A DNA stretch of 51,778 bases from IMG/VR virus record IMGVR_UViG_3300043783_000043, positions 1 to 51,778 of that record, one strand, 5' to 3'. Both the position numbers and the translations under genes were made by a program. The notes under the pieces were generated by a model. It saw nothing but the letters and a program-made list of their open reading frames with translations, did not search any database and was not told the DNA's origin. Below, in pieces: positions 1 through 51,778 of this stretch. This DNA is from a virus. Position 1 is the stretch's first letter. The number at the start of each line of letters is the position of its first letter.

Positions 1-1
1 A

Positions 2-39
2 CTGCGCGCCGAACTCGCTAAACAAAAAGGCCCGTGGTA
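2..39 (+). CDS. Partial: 3' end of the zinc-motif/coiled-coil gene (duplicate of 51644-51682)
   Basis: The last twelve codons and the stop of the gene at 51167-51682 are present here only because of the terminal repeat. The frame reads ...LRAELAKQKGPW-stop. It is not a separate gene. See 51167-51682 for the full description. Confidence 0.85.
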
Positions 40-40
40 G

Positions 41-119
41 TCCTTAGTGATCACAATTTCGTGATATGCGTATCCTTAAGGACAGGTATGCAAAAATAGT
101 TCTTGCAATCCTTTAGGAC
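41..119. promoter_or_regulatory. Operator-like cluster, TCCTTWAGGA palindromes
   Basis: Three related sites lie just upstream of and inside the first promoter: TCCTTAGTGA (41-50, half site), TCCTTAAGGA (72-81, perfect palindrome) and TCCTTTAGGA (110-119, in the spacer between -35 and -10). CCCTTAGGA recurs in the same place in the promoter at 591-619, and GTCCTAAGAC lies near the promoter at 51065. The placement suggests binding sites for a phage or host regulator of the leftmost early promoters. The identity of the regulator is unknown. Confidence 0.45.
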
Positions 120-130
120 TGTGCTAGATT
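103..130 (+). promoter_or_regulatory. Sigma70-type promoter of the first small-gene cluster
   Basis: TTGCAA (103-108), a 16-nt spacer, then TAGATT (125-130) preceded by TGTGC. The promoter at 591-619 shares the core GGACTGTGCTA. In the right-hand terminal copy the -10 is TAAATT. A transcript would start near 137 and enter the gene at 160. Confidence 0.65.
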
Positions 131-159
131 AAGCATCGTTGAAACGTTGGAGAACGAAC

Positions 160-387
160 ATGGCACTCAGAAAGACGACTATCGCAAAAGAGGCATTGCG
201 ACAGCTTGAAGCTATTCGCGAGCTTGCTACGGAAGGGCGTTCATGGGCCTTTCACGCCAATTCCGCCAACAACTACATGCGATCGGTTGTTGCGGCGGGA
301 TGGGTACTCCCCGACTGGATTATCAAAGACTGGCGATTCCTACGTACGCAAGGATGGACCGTTGATTATTTCACCAATTGCAAGTGA
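160..387 (+). CDS. Small early protein, 75 aa, unknown function
   Basis: This is the first gene after the left promoter. The ATG at 160 is preceded by the module AAACGTTGGAGAACGAAC, which also precedes the starts at 783 and 1079; that copy decides this start over an in-frame ATG at 139. The protein is rich in charged residues and Trp (WAFHANSANN, WVLPDW, KDWRFLRTQGW) and has no domain I recognise. Position and promoter suggest an early, probably host-directed protein (inference). Confidence 0.75.
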   Translation: MALRKTTIAKEALRQLEAIRELATEGRSWAFHANSANNYMRSVVAAGWVLPDWIIKDWRFLRTQGWTVDYFTNCK

Positions 388-435
388 CGCACGTTTATAC
401 ACGTTAAAAAATTGTGGCGAAAACGACAGGTCAAT

Positions 436-470
436 ATGAACGAACATGAAATCGTCCACGGTTCGTTCAT
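436..470. repeat. Hairpin, 10-bp stem
   Basis: ATGAACGAAC (436-445) and GTTCGTTCAT (461-470) are perfect inverted arms around a 15-nt loop, about 50 nt after the stop of the first gene. No T-run follows, so it is not a classical terminator. The left arm resembles the end of the repeated ribosome-binding module (GAACGAACATG). Confidence 0.55.
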
Positions 471-488
471 GGGTATTTAGTATGGCTC

Positions 489-580
489 GGCGTACGTACG
501 CACAGGTAATCGCTGCGGCGCAGACAATTCTCAAACTATCACAAAATGTTTCAAAACAGAACGGACCGCGTACGTACGCC
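489..580. repeat. Inverted pair of GTACGTAC palindromes
   Basis: GGCGTACGTACGC (489-501) and GCGTACGTACGCC (568-580) are exact inverted copies, each with a self-complementary core, separated by 66 nt of AT-rich sequence. They lie directly upstream of the promoter at 591. They could be a dimeric operator or could extrude as a cruciform. The rest of 388-764 holds the hairpin at 436-470, the promoter and the structured RNA, and no convincing protein gene. Confidence 0.5.
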
Positions 581-590
581 AAAAACCGAA

Positions 591-619
591 TTGACAATCC
601 CTTAGGACTGTGCTAAATT
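591..619 (+). promoter_or_regulatory. Strong sigma70 promoter
   Basis: A consensus -35 TTGACA (591-596), exactly 17 nt of spacer, then TAAATT (614-619) preceded by TGTGC. The spacer contains the CCCTTAGGA operator-like site. Transcription should begin near 626, immediately before the 20-bp inverted arm at 631. This is the best promoter match in the window. Confidence 0.75.
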
Positions 620-625
620 GAGCAT

Positions 626-755
626 CGTTGAAGGACGGGGTGATTGCAGGAAACCGACAAGCAGACGGACGCACCGAGGGGAACGCCAGAGCGACTGCCC
701 CAAGGGAATGAACCGAAGCCCCCCACCGGACCCTGCAATCACCCCGTCCTTTAAC
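626..755 (+). ncRNA. Structured phage RNA closed by a 20-bp perfect stem
   Basis: Arms 631-650 (AAGGACGGGGTGATTGCAGG) and 732-751 are perfect reverse complements over 20 nt and enclose 81 nt. The enclosed part has further pairing potential, for example GGGG near 678 with CCCC near 698. The predicted start of the 591 promoter sits about five bases before the left arm. No coding sequence with a ribosome-binding site lies inside. This is either a free small RNA or a structured 5' leader for the gene at 783. I do not recognise a known RNA family. Confidence 0.55.
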
Positions 756-782
756 CACCCTCACAAACGTTGGAGAACGAAC

Positions 783-1061
783 ATGTGGACAGTTCGCCTA
801 GGTGCCTATTCGCTTGAACAAGATCAGGTCGGCAAAGGGTGGCACGTTGTGCATACTGAAAGCTTTCCAACCGCGCCGGAAGCCTTGACGGCTCTCAACG
901 CTAGTTTCGGAAAGCCGGGAATCACAACTTATGAAATCGTGTCGCCCGAAGGGAAAGCGCTCGCGCTAAATGATGCGTACCGTACGCACTATGGCGAAGA
1001 ACCCATTTATTCAAACAAGGGTTACCGCTACCCGCGGCAACGCAACCTTAACTCTAAATGA
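783..1061 (+). CDS. Small early protein, 92 aa, unknown function
   Basis: The ATG at 783 follows the exact copy AAACGTTGGAGAACGAAC, so I reject the in-frame upstream extension to 618, which would run through the structured RNA. The product is mixed alpha/beta in character, with TYEIVSPEGKALALNDAYR and a basic C-terminus (RYPRQRNLNSK). No domain is recognised. It is the first gene downstream of the 591 promoter. Confidence 0.75.
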   Translation: MWTVRLGAYSLEQDQVGKGWHVVHTESFPTAPEALTALNASFGKPGITTYEIVSPEGKALALNDAYRTHYGEEPIYSNKGYRYPRQRNLNSK

Positions 1062-1078
1062 AACGTTGGAGAACGAAC

Positions 1079-1327
1079 ATGATCACACTAGACGATGGTC
1101 GCGTGTTCCCCTCTTTTGATGGCAAGCCGCTGTCATGGGATATTGGCTCAGTATGTACGCAAAAAGACGAAAGCGAAGGTTTTCCCCGTACACGCGCCGT
1201 AATCCAGGCAATGCGCGAATACCGGCCCGAACAGCTTGAACGTGAGCGTAGATTGTATCTCAAACACAGCTTCGACCGGATATTTGGGCACAATGCTCGC
1301 AAGCTGTTGGCGCTAATCGAAAACTGA
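1079..1327 (+). CDS. Small early protein, 82 aa, unknown function
   Basis: The ATG at 1079 follows a third exact copy of the AAACGTTGGAGAACGAAC ribosome-binding module, 17 nt after the previous stop. The sequence has an N-terminal strand-like part (ITLDDGRVFPSFDGKPLSW) and a basic helical C-terminus (EQLERERRLYLKHSFDRI). No family is recognised. It belongs to the same small-gene operon. Confidence 0.75.
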   Translation: MITLDDGRVFPSFDGKPLSWDIGSVCTQKDESEGFPRTRAVIQAMREYRPEQLERERRLYLKHSFDRIFGHNARKLLALIEN

Positions 1328-1348
1328 ACTCAAACGCTGGAGAGTGAA

Positions 1349-1543
1349 ATGAAACTCGGAACTGAGGCACACCGCGAGGCGCTGGCAACTGACAATGCTT
1401 GGCAAGCCGAATTGGTGAAAGCATTCGGCAAGCACGCAGGTGACATGCGCTATCAAAGTCCTGGGAAGGGTGATCCTGGCACGGCACTACGCGCGGCTTA
1501 TGAAGCTCGCATGGCCGCACAAGCACGCTGGCACGCAGAATGA
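1349..1543 (+). CDS. Small early protein, 64 aa, unknown function
   Basis: It starts at ATG 1349 after the variant module AAACGCTGGAGAGTGAA. The protein is Ala- and Lys-rich, probably helical, with histidines at AHREA and GKHAGDM and an AAYEARMAAQARWHAE tail. No known domain is visible. It shares the operon and the initiation module with its neighbours. Confidence 0.7.
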   Translation: MKLGTEAHREALATDNAWQAELVKAFGKHAGDMRYQSPGKGDPGTALRAAYEARMAAQARWHAE

Positions 1544-1579
1544 CCGTACCGGTTTCCCCTCAAACGCTGGAGAGTGAAC

Positions 1580-1726
1580 ATGGAAATCAACGTAACGCAC
1601 ATGGCCGAGAAGCACAAATGCGATGATCGTTGCATCAACGCCACCGGCCGCGTCATGAAGTGCGAGTGCTCTTGCGGCGGTAAGAACCACGGCAAGGGCG
1701 CCTTCAATTGCTCCCATGGGGCCTAA
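1580..1726 (+). CDS. Cysteine-rich small protein, 48 aa
   Basis: The ATG at 1580 follows AAACGCTGGAGAGTGAAC. The short protein has the pattern C-x3-C...C-x-C-x-C-G-G...NHGKG..NCSHG, with six cysteines and three histidines, as in small zinc-binding phage proteins of unknown role. The module-type ribosome-binding site makes translation very likely despite the small size. Confidence 0.75.
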   Translation: MEINVTHMAEKHKCDDRCINATGRVMKCECSCGGKNHGKGAFNCSHGA

Positions 1727-1808
1727 CCCGCTTTCTGTTGGTCTCGCCGAAGCAAAGCACGCATTCGTCACAAAGACGTACATTCAACCTGCGGCGGAGG
1801 GCTGAAAC

Positions 1809-1964
1809 ATGAAATATGTATCTGAGGAAGCCTTCAACAAAACAATTGACTTGATGAACAAGCGTCGAGAGTTACTAGAACAAGCCCGCAACCCAAAGCT
1901 TACGCTGGCGCAAAAACTTGAATTGCGGCGGCAAGCGCTAGCAATCGATCCGATGGATACCTGA
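1809..1964 (+). CDS. Small helical protein, 51 aa
   Basis: It starts at ATG 1809 (MKYVSEEAFNKTIDLMNKR) after GGCGGAGGGCTGAAAC, a good Shine-Dalgarno (GGAGGG). The sequence is almost entirely amphipathic helix (RRELLEQARNPKLTLAQKLELRRQAL) and could dimerise. It ends 2 nt before the next ATG. Function unknown. Confidence 0.65.
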   Translation: MKYVSEEAFNKTIDLMNKRRELLEQARNPKLTLAQKLELRRQALAIDPMDT

Positions 1965-1966
1965 AC

Positions 1967-2227
1967 ATGGCACGTGACCGCTCGACTGGCATGCAAGATC
2001 GGTCCGCGTGGACACGCGTCGCGGAGGGGCCGAAATTCCTCCGCGGACGTGACTACTCGCATTTGATCGAGTTCAGACGGCCATGTTCTACCTGCGGAGA
2101 AGCGTTCTCAATCTTCGTCACGTGTCGCATCGCAGACGGCGAAGCGGACACCAACTCATTCGGCCTGATCAATTGCGACGCGCACAGGCGTACGCGAAAA
2201 GTAAAAAGAATGCCCTGGGAGATTTGA
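1967..2227 (+). CDS. Zn-ribbon-like protein, paralogue of the gene at 51167
   Basis: An 86-aa protein whose core RPCSTCGEAFSIF...INCDAHRR matches the RPCAICGTHFSIF...KTCEHHRG core of the gene at 51167-51682, including the Cys-x2-Cys pair and the later Cys-x2-His. This suggests one small metal-binding fold used twice on either side of the genome junction. It ends with the recurring motif MPWE (RMPWEI). The role is unknown; DNA or RNA binding is plausible. Confidence 0.7.
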   Translation: MARDRSTGMQDRSAWTRVAEGPKFLRGRDYSHLIEFRRPCSTCGEAFSIFVTCRIADGEADTNSFGLINCDAHRRTRKVKRMPWEI

Positions 2228-2242
2228 CAGCCATAGGGAAAC

Positions 2243-2489
2243 GGCGTTCAAATCCAAGAACTGATTCGCTTGCGGGGGACTCTATGAAAGCGTTCATGCA
2301 GTTTTTTAAGCCGCCCGGGGCGGCATCGTCGCCGGAAGATCGCGTGCGCGTCGCTTTTAATGCCATGGCGACCGTGCTGCTCACCGGGCTTTCGGCGAAC
2401 CCTGAAAGCACGGTGGCCATGCGAAAGCTAATGGAAGCGCAGGATTGCGCGTTGCGTGCGTTGGCGTTCAAATCAGAAAGCTGATTCGC
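2243..2489. repeat. Imperfect 27-nt direct repeats flanking a small gene
   Basis: Copies at 2243-2269 and 2463-2489 both begin GGCGTTCAAATC and end CTGATTCGC, with 23 of 27 positions identical. They flank the gene at 2284-2484, and the right copy spans its stop. The arrangement could result from duplication or cassette insertion, or the CTGATTCG part may be a regulatory motif, since it recurs in other gene gaps. Confidence 0.5.
2284..2484 (+). CDS. Small protein, 66 aa, unknown function
   Basis: The ATG at 2284 follows GCGGGGGACTCT. The protein starts MKAFMQFFKPPG and continues as an Ala/Leu-rich helix (RVAFNAMATVLLTGLSA) with a second helix at its C-terminus. It could be membrane-associated or oligomeric. 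It is bracketed by the imperfect direct repeats. Confidence 0.6.
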   Translation: MKAFMQFFKPPGAASSPEDRVRVAFNAMATVLLTGLSANPESTVAMRKLMEAQDCALRALAFKSES

Positions 2490-2498
2490 AACAGAATA

Positions 2499-2533
2499 GC
2501 CCCCTGGGCGGTCTTGGATTCCGTCCAGGGGGC
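2499..2533. terminator. Strong hairpin in the gap before the primase
   Basis: GCCCCCTGGGCGG (2499-2511) pairs with CCGTCCAGGGGGC (2521-2533) around a 9-nt loop: 13 pairs with one G-U. No T-tract follows, so it may act as a Rho-linked terminator, an RNA-stability element or a processing site separating the small-gene cluster from the replication genes. Confidence 0.5.
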
Positions 2534-2562
2534 CCGAATCATACACTCGCGAGCCACCGCGA

Positions 2563-4671
2563 ATGCATTCACTTCCTACTGTAACAGAACGCCCGGCGCA
2601 ACCCCCTCGCGCCCCATTAAAGCATGCTTTTCCTGCCACAATGCAGGCGTTTTGGGACGCCTCGATTGCGCGCGGCCTGTTCCCGCTTGCAATAGCGCCC
2701 GGAACTAAACGACCGATTGGCGAGGGCTGGAACTCCTGGACGATGCCGATCGCACATCCAGGCGCCGGCTCCATCGGCTACCGCTGCGTTGACCGCGGGC
2801 TAACAGGCTTTGATACCGACGTGAGCGAGCCAATCCTTTCAGCTCGGCTTCTGGCAGCCTTCCGCGAGGTCCTAGGGCCTAAGATTCCCGTGCGGTGGGG
2901 TAACAAGCCCCGGTTTCTTATCCCCTACTTTTTGACTGACGCGCCGGTCAAAGGCTGCACATTCGAATTTGCGACTGGCGAGAAGCTGCAGCTTATCGGC
3001 GGTCAGTTTGTCGCCTTCGGCCCGCATAAAGACACCGGACAGCCGTACGAATGGGAAAATTGGGATAGCGAATGGCCACGTCTGACGAAAGCGCAGGTGC
3101 TCGACGTGCTGGCGCGCGTACCTGCCATGGCCGGCACGTCGCTCCGCATGCACGCCGAGCACGAGACATGCGACCTGGCAGAGCTGCAAGAGGCCACACC
3201 GCAAACGGAAGATGAATGGCAAGCCGGGCGCGACGCTTCCATGCGCTATCTCGGCATGCTGAAACAAGAATTGATGGGAAGATGGGAGGGCCGCGGCTCA
3301 ACGATTTTCGCGATCGTGGGCGTGCTCAAATTCGGCGAAATGACCGGCTTGTGCACGCGGGAACAAATCGAAGGCGCCGTGATCGAGGCGGGCCATACTT
3401 TAGACGAAGGCCACGGCGGACGCGTGCTTGGCGAGGAGATAGCGCGGCACGATTCGTTGCCCGTACTCCGCGGCAACCTGATCATGGGTGCCATTATGGC
3501 CAGGCGTACATTAAAGCATGCTTTTTTAGAGGCGCAACGAGCGCCGACCTTGGCCGGATGTACGGGCTTTGAGCTTTCACTAAATGACGACACTGCGGAA
3601 CTGCCGTGGCTGCTTTACCAAAGGATTCTATGCGGCGAGGTCCATTTGTTCACTGGCCACTCGGGGGCCGGCAAATCAACTGTGGTCACGGATATAGTCT
3701 ATAGCTACCTGACTGGCACCGCATGGCTTGACGCGGATGTGGAGAAGACTGGCGGCCATGTAATGTGGATCGCCGCGGAGGATGATTACGGCACCGAGCG
3801 CCGCATGCGTCATCTTCTCAGGCAGCATCCTGACGGCCTTGCGCTCGCACAGCGGTTCCATTTGATTCGCGCAATTACTGAGCCCCTCGCCTTCGAGCAG
3901 CAATGCATTGCCCTGATCCAATCAATGGCGGCCATGGGCAAGCGCACCGACGTGCTCGTGCTGGATACCTGGGGAGCTTCGGGCCTGTGCTTTGCGGATA
4001 ACGACACGGAAGCAGTTCTCAGGGCCATGTTCATCCTAAAGCTGGTAGCGCGCCGTACGGAAACAGCATTGCTGATCACGGACCACTTGCCGCTCGGGAA
4101 CGAAGACGCGTGGCAAAAGGGCAACGGCGCCAAGTCGGGCAACAGCGGATTCGTCTATCGCATCACGGCTGGCAGGCAAGAACAGATTTCAATTGATTGC
4201 GGCAAGGCCCGCGGCGCTCCGAAGGCAAAGAGCTATGCCGGCCGAATCGTTTCGGAACCGTACGGGACTGATCGCAAGGGCCGCACAACCACCGTCAACG
4301 TGTTCCGACGCGAAAATGTTGTGAAAGAAGCCGAACAAACAGCGCCGATCCGCCTCGCTGCGATGTTGCCCGGCGCTGTGGCAGAGGGTATGGACGCCTT
4401 GCGAGGTGGGCAGATTGTCAAGTTTGAAAGTGTCAGCGAGCTGGGGAGCAAATTGGCCGATGACGAAGTTCCGGGCCACGTCGTCAACCGCGACGCAGCG
4501 TTCCGAATTTTCGGCAAAGATGGACTAAAAGGCTTGCTCGACTCGGGCTATTTACGTACAATGCGAAGCGCTCCGTACTATGCCGTTTACTCGCCAGTGA
4601 ATGGCCATACAAAGCATGCTTTAGTTATGCCGTGGGCAATAGAGCTACCGAAAAACGGACCATGGAGCTAA
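2563..4671 (+). CDS. Bifunctional primase-polymerase / RepA-type AAA helicase
   Basis: A 702-aa replication protein. The N-terminal third is a prim-pol domain: DTD catalytic aspartates near residues 84-86 and GGQFVAFGPHKDTGQPYEW later. The second half is a RecA/RepA-like ATPase with Walker A GHSGAGKST (about 364-372), an EDD segment and Walker B VLVLDTWG (about 465). It would prime and unwind DNA for the phage polymerase. A start at ATG 2641 (MQAFWDASIARG), nearer to the family's usual N-terminus, is possible; neither start has a clear Shine-Dalgarno. Three AAAGCATGCTTT palindromes lie in or at the edge of this gene. Confidence 0.88.
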   Translation: MHSLPTVTERPAQPPRAPLKHAFPATMQAFWDASIARGLFPLAIAPGTKRPIGEGWNSWTMPIAHPGAGSIGYRCVDRGLTGFDTDVSEPILSARLLAAFREVLGPKIPVRWGNKPRFLIPYFLTDAPVKGCTFEFATGEKLQLIGGQFVAFGPHKDTGQPYEWENWDSEWPRLTKAQVLDVLARVPAMAGTSLRMHAEHETCDLAELQEATPQTEDEWQAGRDASMRYLGMLKQELMGRWEGRGSTIFAIVGVLKFGEMTGLCTREQIEGAVIEAGHTLDEGHGGRVLGEEIARHDSLPVLRGNLIMGAIMARRTLKHAFLEAQRAPTLAGCTGFELSLNDDTAELPWLLYQRILCGEVHLFTGHSGAGKSTVVTDIVYSYLTGTAWLDADVEKTGGHVMWIAAEDDYGTERRMRHLLRQHPDGLALAQRFHLIRAITEPLAFEQQCIALIQSMAAMGKRTDVLVLDTWGASGLCFADNDTEAVLRAMFILKLVARRTETALLITDHLPLGNEDAWQKGNGAKSGNSGFVYRITAGRQEQISIDCGKARGAPKAKSYAGRIVSEPYGTDRKGRTTTVNVFRRENVVKEAEQTAPIRLAAMLPGAVAEGMDALRGGQIVKFESVSELGSKLADDEVPGHVVNRDAAFRIFGKDGLKGLLDSGYLRTMRSAPYYAVYSPVNGHTKHALVMPWAIELPKNGPWS

Positions 4672-4675
4672 TCAG

Positions 4676-5233
4676 ATGAGCGTTGGATCACACCCGATTG
4701 ATATCGACGACGTGCCTGCACGCTATGACGACCTTCGACTTGTTTTTCGTCGTCATCCTTTTATTGCCGACACTATCGATAATCTAATAGACACTGCTGT
4801 TGTCAATCACAATTTCGACATGCCGTTCACTGCCGGCTATAGTCGGTCTTGGCCTCCGCGTTACTATATTGATCGCCACGTCCCTGAAATGGTCCGTTTG
4901 CCAGTTTCCTCGCACAAAGAACTGTTTCGCATTTCTCGTTTTCTTCTTTGTCACGAAGTAACAGAGGTTGTGTTGCAACGTAAATTGTCCGTGCCGCACG
5001 AACGCGCCCATCATCTCGCTACTGCGGCTGAGTACCACGAAGTAAAACGCAAGAATATCAACCTTTTTGCTTATCGAACTTGGATGGCAAAATGGGTGAA
5101 GGCCGACGAAATACGTGCTAGTCGTACTCCGTACCTTCGCATTCCAGCCGATTTCGACACGACACCCATTGAAGCCGATCGTTCTGCCAGAGGCAGCATG
5201 CTGCTTGTACGCGTACGGGAAGCCATGCAATGA
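4676..5233 (+). CDS. Conserved phage protein with HEVTE...AHHLAT motif, 185 aa
   Basis: It follows the primase by 4 nt with GGAGCTAATCAG before the ATG. The sequence has YYIDRHVPEM in the middle and FLLCHEVTEVVLQ...PHERAHHLATAAEYHEVKR later. The spaced His/Glu residues (HE, TE, AHH, AEYHE) resemble an uncharacterised phage family that may bind metal, but there is no HExxH zincin motif, so I do not call it a protease. Codon use is T-rich compared with its neighbours. Confidence 0.65.
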   Translation: MSVGSHPIDIDDVPARYDDLRLVFRRHPFIADTIDNLIDTAVVNHNFDMPFTAGYSRSWPPRYYIDRHVPEMVRLPVSSHKELFRISRFLLCHEVTEVVLQRKLSVPHERAHHLATAAEYHEVKRKNINLFAYRTWMAKWVKADEIRASRTPYLRIPADFDTTPIEADRSARGSMLLVRVREAMQ

Positions 5234-5391
5234 CAATAAACAAAGACGGTGAGTTCGACGGCGTGTGCGCGTGCGGCAAGAAAGAGAACGACGGCATACG
5301 GTGCCGTTTCGGAGCGACGCATAAAGTACCGCCTCCACGCGGTATGCCGTGGGAAACAGAACCGCGAAAGGCCATGCCATGGGAGCTTTAA
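5230..5391 (+). CDS. Small protein with two MPWE motifs, 53 aa
   Basis: The ATG at 5230 overlaps the previous stop (ATGA). The product starts MTINKDGEFDGVCACGKK, with cysteines C-x-C and a later RCRFG, then GMPWET and C-terminal AMPWEL. The double MPWE motif, with different codons each time, points to selection on the peptide. Function unknown. Confidence 0.65.
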   Translation: MTINKDGEFDGVCACGKKENDGIRCRFGATHKVPPPRGMPWETEPRKAMPWEL

Positions 5392-5429
5392 GACAAACAC
5401 GTACATGCGTCACTCTGGAAGTGTCCGCA

Positions 5430-5633
5430 ATGACGTACGCGGAGATCGCCGGAAAACTCCGCGTTGCCGGCTACAATCACGCCTTTGACCGCAATGGCGA
5501 GATTGATATGCACGGGCTCGCGCTTGTGAAAGCCCCGGAGGCAGAGCCGGGCGAACAGTTCAATGAATTCTGTCGGGAGCCGCCATGCGCGTCGGATGTG
5601 TGCCGTCGTCAACGAAAATGTATGTACGCATGA
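5430..5633 (+). CDS. Small protein, 67 aa, unknown function
   Basis: The ATG at 5430 follows CTGGAAGTGTCCGCA (weak Shine-Dalgarno GGAAG). An in-frame ATG at 5379 is possible. The sequence begins MTYAEIAGKLRVAGYNHAFD, which resembles a small helix-turn-helix-like start, and ends with a Cys-rich stretch (CREPPCASDVCRRQRKC). Its stop overlaps the next ATG. No family recognised. Confidence 0.55.
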   Translation: MTYAEIAGKLRVAGYNHAFDRNGEIDMHGLALVKAPEAEPGEQFNEFCREPPCASDVCRRQRKCMYA

Positions 5634-5941
5634 GTATGCCATGGGAACAACCGGAAGCTGACGACGTAGCGGCGACCGTACGCGCGTTACAAGCGGACCT
5701 ACAGTTCATGGTCAGCCATACAGGCATCCTCGTACGGAGTAGCAATGAAGCGCTTCGTATGGTTTTCAATACCGAACGCGGTCAGAGTATGCCAGACCCG
5801 CTCAAATGCACGTTCCGGGAGGGGACGGTAATGGAATTCCAAGACATTGGGATGCCACAGCCCGGAGTGCCGACGAAAACCATCAAGGACATAGTAACGA
5901 CAGCACTAGAACAAGCGTTTGCGTTAGGGTTGCAACCATGA
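5630..5941 (+). CDS. Phage protein with N-terminal MPWE motif, 103 aa
   Basis: It starts at ATG 5630 inside the previous stop (ATGA coupling) and reads MSMPWEQPEADDVAAT. The rest is helical with a hydrophilic C-terminus (TKTIKDIVTTALEQAFALG). It overlaps the methyltransferase start by 4 nt. No known domain. The shared PWE motif links it to the genes at 1967, 5230, 31376 and 41671. Confidence 0.65.
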   Translation: MSMPWEQPEADDVAATVRALQADLQFMVSHTGILVRSSNEALRMVFNTERGQSMPDPLKCTFREGTVMEFQDIGMPQPGVPTKTIKDIVTTALEQAFALGLQP

Positions 5942-6504
5942 CCGTTGTCGCTTCTAATTTCGCGCGAAAGCCAAACGACCTCTACGAGACGGAGCCTTGG
6001 GCAACGCGCGTATTGCTGCGCCACTTTCCATCCGTACGCGGCCGTAAAATTTGGGAACCGGCCGCCGGCAATCATGCAATTGCGGACGTTCTATCGTTCG
6101 AGGGCGCAGACGTGTGCACGAGTGACGTGGCAACGTACAACAAAAAGCATGTTTTCATGTACGACTTCCTCGCAACGCCGACTGGCGGGAGTGGAGCAAC
6201 TGAACGCGACATAGTTACTAACCCGCCATACGGGCCGCACAATCGTGACGCAGCGCGATTCGCACGCTTGGCACTCCAGCGCACCGCCGGATGGGTGGCG
6301 CTCTTGCTTACGGCCAAATTTGACTTTGGCAACACGCGGTGTGATCTATTCGCCGACAATCCGCGATTTGCATTCAAGATCGCGTTAATCGACCGCATAC
6401 AGTGGTTCCCGAGCAAAATGCAAGGAACGGAAGACCATGCGTGGTTTTGTTGGGGGCCGTTGTTCCAGCCACCGCCACGTCTCTACTACGGAGGGAAAGA
6501 ATAA
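5938..6504 (+). CDS. DNA adenine-type methyltransferase-like protein
   Basis: 188 aa. A SAM-binding-like segment WEPAAGNHAIADVL (about 42-55) and the catalytic motif NPPYG (about 95-99) fit the N6-adenine/N4-cytosine methyltransferase fold. The C-terminus (FPSKMQGTEDHAWFCWGP) resembles phage class I methyltransferases that act on phage DNA. It could mark phage DNA against restriction. It is coupled to both neighbours by short overlaps and is in the replication operon. The specificity cannot be read from the sequence. Confidence 0.8.
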   Translation: MTVVASNFARKPNDLYETEPWATRVLLRHFPSVRGRKIWEPAAGNHAIADVLSFEGADVCTSDVATYNKKHVFMYDFLATPTGGSGATERDIVTNPPYGPHNRDAARFARLALQRTAGWVALLLTAKFDFGNTRCDLFADNPRFAFKIALIDRIQWFPSKMQGTEDHAWFCWGPLFQPPPRLYYGGKE

Positions 6505-6809
6505 TGCGTTACTGGCCGATTAGTTCTATCCGCAACTGGCCGTACTTGGCTCCGGAGGTCGTAAGAGGGTTGGATACGGCTCTCGCAACGCGGAAACTAA
6601 CGCAAGATTGTTATAGAGCGTGCATTCGTGCATGTGAATTCGTGCCGGCCGCACCCGTCGGATTAGTCTTGATTAAAGACGAAGGTTCGTTACCAAAGCA
6701 TGCTTTTTTAAAGCGACCGGAGGCGACAGAACTAAGTCACTTAGAACGTTCTTGCGTGTTTGAAAATTTTGATGGTGAAATGTTCCTTATGGTCAGCGCG
6801 TTGCACTGA
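6504..6809 (+). CDS. Hypothetical protein, 101 aa
   Basis: The ATG at 6504 overlaps the methyltransferase stop (TAATG), with GGAGGGAAAGA as a strong Shine-Dalgarno. It has MRYWPISSIRNWPY at the N-terminus and a palindrome AAAGCATGCTTT encoded within. No domain is recognised. It is the last gene before a promoter, so it ends this transcription unit or is followed by read-through. Confidence 0.65.
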   Translation: MRYWPISSIRNWPYLAPEVVRGLDTALATRKLTQDCYRACIRACEFVPAAPVGLVLIKDEGSLPKHAFLKRPEATELSHLERSCVFENFDGEMFLMVSALH

Positions 6810-6812
6810 CAC

Positions 6813-6841
6813 TTGACACGAACGTACGTACGGTGTACAAC
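6813..6841 (+). promoter_or_regulatory. Sigma70-type promoter with GTACGTAC in the spacer
   Basis: TTGACA (6813-6818), 17 nt, TACAAC (6836-6841). The spacer contains ACGTACGTAC, the same palindromic core as the repeats at 489 and 568. It would drive the gene at 6864 and the helicase operon. Confidence 0.6.
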
Positions 6842-6863
6842 ACATGAATCGGAGTGAATCACT

Positions 6864-7139
6864 ATGGCCCTAACCACCCCAAACAGCGAGCTAGCTAAAA
6901 CGGTCGGACGTGACTGGCTCGAAAACTACATGAAATCTTTTGCGCCGCACGTCCGATCGGAACGCGCCACGAGCAAGATTGTATCTGCGCTTTTCATCGA
7001 TGCGCTGGCAGGCACTCTTGCCCTTACAATCGCAGGACGGCAAGACAGCGAAGAAGAAATCCTAGGCGCTGCAATAGATTCACTACGAGATGCTGTGAGG
7101 CGCGACCTTCGACACCTCGGGGAGCTTGGACACAGATGA
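6864..7139 (+). CDS. Helical small protein, 91 aa
   Basis: ATG 6864 follows CGGAGTGAATCACT. The product is mostly helical (ELAKTVGRDWLENYMKSF, EEEILGAAIDSLRDAVRRDL). No domain is recognised. It overlaps the next gene by 4 nt and is the first gene after the 6813 promoter. Confidence 0.65.
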   Translation: MALTTPNSELAKTVGRDWLENYMKSFAPHVRSERATSKIVSALFIDALAGTLALTIAGRQDSEEEILGAAIDSLRDAVRRDLRHLGELGHR

Positions 7140-7333
7140 CATTCTATATCGTGCGCAGTAAGAGACAAAAGGACGCTGGCCAGGGCGGTTACTTTGCGTC
7201 CCCGGACCTCGGCAGGGCGATCGACATTGCTCAATCCGAAGCTTCAAAACGATCCGAACGCATGTATGTTCAGGTTTGGAAACCTGCAACAAACTCAAAA
7301 CGTAAGTACGTTCAAAAGAGGCCGACGCGCTAA
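7136..7333 (+). CDS. Small basic protein, 65 aa
   Basis: ATG 7136 overlaps the previous stop. The sequence begins MTFYIVRSKRQKDAGQGGYF, with alternating strands and a strongly basic tail (KRKYVQKRPTR), so nucleic-acid binding is possible. It ends one base before the helicase ATG, so the two are probably translated together. Confidence 0.6.
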   Translation: MTFYIVRSKRQKDAGQGGYFASPDLGRAIDIAQSEASKRSERMYVQVWKPATNSKRKYVQKRPTR

Positions 7334-7334
7334 A

Positions 7335-8957
7335 ATGTTCGTCCCGCGTAAACATCAAATCGAAGGCGTACGGGCGCTAACCGAATACCCTGAACGTTTC
7401 AGCGTCGTCGAAGCATGCGTGGCCTCCGGCAAGTCAGCCATGCTCGGCATGCTGGCCGCCCACTATCAGCAACACGGTCGCATTCTCATTGTCGCTCACA
7501 ACAAAGAACTGGTGGTTCAAAATGACAAAGCATGCCGAGAACTCGGGTTGCGCCCTGGCATCTGTAGCGCATCCATCAGCACCAATGCCTTTGCCCGGAT
7601 CACAGTGGGAACTGTCGGAACGATCATTAACCGAACACACCTTTTCCGTGACGTGGTGGCAATTCTTGTGGACGAAGTGCACCGCGTACCGCCCGCCAAA
7701 TCTTCGCAGTACAGAGGGCTTTTCGATAAAATCAAAACTGCCAAAGTTCACGGCTTGACAGGTACGCCGTTCCGGGCCGATGGGACGGGTGATCTAGAGA
7801 AAACATTCGGTCCTGTCGTGTACAGGTACACATTCTTAGATGCACTCCGCGACGGCTATGTTAAGCCGTTAGTGCCTGTTGACGCAGGCGAAGACGAAAT
7901 AATCGATGTTGAGGGGCTGAAAACCATAAGCGGTGACTTCGATCTGGAAGAAATGGCGCCCCGTGCAATAAAACTTGCTCCAAGTCACGCAAAGACCATT
8001 TTAGATGTCATGCAGAAATTCAACCGACGCCGTGTACTGGTTTTCTGCTGCAACATAGCTCATGTTGACAAACTAGAATCGGAGTTCAAACGCCATGACG
8101 CTGCTACTGCCGGAGTGCACTCTAGATCGATTGTGGGGAAGCGCGACAAAGCCGTGGATGCCTTCCGGGCGGGGCACGTTCAGATTTTGGTGTCTTGCAA
8201 CATGTTCACCACTGGCTTTGATGTACCCGACATTGATTATCTTGCATTTTGCCGGGCCACCAAATCGGCAGTCTACTACGCGCAAGGTTTGGGACGTGGC
8301 GCTCGGATAACGCCGTATGCTGCAAATTGTCTCGTTTCGGATTTCGGTGGAAATATCGAACGGCACGGTGCGCTTGATGCTGTTGTCGCGACTCCGGGTC
8401 GAATGCTCACATGCGAGCGCGTGTTTGCGGATGATTGCCTATGCAACTGTTCGTGGGAAACTTGGGAGCATGGGCGGACGTGCCCTGCTTGCGAGACAGT
8501 CCATAAAAGCGCTCCCAAGTGTAAGCAATGCAGCGAACGTTTTGATCCTTACTACCACGGCATGCTATGCCCCCATTGTGGCGCGCAGCAAGCAGCAATT
8601 AAACAGTGTGCCGCATGTAGCGAACCGTACGCTGCATTTCTGCACCCTACTTGCCCCTTCTGCGGCTACGACAATGCAGTAGAACAATCGCCTGGCAAAG
8701 ACCTAAAAACCCGTGGGGGAGCTAACGAAGCGGTGACAGTGGCCAAGATTATCGAATCAGAACCGTGGCAAGCGGTTGTTTCTCCGCCAGTCAAGCAATC
8801 CGGCGGCGGGTGGCTGTTAACAACCAAATTCGCAACTGCGATCTGGCCTTACGAGCACCTCCCACAACCGCATTCGGTATTCCTGAAACGTGCACAGAAC
8901 GGACGCTACATGGCTGCAGGCATTTACGACGTTAACGGCGCAGTGCATCAAAAATAA
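7335..8957 (+). CDS. DEAD/DEAH-type helicase with C-terminal zinc ribbons
   Basis: 540 aa. Superfamily 2 motifs are in order: Q-motif region RKHQIEGVRAL (6-16), Walker A ACVASGKS (27-34), DEVH (about 113-116), TGTPFRADG (about 142-150), and motif VI QGLGRGAR (about 317-324). After this come several CxxC ribbons (CPAC, CKQC, CPHC, CAAC, CPFC), as in RadD/YejH-like phage helicases. It likely remodels replication or recombination intermediates. I chose ATG 7335, one base after the previous stop, because the DEAD domain starts there. Confidence 0.88.
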   Translation: MFVPRKHQIEGVRALTEYPERFSVVEACVASGKSAMLGMLAAHYQQHGRILIVAHNKELVVQNDKACRELGLRPGICSASISTNAFARITVGTVGTIINRTHLFRDVVAILVDEVHRVPPAKSSQYRGLFDKIKTAKVHGLTGTPFRADGTGDLEKTFGPVVYRYTFLDALRDGYVKPLVPVDAGEDEIIDVEGLKTISGDFDLEEMAPRAIKLAPSHAKTILDVMQKFNRRRVLVFCCNIAHVDKLESEFKRHDAATAGVHSRSIVGKRDKAVDAFRAGHVQILVSCNMFTTGFDVPDIDYLAFCRATKSAVYYAQGLGRGARITPYAANCLVSDFGGNIERHGALDAVVATPGRMLTCERVFADDCLCNCSWETWEHGRTCPACETVHKSAPKCKQCSERFDPYYHGMLCPHCGAQQAAIKQCAACSEPYAAFLHPTCPFCGYDNAVEQSPGKDLKTRGGANEAVTVAKIIESEPWQAVVSPPVKQSGGGWLLTTKFATAIWPYEHLPQPHSVFLKRAQNGRYMAAGIYDVNGAVHQK

Positions 8958-8971
8958 AGACGTACGTCTGC

Positions 8972-9002
8972 TTGCGTACCATAGCAAACAGTGTCATACA
9001 CG
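8972..9002 (+). promoter_or_regulatory. Possible promoter carrying a GTGTCATAC site
   Basis: TTGCGT (8972-8977), 16 nt and TCATAC (8994-8999) make a weak promoter match. The -10 lies in GTGTCATACACG (8991-9002), the same operator-like word seen at 15630, 21576 and 41477. It would control the gene at 9037. Confidence 0.4.
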
Positions 9003-9036
9003 CGTTGTGTTGATTCCATCAACGGGAGCAAGGGAA

Positions 9037-9468
9037 ATGAAACTTGAATTCGGCAGTATCGAGGAAGTGAAAGAGTTCGTAGCGGCGCTCAAAGGCACAC
9101 GCGGCAGGAAAGGCGATGGCGACGGCGAGGCCGGTCCGCAAGCTCCGGCGCCTGTGATGCCGCCGGCGCCGACCGCAGCTACCGCGTTCCAAGGCCCCAG
9201 CGCTGCGCAGGGCTTCATGCCCGCAGCGGCCCCCTTCCCGACCGTCGCGACGGCAAGTGACCCTATTGCTGCACTTGTTCACCGGATTAGCGCGGGCATC
9301 GACACGCAATTGGCACGGGGCTCGGACCCGAACAATGCGTTGACGTGGTTCCGTCAACAGTGCGGCCCGGAGGCCGCCACGGCCACGATGGATCAAATCA
9401 AAGCGGTGTTCCTGCCGCGGCTGCCAGTGCCGGCGCTGGAGAATATTGCGAAACTGACTGGCGCATAA
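9037..9468 (+). CDS. Low-complexity Ala/Pro-linker protein, 143 aa
   Basis: ATG 9037 follows GGGAGCAAGGGAA. There is a short charged N-terminal helix (MKLEFGSIEEVKEFVAALKG), then a Pro/Ala-rich linker (residues about 40-85), then a compact C-terminal helical domain with PIAALVHRISAGIDTQLARG. It lies between the helicase and nuclease genes, so a replication accessory or adaptor role is plausible. No family is identified. Confidence 0.6.
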   Translation: MKLEFGSIEEVKEFVAALKGTRGRKGDGDGEAGPQAPAPVMPPAPTAATAFQGPSAAQGFMPAAAPFPTVATASDPIAALVHRISAGIDTQLARGSDPNNALTWFRQQCGPEAATATMDQIKAVFLPRLPVPALENIAKLTGA

Positions 9469-9489
9469 AGCATGCTTTAGGGGCGTTCC

Positions 9490-10485
9490 ATGGGACACGA
9501 TATTTTCAACGCATCGTCCGCGGCGACTTGGCTCGAATGCTCATGGAGCGCCCTTAACGCCGTTCCAGAACCACCAAAGAAAGCGAGCACACTTGCCGCG
9601 GCCGATGAAGGCACGCGAAAGCATGGCGTTCTGCTGAATGACGCGAGCATGTTTTTCGGGGAGCTACCCGACGATGCCACGGACGAAGATTACGAAAACG
9701 TGGGTTGGGTAGCAAGCTACGTCAAGCAGCTCGAACGGGGCGCAATCCAGTTTGAATTGCGCGTAAAGATCGCAGATAACTGCGGCGGAACCGCCGACCT
9801 TTTCAACTCACATCCGAACATCGCTACAGTACTGGACGCCAAATTCGGCAAGTGGGACGTTCCCGCATTTCACAACAAGCAATTGCTGACATACGCCGCC
9901 GCGTTGCTGCCGCAGTGCAACGCTGAATGGTGGCGACTTGTGATCTTCCAGCCGAACGGCTTGGATGACGATGACGACCCTTTTAAGCAGTGGATTGCCC
10001 ACCGCTCCGAGGTAGAAGCACACCGGGCTCGTGTGCTGCGTGCTATCGCGGATCGCAGCGCCCCGAGGCCGGGGCCGCATTGCCGTTGGTGCAAGGCATT
10101 CCAGGCTTGTCCGGCGATGGCATCCGACGCGGCTTTCACCATAGGCGCCATGTCGCGCCGGCCGGAAGACCTGACAACTGAGGAACTGGTAAGATTGCTT
10201 CGACTGATTCGCGCCCTGGGGGACGTGAAGCCAGTCTATGAAGATGCTTTGACAGTTCAGTTGAAACTTGGCCGTGCGGCGGAGGGCGCTACGCTAAAGC
10301 CCGGCCGAAAATGGCGTTCGTGGAATGATGATAAGCAAGCGGCTGAATACTTACATTCTCGTTACGGAGCGAAGGCGATAAAACCCGTATCTCCGAAACA
10401 AGCTGAACAACTTGGCGTAGAGGGCAAAAAATACGCCGCTATTGCTGCTCACACTCCCGAAGCGGAATTAAAAGCGTTCTACTGA
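9490..10485 (+). CDS. PD-(D/E)XK nuclease, DUF2800/RecB-like
   Basis: 331 aa. The N-terminus (FNASSAATWLECSWSAL) and GTRKHGVLL, GGTADLF, VLDAKFGKWDV, NKQLLTYAAALL and a C-terminal CRWCKAFQACP cluster match the DUF2800 branch of Cas4/RecB-type nucleases. D and K of the catalytic core are visible in VLDAKFGK (about 116-123). It likely degrades or processes DNA ends in phage recombination together with the SSB-like protein downstream. Start ATG 9490, with an AAAGCATGCTTT palindrome just upstream. Confidence 0.8.
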   Translation: MGHDIFNASSAATWLECSWSALNAVPEPPKKASTLAAADEGTRKHGVLLNDASMFFGELPDDATDEDYENVGWVASYVKQLERGAIQFELRVKIADNCGGTADLFNSHPNIATVLDAKFGKWDVPAFHNKQLLTYAAALLPQCNAEWWRLVIFQPNGLDDDDDPFKQWIAHRSEVEAHRARVLRAIADRSAPRPGPHCRWCKAFQACPAMASDAAFTIGAMSRRPEDLTTEELVRLLRLIRALGDVKPVYEDALTVQLKLGRAAEGATLKPGRKWRSWNDDKQAAEYLHSRYGAKAIKPVSPKQAEQLGVEGKKYAAIAAHTPEAELKAFY

Positions 10486-10971
10486 ATGACACCGCAACAA
10501 CGATACCGTGCAAAGCACCCTGATAGGTGTCGAGCTTCGCGTCGAGCGAGCTATGCGAAAAACCCATCGACAGAGCTTGCTAGCTCAGAATTATGGAGAC
10601 AAAAGAATCTTGCCAAAGTTAATAAAACTCGCCGCGAACTATACGCAGAAAACATTTATCAAGAACGCGCTTACGCGGCAGCAAAACAAGCGGCTCGCAG
10701 AGCAAATGACGGAAACGTGTTTACGGAAGATGACGTACATCTAATTTGGGAACTACAAAATGGACTTTGCTTCTACTGTGACGCAGAAACAAACGGCAGA
10801 ATAGAGCACACTGACCACTTCATACCGCTGATTTTAGGCGGCTCAAATGCTAGGTTTAATATTGTAATCGCATGTCAGCGATGCAACTGTAAGAAAGGCG
10901 GAAAAGCACCGCTCCAATTCATGGGCTTTGCTAAATTCAAATTTCCGCCTCTTTGGCACGAACAGGCTTGA
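10486..10971 (+). CDS. HNH endonuclease (homing-type)
   Basis: 161 aa with LCFYCDAETNGRIEHTDHFIP, then GGSNARFNIVIACQRCN, the classical HNH core with two zinc CxxC pairs. The N-terminal part is basic with repeated RASRRASYAK-like segments, typical of free-standing phage homing endonucleases. It sits between the DUF2800 nuclease and the SSB gene, abutting the former stop. Codon use is A-rich compared with its neighbours, consistent with recent insertion. Confidence 0.85.
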   Translation: MTPQQRYRAKHPDRCRASRRASYAKNPSTELASSELWRQKNLAKVNKTRRELYAENIYQERAYAAAKQAARRANDGNVFTEDDVHLIWELQNGLCFYCDAETNGRIEHTDHFIPLILGGSNARFNIVIACQRCNCKKGGKAPLQFMGFAKFKFPPLWHEQA

Positions 10972-11033
10972 CTCTGGGTAGCGTAAAGCGTAGGCGTACA
11001 TACGTTGACAAACTGGCAAAAGGACTAAATAAC

Positions 11034-11885
11034 ATGGCAACCGGCAGACAGTATGAAGCAGCAACCGTGTTCAATGCGCGCATTGTTGACCTTCGCCACC
11101 TTTGGGTTCCCAGCGATACGTATCAAGGACAGAAAACGCAGAAGCCCAACTTTTTCGCATCGTTCATCGTGCGGAAGACTGCGCCACAATGGCACATGGA
11201 ACCGGCACTCGCGGGTATCGCCCAAGCGTGCGGTAACCTCTTTCAGAAAAATCCGCATATCGTGTCGTGGCCCGTCCAAGACGGTGACGTGCCGAGCCCC
11301 ACTGGCAAACAGTCCGAGCACATCAAAGGGCACTGGTTGTTTACCGGGTCCAGTAGTAACTCGCCATCGGTGGAGCTAGCGCAGCCAAACGGCACTCTCG
11401 TAAAGCTCGCGAACCGCGTCGGCGTGAAACCGGGCGACGTTGTGATGGCTGGCGTCACTGCGGCCGTCAAGCAGAACGACCCGCGCGGCGTCAAGTTGTA
11501 CCTCAATGCCGTCGTGTTCTGCGCTCCGGGCGAAGAAATCGTGTTCGCCAACTCCGTCAGTGGCGCGGAGCTGATGGCGCAGGCCCAGAAGCAGGGCTTG
11601 CGAATTGCCGGGTTTTCAGGCTCTCCAGGTTTCGGAGGCGGCGGGTTCGCACCCCAACCGGGGCCGTTTGGAGGGGCGCCACAGCCGGGTTTTACGCAGC
11701 CCCCGCAAGGGGGGTTTGCTGCGACACCGGGCAGCCCTGCACAACCGGGTGCACCGGCCCCGTCTGGAGCGGCCGCGGTTGGGACTGCATACCCTTCTAA
11801 CCCTGCTCCAGGCGGCTTCCAGCCGCCACCGGCATTCGCACCACAAGGCGGGGCGCCTCAACCGCAAGCGTGGCCGCAGCGATAG
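11034..11885 (+). CDS. Single-stranded DNA-binding-like protein (DUF2815-like)
   Basis: ATG 11034 follows AAAGGACTAAATAAC, so the in-frame upstream extension is rejected. The 283-aa product has an N-terminal OB-like domain (ARIVDLRHLWVPSD...KPNFFASFIVRK) and a long Gly/Pro/Ala/Gln-rich tail ending in PQAWPQR, an organisation typical of phage SSBs whose tail recruits partners. It lies between the nuclease and polymerase genes. SSB is my inference from domain shape and context. Confidence 0.65.
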   Translation: MATGRQYEAATVFNARIVDLRHLWVPSDTYQGQKTQKPNFFASFIVRKTAPQWHMEPALAGIAQACGNLFQKNPHIVSWPVQDGDVPSPTGKQSEHIKGHWLFTGSSSNSPSVELAQPNGTLVKLANRVGVKPGDVVMAGVTAAVKQNDPRGVKLYLNAVVFCAPGEEIVFANSVSGAELMAQAQKQGLRIAGFSGSPGFGGGGFAPQPGPFGGAPQPGFTQPPQGGFAATPGSPAQPGAPAPSGAAAVGTAYPSNPAPGGFQPPPAFAPQGGAPQPQAWPQR

Positions 11886-11902
11886 AGTTCCTCCCAGCCT
11901 TG

Positions 11903-11932
11903 GCCTAGGGTTCCGGCCCTAGGCTCTTTTTC
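11903..11932 (+). terminator. Rho-independent terminator
   Basis: GCCTAGGG (11903-11910), loop TTCCGG, CCCTAGGC (11917-11924), then TCTTTTTCT. It terminates the SSB transcript or attenuates read-through into the polymerase. Confidence 0.85.
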
Positions 11933-11946
11933 TGAGGGGGCTTACA

Positions 11947-14769
11947 GTGATCCCCGATAGTCTCCTAGCTGACGTGGAAACTCGGTCTCGCGTCAATCTT
12001 AAGGCGGCCGGCGCGCGACGGTACGCAGCGGACCAATCTACGCAGGTTACGACAGCTACGTGGATATTTCGCGGCGTTTTAAAAACCGCATGTACAGTGC
12101 ATCCATTCCTAGGGACACACGAGATTCACGAACTCTATAGCGATATCCGGCAGTGCCAACGCTTTGTGGCGCATCATGCAAATTTCGACGTTAACGTGCT
12201 ACGGCGCCAAAATCCGTTCATTGAGATTCCGGTCTCCAAAATTGACTGTACGATGGCCCGTGCACAGTGCCTCGCACTGCCTGGCGGTTTGGACGAAGTA
12301 TGCACGGCACTCGGAATCCGCGGCAAAGACCCACAGGGTCGTGCGCTTGTCATGGCGACATGCAAACCGCAACGCAACGGAGCATTCAACGAAGATGTTG
12401 AAACGTACCGACGATTGCTTGCCTACAACGTACAGGACACGCGTTGCCTTCAAGAGGTAGACAGCCGGCTGCCGCTGTTGTCGCCTTCCGAGCGATTGAT
12501 TTTCGAGCGTACATGGCGGAAGAATGAAACCGGACTGCCTATCGATATTCATTTGGCGACCGCAATTGCGCTCCGGCGAGAGGAGATTGAACAAGAAACG
12601 ACACTGAAACTCATGGAGATCACGAGCAACGCCGTAACCAAACTGTCGCAGCGTCAACGCATTATCGATTGGTGCAATGGCGGAAACCGTGCCGCGGGCT
12701 TGACAGACACGCAAAAGCACACGATTGCCGACAAATTGACTGACGAAAATCTGCATCCCGATGTACGTCTAGTCCTAGAGCTACTACGAGACGAAGGAGG
12801 TTCCGCGCCGCTCAAAGCACAGTCGCTTTTAGACCGACACGTCGATGGCTGGTACAAAGATGCAACACGCTATTTCGGAGCGCGATCGGGCCGCGGCACG
12901 TCCGAGGGCGCCAATATGTTCAATATCGCAAGACCGTCCGGCAAGCACGACGGCAAAAATGGCCGCCCGTCAATCGACAACATAATAGAGCGGCTAAAGC
13001 AGGGGCACACATCGCTAGGCAATATCGCCCTGACAGATTGCCTCCGCGGCTGTATCGTCGCGCCACGCGGCTGGTACATCTGCAATAACGACGAATCAGG
13101 AGCCGAGCTGCGCATCGCACTGTGGCAGGCTGGCGATGGCGAACGTTTAGGCATCTTAGCCGCCGGTAAAGACCTTTACATGCATAACGCGCGAGTTTGC
13201 TTAGGACTTCCTGAAACAGCGACTAAAGACACGCACCCGAAAGAACGTCAAACATTCAAAAGCGTTACACTCGGGGGCAACTACCAACTAGGTTGGCGTA
13301 CGTACCTCGCATTTCTGATAAAAACCGCCGCAGAAAACGGGCTGAAGAAACACGAACTTACCGAAAACAAGGCGCGGACTGACATTGAAGGCTATCGCCG
13401 CGCGAATCCGCTGCTGCAGAAACTTTGGTCGGACCTGGCCGACGCGTTCAAGTTCGCGATCTACGAGCCCCCCGGCCGCATCTTCCCAGCCGGTAAGATC
13501 GCATTCCAGAAAGACGTACACGGTACGGTATGGATGCTGTTGCCGTCCGGCCGTGCCGTACCGCATTACTCGGCGCACATTACGCACACGGGCGAGATGG
13601 CATTCTTTCGTGGCAAGTTCGGTGCCATGCTTCGGCAAAAGGCGTTTGGCGGTTCACTTCTTGAAATATCATGCTTAGCAGGCGAAACAGAGGTACTTAC
13701 TGACGCAGGACTGAAAAGAATTGACAGTGTGTCTGATAACGATAGGGTGTGGGATGGCTATGAATGGGTTAGTCATGGGGGGCTGATATGCCAAGGAAGC
13801 AAAGCCGTCGTGGTAGTATGTGGAACCCACGTCACCCCGGACCATTTGATACTGTGCTCCGAAAAGGACAGTATGCAGACGTGGCGCGCCGCGGGCGCCC
13901 TGTCGCGGAGCGAATTGAAATTGGCGATCGGTTTGGCAATGTCGTCATTACCGGATGGGTCCCGCGTCACGAGGGGCGTGGGAAGCGCATGGACGTTCTT
14001 GTTAAATGCGATTGTGGCGGTCCAGAAGAAATTAAACGCCGCAGTGACTTTCGCAATGCGGGTTTCACAGGCTGCACAATCTGCGCTCGAAATTCATTCG
14101 ACAGGATGCACGCCGTTAACTCCGGCCGCGATTTGGGGCTGGCCAGGACAGTGCATAAGCGACTCGCACGCCAGCTATCGGACGCTGTTTCGAGGTGCAC
14201 AAACCCAAATACACGAAGCTGGCCGCATTACGGCGGTCGCGGAATTTCTGTCTTTTGGCTGTGGCGCGTCAAAGGCGGCACGCGAAATTTTATCGAGTAT
14301 GCTGCGACACTGCCGCACTTTGACAACCCCGCTTTTGAAATGGATCGGAAAGACAACGACGGGAATTATGAACCGGGAAACATTCAATTTATTAGTCGCC
14401 AAGCAAACATGCTCAATCGCAGAAAAATCGAAGATTTTGAAGCAATCCGTTCCGGTTTACGATTTGTTGGACTGTGGCCCTCGCAACCGCTTCATGATAC
14501 GTACGCGTGCGGGGCACTTTCTCTTGGTACATAATTGTCAATCCATGACACGCGATCTCATAACTGCGGCAGAGGCAGATATCGAAAACGAGCTGCCCGA
14601 CGTCCTCTTGCTTCTGGACGTATACGATTCTATTCTGGCCCTTGCTCGTCAAGAGGTCGCTGCCGAACGATCTGCACAAATGCGTGCAATAATGAAACGT
14701 TCGCGATCGTGGACCACCGGACTGCCACTGGACTGCGAAGGCTACGAGGGTAAAAGGTATTCGAAATGA
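11947..14769 (+). CDS. Family A DNA polymerase with DnaQ-type exonuclease, interrupted by an intein
   Basis: GTG start at 11947 after GAGGGGG. 940 aa before splicing. The exonuclease has DVETR (about 10-14), HHANFDVN (about 77) and YNVQDTR (about 160). Polymerase motif A is NNDESGAELRIA (about 379), motif B RQTFKSVTLGGNYQLG (about 434) and motif C VYDSILAL (about 890). The intein (residues 576-863) splits the sequence GGSLLEIS/CQSMTRDLI between motifs B and C; removal leaves a 652-aa polymerase. It replicates phage DNA with the primase-helicase at 2563. Motif C has YDS where HDE is usual. Confidence 0.9.
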   Translation: MIPDSLLADVETRSRVNLKAAGARRYAADQSTQVTTATWIFRGVLKTACTVHPFLGTHEIHELYSDIRQCQRFVAHHANFDVNVLRRQNPFIEIPVSKIDCTMARAQCLALPGGLDEVCTALGIRGKDPQGRALVMATCKPQRNGAFNEDVETYRRLLAYNVQDTRCLQEVDSRLPLLSPSERLIFERTWRKNETGLPIDIHLATAIALRREEIEQETTLKLMEITSNAVTKLSQRQRIIDWCNGGNRAAGLTDTQKHTIADKLTDENLHPDVRLVLELLRDEGGSAPLKAQSLLDRHVDGWYKDATRYFGARSGRGTSEGANMFNIARPSGKHDGKNGRPSIDNIIERLKQGHTSLGNIALTDCLRGCIVAPRGWYICNNDESGAELRIALWQAGDGERLGILAAGKDLYMHNARVCLGLPETATKDTHPKERQTFKSVTLGGNYQLGWRTYLAFLIKTAAENGLKKHELTENKARTDIEGYRRANPLLQKLWSDLADAFKFAIYEPPGRIFPAGKIAFQKDVHGTVWMLLPSGRAVPHYSAHITHTGEMAFFRGKFGAMLRQKAFGGSLLEISCLAGETEVLTDAGLKRIDSVSDNDRVWDGYEWVSHGGLICQGSKAVVVVCGTHVTPDHLILCSEKDSMQTWRAAGALSRSELKLAIGLAMSSLPDGSRVTRGVGSAWTFLLNAIVAVQKKLNAAVTFAMRVSQAAQSALEIHSTGCTPLTPAAIWGWPGQCISDSHASYRTLFRGAQTQIHEAGRITAVAEFLSFGCGASKAAREILSSMLRHCRTLTTPLLKWIGKTTTGIMNRETFNLLVAKQTCSIAEKSKILKQSVPVYDLLDCGPRNRFMIRTRAGHFLLVHNCQSMTRDLITAAEADIENELPDVLLLLDVYDSILALARQEVAAERSAQMRAIMKRSRSWTTGLPLDCEGYEGKRYSK
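13672..14535 (+). other. Intein in the DNA polymerase (288 aa)
   Basis: Block A starts at Cys (CLAGETEVLTDAGLKRI). Block B is GTHVTPDHLIL with its catalytic Thr and His. The C-terminal block is VPVYDLLDCGPRNRFM...FLLVHN, followed by Cys of the extein. All splicing residues are in the polymerase frame: Cys1, the block B TxxH-like segment, penultimate His, Asn and Cys+1. The middle (about 13890-14435) is open in this frame but has no recognisable domain; the DNA there encodes an HNH enzyme in another frame. Confidence 0.88.
13788..14534 (+). CDS. HNH homing endonuclease nested out of frame in the intein
   Basis: A 248-aa frame offset by two from the polymerase frame. ATG 13788 follows GGGGGGCTGAT. 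The conserved parts are GDRFGNVVITGWV with CDCGG and CTIC zinc pairs, then AVSRCTNPNT, YGGRGISV, FEMDRKDNDGNYEPGNIQF and NMLNRRK, the HNH family found in phage introns and inteins. Its stop (14532-14534) overlaps the intein's last codons. It probably cuts intein-free polymerase alleles to spread the element. The first 30 or so residues overlap intein block B and may not be part of the enzyme core. Confidence 0.82.
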   Translation: MPRKQSRRGSMWNPRHPGPFDTVLRKGQYADVARRGRPVAERIEIGDRFGNVVITGWVPRHEGRGKRMDVLVKCDCGGPEEIKRRSDFRNAGFTGCTICARNSFDRMHAVNSGRDLGLARTVHKRLARQLSDAVSRCTNPNTRSWPHYGGRGISVFWLWRVKGGTRNFIEYAATLPHFDNPAFEMDRKDNDGNYEPGNIQFISRQANMLNRRKIEDFEAIRSGLRFVGLWPSQPLHDTYACGALSLGT

Positions 14770-14987
14770 CGCTACGGTGGGGGACAAAAAGGACAAAAAC
14801 GCGTAAAATACTCAACCACCAACAGAAAAGGGAGGTCGCAAAAGACGTACTAAACGGAAGACCAGTGAAACAAGTGGCGGCGGTGTGGCACATATCCCTA
14901 TGTGCTACCTACAAAATAATAAATGAGTATACTGTACTGGCGCGCACGGAAAGATATCCAGATATTCACTTTAATTTGAGTGGTTAG
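14766..14987 (+). CDS. Small helix-turn-helix protein, 73 aa
   Basis: ATG 14766 overlaps the polymerase stop. A basic N-terminus (WGTKRTKTRK) is followed by KREVAKDVLNGRPVKQVAAV and a recognition-helix-like WHISLCATYKIINEY, a plausible helix-turn-helix. It ends convergently on the ejection protein gene, sharing the overlapping stop codons at 14984-14987. It is a candidate regulator of phage promoters; targets are unknown. Confidence 0.6.
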   Translation: MTLRWGTKRTKTRKILNHQQKREVAKDVLNGRPVKQVAAVWHISLCATYKIINEYTVLARTERYPDIHFNLSG

Positions 14988-15616
14988 AAACCAAACTTGA
15001 GTCCGCTGAATAACGTCCCGAGCCCGCTACCGAAACTTTGATCGTTTTTCGCCTGGGCCTGCGCGATCTGAGAATTGGCGTACATCTGTGACGCATCCAT
15101 GCTTTCTTGCTGTCCGGTGGCCGTGGTGCCTACGCCGATCCCTTGGAACATGTTGGATAGCGCGCTTTGCAACTGCCCAAATTGCTGTTGGTTGCCCTGC
15201 AAATAATTGGTATACGCATTGTTTGCGTACGTGCTCGTAATCCCTGTGTTGATACCTGACAGCGCTCGCTCATTCGCCCCTGATAGCAACCCGCCATTGG
15301 CAGCCGCACTGCTGTTCTGCGCAGCATCGGCGACGCCCATTTCATACTTGGCAGCCGGCGACGTTTGGTAGTTCGACATGAATGTGTTGTAGTTCAGATT
15401 CGGGTCCGCGCCCGCAACGCCGCTGATGCGATTGATGGCGCTTGTCGCTGGGTTCAGAAACGATTGCCCGAATTGATTGTACGGTTGCGTTTGACCGATA
15501 AAATTGTTGGCAATGTTGCTGATGTTGGATTGCGCGGAGTTGAGGTCGCTCATTGCGAGGCCGGAACCGATGACGCCCCCAAGTCCTGAACCAAACGTCG
15601 ATAAGTCCATTGCCAT
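14984..15616 (-). CDS. DNA ejection protein, P22 gp7/T7 gp14-like
   Basis: ATG 15616 follows GAGGGTG on the minus strand. The 210-aa protein has an N-terminal Gly/Ala-rich hydrophobic segment (GSGLGGVIGSGLAMSDL) followed by Asn/Gln/Ser-rich helices (AQSNISNIANNFIGQTQPYNQ), the usual character of small podovirus internal virion proteins that leave the capsid with the DNA. It is the distal gene of the minus-strand tail block. Assignment rests on composition and position, not a clear motif. Confidence 0.55.
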   Translation of the reverse strand: MAMDLSTFGSGLGGVIGSGLAMSDLNSAQSNISNIANNFIGQTQPYNQFGQSFLNPATSAINRISGVAGADPNLNYNTFMSNYQTSPAAKYEMGVADAAQNSSAAANGGLLSGANERALSGINTGITSTYANNAYTNYLQGNQQQFGQLQSALSNMFQGIGVGTTATGQQESMDASQMYANSQIAQAQAKNDQSFGSGLGTLFSGLKFGF

Positions 15617-15623
15617 CACCCTC

Positions 15624-15652
15624 TTGTAGTGTATGACACTTTCAGATAGGAC
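15624..15652 (+). promoter_or_regulatory. Promoter with TGTATGACACTTT operator-like site
   Basis: TTGTAG (15624-15629), 17 nt, TAGGAC (15647-15652). The spacer is TGTATGACACTTT (15630-15642), the repeated operator word. The predicted start falls at or next to ATG 15661, so the mRNA would be leaderless. Autoregulation by the RHH gene downstream is possible. Confidence 0.45.
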
Positions 15653-15660
15653 AATCATAC

Positions 15661-15852
15661 ATGAGTCGCACCCGAAAGATCATGATTTCTGTGAGGCTCC
15701 ATGCCGGACTTGTGGACCGGCTGGACTACGTTGTCCGCAACACAGATGAGTGCAAAGCAACGCGGTCCTCTGAGATTCAGGAGGCTATAGAGGTATGGCT
15801 AAGAAGCCGCGAAGACCAGTTGCGAAAGCTGGGGCTAGAGCCCCCACGGTGA
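15661..15852 (+). CDS. Ribbon-helix-helix (CopG-like) regulator, 63 aa
   Basis: The short protein opens with a basic strand KIMISVRLHAGLVDRLDYVV and a second helix SSEIQEAIEVWLRSREDQL, the RHH pattern of dimeric repressors that insert an N-terminal ribbon in the major groove. It is transcribed away from the ejection protein from the operator-bearing promoter at 15624. It overlaps the nuclease gene by 58 nt in another frame. Confidence 0.75.
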   Translation: MSRTRKIMISVRLHAGLVDRLDYVVRNTDECKATRSSEIQEAIEVWLRSREDQLRKLGLEPPR

Positions 15853-16193
15853 CTCGGAAAGTCAGCGAGCGGGAACTGCATTTCCACTGTCAGCAGTGGC
15901 TCGAAAAATCAGGCATCTGGGGCCGGCATCTGATCTTCCATGTTCCTAACGAACGTAAGGGTGGCATCGGCGCGATCGTACACTTTAAGCGCATGGGCGT
16001 CCGCCCTGGCGTCGCGGACTACCTTATGTTCACCAACCGCAATGCAGCTATCGAACTTAAAGACGACAAGGGCAAGCAGCGTCAAGGACAAGAGAAATTC
16101 CAACGTGATTGGGAACGCCTGGGGCACTTGTACTTTGTCGTCCGTACGCTGGAAGAGTTCCAGGGCGTCGTTACCGCCCTGATCTTGTTCTAG
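15795..16193 (+). CDS. VRR-NUC domain nuclease
   Basis: 132 aa. After a basic N-terminus (MAKKPRRPVAKAGARAP) comes the VRR-NUC core: HVPNERKGGIGAI, GVRPGVADYLMF with catalytic D, AIELKDDKGKQRQGQEKF (E-x-K), and a terminal LYFVVRTLEEF. These small phage nuclease modules act on branched DNA, such as replication or packaging intermediates. ATG 15795 has GGAGG upstream. It ends convergently on the tail needle gene with a 4-nt overlap. Confidence 0.88.
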   Translation: MAKKPRRPVAKAGARAPTVTRKVSERELHFHCQQWLEKSGIWGRHLIFHVPNERKGGIGAIVHFKRMGVRPGVADYLMFTNRNAAIELKDDKGKQRQGQEKFQRDWERLGHLYFVVRTLEEFQGVVTALILF

Positions 16194-16828
16194 GGCGTAC
16201 GGTAGTGCACGACGCCCCCTAAGGTGGTCGCAGCCGCGAACACGCCGACACCCGTTGATTGACCGGCATGGCCGCTTCCCAGCTCTTGCAACGCTACGAG
16301 AGACGTGTTTGGCGCTACTATACCTGTTAGCGTCACGTAGCCGGCGTCAAGCGTAACGCCGCTCATGAAGTGGATTGTGCAGCCGCCATTGTCATTCGCG
16401 GAATTCACAGACGTGAATGGCAGCCCCGAAATTTGCATGCTGCCCGTGGGGCCGCCGAGCGCCGAAGTCGCCACCGAAAAACGCGCCGTAACCATGCGTC
16501 CAACTTTTTCCCAGGTACCCGACTGCAGTGTGTACGTGGGAGTACCGCCGAGGGTGCTTCCTTGCAGTGAGGGCACCCAAGCACCAAAAGAATACTGCGC
16601 TTGCAGCGCTGTAACTTCGCTGTTCAGCGTAGTAATTTCGCCATTGATCGTCGCAATATTCGCCGTGTTGGTGGCAACTTGCGCCGTTGTTGCCGGTAGC
16701 GTGTCAACGGCGCTCGGATCGATAAGCCCGGAAGTACTCAATACTGACTGTACGTCCAAGAGCCAACGGTTGAGCGTTTGAAACTGCTTACCGGTCAGGA
16801 AAGGCGGCGGCGGGAACTTAATCGGCAT
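16190..16828 (-). CDS. Tail needle/fibre-like protein, P22 gp26-like
   Basis: 212 aa. The N-terminal 20 residues (PIKFPPPPFLTGKQFQTLN) and the following coiled coil (QVATNTANIATINGEITTLN) lead to a C-terminal beta-rich knob (GSTLGGTPTYTLQSGTWEKV and later), the layout of trimeric tail needles that plug the tail tube in P22-like podoviruses. It is next to the gp10-like gene, matching the P22 tail-machine order. Confidence 0.65.
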   Translation of the reverse strand: MPIKFPPPPFLTGKQFQTLNRWLLDVQSVLSTSGLIDPSAVDTLPATTAQVATNTANIATINGEITTLNSEVTALQAQYSFGAWVPSLQGSTLGGTPTYTLQSGTWEKVGRMVTARFSVATSALGGPTGSMQISGLPFTSVNSANDNGGCTIHFMSGVTLDAGYVTLTGIVAPNTSLVALQELGSGHAGQSTGVGVFAAATTLGGVVHYRTP

Positions 16829-16830
16829 GT

Positions 16831-18270
16831 TCAGTTCCCAGGCGTTATTTTCGCGAACATTTCGTCAATCGTAAACGGGGCCTGCGTGCCACTGTACTGG
16901 AGCCGGAACACTCTACGGCGACCCGTGCCCATTTCGCGTGCAATGGCACGTATCTGCCCCGTGCTTGATAGTGTAATCTGCCGCACGCCACGCCCTGCAG
17001 TTACAGGGAAAATTTCGGACCAATCAAGTTGAAGCGTGCCAGCCACGGGACCCATTGATGAGGCAATATCGATCGAATCGAATGTCTGCCGCGATTCTTG
17101 GCTGCCTATCCACATAGTTTGAATGAGTCGGTTCATGGTGCCCGCGGGCTCTGATGCGCTATTCAGGTCCATTGCGCAGACGTGTCCCGTATCGAGCCCG
17201 ACGTACGTCACGCCCCCGTCGTGCTCTGTAGCGCAACGACTGGCATGATCTAGGCGACCACCCGGAGATTGCCGATACGACCACACGTTTGTCGTGGAGC
17301 ACAGCTCCACGGTCCACTGCCCCGGCAACGTCAACACATAAAAATCACTACCGCCCTGTCCGTACGTGTACGCGGTCAGCGTCGCAAGCACAGCCGTTGT
17401 GAGCCTCTGTAGCATCAAATCAAGCCATGGCGGTGATATTGCTTGGCCCCCTTGTCCCAGGCAGCCCCACACGCGGCGATCCGTGCCCACAAACATGATG
17501 GCATCGCGAATCACTGCAAGCGAGCCGCGGGCCGCGATGCCTACGGACAAAAGCGAGTTAGGATAGGAACTGAAAGCGAAATCCGTAGCGCCCCCCGGAT
17601 TGTACCACTGTTCGCACGATCGCGCACCGAGCGGCCACAGCACACGCCCCGAAACAGCCAAATCTACCAGCTTGTCCGCTCGCGCTTCCTTCGTTGCGAA
17701 GTTCGTTCCCGGTACGTTCGCCGGCTGCAGCGGAAGCGAGCTGAACATTTTGCTATCTTGATTCGCGTAAAAATCCGACGCGCCACCCCAAACCGTGAAG
17801 TTTTCCATGACTACAACAGCGGACGGATCGAAATTGATCGACGCGTCTAATCCGGCATTCACGACACCGCCGCCCTGCGTTGCCGTGTAGCCGGTTCCGC
17901 CTGGCGTGATAACGTTGGCGTTCGTCGCGATCACAAGTGCTGTACGGTCTTCCGCAAGCCGTATGATCGGCAACGTTGGGTTGACGGCCACGAAACCCGC
18001 CAAATGAGGTGTGCCAGTCTGTACGTCGTACCAAATAGAGCCGTCCGCATGCGCGCTCCAGATCGTTCCTAAAGCGTGGCACAGAGCAAGACACGGCGCG
18101 GTAGTAGGCTGTGACACAACGTCGAGCCCTGGGGCTCCCATGAAGCGCACGCCGGCTTCGCGGCCCTCTTTAGGATCGCGCGGAACGACTCGCACATTGA
18201 CGAGCTTTGCGGAGCCCTGATCTAAGTTTCCCGTGTCCAGGAACGAGCCTAAAATGTTGATTGCGGTCAT
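16831..18270 (-). CDS. Packaged DNA stabilisation protein, P22 gp10-like
   Basis: ATG 18270 (MTAINILGSFLDTGN) is chosen over the longer in-frame extension because it overlaps the upstream stop. 479 aa, beta-rich with repeated strand patterns; the N-terminus (VNVRVVPRDPKEGREAG) and the aromatic middle resemble the tail hub that bridges the gp4 adapter and the needle in P22-like phages. It works with the gp4-like (19136) and needle (16190) proteins. Confidence 0.7.
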   Translation of the reverse strand: MTAINILGSFLDTGNLDQGSAKLVNVRVVPRDPKEGREAGVRFMGAPGLDVVSQPTTAPCLALCHALGTIWSAHADGSIWYDVQTGTPHLAGFVAVNPTLPIIRLAEDRTALVIATNANVITPGGTGYTATQGGGVVNAGLDASINFDPSAVVVMENFTVWGGASDFYANQDSKMFSSLPLQPANVPGTNFATKEARADKLVDLAVSGRVLWPLGARSCEQWYNPGGATDFAFSSYPNSLLSVGIAARGSLAVIRDAIMFVGTDRRVWGCLGQGGQAISPPWLDLMLQRLTTAVLATLTAYTYGQGGSDFYVLTLPGQWTVELCSTTNVWSYRQSPGGRLDHASRCATEHDGGVTYVGLDTGHVCAMDLNSASEPAGTMNRLIQTMWIGSQESRQTFDSIDIASSMGPVAGTLQLDWSEIFPVTAGRGVRQITLSSTGQIRAIAREMGTGRRRVFRLQYSGTQAPFTIDEMFAKITPGN

Positions 18271-18590
18271 TACGTACGCTTCCGCTTTATATCTGGCTCC
18301 GGGGTACCATTGGCGGTCACGCACTGACCGTTGCGGATGAATCCATGCCAGCAATTTCGGCAATTGACAGAGGGATGCAATGTGGGGGCCTCACGATCGC
18401 CATTCCAGTCCCATTGCGCAGCACCGCCATTCTGGCCCCGCGGATCGCGCTTCAGACTCGTACGGCCTGCGATGATAATCGGACCGCAACGGCGATCAAA
18501 CAGCGGGCAGTTGAACTCCACGCACTGTTCGGCACCCGCCGCAGCCGGACCGTGGTCGAGCGTATGAAACGTCACTTTAGCGTCGCTCAC
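18270..18590 (-). CDS. DUF6527-like small protein, 106 aa
   Basis: It has FNCPLFDRRCGPIIIAGR, QWDWNGDREAPTLHPSVNC and CWHGFIRNGQCV, the W-x-w-G-d...P-T-l-x-P-S and C-H-G-F-I-x-x-G signature I associate with DUF6527, a small zinc-type protein often encoded by bacteria and phages. It precedes the gp10-like gene, sharing the start/stop overlap. Function not established. Confidence 0.65.
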   Translation of the reverse strand: MSDAKVTFHTLDHGPAAAGAEQCVEFNCPLFDRRCGPIIIAGRTSLKRDPRGQNGGAAQWDWNGDREAPTLHPSVNCRNCWHGFIRNGQCVTANGTPEPDIKRKRT

Positions 18591-18657
18591 GACCGCACCA
18601 TCCTTGACATAGCTAAATTCATTATGTATGGTCCAATCACGTTAATGGAGGCATATC

Positions 18658-19149
18658 GTGCGTGACAAAGAGAAGCAACGAGATACCGAACGTAAATGGA
18701 GAGCGAAAAACAACGAACGATTGAAGCAACGACGGCGTGAATTGTATGCTGCAAGTTCTGAGCGTCGAATGCGAATTGCGGCAGAAAACGCTGATTATCG
18801 TCGTCGAAATCGTGATGCCAAACTCGCGTACGACCGCAATCGTTACGAGACGCGACGCCCGGATGTAATGCTTTGGCATGCACGCAGGCGCGCTGCCAAA
18901 TTGAAAATACCGTGTACCATCGCCAAAAGTGACATAGTGATTCCGAATTTGTGCCCATATCTTGGCGTGCCTTTCGCAAAACGGGGTGATTATGTTCCGA
19001 CACTCGATCGCATACAACCGCATCTTGGTTACACGCCAGAAAATACACTCGTCGTAACAAAACGTGCAAACCGCATAAAAAACGATGCTACCTGGCAAGA
19101 ATTGCTTTTGATAGGAAACGCACTGCAAAAACTTCTCAACTGCGAGTAA
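18658..19149 (+). CDS. HNH-like homing endonuclease, plus strand within minus-strand tail genes
   Basis: 163 aa from GTG 18658 after TGGAGGCATATC. A long basic helical N-terminus (KQRDTERKWRAKNNERLKQR) precedes PNLCPYLGVPF, YVPTLDRIQPHLGYTPENTL and RANRIKNDATWQEL, the pattern of a phage HNH endonuclease family with L-D-R-I...G-Y...N...N-R-I-K. It is inserted opposite to its neighbours and overlaps the gp4-like gene's 3' end by 14 nt. A/T-rich codon use supports recent arrival. Confidence 0.8.
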   Translation: MRDKEKQRDTERKWRAKNNERLKQRRRELYAASSERRMRIAAENADYRRRNRDAKLAYDRNRYETRRPDVMLWHARRRAAKLKIPCTIAKSDIVIPNLCPYLGVPFAKRGDYVPTLDRIQPHLGYTPENTLVVTKRANRIKNDATWQELLLIGNALQKLLNCE

Positions 19150-19822
19150 GCCTAAGCCATTGCTGGCCTCTTGCCCAATTCTTCCACTTGGCGTTCGCGG
19201 CTTCGGCATCGACGATAATCGGATCGGTCGGCGAAAGTACGCGTCCGTACGAACCCATAACGCGCCGTCCGAGTAGCAATGCGATCTCGTGAAGGCCCTC
19301 CGGCGGTAGCGAGACGGCGTCTGTACCCGCTGCGTTCGTGAGTGCCGGAATGCGTCCGCCGTAGTCGATAAGCGCTTTCGCGGCGGCCCGTGGCGGTTGC
19401 CACGCCGTGATCAATACGGAACCGTCAACCTGGCGCTCCTGATGCCATCTCGTGACGATGCCAACTTGCGTCGTGCGCACCACATCCACCATTGGCGACA
19501 TGCGCGTTTCGCGATTTGTGTTGTTGTTCAGGTCGTTCATCCAAATTGATTTGACCGCAACCGCGTCCACTTGAACCAAATAAGACGCGTTCGCAGTGCC
19601 GATCGAAAAGCTGTAAATGTTGCCCGTCACACCGGGTGGCAACGTCACAACCGTACGGGCTTGGAGGTACATCGTGGCGCCGTCCATGTGTTCGGCGCGG
19701 AGAAGGTCATTCAAAATCGGAACGTTGTTCGCGAGGTCGGCCGCCGTTGGCTGCTCTGTTTGGTCGATGATGCCGAACAGCCGCAGGGCTTGCGTGATGA
19801 CGTAGGCTGCATTCTGCGTCAT
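19136..19822 (-). CDS. Head-tail adapter, P22 gp4-like
   Basis: 228 aa. The start MTQNAAYVITQALRLFGIID and TAADLANNVPILNDLLR, with a later GLHEIALLLGRRVMGSYGR, match the helical adapter family (P22 gp4 / T7 gp11 type) that binds the portal and recruits the tail hub. It is encoded between the capsid-proximal gene at 19827 and the gp10-like gene, the expected P22-like order. Confidence 0.78.
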   Translation of the reverse strand: MTQNAAYVITQALRLFGIIDQTEQPTAADLANNVPILNDLLRAEHMDGATMYLQARTVVTLPPGVTGNIYSFSIGTANASYLVQVDAVAVKSIWMNDLNNNTNRETRMSPMVDVVRTTQVGIVTRWHQERQVDGSVLITAWQPPRAAAKALIDYGGRIPALTNAAGTDAVSLPPEGLHEIALLLGRRVMGSYGRVLSPTDPIIVDAEAANAKWKNWARGQQWLRLTRS

Positions 19823-19826
19823 TTCG

Positions 19827-20450
19827 TCACACTCCTACGCGTGCGGCCCAAGGCGGTGTCAAAAGCGGGTCTGTCACGTCTTTGTCCGTGGTGTTGACGT
19901 TGGCAAGCTCCGTCGAGGCGACCGGCGGCGTAACCGTCCGTATGGAAGCGGACGGAATGAACGTTCCATCGTAATCGGAAGGCACGATGGTTTGCAACTC
20001 AACAACCACGGACGGCACTGGTTGCGCGAGCGCCTGAATGCCGGTAAATGAGGCCGTTTTGCCCACCTGCTTGTAGTAGGGCGGAGCCTGCAAGAGCGCT
20101 GCTAGCCGGGTCGCATCGTCCGGCGCTGGAGTCGGTGCGTTGGCGAACGTGCTCGGGGCTCCCGACGATGGACCGGCGCCCCAGATATCGTCTAGATTCC
20201 AACGTGCGGGTAGCGGTTCGGGCGGCGGATCGAGGGAACGATCGGGCGCAACTTGGAAATCGTAGACCGGCGGCCACGGGTCCCAGCACGGCCGCACAGC
20301 GCGTCCTGACGCCTTCGTACAGACAAGCAGGCCGGTAAGTTTCTCACGCGCGAGCGTGATGTATGGAACTCGCGTTCCGCAGCGCGAGCACGCGCCCCAG
20401 AAACGATAAGGGGAAAGCTTCGGCTTGACAGTGTGGACGGGCTGGCCCAT
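19827..20450 (-). CDS. Virion-associated protein, 207 aa, CxxC motif
   Basis: The N-terminus has a CxxC pair in FWGACSRCGTRVPYI and a later LLVCTKASGR, suggesting a small zinc knuckle in the first 60 residues. The middle is Pro-rich (DRSLDPPPEPLPARW) and the C-terminus beta-rich. It lies between the capsid gene and the gp4-like adapter, separated from the capsid by a hairpin, so a head-completion or minor structural role is likely. Confidence 0.6.
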   Translation of the reverse strand: MGQPVHTVKPKLSPYRFWGACSRCGTRVPYITLAREKLTGLLVCTKASGRAVRPCWDPWPPVYDFQVAPDRSLDPPPEPLPARWNLDDIWGAGPSSGAPSTFANAPTPAPDDATRLAALLQAPPYYKQVGKTASFTGIQALAQPVPSVVVELQTIVPSDYDGTFIPSASIRTVTPPVASTELANVNTTDKDVTDPLLTPPWAARVGV

Positions 20451-20469
20451 GCGCGACCTTCAAAGGAAG

Positions 20470-20500
20470 GGCGTCCCCGGCGGAGGAAATCGGGGACGCC
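20470..20500 (-). terminator. Hairpin after the major capsid gene
   Basis: GGCGTCCCCG (20470-20479) and CGGGGACGCC (20491-20500) form a perfect 10-bp stem with an 11-nt loop, just past the capsid stop on the minus strand. The downstream T content is only moderate (CTTCCTTTG). It probably attenuates transcription to favour capsid mRNA. Confidence 0.6.
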
Positions 20501-20522
20501 TCGCTCACCCGCCCCGAAAAAG

Positions 20523-21455
20523 TTACTGGTTGTCGGCGCCGGGACTGACGAAGACTGTGCGCCAGTCAATGACGGATGCTGCGCATCGGAACCAAAGAGC
20601 AATCAACGAAGCCTGATTCGACCAATTGCTATCTTCGCGGATTTCTAGTTCCGAGCGCTCCCAGAATGTAAAACCCTGGCCGTTGTCCTTGTCCTGTTCG
20701 GAAGACTGAATGAAATAATTGTCCTTGTCCACGAGGTACGGCGTTTCGATCACCTCCGGCAGCGCATTCGTGGCACGGAGAACGTTGATGTTGTTCGTCT
20801 GCGCGTTCCACTGCAATGGCGATCCGAGAATACGTCGCGTCTCCGGGCCGCTTTCCGGCGATAGGATGACACGCCGCGGCAGTACGTTGATGACAAAGCC
20901 GCGGCCGTTGCGCGTGTATGAAATCTGAATGATCGCGTTTTCGAACGCCAATTCCGACACATTGGCGGCAATCAGCAAATTCGACTGCGCCCCGACGGCG
21001 GTTGGGTGCGCAGCGGAGCCCAAGGGCACGCCATCGGCCCGCACGCCATTGACAGCATCCACGGAGACCTGCAGCGGCGCGTGGGCGATGTATTCCTCCG
21101 TTTGACGCGCCGAGAAGGCGAGTTCCTTCATCATGCGGGCGCCAACGTCCTCGTAGAGATTGTCGTCTTTCGCTTCGCGGGAGATCGCAACGGCCAACCC
21201 ATACGAAGCATGGGTGACTTGCGTACGGTAGCCCTCGTTTGGCACGTCGAACTGTACGGGCTCTAGTTCCGGTTGCTGGACCGCAAGGCCCAAGCCGGCA
21301 CGCTCCGTCATGAATTCTTCGAAGGCTTTTTCCGAGGGTTTGGAATCGAAGAATTGCGGGTAGATCGGCATAAGTCGTTCGTAGTCCATGCCGAACAAGG
21401 CGTATAAGCCCGGCCAGTATTGCGAAGCTTGTAAACTGCGATCAATGACTTGCAC
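20523..21455 (-). CDS. Major capsid protein
   Basis: I chose GTG 21455 (reads MQVIDRSLQASQYW) because GGGGAGAAC lies nine bases upstream; a longer in-frame version exists to GTG 21497. About 310 aa. FGMDYERLMPIYPQFFDSKP, GLAVAISREAKDDN and AFSARQTEEYIAHAPL, then EDSNWSNQASLIALWFRCA near the end, match the HK97-fold Mu gpT-like capsid family. It is transcribed divergently from the portal. A hairpin follows it. Confidence 0.8.
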   Translation of the reverse strand: MQVIDRSLQASQYWPGLYALFGMDYERLMPIYPQFFDSKPSEKAFEEFMTERAGLGLAVQQPELEPVQFDVPNEGYRTQVTHASYGLAVAISREAKDDNLYEDVGARMMKELAFSARQTEEYIAHAPLQVSVDAVNGVRADGVPLGSAAHPTAVGAQSNLLIAANVSELAFENAIIQISYTRNGRGFVINVLPRRVILSPESGPETRRILGSPLQWNAQTNNINVLRATNALPEVIETPYLVDKDNYFIQSSEQDKDNGQGFTFWERSELEIREDSNWSNQASLIALWFRCAASVIDWRTVFVSPGADNQ

Positions 21456-21502
21456 GGTTGCGTTCTCCCCGTAGGTGGCCCATTGGCTGCGAATCACTTA
21501 TG

Positions 21503-21530
21503 CGGATAGACTACCCGATTCAAAAGACAA
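21503..21530 (-). promoter_or_regulatory. Minus-strand promoter of the capsid/tail block
   Basis: On the minus strand TTGTCT (21525-21530), 16 nt and TATCCG (21503-21508) lie about 50 nt upstream of the capsid start. It is a moderate match and shares the 134-bp divergent region with the portal promoter. Confidence 0.4.
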
Positions 21531-21553
21531 TACACAGTCTCTAAGAATGCTTG

Positions 21554-21585
21554 TTGACACCCTCTAAAGACCGGATGTATGACAC
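21554..21585 (+). promoter_or_regulatory. Portal promoter with TGTATGACAC operator-like site
   Basis: TTGACA (21554-21559), 18 nt, TATGAC (21578-21583). The -10 is embedded in TGTATGACAC (21576-21585), the operator word repeated at 8991, 15630 and 41477. The start would fall at about 21590, on the portal ATG, giving a leaderless mRNA. Confidence 0.55.
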
Positions 21586-21588
21586 GCC

Positions 21589-23538
21589 ATGCGCGATCTT
21601 CCGACAATTAAGTTTGATGTTGGCAAGCCCGAAAAATTTGGGAATTTGGCTGAAAAACTTGACAAAGCCGAGCGCCAATTGATCGCCGAGGAGCTGATAT
21701 CGCTAGTCGGTATCGACGAACAGTCAATGTCCGATTGGCTTGCGAAGGCCGAAGGCTACTTGAACGCAGTGACCGCGGAAGGTAACGATGCCATGCCGCA
21801 GAACCGGGAGCAAGAGGGCACAAACGAGCAAGGGGCGCCCGCAACCGAAATGACGCTTACGGCCGTTATTCAGTTCTCGGCCCGTGCCACAGACGCGCTT
21901 CTCGGGGAACCTGATCTTGCAAAAGCGAGCGAACCCGGTGGCGAAGCCGTGGCAGCTTGGGTGTCCAGTCAACTCCGTACAGAAGACCCGAATTGGATTA
22001 CGGACACCGACCCGCTAATCGTTCACATGTCGGTAACCGGGCTCGCGTGGCGCAAACGTACGGTTAGTCGCGAGGAAAAATCTTTTCATACCTCATTCCG
22101 TACGTGTAAAGATGTCATTTTGAACGTCAAGCATCTTCGTCACATCGAACGCGCACCGCGGATTACGGACCAGTTTACGCGCTATCCGTACGAGATTAGG
22201 CGGTCGATCGAACGCAAACACTGGATTGACTACGAACCCGACTTTGACGAAGCGGACCCGCAAGCGCCGAAGAATTTTTATGAATGTGACGCGTGGCTCG
22301 ACCTCGATGGGGATGAAATCGACGAACCGTGGACGATTGTAATCGCACGAGACGACAAACCCGAGGTCGTCAAGATCGAGCCGCGATGGACAGCGAAGAC
22401 CGTCACGAACACGCCAGACACGCTTTATTTTAATCCGGTCGTCCGATTCTATCCGTACAAGTTCCTGCCCGACCCGGAAGGCGACTTCATGCCAATGGGC
22501 TTCGGCAAATTGCTTGCACGCATTGAAAACTCTGCAGACCGTCTGCTTGCGTCAATCAGCGACACAGCAAAGACAGAAAGCGAGAACGGCGGCTTGATGG
22601 GCGGCAGCGGTACCGGGCTGCCTGATAAAGTTGAAATCAAGAATAACCGCATTACCACCATTCCCACGGATGGCATGCCGCTTGAAAAAATCCTGTCAAT
22701 GTTTCCGTCGAAAACGGTGTCCGCCGGTTCCGTGCAGGTACTAGACAAAATCATGACACTAGGTGACCGGCTTGCCGGTACGCTGAACTTGCTGGAAAAC
22801 GCGCCTGCATCGATGACGGCCACCATGGCGCGTGGCGTGCTCGACAATGGCGCGCAAGTTCAGTCAGCCGTGCACCGCCGGCTAGTGGCCTCCATGACGC
22901 AAGAATTTCGCCAGTTCGTAAATATGGCGAAGGCATACGACATGCTGCCGGATGCACTCCGCAGCGCTAATTCAAATGGTGTTGCTGTGACGGCCGATCC
23001 ACAACTTGCAACCGAAATGCACCGCAGCGCGCTTCTCGGTTTTCACATGGAAATTGTGAAGGAATTTGGGCCGCTCGGCGCTGTAGATGTGCGGGCCGTG
23101 TTAGCAGAAATCTACCGACTCGCACGCGTACCCAACGGCCAGCAGTTCGTACTGCCGCCGCAACCGCCGCAAGCCACGCCTAAGGAAAAGCTGCAGGGTG
23201 CCGTTGCGCTGATGAAGCATCAGACTGAAAAGATCAAGGTGACCGGCGCCGTAGCCGTACAGCTGACGCAGGCACTCAAGAATCTTGTGGACGCAGGCGG
23301 CGGCATGATCAACACGCAGATGGCCACGTTACAGATGGCGCAGCTAGAGCACGCCGTGAATGACATGATCGGGGAGGCGACAAGTGCGGGACGTGCCTTT
23401 GACGGAATGGATCAACAGTCCCCAAACCAAGGCCCTGCGGGACTACCTGCACCACCGGGCACGACCGATAGTAGCGGCATTCCTGGCGGGGGAGCCGGTG
23501 AACCCGGTAACCCAGGGCCGGGCGGCGGCCTTCAATGA
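21589..23538 (+). CDS. Portal protein
   Basis: 649 aa, the usual size for P22-like podovirus portals. AEGYLNAVTAEGNDAMPQNR, the beta region KDVILNVKHLRHIERAPRIT, RFYPYKFLPDPEGDFMPMG and the helical stem ENSADRLLASISDTAKTESE are typical. It forms the dodecameric DNA gate at one capsid vertex and binds the terminase and the gp4-like adapter. The C-terminal Gly/Pro-rich end is read in a frame overlapping the next gene. No Shine-Dalgarno is seen, consistent with leaderless initiation. Confidence 0.85.
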   Translation: MRDLPTIKFDVGKPEKFGNLAEKLDKAERQLIAEELISLVGIDEQSMSDWLAKAEGYLNAVTAEGNDAMPQNREQEGTNEQGAPATEMTLTAVIQFSARATDALLGEPDLAKASEPGGEAVAAWVSSQLRTEDPNWITDTDPLIVHMSVTGLAWRKRTVSREEKSFHTSFRTCKDVILNVKHLRHIERAPRITDQFTRYPYEIRRSIERKHWIDYEPDFDEADPQAPKNFYECDAWLDLDGDEIDEPWTIVIARDDKPEVVKIEPRWTAKTVTNTPDTLYFNPVVRFYPYKFLPDPEGDFMPMGFGKLLARIENSADRLLASISDTAKTESENGGLMGGSGTGLPDKVEIKNNRITTIPTDGMPLEKILSMFPSKTVSAGSVQVLDKIMTLGDRLAGTLNLLENAPASMTATMARGVLDNGAQVQSAVHRRLVASMTQEFRQFVNMAKAYDMLPDALRSANSNGVAVTADPQLATEMHRSALLGFHMEIVKEFGPLGAVDVRAVLAEIYRLARVPNGQQFVLPPQPPQATPKEKLQGAVALMKHQTEKIKVTGAVAVQLTQALKNLVDAGGGMINTQMATLQMAQLEHAVNDMIGEATSAGRAFDGMDQQSPNQGPAGLPAPPGTTDSSGIPGGGAGEPGNPGPGGGLQ

Positions 23539-23620
23539 AATTGCCATGCTTCTGAGGCAGTCCCCTGAGAAGCTGCGAGAAATCCTTAAAGGGACACCCG
23601 AACAATCGGAGACACTATGA
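23384..23620 (+). CDS. Small protein overlapping the portal 3' end, 78 aa
   Basis: GTG 23384 has an excellent Shine-Dalgarno (GGGGAGG, six bases upstream) although it lies inside the portal gene; the overlap is 155 nt in another frame. The product is helical and charged (SPQTKALRDYLHHRARPIVA, EIAMLLRQSPEKLREILKG) and reads like a genuine protein. Its stop overlaps the co-chaperonin ATG. The portal's Gly/Pro-rich C-terminus may be the by-product of this overlap. Confidence 0.72.
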   Translation: MRDVPLTEWINSPQTKALRDYLHHRARPIVAAFLAGEPVNPVTQGRAAAFNEIAMLLRQSPEKLREILKGTPEQSETL

Positions 23621-24072
23621 GCAACGTAGGCGTTCATTCGTTCCAGATTCCGCACGAGCATGTACAGCCGACCCGCGACATGGTTATTGTACGTATTCCC
23701 CTCCCGCCGTCCAAAATCGGCAGCATCCTGACGCCCGACATTACGCGCGACATAATGCAGCATAACGTCATGGCTGGGCGCATAATCGCCATGGGGCCGC
23801 TCGCATTCCAGTACCGGAAAGGCGAAGACGGCTTTGCATGCCACGGCGCTAATATCGGCGATTGGGTTCTGTTTCGGCCGTTCGCCGGTACGATGATCCA
23901 AGGCGGTCAGCTCATGGCCACCAACGGCTACCGCTACGTTTCCAGCTTTAATGACGTGATCGGCATCATTTTCGCCGAAGATTGGAACCCCACATGCGAG
24001 TGGGAATACAAAAGTGACGAAGCTACATCACCGGCGTTTGAGTTCCACAACACCAAAGAAAAGGTGGCGTAA
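23617..24072 (+). CDS. Phage co-chaperonin, GroES/Cpn10-like
   Basis: 151 aa with Cpn10 organisation: PTRDMVIVRIPLPPSKIGSI, LTPDITRD as the mobile-loop region, GRIIAMGPLAF, then IGDWVLFRPFAGTMI and YVSSFNDVIGIIF at the end, corresponding to GroES strands DRVLV, GxVvAVG, vGDrVLF and DIlAvI. It probably adapts host GroEL to fold the phage capsid protein, as gp31 does in T4. ATG 23617 overlaps the preceding stop; the scaffold-like gene follows 2 nt downstream. Confidence 0.8.
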   Translation: MSNVGVHSFQIPHEHVQPTRDMVIVRIPLPPSKIGSILTPDITRDIMQHNVMAGRIIAMGPLAFQYRKGEDGFACHGANIGDWVLFRPFAGTMIQGGQLMATNGYRYVSSFNDVIGIIFAEDWNPTCEWEYKSDEATSPAFEFHNTKEKVA

Positions 24073-24074
24073 CC

Positions 24075-24743
24075 ATGGACCTGAACGTGATGCTGCGGCA
24101 GACGGCCCGCAGCGGCCTGGAGGCCAAACTTACCCAAGCCGTCGTGGATGGCGACCAAGAAGCCGCAAAGAAGATCGCAAAGGAAATGAGCGATCTTGAA
24201 TTGCAGACGGCACCCAAAGCGCCCCCGTATGGGGATGCTGAAATTCGTGCAGAATTGAACAAGCTTCCTTGGTTCGGTATCGATCCACGCAAATCCGCCA
24301 AAGCAATGCAGTACGGCAAAGACCTGGACCCGCGAAAGTTCTCTACCGCGGAAGCCTTTGCTAAGGCGGTCGCCGAAGCCGTGGAGCAAGATTTCAAGCC
24401 TGCATCTGAGACACCCCCGGAGGATGACGAAGAAGAAGACGAGGACGAAAAGGAAGAAGAGGAAGAAGACGAGGACGAAGGGGAAAACAAAAGCAAACCC
24501 GGCAAGCCCCGTAAGCGTACGGACGGACCCGGCGAAAACGATGCCGATGGCTCGCGTCCTCGCCGTGCTTCCGGTCCTTGGAAGAAAATGAGCGACGCAC
24601 CGCCAGCTATCCAAGCAGAAACCCGGCGCACTATGACCAAGCTTCTAGGCGCACGGACGACAGAGGACCAACGGAAGGCTTTCGAAACTCGTGCGCTAGA
24701 AAGCCACTATGCTGCACAGCAGCGCGGCAAGCAGAGGAAATGA
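24075..24743 (+). CDS. Scaffold-like protein with acidic tract, 222 aa
   Basis: Helical and highly charged. About residues 114-136 form an almost unbroken Asp/Glu tract, followed by a basic stretch (KSKPGKPRKRTDG) and a helical C-terminus. Charge, helix content and position between portal/co-chaperonin and other head genes fit a capsid scaffolding protein, which binds coat subunits through a basic C-terminal segment and is removed before packaging. No sequence motif proves it. Confidence 0.6.
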   Translation: MDLNVMLRQTARSGLEAKLTQAVVDGDQEAAKKIAKEMSDLELQTAPKAPPYGDAEIRAELNKLPWFGIDPRKSAKAMQYGKDLDPRKFSTAEAFAKAVAEAVEQDFKPASETPPEDDEEEDEDEKEEEEEDEDEGENKSKPGKPRKRTDGPGENDADGSRPRRASGPWKKMSDAPPAIQAETRRTMTKLLGARTTEDQRKAFETRALESHYAAQQRGKQRK

Positions 24744-24745
24744 CC

Positions 24746-25288
24746 ATGGATTCGCCTTTTCAAAGTGTCGGGCTCGCACCGAACTTGATGCCAAATCCGC
24801 CGCCCCTCATGCCGGAGGCGCCTGGCATCCCCGACGCGGCTGCCGCCCTATCGCCATTCTCAGAACCACAGGACGTTGAGAGCATCATAAAACAGCTCGT
24901 GCTTGACCGTCCGCTAAAGCTGTTCATTCCCAATCGTGAAAAATATCCAGAATGGGAATTCCGGATCATCAACAGCATTCCGGCGGAAATCGTAGACGCG
25001 AACAACAAGGGCTGGCGACAGGTCTCCGATGAAAAGTTGGTGGCGCTGTTCGATGGCCTCCACGCCGGAGTGGACAAAACGGGGAAGGCATTCCGCCCGC
25101 TTCTGTTCGCCCGCAGCAAGAAAATCGGCGACCATGTCACCCGGCAGAACCGTGCAAAGCTAAGCAGCATCTATGCCGGCATGGACCCTAGCAACAAGGA
25201 ACTCGACGGTAAGTACACAAGCCGGGTAGACAAGAAAGACGGTACCTTCGGCAACTTCACTGGTTGGGGCTTCCGCATCCGCGTCTAG
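24746..25288 (+). CDS. Head-region protein, 180 aa
   Basis: ATG 24746 follows GAGGAAATGACC and nearly abuts the scaffold-like stop. The N-terminal 40 residues are Pro-rich and disordered. The rest contains PLKLFIPNREKYPEWEFRII and a basic C-terminus (KSKYTSR-like, ending WGFRIRV). It is probably a minor structural or assembly protein given its place in the head operon. Family not recognised. Confidence 0.6.
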   Translation: MDSPFQSVGLAPNLMPNPPPLMPEAPGIPDAAAALSPFSEPQDVESIIKQLVLDRPLKLFIPNREKYPEWEFRIINSIPAEIVDANNKGWRQVSDEKLVALFDGLHAGVDKTGKAFRPLLFARSKKIGDHVTRQNRAKLSSIYAGMDPSNKELDGKYTSRVDKKDGTFGNFTGWGFRIRV

Positions 25289-25319
25289 CATTGCATGACT
25301 GATTCGAGGAACGACCATC

Positions 25320-25496
25320 ATGGCAAAGAAACCAAGCAAGCCCGCCAAAAAGGCCGCTAAGACGATGACGGCGGATGATCACCGCAAACTTTCCGAAATG
25401 CACCACGCAAAAGGAAGCCTCCATAGTGCCAAGGCACAGCTTTTGGAGGTGCAAAACCCGGCGCAGAAAAAGGGGCCGCGCGGTAGCGTCTTCTGA
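25320..25496 (+). CDS. Small basic protein, 58 aa
   Basis: ATG 25320 follows GAGGAACGACCATC. It starts MAKKPSKPAKKAAKTMTADD and continues with HRKLSEMHHAKGSLHSAKAQ, Lys/His/Ala-rich and helical, so DNA or virion binding is likely. It ends the head operon before the composition change at about 25.5 kb. Confidence 0.6.
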   Translation: MAKKPSKPAKKAAKTMTADDHRKLSEMHHAKGSLHSAKAQLLEVQNPAQKKGPRGSVF

Positions 25497-25536
25497 GGTA
25501 TGCTGGCAACCAACTGATTCGCGGGGACTGCGGACT

Positions 25537-25785
25537 GTGAAAAGACTGGCAATTGTACTGGCACTGGCGCTGCTGTGTACAAGCGTACCAGCGCAACAGA
25601 GCCAATTGCCAACCGGGCCTGGCGGTATTCCCGACCCGAATCAAAGCCAGTTCCCGCAGGAAGGCGCACAAATATCGCCAATCGGCAGCCCCCTTAATCC
25701 GGGAGGCGGCGGTGGTGGTGGCGGTTGCATGGGCGTCATCGATTTCTCAACCGGCTGCACAATGCCGATGTTTGGGGGGCTCTAG
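25537..25785 (+). CDS. Secreted or periplasmic small protein with Gly run, 82 aa
   Basis: GTG 25537 gives VKRLAIVLALALLCTSVPAQ, a clear Sec signal with a V-P-A-Q cleavage site, followed by Pro/Gln/Gly-rich mature protein with an eight-glycine run. GCGGGGACTGCGGA supplies the Shine-Dalgarno. It is the first of five adjacent proteins with signal peptides. Role unknown; cell-envelope or virion tip association is possible. Confidence 0.6.
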   Translation: MKRLAIVLALALLCTSVPAQQSQLPTGPGGIPDPNQSQFPQEGAQISPIGSPLNPGGGGGGGGCMGVIDFSTGCTMPMFGGL

Positions 25786-25786
25786 C

Positions 25787-26500
25787 ATGAAACGATTGGC
25801 ACGTGGCCTGTTCGACGCGATCGGCGCGGCGCTCTATAAGGTCTTTATCGCGACTCTGACGGTTGCCTTCATCGGTGGCGGCATCGCAGCGCTTGCGAAC
25901 TACACGGCAACGCAAGGAGCTGGAACAACCTTCGGCTCGATTGTTGTCTCGACTGTCCATTACGCGCAGATGCTTCTATGCGATCCAAACACGCCCGCCA
26001 ATTGCGGCACAATACAGCTCGCAAACTCGCATGGGGCAGTAGATACTGTCATTAACGACGTTTCCGGCAATCGCCTGAACGGCCTGACGACCGGCACCTT
26101 CGGAACGCCTTCGACGCAGGTTGTTTCCGTCATCACAGCGCCATCGTCCTCGGCAGTCGTTGGGATCACCCCTATTGTTGGCGGTTCGGCGGTATCGAGC
26201 CTCGTGCTAAAGGCCAGTCCTGGAAATCTCTACGGGATTTATGCCGAATGCACTTCCGCCTGTTGGCTCATGGTCTTCAATTCGACAACGGCACCATCGA
26301 ACGGCTCGACCACGGCCGGTGTTGCGTCGGGAAATCTTGTTGAATGCATCCCAATCGTTGCAAATGGCTCGGGGTCCATCACTTACGCACCGGGGCCGCC
26401 GGCAATCTACTCGGTGGGGATGACCGCAGCTATTTCCTCGACGACGTGCGCGACGCTGACGCTATCAACTGTCGGGTTCATTCATGGGTTGGTGATGTGA
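25787..26500 (+). CDS. Membrane-anchored/secreted beta-rich protein, 237 aa
   Basis: ATG 25787 starts one base after the previous stop, with GGGGGGCTCTAGC upstream. One hydrophobic segment (VFIATLTVAFIGGGIAALAN, residues about 19-38) precedes a Ser/Thr/Gly-rich beta-type domain with paired cysteines (LLCDPNTPANC, CTSACW). It could be a tail-fibre-associated or surface protein. It is coupled to the next gene (TGATG). Confidence 0.6.
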   Translation: MKRLARGLFDAIGAALYKVFIATLTVAFIGGGIAALANYTATQGAGTTFGSIVVSTVHYAQMLLCDPNTPANCGTIQLANSHGAVDTVINDVSGNRLNGLTTGTFGTPSTQVVSVITAPSSSAVVGITPIVGGSAVSSLVLKASPGNLYGIYAECTSACWLMVFNSTTAPSNGSTTAGVASGNLVECIPIVANGSGSITYAPGPPAIYSVGMTAAISSTTCATLTLSTVGFIHGLVM

Positions 26501-27225
26501 TGAGACATGCGCTCGCTTTACTAGTTGCGATTTTCTTGCTGACTCCTGCGGAAGCGCAGCAAGTTACAGTTACAGCGCCGACGATTGTGGTTTCATCGCA
26601 GATATTTGCGAGTAGCGGCACATACACGCCGCACGCCAATCTGCTCTACGTTCAAGCCATATGCATTGGCCCCGGTGGCGGTGGGGGTGGCGCTGCTGCA
26701 TCCGCAACGGGCACCTCCAGCGGTGGCGGTGGAGGTTCGGGCGGCTGGGCGCAAGTTACGTTATCGGCTGCGACGATTGGGGCAAGTCAGACTGTCACGG
26801 TCGGCACAGCCGGGGCTGGCGCCGCTGCAGGAAATAATACAGGCGGCAGCGGTTCCGGTGCAACATCATTGGGGACTCTGTGTGTTGCCAATCCCGGTGC
26901 TGGCGGTGCTGGCGCGGCAACGCAAAGTGGCGCTCAGGGCGGCACGGGCGGCGCCGGTGCAGGCCAAGTCGGCGATCAAACGATTGCAGGCAATGCAGGG
27001 GGTCCTGGCTTGGGGGCTGTAATCGGCACAGTATCTCTAGCGTCGGGTTATGGAGCAGGCGGAACGCCTGCAGTGACAGCAACCGCCTCTGCTGTGACGG
27101 GACAAAATGCAGTCAATCCAGGGTATGGCGGATCGGGAGGACTGTCGAATGGAAGTGCGAGCACCGCCGCCGGCGGCTCCGGTGCGAACGGGCTTGTTCA
27201 AATAACCGAATTCAGCTCTCACTGA
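26500..27225 (+). CDS. Glycine-rich tail adhesin-like protein with signal peptide, 241 aa
   Basis: ATG 26500 overlaps the previous stop. The signal peptide RHALALLVAIFLLTPAEAQ is followed by ASSGTYTPHANLLYVQAICI and many glycine runs (GPGGGGGGAAAS and others), the polyglycine-sandwich type sequence of phage fibre-tip adhesins. It probably contacts the host surface. The Sec-like N-terminus is unusual for a virion protein. Confidence 0.7.
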   Translation: MRHALALLVAIFLLTPAEAQQVTVTAPTIVVSSQIFASSGTYTPHANLLYVQAICIGPGGGGGGAAASATGTSSGGGGGSGGWAQVTLSAATIGASQTVTVGTAGAGAAAGNNTGGSGSGATSLGTLCVANPGAGGAGAATQSGAQGGTGGAGAGQVGDQTIAGNAGGPGLGAVIGTVSLASGYGAGGTPAVTATASAVTGQNAVNPGYGGSGGLSNGSASTAAGGSGANGLVQITEFSSH

Positions 27226-27236
27226 GAGATTGTGTC

Positions 27237-27436
27237 ATGTTCAGCAATAGCCTAAGGGTTGCGGCGATCCTGCTGCTTGCTGGCGCCGCTGCGGCGCTGG
27301 CACAAGTCAGCGTAATTCCCATTTTGGTTGCGCCAACAACGGGTCCGTCTGGCAAGGTGCTTGTAGTCGCTGGCGGTGCAAATCATCTTCTCCTTGTAAA
27401 CAACACTAACCACGTTTGTCGGGCCGGAGGATGCTG

Positions 27437-27437
<1 letters not shown>
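27237..27437 (+). CDS. Small secreted protein, 66 aa
   Basis: ATG 27237. The N-terminal MFSNSLRVAAILLLAGAAAA ends in L-A-Q, a Sec signal; the short mature part is hydrophobic and ends with CRAGGC. Its stop overlaps the next ATG. It is conserved in style with its neighbours, but I do not recognise it. Confidence 0.55.
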
Positions 27438-28777
<1,340 letters not shown>

Positions 28778-28789
28778 TCGGATCAGCTC

Positions 28790-29809
28790 GTGATCATCAA
28801 GCCTCGCCGACCACAATTATGGATGCCGAGTCGGCGCGAGGTCTGCCGCGGGCTCGTTACTGCGCCATTCATATTGCGCGCTCGTCCGTCTGATGCTCAG
28901 GGGATCGTCTTCAACGGCATGGCTGCGTTGCGCAACGCCTATGTAGCATTGAGGTATGGTTTCCTCATCCACTTCAATATGTACACGTTCAGTCAGACAC
29001 ATGCCGCCAACCAGGCGATCAACACCTTCGCGCCTTCGACCACGAATTTCATTGCGCAATGGGTGACGACGGCGCAGGCTGCGGGCATTAAGTACTGCGG
29101 CCTGACGGCAAAGCACATTGACGGTTTCTGCATCTGGAACACCGCTTCAACGGCCTACAACGTGACGCAAACAACCTGGTATCAGTCCGGCGGTGGCTTC
29201 GATATCGTGGGGCAATTCTGCACGCAGATGCGGGCGGCCGGAATCGCTCCCGTGCTCTATTTCTCCATGTCGGATAACACGTACAGCGGCGGTTTCAGCG
29301 GCAGCGGCCTTAGCGCATTGAATTACGCCAAATTGCAACTCACTGAGTTGCTCACGAACTACGGTGCTGTAGCCGGCATCTGGTCCGACCCGGACTATGG
29401 CTCGGGGCCGAACAATTCCTTGCCGTTCCTCAGCGACGGTCAGCGCAACACCTTCATTCATAATTTGCAACCAAATTGCCTCGATTTGAAAAACAGTCAT
29501 GTCGGCAATCTTGGCCTGTCTCTGGCCGATATTATCTTGTACGAAGCCGTGCAGCCAACTAATCAATTAACCTATCCGCAGGAAATGGCTGAGACGAGTT
29601 TCAATAATGGCAATACGCTGTGGTTCTGGACATCCGGATATGCACTGAAAACTGTTGGAGATCACAACACAGCGGGCACTCTCGCCAATGACATGTTCAT
29701 AACGCATAACCGCAATGGCACATTCACCCTCGGCGTTGGCCCTAATCAGACCGGCGCGATCCCGAGCGATATCGTCACCCAGGTCACGAGCCTGGGGACC
29801 TTCAACTGA
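28790..29809 (+). CDS. GH29 alpha-L-fucosidase-like enzyme
   Basis: 339 aa. The TIM-barrel motifs of family GH29 are visible: RYGFLIHFNMYTF (about 55-67, like FGIFIHWG), GIKYCGLTAKHIDGFCIW (about 98-115) and VAGIWSDPDYG (about 194), where the Asp in W-x-D is the usual nucleophile. The N-terminus SRREVCRGLVTAPFI...A-Q resembles a Tat signal. It could trim fucosylated capsule or exopolysaccharide as a depolymerase. GTG 28790 or ATG 28823 could be the start. It sits between adhesins and lysis genes. Confidence 0.75.
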   Translation: MIIKPRRPQLWMPSRREVCRGLVTAPFILRARPSDAQGIVFNGMAALRNAYVALRYGFLIHFNMYTFSQTHAANQAINTFAPSTTNFIAQWVTTAQAAGIKYCGLTAKHIDGFCIWNTASTAYNVTQTTWYQSGGGFDIVGQFCTQMRAAGIAPVLYFSMSDNTYSGGFSGSGLSALNYAKLQLTELLTNYGAVAGIWSDPDYGSGPNNSLPFLSDGQRNTFIHNLQPNCLDLKNSHVGNLGLSLADIILYEAVQPTNQLTYPQEMAETSFNNGNTLWFWTSGYALKTVGDHNTAGTLANDMFITHNRNGTFTLGVGPNQTGAIPSDIVTQVTSLGTFN

Positions 29810-29817
29810 GAGACGCC

Positions 29818-30468
29818 ATGCTTTCTCTTGACATGATGAAGCGACGTTGGCCGCATGGGAATCAGCACATCCCCGGCCTGATCGAAGGCATTGTCGCGTC
29901 GGCCCCCGCCGTGATCGAACGATATGCGCTCGCCAAGAGCGGCAAGCTTGCGCTTGTTCTCGCTCATGCCATGGGCCAGTTTAGCGAGGAGTGTGGCTGT
30001 GGCCTCGAAATGATCGAGAGCCTCAACTATACAGCCATCCGGTTAAGACAAATTTTTCCCACGCATTTTACTCCATCCATGGCCGAACGTTGGGCTCACA
30101 ATGAGAAGATGATCGGCGAGATCGCCTATGGGGGGCGGATGGGGAATGCGCCGCCGCCGTCAACAGACGGCTTTGACTTTCGGGGGGCAGGACTATCCCA
30201 GGTCACCGGCCGCGAGGGCTTTGCCTCCCTCCAGCAGAAGCTCGACGCCATGAACGCCGGCTTCTCGATCCTCGACGATCCTGGATTGATCATTGATCCG
30301 GCTCTTACATTTGAATGCGGCATTGCCGACTGGATTGTGTGCGGATGTTTTCCCCATGCCGAACGCGACGATATTCTCGGCGAGACACGAGCACTCAATG
30401 GCGGCCTCAACGGACTGAATGAACGCCGTAGACAGATCGGGCTGTGGAAGAAGGAATTTGGGACATGA
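29818..30468 (+). CDS. Endolysin, GH19 chitinase-like lysozyme
   Basis: 216 aa. HAMGQFSEECGCGLEMIESLNY supplies the catalytic glutamates, followed by RLRQIFPTHF and AERWAHNEKMIGEIAYGGRM (N-x2-yaGrmGN in GH19 phage lysins), then GFDFRGAGLSQVTGREGF. It cleaves peptidoglycan for host lysis. No signal peptide, so it needs the holin downstream. It overlaps the next gene by 4 nt. Confidence 0.88.
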   Translation: MLSLDMMKRRWPHGNQHIPGLIEGIVASAPAVIERYALAKSGKLALVLAHAMGQFSEECGCGLEMIESLNYTAIRLRQIFPTHFTPSMAERWAHNEKMIGEIAYGGRMGNAPPPSTDGFDFRGAGLSQVTGREGFASLQQKLDAMNAGFSILDDPGLIIDPALTFECGIADWIVCGCFPHAERDDILGETRALNGGLNGLNERRRQIGLWKKEFGT

Positions 30469-30947
30469 TTCGCCTTCGTTTCGTGACTGGAAATTCATGG
30501 GTATCGAACGCAATTCGTGCTGGCGAGCGCGATGGGTGGTGTACCCATGTCGAAGCTGTAATGCCGGATGGAACGCTCTTAGGTGCGCATCTTGTCGGTG
30601 GCGTACAGGCGCGGTTGGTGGGGTACGACAAGGCAGAGATGACACGGGAACTGTTCGTCGAGCTTCATGCAGCCGATGCGACAATTTATGCGCCTGATAT
30701 CGAGAACGTCTTTTACATCTTCCTTCGTACTCAGCTCGGCAAGCCCTACGATACCGAAGCAGTCCTAGGGCTCGGCGTCGGTCGAAACTGGCGTAACGCG
30801 GATTCGTGGTTCTGCAGCGAATTGATAGCGGCTGCCCTCGAAACCTGCGGCTATCTGCCCAGACTCTCGGCGGCCGACAACCACATCAGCCCGCGGGACT
30901 TGCTGCTTGTCCTGAGTGGGCGCGTTTCAATCCCTGACGCAGCGTAG
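30465..30947 (+). CDS. NlpC/P60-like (YiiX-type) cysteine amidase
   Basis: 160 aa. WCTHVEAVMPDG (His around residue 28) and WFCSELIAAALETCGY (Cys around 117) are the permuted catalytic residues of papain-like NlpC/P60 YiiX enzymes; KPYDTEAVLGLG lies between. It probably cleaves a peptide or ester bond in cell-envelope material and assists the endolysin with which it is coupled (ATGA). Confidence 0.78.
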   Translation: MIRLRFVTGNSWVSNAIRAGERDGWCTHVEAVMPDGTLLGAHLVGGVQARLVGYDKAEMTRELFVELHAADATIYAPDIENVFYIFLRTQLGKPYDTEAVLGLGVGRNWRNADSWFCSELIAAALETCGYLPRLSAADNHISPRDLLLVLSGRVSIPDAA

Positions 30948-30957
30948 GACAAATCCC

Positions 30958-31215
30958 ATGGACTGGACCACAATTGCTACACTCATCGCGCGCCACTCGC
31001 TCACGACTGCCGGCGGCTGGCTTGCTGCCAATGGCTTCCTTCCCACGGGAACGAGCATGGAGGCTTTCGTCGGCGCCGGCATGACGCTTCTTGGTGTCGC
31101 ATGGTCGGTGTGGCAGAAGGCCGACCATGCGAAGGTTATGGACGAACTTAGAGCATCGCTCGATTACTGGCAGAACAAGAAATCCGAGCAAAATCGCGCC
31201 AACGCGAAACCATGA
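30958..31215 (+). CDS. Holin-like protein (Pam3 gp28 type)
   Basis: 85 aa with two hydrophobic segments: TTAGGWLAANGFLP and FVGAGMTLLGVAWSVWQKAD, then a charged tail DYWQNKKSEQNRANAKP. This matches the small alphaproteobacterial-phage holins found beside endolysins. It forms pores that release the endolysin. It overlaps the next gene by 4 nt. Confidence 0.75.
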   Translation: MDWTTIATLIARHSLTTAGGWLAANGFLPTGTSMEAFVGAGMTLLGVAWSVWQKADHAKVMDELRASLDYWQNKKSEQNRANAKP

Positions 31216-31379
31216 TACCAGATATCCGCTCCGAAAATACCGGCCACGGCCATGTGCGCCCGCGTCCGGATGGCGTGAAGGCGCGATGCGGCGGCCCGGC
31301 ACTTTGCTCCGTCTGCGCTCGCGAAGCCGCGCGATTGAAAAATCACGAACTCAATCACCCATGTGCGCCTAACAAGTGA
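31212..31379 (+). CDS. Cys-rich small protein, 55 aa, of lysis/terminase region
   Basis: It starts at ATG 31212 in the holin stop. GHGHVRPRPDGVKARCGGPA followed by LCSVCAREAARL is a recurring small protein of phages from alpha- and betaproteobacteria, with three cysteines (C-G-G, C-x2-C) and basic residues. It directly precedes the terminase GTG with a 4-nt overlap. Function unknown. Confidence 0.7.
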   Translation: MIPDIRSENTGHGHVRPRPDGVKARCGGPALCSVCAREAARLKNHELNHPCAPNK

Positions 31380-32938
31380 ACATCAATCCGCCTTGGGAAA
31401 CGGTCAGACCGCCGTGGGAGCCCGTACTGCTCAACAAAGCAACTGTACGGGCTAAGTTGCTTGATTTCGACAAATACCGTGAAAAGTTTTTGCGCGTACG
31501 GCCGCGGAACGGCGGCGAACGCATACCTTTCATCCTGAATGCGGCGCAGCGTGTTTTGCATGCCAGCATAGAGCGGGAGCGTACCCGATTTGGATTGGTG
31601 CGCGCACTTATCCCTAAAGCCCGGCGGATGGGCGTTAGTACGTACATCGGCGGTCGTTATTTTCATCGCACAGCAACGGAATGGGGCAGACGAGCCCAAG
31701 TTGTGGCGCACCGTTCGGATAGCGCTACGAACCTGCATCGCGAAATAAAGCAGTTCTATGAAGGACTGCCGGCATCCGTACGGCCACGCCTCGGCGCGTC
31801 AAATGCGCGGGAGCTGATCTTTGACGTCCTGAAATCGCTATACAAGGTAGCATCGGCAGAGGGTGGCGATATCAGCCGTTCCGACGATTTTCATCTATTG
31901 CACATGTCCGAAGCGGCATTTTTTGACAACACAGAAGACCTGTCGGCAGGCCTCTTGCAGACCATACAGGATTTGCCCGATACAGAAATTGCAGTGGAAA
32001 GCACGGGCAACGGGCAGTCGGGCATGTTCTATGACATGTGCCGCACAGCTCACGATGAACAGGGCGGCGGGCTGTGGCGGCTGCATTTCCTGCCCTGGAC
32101 AGTAATGCCGGAGTACCGTACGGAGGTTCCGACCGGATGGAAGGCGCCGAAGGAATTTGACGACTACGCCAAGTTCCACGGCCTCGATCGAGAGCAACTC
32201 TATTGGTTCTGGACGAAGAACTACACCCTTGCCGCCATGAACGGCGGCCAGCCGGAGATGATTCACCGGCTCACTAGGCAAGAATATCCGGCGATCTACA
32301 GTGAATGCTTTATGACCGACAGTACGCTGGATTTTTTCCCAGCGTCTCTTGTTGGAGCTGCAATGATACGCAAACCTGCCCCATCAGCCGGTGCATTGAA
32401 ACTTCTGGCCGTGGACCCGGCCGGCGACGGACAGGACAAGTGCTTCGTTTGCGACCGACAGGGCTCTGCGATCGGCGCGCGGGTGTGGGGCGAATTAGCA
32501 AACCGCGATTATAACGTACAAGCAGACTGGCTTGTGCAAACGTTCGAACGATTCAGTATGGACGCAATCGTAATCGATGTGACCGGAACAGGCAAAGGTT
32601 TGCTGGATGCCGTACGGCTCCGCATGCGTCGCTACGGTCCCGAAAAGGTGGTGGCGGTCAACTTTGCATGGGGTGCACTTAACGACGTGCTGTACGGCAA
32701 TCGACGCGCAGAACTCCACGACAGGCTTCAACGCTGGCTGCAAGGCGACGTTTCTGTGCCGAACGATAAAATGCTGCAGGAAGAATGTGCGGCGTATAAG
32801 TGGGGTACAGGCGGCTGCCGACGCGATGAGAAAATGCGGTTGTTCTTGACGCTGAAAGAGAAGGTGCGCGCAGAGTTGAAACCCGTGCGGTCACCCGATC
32901 GGCTAGATGCATGTGCGGTTTCCATGGCTGTGGATTGA
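31376..32938 (+). CDS. terL: Terminase large subunit
   Basis: 520 aa from GTG 31376 (overlaps the previous stop). ATPase: PKARRMGVST (adenine/Walker A, about 80-89), Walker B HLLHMSEAAFF (about 171-181), coupling motif ESTGNG. Nuclease: LLAVDPAGDGQD (about 344), IVIDVTGTG and DRLDACAVSM with the three acidic residues of the RNase H-like fold. It translocates DNA through the portal and cuts concatemers. The N-terminus carries two PPWE motifs (INPPWETVRPPWEPV). Confidence 0.9.
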   Translation: MNINPPWETVRPPWEPVLLNKATVRAKLLDFDKYREKFLRVRPRNGGERIPFILNAAQRVLHASIERERTRFGLVRALIPKARRMGVSTYIGGRYFHRTATEWGRRAQVVAHRSDSATNLHREIKQFYEGLPASVRPRLGASNARELIFDVLKSLYKVASAEGGDISRSDDFHLLHMSEAAFFDNTEDLSAGLLQTIQDLPDTEIAVESTGNGQSGMFYDMCRTAHDEQGGGLWRLHFLPWTVMPEYRTEVPTGWKAPKEFDDYAKFHGLDREQLYWFWTKNYTLAAMNGGQPEMIHRLTRQEYPAIYSECFMTDSTLDFFPASLVGAAMIRKPAPSAGALKLLAVDPAGDGQDKCFVCDRQGSAIGARVWGELANRDYNVQADWLVQTFERFSMDAIVIDVTGTGKGLLDAVRLRMRRYGPEKVVAVNFAWGALNDVLYGNRRAELHDRLQRWLQGDVSVPNDKMLQEECAAYKWGTGGCRRDEKMRLFLTLKEKVRAELKPVRSPDRLDACAVSMAVD

Positions 32939-32995
32939 CATGCGCTCTCCGTACAGTGTACATGCTGATTCGTACACGTACAGCTAGGAGTGCAT

Positions 32996-33229
32996 ATGAA
33001 CGACGTAACCGAATTGCCGGCGACGGCCCCGACCACAAAGAAGCCGAGAGCCAAGCCGAAGGTTAAGAAGAAGCCGAAGGCCGTACGGAAAGGCCGTCCG
33101 CTCGTACGTACGTGTAGGATGGATATCCGACTCGCGCCGAAAGAGCTGGCGAAGCTGAAACGAATCGCCAAGGCGAAAGATATTTCGGCAACCGCAATGC
33201 TGGTCAGGCTGATCGAGAAGGCCGCCTGA
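32996..33229 (+). CDS. Basic RHH-like small protein, 77 aa
   Basis: ATG 32996 follows GCTAGGAGTGCAT. A Lys/Pro-rich tail (TKKPRAKPKVKKKPKAVRKG) is followed by MDIRLAPKELAKLKRIAKAK and ISATAMLVRLIEKAA, which look like a ribbon-helix-helix or a small helical DNA-binding unit. It could be a regulator or a packaging accessory, given its place after terminase. A terminator-like hairpin follows. Confidence 0.6.
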   Translation: MNDVTELPATAPTTKKPRAKPKVKKKPKAVRKGRPLVRTCRMDIRLAPKELAKLKRIAKAKDISATAMLVRLIEKAA

Positions 33230-33231
33230 CG

Positions 33232-33262
33232 CAATAAAGGCCCCGGTTTTTGACCAGGGCCT
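33232..33262 (-). terminator. Terminator for the minus-strand porin-like gene
   Basis: AGGCCC (33238-33243) and GGGCCT (33257-33262), extended by GGT/ACC around a TTTTG loop, form the stem. Read on the minus strand it is followed by TTTATT. It ends the minus transcript and may also act on the convergent plus gene. Confidence 0.65.
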
Positions 33263-33284
33263 CCGACCGCGAGAACTCAGAAAC

Positions 33285-34013
33285 TCAATACAAGATCGAG
33301 AACCCAACCTCGTATCTCTGCGCCAAGCCAACCAAGGCGCTCTGCCCGACTGGACCGATGGCAAAGCCCTTGGCCGGGAATACGGTGCCAACCCAGGCGT
33401 CCGCGGCAAAGCCGTTGCTCAACTGCCCGATCATGCCGACTCCGAGCGCTGGCGCGATCGACCATTGTTTGTTGGCGCCCAAGCCGAAATTGGCAGAGAT
33501 ATCATCCTCGTGCATGCCGCCCCAAAGGTAGGTAAGAACGTTCGTCGCGACCTGGCCATTCGGGAGTGGGGGGAATGGCGGAACGGTCGGGAGATTCAAC
33601 GCCGGGAAGTAGCTCAAGAGCTGCGCCAGCGGTACGCCTGCCTTGATGCGTTGCTCGAAGGCGGCAGGACCGGAAAGACTGAGGCCCACCGTATTGCCGC
33701 CGTTGAAGTTGGTAATCCCAAACGTGCCCTCGATTGCGTAGAACGCAGGGCCGCCGGCATTGAATGCCCACCCGACCGTGCCGGCAAGCGCGATCTGATT
33801 GGTAGTGAGACTTGCCGGCCCGATCCCTTCGATGCTGCCCTTGACCGGGCCCGCATCTGCGAACGTGGTCAATCCCCAATAGAAGCCTGAGCCGGCCGGA
33901 TAGCCGACAACGGGCGCTGGCGCGGCAAGGGTTTTTAGCTTCACCGGCATGTCGGCAGCATGGGCCGCTCCGAAACACGCCATGGTGGCCAGAGCAATCA
34001 ATGCACGTTTCAT
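33285..34013 (-). CDS. Outer membrane beta-barrel protein of Bradyrhizobium type (host-derived)
   Basis: 242 aa with Sec signal MKRALIALATMACFGAAHAA followed by DMPVKLKTLAAPAP and GSGFYWGLTTFADAG, the start typical of alphaproteobacterial Omp31-like barrels. Alternating strands and a C-terminal aromatic beta-signal (YEVGFSILY) support barrel assembly. ATG 34013 follows AAAGGAAATCACC. It has its own terminator and almost no GTACG words, unlike surrounding phage DNA, so it was probably taken from a bacterial chromosome. It might alter the host surface to block superinfection (inference). Confidence 0.75.
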   Translation of the reverse strand: MKRALIALATMACFGAAHAADMPVKLKTLAAPAPVVGYPAGSGFYWGLTTFADAGPVKGSIEGIGPASLTTNQIALAGTVGWAFNAGGPAFYAIEGTFGITNFNGGNTVGLSLSGPAAFEQRIKAGVPLAQLLSYFPALNLPTVPPFPPLPNGQVATNVLTYLWGGMHEDDISANFGLGANKQWSIAPALGVGMIGQLSNGFAADAWVGTVFPAKGFAIGPVGQSALVGLAQRYEVGFSILY

Positions 34014-34039
34014 GGTGATTTCCTTTCGAGTTTACGAGG

Positions 34040-35371
34040 CTAACCTGCCATCTCAAGTAAGCCGTTGTCAACCGCGCCCATGATCTCCTTGACACGCAAA
34101 TAGCTACCGATCGAACCGCCGAACTTGCGCGCGCCGCTTTGACCATTAAGCGTGATCGTAGATGCTGCGTTGTCACCTGCGCGTACTTTGAAGGTCGTCA
34201 AGGATAGCGTCCCGGAAAGCATCGACCACTCGACTGGAGCCTCAATAGCCGCACCTGATGCCGTACTAAACAGGAGCCATGACGCCAGCGCATTAACGGT
34301 CGAATCCTGAAACAGAGCCATCCCCATCGTGGCCGCGCTGGCATTTCCATCGGAAATATCCAACATACCCGTGATGCGCAGCACATTCGCCGAAGATATG
34401 GGCGTGATCGCCTGTGAGATGAGCTGCGCGCCGCGCGTGTTCGGCGGGATCGTGTCATCGATCGTAAATGCCGTCGCGCCAGTCGCCACTGCCCCTGTGT
34501 AAGCCTCTTGCGTTTGAATTTCCTGTCCTGGGAGCGGCGTAGAACCCGGCTGGTACAGGCTTAACCGCGTCGGTGCTGCGTTCCACGTCCCGGCAGTTGC
34601 GAGCGTACCGCCGGCCTCCCATGTGGCATAAGCGAGTGGAACATATGCAAGACTGGAGCGCGCTGTAGTGCTGTACGCAACACCGCTTGACGAGGCGCCA
34701 GAAACAGCCGACGTTGAGATGATGCCCCAGCCCTGCAATGGGTAAATGCTTGTGCCTGTCAACGCATTGAGGACGAATAGTTCCACTGTCCCGGCATTGT
34801 CGAGCGCACCAATCCAGATGCGACCAGGGGTAGCATTGGAAAAGCCTATCGCTTGGCCCGATGGAATTGTGATGTTGAGTGCTGTTGTGACCGTACGCAT
34901 GACATAGTTGCCAGTCGCGGCGGTCACGTTACGAAATAGGAATACTACCGGATCGCTTGCTGCCGGATCGATACCCGCCAACGTCTTGACTGCAAACGTC
35001 TGTGCATTGCCCACTTGGGACTGAACAAGCGTTCCATTCATCATGGCCGACGCATATGCGTACGGCGTTGCCCATGTGCCATCTCCGCGCCAAAACGTCG
35101 TCGAGCTGGCGTTTGTACCGCTGTTCAAGTTGGCTACAGGTAGATTGCCAGTAATGCCCGCGGTACCGAGATTGACTGCGCTGCAGGTCGGATCGGCCGA
35201 GGCTCCAGCGCCGACGAGCGGCACGCCTGCGGCACACGGTCCGACGCTGCCAAAGCCGATGATGCCGAGCCCGCGCCCGAGCGGCACGGAGTGATTCGGC
35301 GTTTGCCATTGCGCCTGCGCGGCGAATATCGACGCGAACAGGCAAACAATCGAAAGAGCGATGCGATTCAT
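34040..35371 (-). CDS. Tail fibre-like protein with signal peptide, 443 aa
   Basis: ATG 35371 ([20 protein letters not shown]) is preferred over the much longer in-frame extension to 36247, which only runs over other genes. Signal-like N-terminus, then repeats typical of tail fibres ([35 protein letters not shown]), then a beta domain rich in Ala/Thr/Ser. It starts inside the stop of the gene at 35368. It probably binds the host receptor. Confidence 0.72.
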
Positions 35372-35985
35372 GGCGCGATAACCCATGCGTTGAGATCGGG
35401 GGAAGGCTGGAGCATAATGCCCGAAAGTTGCACAGCCGTCGAAAGCAACTGGAACGTAGCTTGCTGCATGATGGTTGCACTGTCGGGTACGGACAACGTA
35501 ATGGTGTGATTCGTGACCGCTGTCGAAAAGTCCACAATCTGGAGCTTCTTGCCGGACGCGAATTGACTTGCAAGTGTTGGCAACGTAAGCGCGGTTGCCG
35601 TAGGCGAAGCGCGCTGGACTGCAACAAGCGACGTGCCCGCAACAATCGCCGCAGCGCCGGCTGTGACGCTCTGAAACGCATAGCCGGATATCAACGGTAG
35701 GAAATACGTCTGCCACAGGGCGGGCGTTGCAGGCTGGTATACTGATAGGGTAGCATTCCATAAGAACAGTTGCCCTTCGGCCGACCACGACGGCACCGCG
35801 GGCTGAAACCAAGCTGTCGAAGCCTGATTCGCAATCGGCGCTGACTGCCCAACAAAAAGATTGATGAATCCCGCTCGCGCGAGTGCTTCCACAAACCAAT
35901 CGAGGCCCGGAATACTCCCCAAGCGCTCTACGCCGCCAATATTGCGAAGCAACGCAAGAAAGTCTGTTGTGGCCGAGTAAGACAT
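35368..35985 (-). CDS. Virion/tail protein, 205 aa
   Basis: The N-terminus [20 protein letters not shown] and [20 protein letters not shown] precede a beta-rich Thr/Ser/Ala domain ([34 protein letters not shown]-like). It resembles phage tail-fibre assembly or collar proteins. It lies directly upstream of the fibre gene with a 4-nt overlap, so a joint structure is likely. Family not certain. Confidence 0.6.
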
Positions 35986-35994
35986 TGAGAACCC

Positions 35995-36435
35995 CTATAT
36001 TGCGTGCGAATCCTCGGCTGTATACAGCGTGTTCAGCGTGACGCCTACGCTTGCAGGATTCGCGGGCCACGCGCCCGCCGCCTTCGGCCCGTAGATCGAA
36101 ACGGGGTTGAGTCCGTAGTTGCCAAAACCTGCCCACAATAGGAAGTAGTCGCCGTTCACGCCAATGTCGGCTGTAGGCGCAGACGTACCGAACCATTTCA
36201 ACGCCGGTTGATAGGTCAGTGGCACGGCAAAGAGAAAGTGGCCCCACGGGTCTACGTCACCGCCTGCGTCCGTTGACCGCTTGCTGTATATGTTCCACGC
36301 CTGCACATCAATGTATAGGTCACCGACAACGCCCGCCTGAGGCACAGGTGGCCCGTTGCCACGCGCAATCGAGCCAAACTGCTTGGCCTGGAAATAAATG
36401 CCGCCTTGCATTGTACCGTTGTCAAATCCGGAAAT
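35995..36435 (-). CDS. Virion protein with probable AUU start; tandem paralogue of 36447-37088
   Basis: An in-frame ATG exists at 36411, but it lacks a Shine-Dalgarno and truncates the protein relative to its paralogue. ATT at 36435 has GGGGAGG five bases upstream, and reading from it gives [16 protein letters not shown], aligned with MAGIDNGTSQGGIYFQ of the neighbour. Both share [26 protein letters not shown] and a C-terminal LYTAEDSHA. About 146 aa, beta-rich; a structural or decoration role is likely. Confidence 0.7.
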
Positions 36436-36446
36436 TGGAGCCTCCC

Positions 36447-37088
36447 CTAGAGGGCATGCGAATCCTCCGCCGTATACAGCGCATTCAACGTTACCGCAAC
36501 ATTTGCCGGATTGCTCTGGATGCCGATCTGCAAGACCGGCGTTCCGGCCGCAGTGCCCACAGGCGTCGGCTGCACATATTCGTCCACAATGCCGATTACG
36601 ATCAGTTGCGTCGAACTGCTAAGCGCAATTGGCGCACCTTCGTCCGCGAGTCCGATCGGAAGCACAAAGCCCGCACCTGTATTCGATATGGACGTGTTCG
36701 GACCGTTGCCGTTTTCCGCCCACACACCGAAAGCAGTTTTCGGCCCGTACATGGCAGGCTGGAGGCCGTAGTTGCCGAAACCCGCCCATGCCAAACAGTA
36801 GTCGCCCGTGACGCCCACACTGTCGCCAGGTGCCGACGCGCTGAACCATTTGAGCTGATTTCGGTAAGTGACCGGGACGTTGAAAAGGAAATGGCCCCAT
36901 GGGTCTACGTCGCTCCCGGCTTCGGTAGAGCGTTTCGTGTACAGGTTCCAGGCAGCAACATCTAGATAGAGATCGCCGACAAGCCCGGCTTGCGGCACGG
37001 GCGGCCCGTTGCCGCGCAGGATCGAGCCAAATTGCTTGGCTTGGAAGTATATCCCGCCTTGCGATGTGCCGTTGTCGATGCCTGCCAT
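36447..37088 (-). CDS. Virion protein, 213 aa, paralogue of the following gene
   Basis: It starts [20 protein letters not shown] and shares over half its N-terminal 110 residues and its C-terminus ([13 protein letters not shown]) with the gene at 35995; the extra 65 residues in the middle are an insertion (FGVWAENGNGPNTSISNTGA). Tandem duplication followed by loss in one copy is the likely origin. Its stop overlaps the Shine-Dalgarno of the next gene. Confidence 0.68.
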   Translation of the reverse strand: MAGIDNGTSQGGIYFQAKQFGSILRGNGPPVPQAGLVGDLYLDVAAWNLYTKRSTEAGSDVDPWGHFLFNVPVTYRNQLKWFSASAPGDSVGVTGDYCLAWAGFGNYGLQPAMYGPKTAFGVWAENGNGPNTSISNTGAGFVLPIGLADEGAPIALSSSTQLIVIGIVDEYVQPTPVGTAAGTPVLQIGIQSNPANVAVTLNALYTAEDSHAL

Positions 37089-37092
37089 GGCG

Positions 37093-37515
37093 TCACATCT
37101 GCGCTCCCACGTCTTCGGAGCGCGTTACTTGCATCGCCATGTTGACGCCAGTCCCGTCGCCGTTGTTGATGTTCAGAATGCGGAGCCGCACCCATCCGGC
37201 GCGGTGCGCGCGCCTGGACGTGGCGACTACCATATTCTGCCACTGATCGATAGGCCACGCGTTGCCGCCGGCTACTTGTTCAGCTCCCGACGCCCGCATT
37301 TCCATGAGCACGGACGCCTCCGGGGCGATCGGCGACATGGTGACCGCGCTCATTTGTGCAGAGCTAAAAGCGATCGAAGCGCGAGCGATGTTGATCGAGA
37401 TGTTGTCGCCTGTGTTGATAGGCAGCCAACCAGTTGTTTGCCCGATCGTATCAGCGTAGCAGCAATCAAATTGCCTGTTAAGTGCTTTCGTGCCTCCGCC
37501 TTGTCGGTAGAACAT
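37093..37515 (-). CDS. Virion-region protein, 140 aa
   Basis: It begins MFYRQGGGTKALNRQFDCCY and is beta-rich after that (GWLPINTGDNISINIARASI, VRLRILNINNGDGTGVNMAM), suggesting a jelly-roll or carbohydrate-binding-like fold. It sits 4 nt upstream of the tandem paralogues and 1 nt after the Endo VII-like gene. Structural role inferred from context only. Confidence 0.58.
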   Translation of the reverse strand: MFYRQGGGTKALNRQFDCCYADTIGQTTGWLPINTGDNISINIARASIAFSSAQMSAVTMSPIAPEASVLMEMRASGAEQVAGGNAWPIDQWQNMVVATSRRAHRAGWVRLRILNINNGDGTGVNMAMQVTRSEDVGAQM

Positions 37516-37516
37516 G

Positions 37517-37942
37517 CTATGCCTCCAAGTATCGTACAGCGTTCTGTAGCAAGTCTGTACGATCTTTGAAACAACCGAGTCCTATATTGCAGTGGTGGCA
37601 TAGAAGTCCGCGTACGGCGTCGGTCGCATGATCGTGGTCTACGCAAATCTTAATGCCAATAAACGCAATTCCGCAGATAGCGCATTGAGCACCTTGCGAA
37701 ACAAGCAACGCTTGAAAATCTTCTAAACCCATACCGTATTTGTAGGTAAGCCACGTGGCTTGCCTTCGTTCGGCTGACTTATTTCGAAAAGTCTCATCTC
37801 GGCCGTACCGCTCTTTGGCCTTTTCGATCAGGCAAGCTTGGCAATACGTGCTACCATTAACGCGTTCGCGACGATGCTGTGCAAGGTCATGCCCCCGCTT
37901 GCAAAGCGCTTTACGCTTTGGTCCTGTAGGTCCTCGCATCAT
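37517..37942 (-). CDS. Recombination endonuclease VII-like HNH enzyme
   Basis: 141 aa. CKRGHD with TYCQACLIEKAKERYG forms the first zinc element, followed by GAQCAICG, KICVDHDHATDAVRGLLCHH and CNIGLGCFKD: the Endo VII signature with its catalytic D-H-D-H and zinc cysteines. In T4 the enzyme resolves branched DNA before packaging; copies scattered in structural operons are often mobile homing genes. It is coupled to the gene at 37939. A-rich codons suggest recent insertion. Confidence 0.85.
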   Translation of the reverse strand: MMRGPTGPKRKALCKRGHDLAQHRRERVNGSTYCQACLIEKAKERYGRDETFRNKSAERRQATWLTYKYGMGLEDFQALLVSQGAQCAICGIAFIGIKICVDHDHATDAVRGLLCHHCNIGLGCFKDRTDLLQNAVRYLEA

Positions 37943-38253
37943 TTCTGGTTGCTCAGTGTAGCCATTGCCGCTTCGGCGGTCTGAACGCTGCTTTCAGCGT
38001 CAGCAACGATCGCCTCAATTGCAGAAAAGGTGTTGTCGCCATGGACCTCCAATGCGTCAAAACGTCCCATGATGCTGTCCATGCGCGCATGCAGCGCCGC
38101 CGGAACTTTGCCCATGCGTGCCGCTAGGATGTCTGCTTTGTCCTTAAGGGCCATCCGCCTCCCCTCTGCAATCAAAACCCGCATAGATTCGAATCGATCC
38201 GCGGCTATGCTCAACTGCGCCACGATGGGCACTTGTGATTGCTGCCCGAACAC
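37939..38253 (-). CDS. Helical structural-region protein, 104 aa
   Basis: GTG 38253 has GGGGGCGGCA upstream. Almost entirely helical (QLSIAADRFESMRVLIAEGR, ALKDKADILAARMGKV, AIEAIVADAESSVQTAEAAM), with a coiled-coil look. Position in the virion operon suggests a minor structural or assembly factor. No family recognised. Confidence 0.58.
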   Translation of the reverse strand: MFGQQSQVPIVAQLSIAADRFESMRVLIAEGRRMALKDKADILAARMGKVPAALHARMDSIMGRFDALEVHGDNTFSAIEAIVADAESSVQTAEAAMATLSNQK

Positions 38254-38264
38254 TGCCGCCCCCG

Positions 38265-38411
38265 CTACTTGGATTTGCGCGTGACCGGCTTTTCGCCCTC
38301 TTTGCGCGTGCCGTTGAAGATCATGGCCGCGTGTTTCTTCAACAGCGCGCTGGGCATCTTAGGGTGCCCGGCGCGCAATTCCCGCTTAATCGCTTCGTAC
38401 CGGCGCGGCAT
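38265..38411 (-). CDS. Small phage protein containing the CRISPR spacer homology, 48 aa
   Basis: ATG 38411 gives MPRRYEAIKRELRAGHPKMP followed by SALLKKHAAMIFNGTRK and ending RKSK. Basic and helical. Its codons for ALLKKHAAMI are the region matched by the spacer of the adjacent mini-array (26 of 32 positions, mismatches inside the shared LLKKHAAMI codons synonymous). It begins 11 nt after the array's last repeat, so the array lies in its leader. A relative's allele of this gene is the likely spacer source. Confidence 0.75.
   Translation of the reverse strand: MPRRYEAIKRELRAGHPKMPSALLKKHAAMIFNGTRKEGEKPVTRKSK
38317..38351 (+). other. Protospacer-like match with AAG PAM in the phage's own gene
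   Basis: PAM AAG at 38317-38319, then 38320-38351 aligns with the crRNA-sense spacer. Positions 1-8 (ATCATGGC) are identical, mismatches fall at 9, 23, 28, 29, 31 and 32, the other 26 match. AAG is the canonical type I-E PAM and is on the correct side for the inferred array orientation. This is self-homology to a diverged allele. Confidence 0.85.
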
Positions 38412-38422
38412 GTGGTCTACTT

Positions 38423-38512
38423 CGGTTCATCCCCGCGCGTGCGGGGAACGCGACAAGCTGCTGAAGAAACACGCAGCCATGATCGGTTCATCCCCGCGCA
38501 TGCGGGGAACAT
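38423..38512 (-). CRISPR. Phage-encoded type I-E mini-CRISPR array, one spacer
   Basis: Two 29-nt repeats at 38423-38451 and 38484-38512, both beginning CGGTTCATCCCCGCGC and continuing xTGCGGGGAAC, start exactly 61 nt apart and flank a 32-nt spacer (38452-38483). They differ at one internal base and the last two. The 29+32 geometry, the CCCCGC/GCGGGG stem and the handle AUGAACCG (minus strand) fit type I-E. No cas gene is present, so host Cascade and Cas6e would be needed. The array reads in the same direction as the surrounding minus-strand genes and would be transcribed with them. Confidence 0.92.
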
Positions 38513-38518
38513 GCAGCT

Positions 38519-38854
38519 CTACTTCTTGTTGTAGCCCATGGCCTTCGATGGCTTGCCACCCATGCCTTCTGTGGTGCGCTTGCCGTCCAGGCCAGTCCGC
38601 CGGCCGCCGAAGGCCGTATTGCCGTGGTAGGTCACGCCGTCGTTCAGGCCCCCGCCATCGGATAGGTTCGTTTTGGCGAGCCTGCGGTTGCCGGTGCTGA
38701 TATCGGCGGCGCCGCCGGGAAAGCGTTTCAGTGGCCCCGCAGGCACGGCAGGACGGCCGCCAAATTTGGTTGTCGGCGGGCCCATTAGGTTTGGCGTCAT
38801 GTCATTCTCGCCGCTCGGATTGAAGCCCGTTTTGTGACCGCAAAAGCTTGTCAT
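38519..38854 (-). CDS. Gly/Pro-rich structural-region protein, 111 aa
   Basis: ATG 38854 overlaps the stop of the gene upstream. The protein is Gly, Pro and Lys-rich with little predicted structure (PPTTKFGGRPAVPAGPLKRF, GGLNDGVTYHGNTAFGG). Its stop lies 6 nt before the mini-array, which follows it in the same transcript. It could be a virion linker or glue protein; not recognised. Confidence 0.58.
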   Translation of the reverse strand: MTSFCGHKTGFNPSGENDMTPNLMGPPTTKFGGRPAVPAGPLKRFPGGAADISTGNRRLAKTNLSDGGGLNDGVTYHGNTAFGGRRTGLDGKRTTEGMGGKPSKAMGYNKK

Positions 38855-39072
38855 TTGCGCCCCCTCTGTTTGCCGCGATCACACAAGCCGCCCGGCAACT
38901 TGTCCTGTGGCTGCGCAACGCGCATGATCTTGCTATCTGCCGCGGATGCCGGTAACGCGTAGCGCGAAAGCACGGTCGTCCGAATCGGACCATCATACTT
39001 CAATTCTCGAGTCGGCGGCACTCGCGGTTTGCGATTTGCTATCCCGAGCACCTTGTCTCCCATGGACTTCAT
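38851..39072 (-). CDS. Small basic protein, 73 aa
   Basis: It starts MKSMGDKVLGIANRKPRVPP and ends DRGKQRGRK; basic throughout with SRYALPASAADSKIMRVAQP in the middle. It overlaps both neighbours by 4 nt, so it belongs to a tightly coupled run of small virion-region genes. No known domain. Confidence 0.6.
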   Translation of the reverse strand: MKSMGDKVLGIANRKPRVPPTRELKYDGPIRTTVLSRYALPASAADSKIMRVAQPQDKLPGGLCDRGKQRGRK

Positions 39073-39251
39073 TTGCGGGCCTTGCCTGTATGCGGATTGA
39101 TCGGGAAACGCAACTTGTCGTTGAGGCGCGATCGCCGCTCAACATTCTTCGCCATGAGCTTTTCGGGGTAGCGCGCGTACTTGGTTGCTTTGATCGTGCC
39201 ACCGTACTTGCCAGGCTGTCCCACGACTTTCATGGCTTCGCCCCCATCCAT
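39069..39251 (-). CDS. Small basic protein, 60 aa
   Basis: MDGGEAMKVVGQPGKYGGTI with a basic C-terminus ending HTGKARK. It overlaps the gene downstream (ATGA) and the gene upstream by 22 nt. Possibly DNA-associated in the virion. No family recognised. Confidence 0.55.
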   Translation of the reverse strand: MDGGEAMKVVGQPGKYGGTIKATKYARYPEKLMAKNVERRSRLNDKLRFPINPHTGKARK

Positions 39252-39514
39252 TTTGCTACCAGCGCAACAGCCACGCCGCCGCCTACTACCATCAGAAAAT
39301 TCATGGTCCAGCGGCCCAGATTAAAATAGATAGCTGCCTGTGTCAGTATCTTTTCGATCTTCGCAAACCGCTCTGTCGTCTCTCTTTCGATTCTGTACAG
39401 GCGTGCCGCGTTTTCTTCGTGGCGCTGCTGCTGCGTTTCCTCGCGCCGTCGCGCGTCCGTTTCAATCATCTCCAAGCGGCGAATGATTTGATGCATATCC
39501 GCAGGGACGCTCAA
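39230..39514 (-). CDS. Coiled-coil membrane protein, 94 aa
   Basis: TTG 39514 (reads MSVPADMHQIIRRLEMIE) is chosen because GGAG lies eight bases upstream; ATG 39496 is an alternative. A charged coiled coil (RRREETQQQRHEENAARLYR) leads to one transmembrane segment (TMNFLMVVGGGVAVALVAKW) at the C-terminus. The shape fits a virion-associated or lysis-accessory membrane protein (holin-, antiholin- or spanin-like); none can be confirmed. Confidence 0.58.
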   Translation of the reverse strand: MSVPADMHQIIRRLEMIETDARRREETQQQRHEENAARLYRIERETTERFAKIEKILTQAAIYFNLGRWTMNFLMVVGGGVAVALVAKWMGAKP

Positions 39515-39518
39515 TTCG

Positions 39519-39908
39519 CTAGCTCCAATAGCTGACGGACATGGTTGTCCCTTGCACCTTGATTGCCGCAATTGCCGCCGCGCCCTGGACGGGCAGCGAT
39601 GCGCCGGCCGCAAGCGAGATGGCGTAGTTCACGGAACTTGGCGTGGACCCGTCATAGGTGACGTAAAGCGGGCCGCCGATTGCCGTGATAACGGCGTACG
39701 TAGGCGGATTGTTTACTGTCGTGCCGGGTGGCGACGTGGCACCGCTTGGGACGGTCAAACCTGTCGCAACTGCAATGCTGACATTCTCTTGCGAAGGAAG
39801 CTGGATACGTGACGGGTAGTCATCGGAAACCATCCGCGACTCGCCTTGCTTCACAGCCTTGGCCATGAAGCTGTTTGGAAACAAATTTGCAGAATCAACG
39901 CCAGCCAT
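39519..39908 (-). CDS. Beta-rich virion protein, 129 aa
   Basis: It begins MAGVDSANLFPNSFMAKAVK, then SRIQLPSQENVSIAVATGLT and a Pro/Thr/Gly/Ala-rich beta domain, ending MSVSYWS. Likely a small decoration or tail-surface protein. It shares the MAGxD start with the protein at 36447, though the rest does not align. Confidence 0.58.
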   Translation of the reverse strand: MAGVDSANLFPNSFMAKAVKQGESRMVSDDYPSRIQLPSQENVSIAVATGLTVPSGATSPPGTTVNNPPTYAVITAIGGPLYVTYDGSTPSSVNYAISLAAGASLPVQGAAAIAAIKVQGTTMSVSYWS

Positions 39909-39946
39909 GTTTCCAAACCCTTCGATCGAGTCAGTCTAGCGGATGG

Positions 39947-40591
39947 CTACCAAGCGCCGATCGGGAACGTCAAGAACAGGATACCGGCTTGCAACCCTCC
40001 GTACATGCACATACGGGCGGTTGTGTAGAAAGGAACCGCCGAATGCGGCCCGGTTGATCCGCCAACTCCGCGGAGATTAAGCGCCGGTCCGAGCGTCGGG
40101 ACGGTCCCCGGTGGTACACCTGGAACGTTCGCTGCCGTGGAGGCGGGGCACGCAGAGCCCCACACGAGATTCGCGGCCGTGACGGTCGTGGCGACCGATG
40201 TGGTGATGCCCGTAGTCCCATTGAAGGCCGTGATCGTGGTTCCGGCCGGAATGGTGCAGGGCGTGATTACGTTCGACGCGGCGCATGAAATGACCGCACC
40301 TACAAGCGGAGTGTTGGCCGCATTCGGCGTTGTCGCCAATGTCAGCGCTGTGGTTCCGGCCGACGTACCGATGCCGCCGCCGCCCGACGTGTACAGCTCG
40401 CCAGAGCCCTCGGTGACCAGTATTTCGACCGGACCATTGCCGAGATCGATCCATTGCTGATTCTGGTCAAACCGCGGCTGTTTGTCCGAAGTCTGCGCGT
40501 GCGCGCCCGAAAGCATCGCGGTGACGAGCGCGAGAGCCGCAAGTGTGTTGATCGCGAGCCGACGCGCCCAGCTCTTTGCGTAGTCCAGCAT
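39947..40591 (-). CDS. Virion protein with signal peptide, 214 aa
   Basis: ATG 40591 has GGGAGCACTCACA upstream, so the longer extension is rejected. A signal-like N-terminus (RRLAINTLAALALVTAMLSG, then AHAQ) precedes a beta-rich, Thr/Ala/Gly-dominated body (TTALTLATTPNAANTPLVGA) and a C-terminus with AVPFYTTARMCMYGGLQAG. It is another phage protein with a Sec-type N-terminus among structural genes. Confidence 0.62.
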   Translation of the reverse strand: MLDYAKSWARRLAINTLAALALVTAMLSGAHAQTSDKQPRFDQNQQWIDLGNGPVEILVTEGSGELYTSGGGGIGTSAGTTALTLATTPNAANTPLVGAVISCAASNVITPCTIPAGTTITAFNGTTGITTSVATTVTAANLVWGSACPASTAANVPGVPPGTVPTLGPALNLRGVGGSTGPHSAVPFYTTARMCMYGGLQAGILFLTFPIGAW

Positions 40592-40625
40592 TGTGAGTGC
40601 TCCCTGTAGCGTAAACGTCGCCGAA

Positions 40626-41372
40626 TTAGTCGGCAGTGAAGCCCGCGCCGCCGCGCCAGTGGCGCGCCTGGTTGAACATGACCTGAACGACAAAACCGGG
40701 GGATGTCACATCGTTACCGATTTGCTCACCCGAATTGATGATGCGCAGCGGCAGGGTCGCTGTGGTGGCGAGCGATGCCGGATCCAGCGACATTCCTGAG
40801 ATGCCGAACCGCGTGGACTGGAAGCCTGCATTAGCTTTCACATCGACGCCAAGGTCCAAATCTAGGTTGAAGGTGGCACCCGCGCCGCCACCCGCGGGAA
40901 CTGTCGGCATGGTAGCCGCCATGTAGACCTGAGGATCGGTTTCGACGAATGCCCACGCCTCCGTGCTGGCCGGAGTGTACTGCCACCCGTTCTTGGCCAT
41001 GTACAGCGAGATCGGTCCCCAGCCGACCACAACGCCGGCAATGACGCTGGTCGTGTCGGCGGGCACCCATCGCGAAATGTTGGCCGCCATCGAACCGTTG
41101 CCCAGCAACGAGCCGCCGCCGTTGCCGACGACAAGACCGCCGGGCGCACCGATGTTCGGAAGCAGGTCACCCGCGCCCTGAACGCCAATGGTGGCGGAGT
41201 TGATCACGACAATATCGCCGCGGAATATCGCCAAGGCGTTGGTCGCCGCGATGTGGAAAGGCCGAACGGATGCTTGCGCCTGCGGGCCGCCGTCGCCAGG
41301 CGTGGTCGGCAAAAGACCGCTGTAATGCTTAAAACCACCGCCAAGGATGGGTTGGTTAACGATCTGCACCAT
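40626..41372 (-). CDS. Structural protein, 248 aa, first gene of the minus virion operon
   Basis: Beta-rich, starts MVQIVNQPILGGGFKHYSGL and contains FRGDIVVINSATIGVQGAGD, SVIAGVVVGWGPISLYMAKN and PQVYMAATMPTVPAGGGAGA. This looks like a head decoration or minor capsid-type fold, and being first in its operon suggests high expression. The HK97-like capsid is the gene at 20523, so this is probably an auxiliary coat protein. Confidence 0.62.
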   Translation of the reverse strand: MVQIVNQPILGGGFKHYSGLLPTTPGDGGPQAQASVRPFHIAATNALAIFRGDIVVINSATIGVQGAGDLLPNIGAPGGLVVGNGGGSLLGNGSMAANISRWVPADTTSVIAGVVVGWGPISLYMAKNGWQYTPASTEAWAFVETDPQVYMAATMPTVPAGGGAGATFNLDLDLGVDVKANAGFQSTRFGISGMSLDPASLATTATLPLRIINSGEQIGNDVTSPGFVVQVMFNQARHWRGGAGFTAD

Positions 41373-41418
41373 TGCTCGGCCCTCCCAGAGCCCCTAGAGA
41401 CGAATCAGCGTCGAATCA

Positions 41419-41448
41419 GGCGTAGCAAATAAACTTGTCCTACGTCAA
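41419..41448 (-). promoter_or_regulatory. Minus-strand promoter of the virion operon
   Basis: On the minus strand TTGACG (41443-41448), 18 nt, TACGCC (41419-41424). Two CTGATTCG words follow in the leader. A moderate match. Confidence 0.4.
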
Positions 41449-41454
41449 ACCACC

Positions 41455-41501
41455 CGTATGACATTTAGTGGATTGCAAAGTGTCATACGCTGTGCTAGGA
41501 C
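41455..41501 (+). promoter_or_regulatory. Promoter with paired CGTATGACA operators
   Basis: TTGCAA (41473-41478), 17 nt, TAGGAC (41496-41501) preceded by TGTGC. CGTATGACATTT (41455-41466) and AAAGTGTCATACG (41477-41489) are inverted copies flanking the -35, with one mismatch over the 12 shared bases. This is the clearest full operator for the GTGTCATAC word. Confidence 0.6.
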
Positions 41502-41527
41502 CGTACGTACACAAAGGAGTAGAGACG

Positions 41528-41674
41528 ATGACAAATTGGCTGGCTTTTTTACTTGGCGCATGCGCAATGACCGTGCCGAGCATTCTGTTGCTTTCGCTTC
41601 TTGCCTGGAACGCACCGGAACTGTGCGACGAATTGCGCGTGGACGTACGCGATGATTCGGAGCCGCAACAATGA
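41528..41674 (+). CDS. Small single-pass membrane protein, 48 aa
   Basis: ATG 41528 follows AAAGGAGTAGAGACG. TNWLAFLLGACAMTVPSILL then LSLLAWNAPEL forms one long hydrophobic segment; the tail DVRDDSEPQQ is acidic. It overlaps the next ATG. It belongs to a short plus-strand operon between two minus-strand blocks; function unknown, possibly superinfection or lysis related. Confidence 0.65.
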   Translation: MTNWLAFLLGACAMTVPSILLLSLLAWNAPELCDELRVDVRDDSEPQQ

Positions 41675-41829
41675 ACATGCCTTGGGACGTACCGCCGGAA
41701 CCCGTACGCGTGCCCTGGGATGTGCCATCAAAGCCTGTACGCCCAGAGCTGGTCAAAGACCCGGTAACGGGGCTGTACCCCGGTCAGATAGATGCTGATG
41801 ACATTCCAGGGTTTCTGAAACGTACGTGA
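41671..41829 (+). CDS. Small protein with PWD motifs, 52 aa
   Basis: ATG 41671 overlaps the preceding stop. It reads MNMPWDVPPEPVRVPWDVPS, two PWD motifs in the first 20 residues, then VKDPVTGLYPGQIDADDIPG. The motif recurs in genes at 1967, 5230, 5630 and 31376. Probably an unstructured peptide with a binding motif. Confidence 0.65.
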   Translation: MNMPWDVPPEPVRVPWDVPSKPVRPELVKDPVTGLYPGQIDADDIPGFLKRT

Positions 41830-41840
41830 GGAGCGTCACA

Positions 41841-42017
41841 ATGAACATTATGCAAACCGTACGCTGCATATCAGGCCGGCATGAACTGGTATTCTGCGAA
41901 GGCTTTCCGGTGCTGGCAGAAGATTGTATTCGCTGCAAACACTGTCCGTACGTCAGTCCGCGCGCGTTGTCGGCTCCGGCGGCACATCATCACGTAGCCG
42001 CCGGAACGCAGTCCTGA
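41841..42017 (+). CDS. Small Cys-rich protein, 58 aa
   Basis: ATG 41841 follows GTGAGGAGCGTCACA. VRCISGRHELVFCEGF, DCIRCKHCPY give five cysteines, enough for one zinc site. It ends 2 nt before the convergent stop of the gene at 42020. Function unknown. Confidence 0.6.
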   Translation: MNIMQTVRCISGRHELVFCEGFPVLAEDCIRCKHCPYVSPRALSAPAAHHHVAAGTQS

Positions 42018-42019
42018 CG

Positions 42020-42409
42020 CTATTTCCTGCACACACCTGTAATAAAATAATCGGCTTCAGGGTCTCGCATCAATTCCTGGGCGGCGACCGAAAAATCCGC
42101 CGCCGAATCGAAATACGCGATAGCCCAAGTTTTCACATCGTGTGCCGCGCGGCCGACTGATGTAGCAACACTCTGCGCAAGGTCACGCGCGAAGTCACCG
42201 TCTGTGTAGTCGTACTTGGCCGTTTCATAGAAACTAGGCCCCCGGGCTAGCTGTCCATGAAGCTTCGTTACGCTGCAAAGGTACCAACATGTCGGGCTGG
42301 AACATCCCGACGTTACCCTTGGAATCTTGGGTTGAGGCTTGGAAAACTCGGGTTGAGCGAGTGCAGGCGTTGCGAGCAACGCCAAAATAGGAAACAGAGC
42401 GATTCTCAT
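42020..42409 (-). CDS. Secreted protein with paired Cys, 129 aa
   Basis: ATG 42409 has AGGAGGTGTGTC upstream. Signal MRIALFPILALLATPALAQ, then a mature part with CSSPTCWYLC and ITGVCRK. It is comparable in size and layout with the next gene upstream (42420): both are small, exported, with an A-E-D/E-L region and Tyr-Phe-x-x-G near the end (DYFITG here, YYFTG there). Possible paralogues acting in the periplasm. Confidence 0.62.
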   Translation of the reverse strand: MRIALFPILALLATPALAQPEFSKPQPKIPRVTSGCSSPTCWYLCSVTKLHGQLARGPSFYETAKYDYTDGDFARDLAQSVATSVGRAAHDVKTWAIAYFDSAADFSVAAQELMRDPEADYFITGVCRK

Positions 42410-42419
42410 GACACACCTC

Positions 42420-42794
42420 CTAAAACGAAATTGGGTAGTACATGGTGCCGGTAAAGTAGTAGCTTTCCCTTCCGTCCATCAGGTCTTCGGCAGTATCCTG
42501 GAAGCTGCCCGGATCGGTAAACGTGCCGATGTTGCCGATATTTTGGAAAATTCCGCGCATGTTCTGCGCCAGTTGGTTTGCGAAGGCAAAGGCCTCACCC
42601 TGGGTCGTCCATCCCTGACGAGGCGAGATGAAAATATTCGGACCATTGCCATAAATAATGTGGCCCGGCGGCGGATAGGAAGTCCATGCGCCATCTTGCG
42701 ACAGCGCAAACCAGCACTGGCCGACAAAACAGCCGGCCGCTTTTGCAGGAACCGCAAACAAGAGCGAACACAACAACAGAGTTAGCTTTTTCAT
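42420..42794 (-). CDS. Secreted protein, 124 aa
   Basis: Signal MKKLTLLLCSLLFAVPAKAA, then GCFVGQCWFALSQDGAWTSY with two cysteines, GRESYYFTGTMYYPISF at the C-terminus. Similar in layout to 42020-42409 (ANQLAQNMR versus RDLAQSVAT, then an aspartate-rich A-E-D-L-M segment). It is upstream of it in the same operon. Function unknown. Confidence 0.62.
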   Translation of the reverse strand: MKKLTLLLCSLLFAVPAKAAGCFVGQCWFALSQDGAWTSYPPPGHIIYGNGPNIFISPRQGWTTQGEAFAFANQLAQNMRGIFQNIGNIGTFTDPGSFQDTAEDLMDGRESYYFTGTMYYPISF

Positions 42795-42823
42795 AATTTA
42801 ACCCCTTTCCAGTTGTCCGTACG

Positions 42824-43123
42824 TTAGTCTTTTAGATAATCCTCCAATGTCAATCCGATGTCAACCTCAGCCTTTGGCATCCACGATTTAGCTTCGCGGC
42901 GCATGGCGGCCCGTACGACTCCGGTAACCCCGCTATCGCGTGCGCGCTCGAATAGCAGGATTTCGCCTTCCGCGAGCGCCATGTCCACTTCGCGGTCGTC
43001 CTTGAGCGATTCCATCGTGATGCCCGCCGCGCGTGTCGCCAGTTCCGGCGGCACGCCATCACGCAACCGCTGCAGCATCACGTCACGCGGCGTTTTGGAT
43101 TGCTGTGTCCACGGGCCGAACAT
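42824..43123 (-). CDS. Terminase small subunit-like HTH protein, 99 aa
   Basis: PRDVMLQRLRDGVPPELATR and AAGITMESLKDDREVDMALA make a helix-turn-helix of the kind in phage small terminases, followed by EGEILLFERARDSGVTGVVR and KSWMPKAEVDIGL. If right, it recognises the packaging site for the large terminase at 31376, although the genes are 10 kb apart on opposite strands. A plain regulator is the alternative. Confidence 0.55.
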   Translation of the reverse strand: MFGPWTQQSKTPRDVMLQRLRDGVPPELATRAAGITMESLKDDREVDMALAEGEILLFERARDSGVTGVVRAAMRREAKSWMPKAEVDIGLTLEDYLKD

Positions 43124-43126
43124 CGC

Positions 43127-43354
43127 CTACTTTACTACTGTCAGGGTGGGCTTTGAGACGTCCGGACGTACTGTAAAGTCGCACCCCGGTACTCTTTCTA
43201 TTAAAAGATTGATACCTTCAATTGCCATGTACAAAGCACGATCTAGGTCGTTCATGCCGCCAAAGGTACTAGCAGCCTTGGCATAGCAATCTAGCCGCTC
43301 TGCAAGTTCGATCCATGAATTGATGGGCGCCGGTTCGTCATTCGGATTGCTCAT
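43127..43354 (-). CDS. Small acidic protein, 75 aa
   Basis: MSNPNDEPAPINSWIELAER then helical CYAKAASTFGGMNDLDRALY and MAIEGINLLIERVPGC. Coupled (4 nt) to the upstream gene. No domain recognised. Confidence 0.58.
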   Translation of the reverse strand: MSNPNDEPAPINSWIELAERLDCYAKAASTFGGMNDLDRALYMAIEGINLLIERVPGCDFTVRPDVSKPTLTVVK

Positions 43355-43632
43355 TTTAACCTCGCGCGGTTCGTACGGGGATCGTACGTAAAAGCCGATG
43401 GATGCTTGCCGCTGGCCTTCGCTGCGCGATCGAGTGCCCTGCCCGCGGCTCCGAGTGATTCACGTTTCTGGCCCTCAGGCGTCAACCGCTCCGAATTTTG
43501 GTGTACGTGGCCGCGGTCACGCAGGATCGATAGCGCCATATCGCGCGCCTTGTGCGCCGGGGTGCCGCTGTCCTTGAGCTGCACCGTCAGCCGGTCGATT
43601 AAGCCGAGGTGCATAGACTGTTCATTGTTCAT
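43351..43632 (-). CDS. Small basic helical protein, 93 aa
   Basis: HLGLIDRLTVQLKDSGTPAH then KARDMALSILRDRGHVH and a basic C-terminal half (TYDPRTNRARLK). It starts MNNEQSM and overlaps the gene at 43629 by 4 nt. Function unknown. Confidence 0.58.
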   Translation of the reverse strand: MNNEQSMHLGLIDRLTVQLKDSGTPAHKARDMALSILRDRGHVHQNSERLTPEGQKRESLGAAGRALDRAAKASGKHPSAFTYDPRTNRARLK

Positions 43633-43787
43633 GGCTGTACCGATAGGATGAATTTTGCCTGCCGTAAGTACGCAGCCTTAAACTGCTCTGGCTGCGCCGC
43701 ACACGCTGCTTGCTGCGCTGTTGGTGTCGCTAGCGCGATGTTGTTGTCCAAGATGCAAAGCATCAAAGCAAGCTGAATGACTGTCAT
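43629..43787 (-). CDS. Small exported protein, 52 aa
   Basis: ATG 43787 overlaps the stop of the giant ejection protein. MTVIQLALMLCILDNNIALA is a hydrophobic, signal-like N-terminus; the remainder (TPTAQQAACAAQPEQFKAAY) has one Cys. No family seen. Confidence 0.55.
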   Translation of the reverse strand: MTVIQLALMLCILDNNIALATPTAQQAACAAQPEQFKAAYLRQAKFILSVQP

Positions 43788-46700
43788 TGTGTCATTGCTC
43801 CTACGCCAAGCCGTGCCCCTGCGTATCCGGTAAGATCGCGAACCGTACGGCCTGTACGGGTGCGCTCCGCTTTCGCCGCGGCCAATTCCGGCACAAGGTC
43901 CTCGAATCTTGCCGGGTTGCCGGCCGCCTTTTCGCGTGCCCAACCCGCCAAATCGAGTGCCGATTTCCCTGCGGCGAGGTACTTGCCGATGCCGGGCACG
44001 TTTTCCAGCCGAATTTGACTCAAGATCGATTGTTCGGTGCCTGCCGACGCAGTGCCCGCTTTCACACGCATGGCGTCCCATGCTTTGAGTGCCGATTGAT
44101 CATTTTGCGCAAACGCGCGGAAGGCACGGTCTGCCTGACGGCCCGCTTCGCCTTTAAGCGCCGCAGCTTTATCCAGCTGCATGCCGTTTGTGGCATCCAT
44201 CAGTCGAGCATAGCGCGTATCGAGTACCTTCAAGCGCGCGATCATCTGTCCGCCTTGCTGGTCACCAAATGCAAACGTCGCGGCCTTCTCTTGTTGTTTA
44301 CGTACGCCATCCGCAAGTGCGCGATAGTCTTGTGCTGTTTGCGTACGGCCCGCCGTTGTGCTGGTCATGGCATCGCGTTCAAGGTCTAACAGCGCCGAAC
44401 GTGCATCTTTAAGTTGCACCCATTTTTCCCGCCAATCCTTGGCGGGCGCTGTAACCGCCATCTCCGCACGCTCGGCGGTGTTTTGCATGGCCGGCGACAT
44501 TTTCGCGGTTCGTGCGACAGCGATAGGGCCATCCGGCAGTGTTTGCTGACCCTGTGGCGGGCGCAATTCAGCTTCCCGCAGTACGGCCGCCGGATCGCGA
44601 AATGCGCGGCCAGTACCCATCTCGCCTTCAAGTTGCTGATAGCCCGCACCGATACGTGCTCGCTCGACCGCCGCCGGCCGCGTCACCTCGGCTTCACGTT
44701 GTGGCACGCCTTCCGCCGTGACCTTGTGTGCGTACGCGGCTTCATCGGGCTTCAATCCTGCGTCCTTAAGTACGGTTTCTGCTTCTGTACGCGCCTTGTC
44801 CGCAGCGTCGTACTTCGGATTTGGCGCGGCGCCAGTCGGTCCTGCGATCTTCGGTTGTTCCGTTTTCAGGACTTCATCCGCATCGTAGAACTTTTTTGCG
44901 GCGCTCTGTATCGCGGTTTGCGCGTCAGGCGAGAACATTGACCATACCTTGTGGCCGGCCATGCCAAGCGCGCGGCCAAACATTTCACTCAGCCCCGCGC
45001 CCGCTGCCCCCTGCGTGGCGGCTTCGGCCACGTCGCCTGCGTCGCCACCCTCGATAGCCTTGGCGCCGCCCTCGACAGCACCCGCGCCAAGCGTACGCGT
45101 CAGCGCGCCAACGACAGGCCGCCCCTCGGGCGCAACGCCAAGCACACCTCCCAGGGCGCCCTGCTTTGCAATCTCGGTCGGGTTTTGCGGATTGCCACTG
45201 AACCAGTCTTTGAGTATCTGACCGCCCGCGCCGCCCGCAGCGCCGCCGCCGACAACGCCCGCGGGCCCGGCCATGCCGCCGGCCATGGCGCCAACTATCG
45301 AACCGCCTTCGGGGCCGTATTGCTTCGTTGCTTCAACGCCGCCTTCCGCATCACGACCGAACAGCAGCCCGGCAGCCACCCTCTTGTACCACGGCATTTC
45401 ACCGTAGTTCTTAGAGATAGCTTCGGCCTCAGTCATGCGCGGTGCGCGCTGATTCGCTGACAGGGGAGGCGCTTCGGTGCTTCCGCTGGCCAGCATGCGC
45501 GCGCCCGCTGCGGCGCCCGTTGGTGCATCCGTGCCGTTGTAGCGCGCCTCCCACAGACGTGTGAAATCGCCCGACGTAACCTTGTTAACGTCGCCACCCG
45601 CCGCCGCGCGCATTGTAGGCGTCATGTTGCCCCAAACGGCCTGCTTGGCGAGCGAATCCGTACGGTAGTACGGCTTTAGGTTCTGCCACGCTACGCCGTC
45701 CGGATTGTGCAAATGCGCTTCCAATCCGGCCTCGCCTTGTTGGTGCATCAAATAGACGTTTGCAGCCGTTGCCGGGAAGCCGTCCTTTGTCAGCTTTGCC
45801 GCGCGGGTCTGCATATCCGTCTTGAGCGCCGTACGGGTTTGCTCAACGTCATCGGGGTCAGTGATGCCATGACTTAGCATCTCCCCTTTCGACCACTGGC
45901 CGAGCCCAACATACGAGCCTGTCTTCTGGTTGGGCTTAAAACCGCTTTCCATTTGAATCGTACGGTTCGCCGCAGCGTCTAACGCTTGCGGGTTGTCGAG
46001 CTTCATTCCGGGCGGAAGCCCACTACGGCCCGGAGTACTACCGCCGACCGGTGGCGAAGGCGTGCCGTCCGGGCGCGTTGGTCCGCCACCCGCCGCAGGC
46101 CCAAAGGTGCCACCGGTTGCACCCATGGTCGAGGGGTTACCCGCGGCGGGTGGCGAAGACGGCTGTTGTACGGGCGCGGCAGTAGTCGCGCCCGGAATGC
46201 TGCTGCCCGTGGGGAGCATGACACGCCGATCGCCGACTGCGACCATCGGATAACCGGCAATCTCGCGTTTGCTGTTGGCAACGGCGCTGTTGTACGTTGC
46301 CAGCAATTGCGGATCGCCGGTCAATTCTTTCGAAAGCCCTAAATCTTCCAAATTCATGCCGTAGCGGCCGGCGGTCTTGAATGGCTGACTAAGACGCTCA
46401 CTCGCCTCTTTCACCAATTCTTGATGATTGAAATTGGCAACCGCCTTAATGCCTTCGATCGAAGGCGGCGCTGCACGCTGTGACGCCGGCTTTCCGAACC
46501 ACTCCTTAAGTGCTGCGGTTTCGTTCGCAATCGTATTGCGCGCCTTGTCGATGTTGCCGTACTTTGCTTCTAACATTTTCGTCAGGCCGATACTGCCCGC
46601 GGCCTTTGTGCCTTCCGCAACGTCGCGGCCAACCGCGCCAAGAGCGTCAGACAGGTACGCCATGCCCGCGGCGGATTTGTACAGGTCCGGGTTGTTTGCA

Positions 46701-47791
46701 GCAGTGACAAAATCGCGACTGATCTTGTACTTGCTAAGTAAGCCCTTGACTTCGTCAGCACCGAGCTGTCCGGTAACGGTTTTGATTTGATCAGGCGACG
46801 CGGTGTTCCACGTTTTGCCGAAATTGTTAATGTCCTTCGAACCGGGCGGTCCTTGTACGCCTTGCTGATCGCCATAGCCAGGCAATGTCACAGCCTTGAA
46901 ACCGGGCACTTGTTCGCTGTTGCTGAACTGGTAGCTACCTTCGATGCGGCCGGCGACCTTTTCATCCGTGATCGGCACAGCCTGCCCGAGTTGGTTTTGC
47001 CGTACAAAAAAGTTGCTCACCATGCGATCAGCGTTGCTATACTTTGCTGTGATCGCTGCGCCGCTGCGTTTCCAGTCATCGACCTTCTGCGGCACTTGGC
47101 CGGGCTTAAGGCCGATGGAGCCCCAATCTTGGTCGCTAAGGCCGTTACGTACAGAATCGTATGCTTGCTGATCACGGTGCTGCGCCGCCGCATTGAGTGC
47201 AGTCAGACCTTGCTGCACAACGCCGATATGCTGTTGCAATTTCCCGATCGCTTCTGGCGCATACAAGTTCGCTCGCGCCGCCCATTCGGGTGATGTGCCC
47301 TGCAGAGCGAGATAAGCGTTGTAACTACCTTCCTCTTTCCACTGCCGCAGTTGCTCGTTAGCGAGGGTATCGTCGGTAGCCGCTGCACCGAACTGTCCGG
47401 GATTGCGCAATCCCTGATTCACGGCACGTTGCTGTATGTCGATTTGATGCTGTTTTTGTTGCTGAATGGCAAGCCATTTTTCTGCAATTTGGGGGATGGC
47501 CTGCCGCGCTTCGTCAGCACCGCCGAATATTTGCGCCCATGGATTGGTAGCGATCCACTGTGCCCGCTCACTTTGCTGGCGCAACTGATTCGCGGCAGCG
47601 TCAAGCGGCGATGAGTTAGGAGGTGCAGGATCGTAGCGCGGGCCAAAAAGACTGCCATGAGGGCCGAGGAACGAGCCGCCAAAACCGCTGCTTTGCGGCT
47701 GCTGGTCACTGTTTTGCGGGGGCGCCGGCGGTTGCTGATCGCCGCTAAAGTTCAACCCGCTGCCGAATTGCCCGCTATCGCCATCCGCCAT
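43784..47791 (-). CDS. Giant internal virion/DNA ejection protein with transglycosylase-like region, 1335 aa
   Basis: A Gln/Pro-rich N-terminus, helical repeats, then around residues 600-710 a lytic transglycosylase-like stretch (NRTIQMESGFKPNQ with the catalytic Glu, GLGQWSKGEML, NVYLMHQQGEAGL), then a hydrophobic Gly/Ala region near 830-870 (GPEGGSIVGAMAGGMAGPAG) and a helical C-terminus. This resembles T7 gp16 and P22 gp16-type proteins that open peptidoglycan and form a conduit during DNA entry. It is by far the longest gene here. Confidence 0.75.
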   Translation of the reverse strand: MADGDSGQFGSGLNFSGDQQPPAPPQNSDQQPQSSGFGGSFLGPHGSLFGPRYDPAPPNSSPLDAAANQLRQQSERAQWIATNPWAQIFGGADEARQAIPQIAEKWLAIQQQKQHQIDIQQRAVNQGLRNPGQFGAAATDDTLANEQLRQWKEEGSYNAYLALQGTSPEWAARANLYAPEAIGKLQQHIGVVQQGLTALNAAAQHRDQQAYDSVRNGLSDQDWGSIGLKPGQVPQKVDDWKRSGAAITAKYSNADRMVSNFFVRQNQLGQAVPITDEKVAGRIEGSYQFSNSEQVPGFKAVTLPGYGDQQGVQGPPGSKDINNFGKTWNTASPDQIKTVTGQLGADEVKGLLSKYKISRDFVTAANNPDLYKSAAGMAYLSDALGAVGRDVAEGTKAAGSIGLTKMLEAKYGNIDKARNTIANETAALKEWFGKPASQRAAPPSIEGIKAVANFNHQELVKEASERLSQPFKTAGRYGMNLEDLGLSKELTGDPQLLATYNSAVANSKREIAGYPMVAVGDRRVMLPTGSSIPGATTAAPVQQPSSPPAAGNPSTMGATGGTFGPAAGGGPTRPDGTPSPPVGGSTPGRSGLPPGMKLDNPQALDAAANRTIQMESGFKPNQKTGSYVGLGQWSKGEMLSHGITDPDDVEQTRTALKTDMQTRAAKLTKDGFPATAANVYLMHQQGEAGLEAHLHNPDGVAWQNLKPYYRTDSLAKQAVWGNMTPTMRAAAGGDVNKVTSGDFTRLWEARYNGTDAPTGAAAGARMLASGSTEAPPLSANQRAPRMTEAEAISKNYGEMPWYKRVAAGLLFGRDAEGGVEATKQYGPEGGSIVGAMAGGMAGPAGVVGGGAAGGAGGQILKDWFSGNPQNPTEIAKQGALGGVLGVAPEGRPVVGALTRTLGAGAVEGGAKAIEGGDAGDVAEAATQGAAGAGLSEMFGRALGMAGHKVWSMFSPDAQTAIQSAAKKFYDADEVLKTEQPKIAGPTGAAPNPKYDAADKARTEAETVLKDAGLKPDEAAYAHKVTAEGVPQREAEVTRPAAVERARIGAGYQQLEGEMGTGRAFRDPAAVLREAELRPPQGQQTLPDGPIAVARTAKMSPAMQNTAERAEMAVTAPAKDWREKWVQLKDARSALLDLERDAMTSTTAGRTQTAQDYRALADGVRKQQEKAATFAFGDQQGGQMIARLKVLDTRYARLMDATNGMQLDKAAALKGEAGRQADRAFRAFAQNDQSALKAWDAMRVKAGTASAGTEQSILSQIRLENVPGIGKYLAAGKSALDLAGWAREKAAGNPARFEDLVPELAAAKAERTRTGRTVRDLTGYAGARLGVGAMTQ

Positions 47792-47857
47792 TGTGCCAGC
47801 CCCCGCTCATCTAGGGAGCTGATTCGTAGCACAGCCGGCGCAGCTACTCAATCCAGC

Positions 47858-48109
47858 CTATGGCTTGGATATCATCCTCGCAAACCGGCGTTGCAGCTTT
47901 TCATCGGACAGACGCGCAACCGCACAGCCGATGGTAACCGCGTCTTCGTCCCTTGCCCCGCGCAACAGCCAGTCCCGGACGTTGTGATGCGGAATGTGGT
48001 GCATAACGCTTGCATAGGACGGAACGCCCGCAAGTTCCTTTTTGCCCGCGCGCGTCTTCACCCATTTGCGGAGATGCTTGTTTTGCACATGGCGCAAAAG
48101 TTTCCACAT
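47858..48109 (-). CDS. Small basic protein, 83 aa
   Basis: ATG 48109 (MWKLLRHVQNKHLRKWVKTR) follows AGGAGCGCCGATTTG and overlaps the upstream stop. Basic N-terminus then HHNVRDWLLRGARDEDAVTI. No recognised domain. It precedes the ejection protein in the operon. Confidence 0.58.
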   Translation of the reverse strand: MWKLLRHVQNKHLRKWVKTRAGKKELAGVPSYASVMHHIPHHNVRDWLLRGARDEDAVTIGCAVARLSDEKLQRRFARMISKP

Positions 48110-48483
48110 CAAATCGGCGCTCCTGGGAGCTTAATTGCGGCCCATTGCTTTAGAGGCGTGACACCCTGATATTGGCCATCCTTGTCCATGGCGCCAATGA
48201 TCAGGATTTGCCGAATGGCGTAGTCCCCATCGCCCATGTGCACAACCTTGACAGCATCCCCGGTTATGTACGCGATCTTGCGGCTACCGCAAGCCTTCTC
48301 TTCCCCGCCGAAATGGGCGTTGGCGTCCTCGATCCATTCGCGATCGCGCTCAAAATCGTTAAATCGCGCTATCAAATACTCAACTTGTGCCTGCGTATCG
48401 CAGTAGACGCCCTGATCATAAGCAACGTCAAGGTTGCTAGCTAGCGTTAGTGAAATGGCAAGCACTGCAGGAGCGAGGATCAT
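48109..48483 (-). CDS. Exported protein, 124 aa
   Basis: The N-terminal MILAPAVLAISLTLASNLDV is a signal or membrane segment. The mature part has YCDTQAQVEYLIARFNDFER, CGSRKIAYITGDAVKVVHMG and a beta-type end. It resembles small periplasmic proteins but I cannot name a family. Confidence 0.58.
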   Translation of the reverse strand: MILAPAVLAISLTLASNLDVAYDQGVYCDTQAQVEYLIARFNDFERDREWIEDANAHFGGEEKACGSRKIAYITGDAVKVVHMGDGDYAIRQILIIGAMDKDGQYQGVTPLKQWAAIKLPGAPI

Positions 48484-48490
48484 AGGGGCG

Positions 48491-48667
48491 TCACTTTCCC
48501 TTTACCCGGCATTCCGCCGAGATGATCAGCGGGGTGGGGGGATGTCGAATGGATTCGGCCAAGCTGATGCAGTTGCCGTAGTAGCCCGCCGTGACCTCGA
48601 ACGTGTGGGGGTGACCGAGCCGCAGCATCGTGACCACGAGTACAGATGGCAGAGAAATAAGGGACAT
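48491..48667 (-). CDS. Small exported protein, 58 aa
   Basis: ATG 48667 (MSLISLPSVLVVTMLRLGHP) gives a signal-like start; a longer frame to 48754 has no supporting ribosome-binding site. The rest, HTFEVTAGYYGNCISLAESI, has one Cys. A CTGATTCG word and CCTTAGGA lie upstream. Uncertain but consistent with the surrounding small genes. Confidence 0.45.
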   Translation of the reverse strand: MSLISLPSVLVVTMLRLGHPHTFEVTAGYYGNCISLAESIRHPPTPLIISAECRVKGK

Positions 48668-48726
48668 GGGCGCGCGATCTCCGGCTGCCTTAGGAAACTG
48701 ATTCGTAGCACAATTGCGACCGACAT

Positions 48727-48990
48727 TCAATCGACCTTGGTCCAGTGCGTCCAAGCCGTCGTCACGGCTCCGTAGTAGCGCGTCAGCTCGCTACCGTCCC
48801 AGCGTACAGTTACCCCGCCGCCATCCGTGTCCGTGACGCTGCCAGCCGTCCCGGCCATGGGATTCGCAATACGGTCGCCCGGTTTCAGCGCAGCAAATTC
48901 CTTGATGTTCATTGCACGATACCCCTCACAAGGTCCGTCACACATGCCGCAGCCATGGTGACCGAAGCACCAGACCGTCCGCTCCCTCAT
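48727..48990 (-). CDS. Small protein with SH3-like C-terminus, 87 aa (or 61 aa)
   Basis: ATG 48990 is coupled to the upstream stop (ATGA) and gives a Cys-rich N-terminus (CFGHHGCGMCDGPC). ATG 48912 (MNIKEFAALKPGDRIANPMA) has the better Shine-Dalgarno GAGGGG. The C-terminal part, GSVTDTDGGGVTVRWDGSEL, looks like a small beta-barrel. Two products from nested starts are possible. Confidence 0.58.
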   Translation of the reverse strand: MRERTVWCFGHHGCGMCDGPCEGYRAMNIKEFAALKPGDRIANPMAGTAGSVTDTDGGGVTVRWDGSELTRYYGAVTTAWTHWTKVD

Positions 48991-49184
48991 CTGCGTTCCG
49001 GTATGTATTCGTAGACCATTACACGAAGGCCGGCTTTCCGAATAGCGCTCAAATGCTCGTCAAGGAAACGCGGATCGAAGATTTCGATCCGACGCTTCCG
49101 TACCCAATCCAAGCCGTAGTCGGTATTGCCGTGCACACTTACCCACGGGCGGCCAGGCTTGATGACGATATCAATATCAGTCAT
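48987..49184 (-). CDS. Small protein, 65 aa
   Basis: ATG 49184 overlaps the stop of the DUF6378-like gene, so the longer frame to 49286 is rejected. MTDIDIVIKPGRPWVSVHGN and WVRKRRIEIFDPRFLDEHLS suggest an alpha/beta protein. Unknown function. Confidence 0.6.
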   Translation of the reverse strand: MTDIDIVIKPGRPWVSVHGNTDYGLDWVRKRRIEIFDPRFLDEHLSAIRKAGLRVMVYEYIPERR

Positions 49185-49492
49185 TCCGGCCTCGTCCAAC
49201 CCGTCAATATCGTGCTCGAAGGCTTCGCAGTCTCTTGACACAAATAGCGCTCGACCAGCGTAGCATAGCCCGCAATGTCGTGCCAATGATCCATGTGATT
49301 GCGATCACCTTCGAGAATGCGCGCGATCTTGTGTTGAATCATTTCCAAGGCTTCGCGCTGATGTGGTGTCAAGCTCTTGTAGTTCGTCGCGCGGCGCATA
49401 ACATCAGATAGCGCTTGCGAGATTTCCGCCTGATCAACGAAAGCGCCGTGCACGGCATGACGCTCCGTTAGCGTTTTGCCAATATCGCTCAT
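49181..49492 (-). CDS. DUF6378-like phage protein, 103 aa
   Basis: TLTERHAVHGAFVDQAEISQ, REALEMIQHKIARILEGDRN and DHWHDIAGYATLVERYL are the signature of a widespread small phage protein (DUF6378), probably helical and metal-coordinating via the H-W-x-D-I-A-G-Y segment. Role not established. It overlaps both neighbours by 4 nt. Confidence 0.75.
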   Translation of the reverse strand: MSDIGKTLTERHAVHGAFVDQAEISQALSDVMRRATNYKSLTPHQREALEMIQHKIARILEGDRNHMDHWHDIAGYATLVERYLCQETAKPSSTILTGWTRPE

Positions 49493-49680
49493 TCGTCTCC
49501 CCCGTCGTCTTCCATAATGTCAACGATTGCCTTCATGATGTTTTTCAACTTCGCACCCTCAACGCTGCTTTCCGTAATATCGCCAAGCCGACGACGTACG
49601 CGATCAATCTGCGCCTTCCGCGAACGCCGCGCGTCCGTTTCGGCAGTAGTGCGGCGCTCGCGCATGTCAAAAGTTTTCAT
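49489..49680 (-). CDS. Small charged helical protein, 63 aa
   Basis: ATG 49680 (MKTFDMRERRTTAETDARRS) comes one base after the stop of the small membrane protein at 49682, with GGAATGTGTTGAC before it. It is a single basic helix followed by VEGAKLKNIMKAIVDIMEDD. Longer frames to 49695 or 49737 would overlap the upstream gene. Function unknown. Confidence 0.58.
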   Translation of the reverse strand: MKTFDMRERRTTAETDARRSRKAQIDRVRRRLGDITESSVEGAKLKNIMKAIVDIMEDDGGDE

Positions 49681-49681
49681 G

Positions 49682-49795
49682 TCAACACATTCCATCCGGG
49701 CTATCGTCGCTGGGAGCGGTGAAAAGTTCCCATACAATCCAGACCACTAACGCGAAAAACAGCACTAGGACTATGCTGGCGATTGTCGCTTGCAT
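49682..49795 (-). CDS. Micro-protein with one transmembrane helix, 37 aa
   Basis: From ATG 49795: MQATIASIVLVLFFALVVWI then VWELFTAPSDDSPDGMC. A clean single transmembrane segment with a short acidic tail. It fits exactly between the genes at 49797 and 49680 with spacings of one base, which supports translation although it is very short. Confidence 0.6.
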   Translation of the reverse strand: MQATIASIVLVLFFALVVWIVWELFTAPSDDSPDGMC

Positions 49796-49796
49796 G

Positions 49797-50198
49797 TCAA
49801 TAGGCCGCCTTGAAAGCAGGCTCGGGCTTTGTACTGGCAACAGCGACAAGCGCCATGCCTTCCTCGCCGAGCTTCTCCAGCGCAGCCGGCGATTGCAACT
49901 TGAACGCCTTAAGCCCGTACGTGGCGAATGCGAGATCAGCTGCTACAGTTTCGTCATGCCAGAAGCGATGCTTGGCAATCGGCTTGCGCATGGCGCCAGC
50001 GATTGACATGCCATCGGCAATAACGCGCATTTGGATGCGGCTATCGATCACTTCGATGAAGCTAGCCGCAGCCTGCATAGTCTTGGCAAGCGGCACAAGC
50101 TCATTGTCATTGATTGCAGCAACGTCGAGCGCTTGCAGCTCGGACACGATTGCGTCAAGGGCAGATTTCAGTTCAGCGGGGGTCCGGTGGTTTTTCAT
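49797..50198 (-). CDS. Conserved phage protein, 133 aa
   Basis: Helical N-terminal half (ELKSALDAIVSELQALDVAA, LVPLAKTMQAAASFIEVIDS) and a C-terminal segment HRFWHDETVAADLAFATYGL followed by SPAALEKLGEEGMALV. I recall this pattern from uncharacterised proteins near DUF2800 nucleases in other phages, so a recombination link is possible. ATG 50198 follows CGATGGAGATCGGAC. Confidence 0.6.
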   Translation of the reverse strand: MKNHRTPAELKSALDAIVSELQALDVAAINDNELVPLAKTMQAAASFIEVIDSRIQMRVIADGMSIAGAMRKPIAKHRFWHDETVAADLAFATYGLKAFKLQSPAALEKLGEEGMALVAVASTKPEPAFKAAY

Positions 50199-50252
50199 GT
50201 CCGATCTCCATCGTTTCGAATGGTGGCGTTCTAGGGTGATTCGCGGCTCGAG

Positions 50253-50405
50253 TCAAGGGCCGTTAATGATCACCATAGCCACAAATGCCACAACAACGAG
50301 CGCACCTGCGACGAGCATGAGCGCCGCTAAAGCGCGAGCTACGTTTGCGCCGAACGCAAATCCGACAAGCGCAATCAAACCAGCCGCAGTCAGAAAATGG
50401 TGCAT
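50253..50405 (-). CDS. Small two-helix membrane protein, 50 aa
   Basis: ATG 50405 is preceded by AAACGCTGGAGAGTGAC, the same initiation module as the plus-strand genes at 1349 and 1580. The product has two hydrophobic stretches (LTAAGLIALVGFAFGANVAR, ALAALMLVAGALVVVAFVAM). Function unknown. The module places it in the same expression class as the early genes near the junction. Confidence 0.68.
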   Translation of the reverse strand: MHHFLTAAGLIALVGFAFGANVARALAALMLVAGALVVVAFVAMVIINGP

Positions 50406-50454
50406 GTCACTCTCCAGCGTTTGAATTACGATGGTCGTACGTGTAGCCGGTTGT

Positions 50455-50934
50455 TCAAAGCTTGTCAAGCGTTCGCATTTGGCGCTGTGAATATCTTTTC
50501 GACGCGTCGGTGTCCATGCCGAGCAACCACGCAAGCCGGCCAATCTCGTGCTTTTCGTACTTATTCGCGCAAACCGCGTCCCAATGCGCCACAGCAGCAC
50601 GACCGTTGATCGGCGAGGCCGCAATTGCGATCTTCAGCGCGTAACTAGCCGGTTCATTGCAAGCCGCAACGATCCGCTCTTTGCGTTTCGTGCGTTCAAA
50701 ATCCGTGCGCGCCAGCCGGCTTACCGCAATCAAGTCGTCAATCACGCTTGCAAGCAATCCGCCGCACAATTCCGCTTGTTCGTGCGTTAAGCCGGCATCC
50801 GTACAAGCCGCCGTTAAAGCCGGCGACGTGAACCGTACCAGCTTACTGCGAATAGCCGAACCGTGCCTGCTAACTTGCTCAATTGCATAGCCGGACAGCC
50901 GGGTCGTCAATTGCGTGCTCATGCGATCCGTCAT
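50455..50934 (-). CDS. Helical protein, 159 aa, first gene of the right minus operon
   Basis: ATG 50934 or ATG 50922 (MSTQLTTRLSGYAIEQVSRH); no Shine-Dalgarno before either. Mostly helical: THEQAELCGGLLASVIDDLI, then RKERIVAACNEPASYALKIA, and GRLAWLLGMDTDASKRYSQR. No family recognised. TTGTGT-17-TATGAC just upstream suggests a promoter whose transcript would start near ATG 50922. Confidence 0.58.
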   Translation of the reverse strand: MTDRMSTQLTTRLSGYAIEQVSRHGSAIRSKLVRFTSPALTAACTDAGLTHEQAELCGGLLASVIDDLIAVSRLARTDFERTKRKERIVAACNEPASYALKIAIAASPINGRAAVAHWDAVCANKYEKHEIGRLAWLLGMDTDASKRYSQRQMRTLDKL

Positions 50935-50981
50935 AGCCGATCTTGCGCTTTCACACAACTAAGTTTTGCCCCCTCTTTCTT

Positions 50982-51046
50982 GGCTAGCCCCAGCGTAGCG
51001 GTCGGGGCTAGCCCCCAGGGGGCAGCCCCTCCTCCGGAGGAAGCTA
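50982..51046. repeat. GC-rich hairpins in the divergent gap
   Basis: GGCTAGCCCC (50982-50991) and GGGGCTAGCC (51004-51013) form a perfect 10-bp stem; CCCCCAGGGGG follows at once, then the palindrome CCTCCGGAGG. The 50935-51166 gap contains these hairpins and the promoter of the 51167 gene, and no protein gene that I can support. It may isolate the minus operon from the plus one. Confidence 0.55.
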
Positions 51047-51064
51047 TCTGGCATTGCACACCTC

Positions 51065-51094
51065 TTGACAGCATACATTGCACTGTCCTAAGAC
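51065..51094 (+). promoter_or_regulatory. Promoter of the 51167 gene
   Basis: TTGACA (51065-51070), 18 nt, TAAGAC (51089-51094), with GTCCTAAGAC resembling the TCCTTAAGGA operator family across the -10. It would start transcription near 51101. Confidence 0.5.
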
Positions 51095-51166
51095 CGTACC
51101 ATCAGGGGTCTGTGAGATACCCATGAGACCGCAATTACAACCCCCGGAACCATAGGAGAGCAGAAA

Positions 51167-51682
51167 ATGGGCTTTTTGCGCGGACAGCGGACTGCTGGCG
51201 GATTCCCGCCCAACGGCCAAATGAGCAATCCTGATCCCGGCCGGCACTCCAGGGATGGATGGCAATTCGTCGCAGAGCGCGAAAGCATCCAACTCCAAGG
51301 CAAGCAATACCGGCACATGAAAGAATGGTCGCGACCATGCGCAATCTGCGGCACTCATTTCTCGATCTTTGAGAAGAGCGGCGCTGTGGATGCCAATTCA
51401 CGATTCGGCAACAAGACGTGCGAACACCATCGCGGATTGCTTCCTGCAATGGAAAAAGGCCTGATCAAATGGGATACTGGCACAAAACGATTAGTTGCCG
51501 GCCTCATGCTCGGCACGGACCCTACGCAACCACTCGGCGACATGACCACGGTGGAGCAATTTCAAATGATCAAAAGCACTATGGAACAAGAGATCGCGTG
51601 CCTAAATGAAGACAATACGCGTTTGTTCGCTGAAAACAAACAACTGCGCGCCGAACTCGCTAAACAAAAAGGCCCGTGGTAG
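51167..51682 (+). CDS. Zn-motif protein with C-terminal coiled coil, 171 aa
   Basis: ATG 51167 follows AGGAGAGCAGAAA. RPCAICGTHFSIFEKSGAVD and NKTCEHHRGLLP form a C-x2-C...C-x2-H zinc site shared with the gene at 1967. The C-terminal MIKSTMEQEIACLNEDNTRL continues as a leucine-zipper-like coiled coil ending AELAKQKGPW. A DNA-binding regulator with a dimerisation helix is a reasonable guess. Its last 13 codons fall in the terminal repeat. Confidence 0.7.
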   Translation: MGFLRGQRTAGGFPPNGQMSNPDPGRHSRDGWQFVAERESIQLQGKQYRHMKEWSRPCAICGTHFSIFEKSGAVDANSRFGNKTCEHHRGLLPAMEKGLIKWDTGTKRLVAGLMLGTDPTQPLGDMTTVEQFQMIKSTMEQEIACLNEDNTRLFAENKQLRAELAKQKGPW

Positions 51683-51778
51683 TCCTTAGTGATCACAATT
51701 TCGTGATATGCGTATCCTTAAGGACAGGTATGCAAAAATAGTTCTTGCAATCCTTTAGGACTGTGCTAAATTAAGCAT
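51643..51778. repeat. Direct terminal repeat, right copy
   Basis: Same sequence as 1-136, except A at 51769, which makes the -10 hexamer TAAATT instead of TAGATT. It contains the end of the 51167 gene, the TCCTTWAGGA cluster and the first promoter, so the transcript crosses the junction into the gene at 160. Confidence 0.9.

Follow-up and report, generated by a model that had tools for sequence, protein, structure and literature searches.

The Saccharolobus portogloboviruses SPV1 and SPV2 carry mini-CRISPR arrays of one or two spacers, with targets in close relatives near the position of the array, and their own corresponding sites are mutated (Medvedeva et al., 2019; PMC6858448). Why such virus-borne arrays lie so near to their targets was called unclear by Medvedeva and others (PMC6858448). 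Mini-arrays of bacteriophages and prophages were described by Faure and others in 2019 as leaderless and devoid of cas genes, with some spacers directed at adjacent genes in close relatives of the carrier phage and not at the carrier itself, as this work is relayed in PMC6858448 and PMC7099407. Phage mini-arrays directed against relatives are also covered in a 2024 review (PMC11656645). Another group of phage-encoded repeats is formed by the Racr RNA anti-CRISPRs, which are solitary repeat units, and of these RacrIE1/2 inhibit a type I-E system (Camara-Wilpert et al., 2023; PMC10651486).

The locus analysed here lies at 38423-38512 of the window, the whole stretch of DNA under study, which is a phage genome of about 51.8 kb (51,778 bases) with matching ends. 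It is a complete type I-E repeat-spacer-repeat unit of 29+32+29 nt, with its crRNA strand on the minus strand. Like the arrays of SPV1 and SPV2, which hold one or two spacers, it has no cas genes, is intergenic and targets close relatives near the position of the array; its spacer matches the relatives at 31/32 and 30/32 positions and the carrier's altered own site at 26/32. The orthologous site is mutated or deleted in SPV1 and SPV2, and that of the window is altered too, yet it keeps its PAM and seed. Moreover, SPV1 and SPV2 are archaeal non-lytic viruses with host-like leaders, whereas the window carries a type I-E array in a tailed bacteriophage, with no recognisable leader. No principled difference was found from the arrays of Faure and others, as far as these are relayed in later papers.

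Since the locus fits the description of Medvedeva and others, and that of Faure and others as relayed, the use of a mini-array by a phage is a trick already known, and the window is an unusually clean fresh type I-E case of it. The novelty expected in the original prediction, which held such an array in a bacterial virus to be notable, is accordingly smaller than claimed (PMC6858448, citing Faure et al., 2019; PMC11656645). The locus contributes a type I-E phage lineage in which the arrangement can be reconstructed base by base, with relatives that retain the empty site and a diverged own target that keeps PAM and seed. Like the Racr units, it consists of phage-encoded CRISPR repeats that are expected to engage host Cas6 and Cascade; a Racr unit is a single repeat with no spacer target, whereas the window has two full repeats, a spacer and a target in relatives, and it does not belong with them. 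In CreTA/CreR-type crRNA-like regulators, PAM and seed fit a nearby site of the carrier itself and the rest of the match is imperfect. The window array likewise has a nearby partial self-match with PAM and seed present. Unlike in CreTA/CreR, the spacer has no visible target in a toxin or cas promoter, as the target lies inside the coding sequence of a gene (codons about 20-30); the repeats are not degenerate, and the best match of the spacer is in other phages. The targeted gene matches no known family and could, formally, still encode a toxin.

In the direction of transcription, the first repeat (ATGTTCCCCGCATGCGCGGGGATGAACCG) occupies 38484-38512, the 32-nt spacer (ATCATGGCTGCGTGTTTCTTCAGCAGCTTGTC) 38452-38483 and the second repeat (GCGTTCCCCGCACGCGCGGGGATGAACCG) 38423-38451, all on the minus strand. 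The repeat starts are 61 nt apart, and the two 29-mers are unlike at three positions, namely the first two bases and one base of the loop. Both retain an intact CCCCGC...GCGGGG stem and the 8-nt handle AUGAACCG that are characteristic of type I-E, and the spacer has the 32-nt length of that type, with a target that adjoins an AAG PAM in both close relatives and at the carrier's own site. In the window the I-E motif is present at these two places only, and 100 dinucleotide shuffles contained no copy of it even when up to 3 mismatches were tolerated. The one-spacer type I-E mini-array of the original prediction is thus correct to the base. A random hairpin duplication, named there as an outcome that would undo the reading, was ruled out by the lack of shuffle matches, the exact I-E architecture and the PAM-flanked target in relatives. 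A fragment of host DNA was also ruled out, because the flanks of the array are phage genes. An artefact of assembly or of a contig end is unlikely, given that the flanks can each be aligned to relatives and that the repeats are not identical.

Models of Cas1, Cas6e, Cse1 and Cas5 found no match in the window record, which bears out the earlier description of a phage without cas genes and makes the locus an array and not a CRISPR-Cas system. An identical 27-nt repeat core, in tandem and with a spacing of about 61 nt, was found in 97 stretches of bacterial genomes. Bradyrhizobium and related hosts had been named for a comparison of the repeat; the matches extend over several proteobacterial classes, which make up most of them, and in some cases beyond, with no Bradyrhizobium among the matches listed, and this speaks neither for nor against a Bradyrhizobium host. 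An exact or near-exact search for the spacer in 84,980 species genomes found nothing. Among 2152 spacers from arrays of the same repeat type, there was one seed-length match to the phage, a weak one of 20 nt in a Burkholderiaceae MAG, with GTA in the PAM position.

The target of the spacer lies in gene X, a 48-codon ORF (MPRRYEAIKRELRAGHPKMPSALLKKHAAMIFNGTRKEGEKPVTRKSK; 38265-38411, minus strand) located directly downstream of the array. Upstream, on the same strand, is gene Y, an ORF of 111 aa (38519-38854); neither gene has a Pfam or PHROG match. Relatives were sought in IMG/VR with gene X and TerL as queries, which gave two close ones: G001 (3300037840_000115), with about 89% nucleotide identity to the window across the aligned parts, and G002 (3300050821_003379; 52.7 kb), with about 83-87% over the aligned parts. 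Gene X of G001 matches the spacer at 31/32 positions and that of G002 at 30/32, both next to an AAG PAM, and a 31/32 match has a chance expectation of about 1e-12. No perfect 32/32 target was found; position 9 is mismatched in every match. Read in the frame of gene X, the spacer encodes D-K-L-L-K-K-H-A-A-M-I, the same residues as in the relatives, while the window has S-A-L-L-K-K-H-A-A-M-I, and the differences between the spacer and gene X of the two relatives all fall at silent codon positions. As the spacer encodes the relatives' residues and its other differences are silent, it was most likely derived from gene X of a relative, whose copy it fits better than the one carried by the window itself.

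The own copy contains a partial protospacer at 38320-38351 (plus strand) that matches the spacer at 26/32 positions, with mismatches at spacer positions 9, 23, 28, 29, 31 and 32; its AAG PAM (38317-38319, plus strand) is conserved in both relatives. The resemblance of the spacer to the reverse complement of 38320-38346 (inverted repeat I1) had escaped the reader behind the original prediction. The distance from the array to this own target is 71 bp, and a match of 26/32 is expected by chance about 4e-6 times in the window genome. An Rfam match to MIR837 over 38319-38484 was set aside, being far under the gathering score and a mere reflection of the inverted repeat between spacer and gene X. 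The PAM and seed are retained, and four of the six mismatches are PAM-distal.

In a three-way alignment of the window with G001 and G002, two close relatives only, about 7.6 kb could be compared (7557 aligned 6-mers), and at least four window-specific changes within 6 nt occur in only two places, at 36460 and at 38346-38352. The latter cluster coincides with the PAM-distal end of the own protospacer, and the chance of landing on the protospacer is about 1%. It also contains the only residue changes of gene X that set the window apart from both relatives, D20S and K21A (residues 21 and 22 if counted from the first Met). More distant relatives (L026-L028) have D/E-A at the changed codons, with GCG (Ala) at the second one; the alanine may accordingly be old, which would make part of the change ancestral and not the product of escape.

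The consequence of such mismatches is known from E. coli, where targets mismatched at positions 25-32 were bound by Cascade as well as a perfect target, with undetectable interference, and adaptation was still primed (PMC5904413). By analogy, the own site, which is not among the variants of that study, is predicted to be bound by Cascade and not cut. Self-targeting may not be fully avoided, since PAM and seed persist there and, up to position 27, only positions 9 and 23 are mismatched.

Both G001 and G002 have the same order of gene Y and gene X and the same junction, and lack the array. As both flanks align to these two array-less phages, the array represents a genuine insertion, about 100 bp long. 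In G002 the empty site reads AACAAGAAGTAGACCGCATGCCGCGC; the filled site of the window reads AACAAGAAGTAGAGCTGCATG-[TTCCCC...array...GAACC]-GAAGTAGACCACATGCCGCGC. The downstream flank (GAAGTAGACCACATG; 38409-38423, minus strand) is the native junction between the gene Y stop and the gene X start, which reads GAAGTAGACCGCATG in G002, and the upstream flank (GAAGTAGAGCTGCATG; 38510-38525, minus strand) is an imperfect copy of it that shares 3 nt with the start of the repeat. The junction GAAGTAGAnC..CATG is thus present, imperfectly, on both sides of the array, and its upstream copy ends in GCATG, running into the repeat. We infer that this duplication arose by template switching or microhomology-mediated capture.

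The array sits between two co-directional phage genes, and the strand of their operon is the right one for crRNA production. Neither a leader nor a sigma-70-like promoter was recognisable near it, and for this reason any RNA of the array would probably be part of the operon transcript. At 37514-37942, some 0.5 kb from the array, there is an ORF of 141 aa that matches Endonuclease_7 (PF02945) and is missing in both close relatives. It is possibly a free-standing homing-type endonuclease, and a family of homing endonucleases with an Endo VII motif has been described (PMC6083498).

Similar arrays were sought in 2.9 million viral contigs by way of adjacent repeat pairs of the 27-nt core type; 21 contigs were returned, several of them with only one to three spacers. 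Among the array contigs searched, Cse1 was found in one only (G017). The contigs G008 (L171-L173) and G016 (L174-L176), almost identical to each other but not related to the window, carry a type I-E array of three spacers and have no match to Cse1, Cas5, Cas6e or Cas1. Their spacer 1 matches at 22/32 positions a site in an own gene 78 bp away, and spacer 3 matches at 24/32 another own gene site 1246 bp away, both with an ATG PAM and with mismatches that are mainly PAM-distal; the spacers of G008 are parallel to these partial targets. A search of IMG/VR for full targets of the G008 spacers recovered only G008 and G016 themselves.

Other contigs show related arrangements. An 8.5-kb contig (L008) has a one-spacer type I-E array whose spacer matches the contig itself at 31/32 positions, at a distance of 370 bp and behind ACG, which is not a usual I-E PAM. 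The related contigs L005, L007, L010 and L011 have type I-E arrays of 4-5 spacers, one of which is duplicated in L011; in this group, a nearby sequence of the contig itself, which resembles a ribosome-binding site with a start codon, is matched perfectly by a 33-nt spacer and has the non-consensus neighbours TGA/CCA. From these sequences, nearby partial self-targets are recurrent, as they are seen in G008/G016, in L008 and in the L005 group. A further pair, G011 (L168) and G019 (L169), is 99.9% identical across 16.4 kb and shares the same one-spacer type I-E mini-array, whose spacer has no target among the loci compared.

Taken at the level of sequence, the window locus is rather likely to be a leaderless, cas-less type I-E mini-CRISPR array that acts in inter-phage conflict while sparing its carrier. 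The array would be transcribed within the minus-strand phage operon, host Cas6e would cut at the repeats, and the resulting crRNA would load into Cascade of the host. A rival like G001 or G002 that shares the cell by co-infection, or enters it later by superinfection, would then be destroyed by Cascade and Cas3, while the carrier's gene X would probably be bound, with an attack that is weak or nil, as its PAM-distal part could not complete the R-loop. The spacer itself would most likely have been taken from a relative by the type I-E adaptation machinery of a host. Illegitimate, template-switch-like recombination would afterwards have placed a copy of the repeat-spacer-repeat unit in the phage and duplicated the 15-16 nt junction.

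The weapon reading is favoured because the spacer fits the relatives, with AAG, better than the carrier and because those relatives lack the array; the exact I-E architecture, the cluster of PAM-distal changes, binding without interference in E. coli (PMC5904413), the parallel in G008 and the archaeal and phage precedents argue for it as well. Its central element, that a cas-less array exploits Cascade and Cas6e of the host as a weapon, had been proposed in the original prediction, and it gains support here from the AAG-flanked targets in both relatives, the missing cas genes and the matching bacterial repeats. The locus would be a compact case of a phage apparently turning the immune system of its host on close relatives, with the relatives, the empty site and the altered target of the carrier visible at base resolution. 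The prediction that relatives are cut, and the self site bound without being cut, is open to testing by ordinary plasmid assays in type I-E E. coli. In addition, array and target lie a short distance apart here and again in an unrelated phage, so that the reason for this proximity in viral mini-arrays becomes testable.

Several rival explanations have to be weighed against this conflict reading. The array could be a neutral relic without selected function, a piece of some host I-E array picked up by illegitimate recombination; its spacer would hit relatives because host spacers are anti-phage memories. The lack of a leader or promoter match, the duplicated junction with its microhomology, which resembles random capture, and the absence of the array from both close relatives all suit such an origin. 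However, stems, handle and the exact 61-nt spacing are intact in both repeats, the array has the same strand as the operon, the unrelated G008 also has adjacent partial self-targets, and a distance of 71 bp to the target is expected in roughly 1% or less of random captures into a 52-kb genome; a relic is therefore unlikely. Slightly less probable still is an extension of the weapon model in which the array serves RNA-guided homing, or marker exclusion: in a mixed infection, gene X of an array-less rival would be cut, and repair from the carrier would copy both the array and the resistant allele, by which the array would spread. The two are just 71 bp apart in conserved synteny, virus mini-arrays near their targets have been reported and left unexplained (PMC6858448), and the Endonuclease_7-type insertion lies close by, with a homing family of that motif known (PMC6083498). 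On the other hand, the identity to G001 does not stand out near the array, and Cas3 degrades long stretches and may destroy the recipient before repair. If true, homing would be a host-dependent counterpart, through borrowed Cascade, of the free-standing homing endonucleases of phages, and would explain why viral mini-arrays lie beside their own targets.

The remaining readings give the array a role inside its own phage or against the host machinery. In a CreA-like self-regulation, which we regard as improbable, the partly matching crRNA would steer Cascade to the own gene X and repress or roadblock it without cutting. The own AAG PAM and seed, combined with PAM-distal mismatches, form the configuration that gives binding without interference in E. 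coli (PMC5904413), and G008 has a similar one; but selection for self-binding should have produced a spacer that fits the own gene best, and here gene X of the relatives is the closer match; moreover, the own target lies in a coding region and not in a promoter, and off-target Cascade sites were without transcriptional effect (Cooper et al.; PMC5904413). An equally small chance is given to a decoy, a phage crRNA that competes with host crRNAs for Cas6e and Cascade and protects the phage as RNA anti-CRISPRs do. The solitary I-E repeats RacrIE1/2 provide the precedent for inhibition of a I-E system (PMC10651486), whereas two complete repeats, a correctly sized spacer and a PAM-flanked target in relatives are more than a decoy needs. 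Least probable, and very doubtful, is a Cascade-independent control in cis, in which the spacer would pair as antisense with gene X in the polycistronic mRNA and form an RNA hairpin. The 259-nt segment does fold with spacer and gene X paired, at -131.2 kcal/mol (z = -6.4), but this pairing follows automatically from a spacer that matches an adjacent gene on the opposite strand. The I-E repeats and the PAM would also be left unexplained, and in G008, whose spacers are parallel to their partial targets, no hairpin would form.

With regard to the carrier, its first ~137 bases (1-137) recur at 51642-51778 with one visible difference, and this terminal repeat indicates that the record is probably a complete genome, circular or terminally redundant. 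The window encodes TerL, a portal protein, a DNA polymerase A, a primase/helicase, an endolysin and a tail-fibre-type protein. The phage had been called a virulent podovirus; the first word has as its sole basis that models of tyrosine integrase and serine resolvase are without a match in the window genome, and the second goes back solely to distant similarity in packaging and portal proteins. The nearest isolate phages have about 30% identity in TerL and primase, and an inference of the host through them was dropped as too distant. A minus-strand ORF of 1335 aa, without a PHROG or PADLOC match, spans 43784-47791. Finally, 36083-36423 and 36739-37078 cross-match in BLAST at ~73% identity, a feature common to G001 and G002, which suggests a duplicated gene segment.
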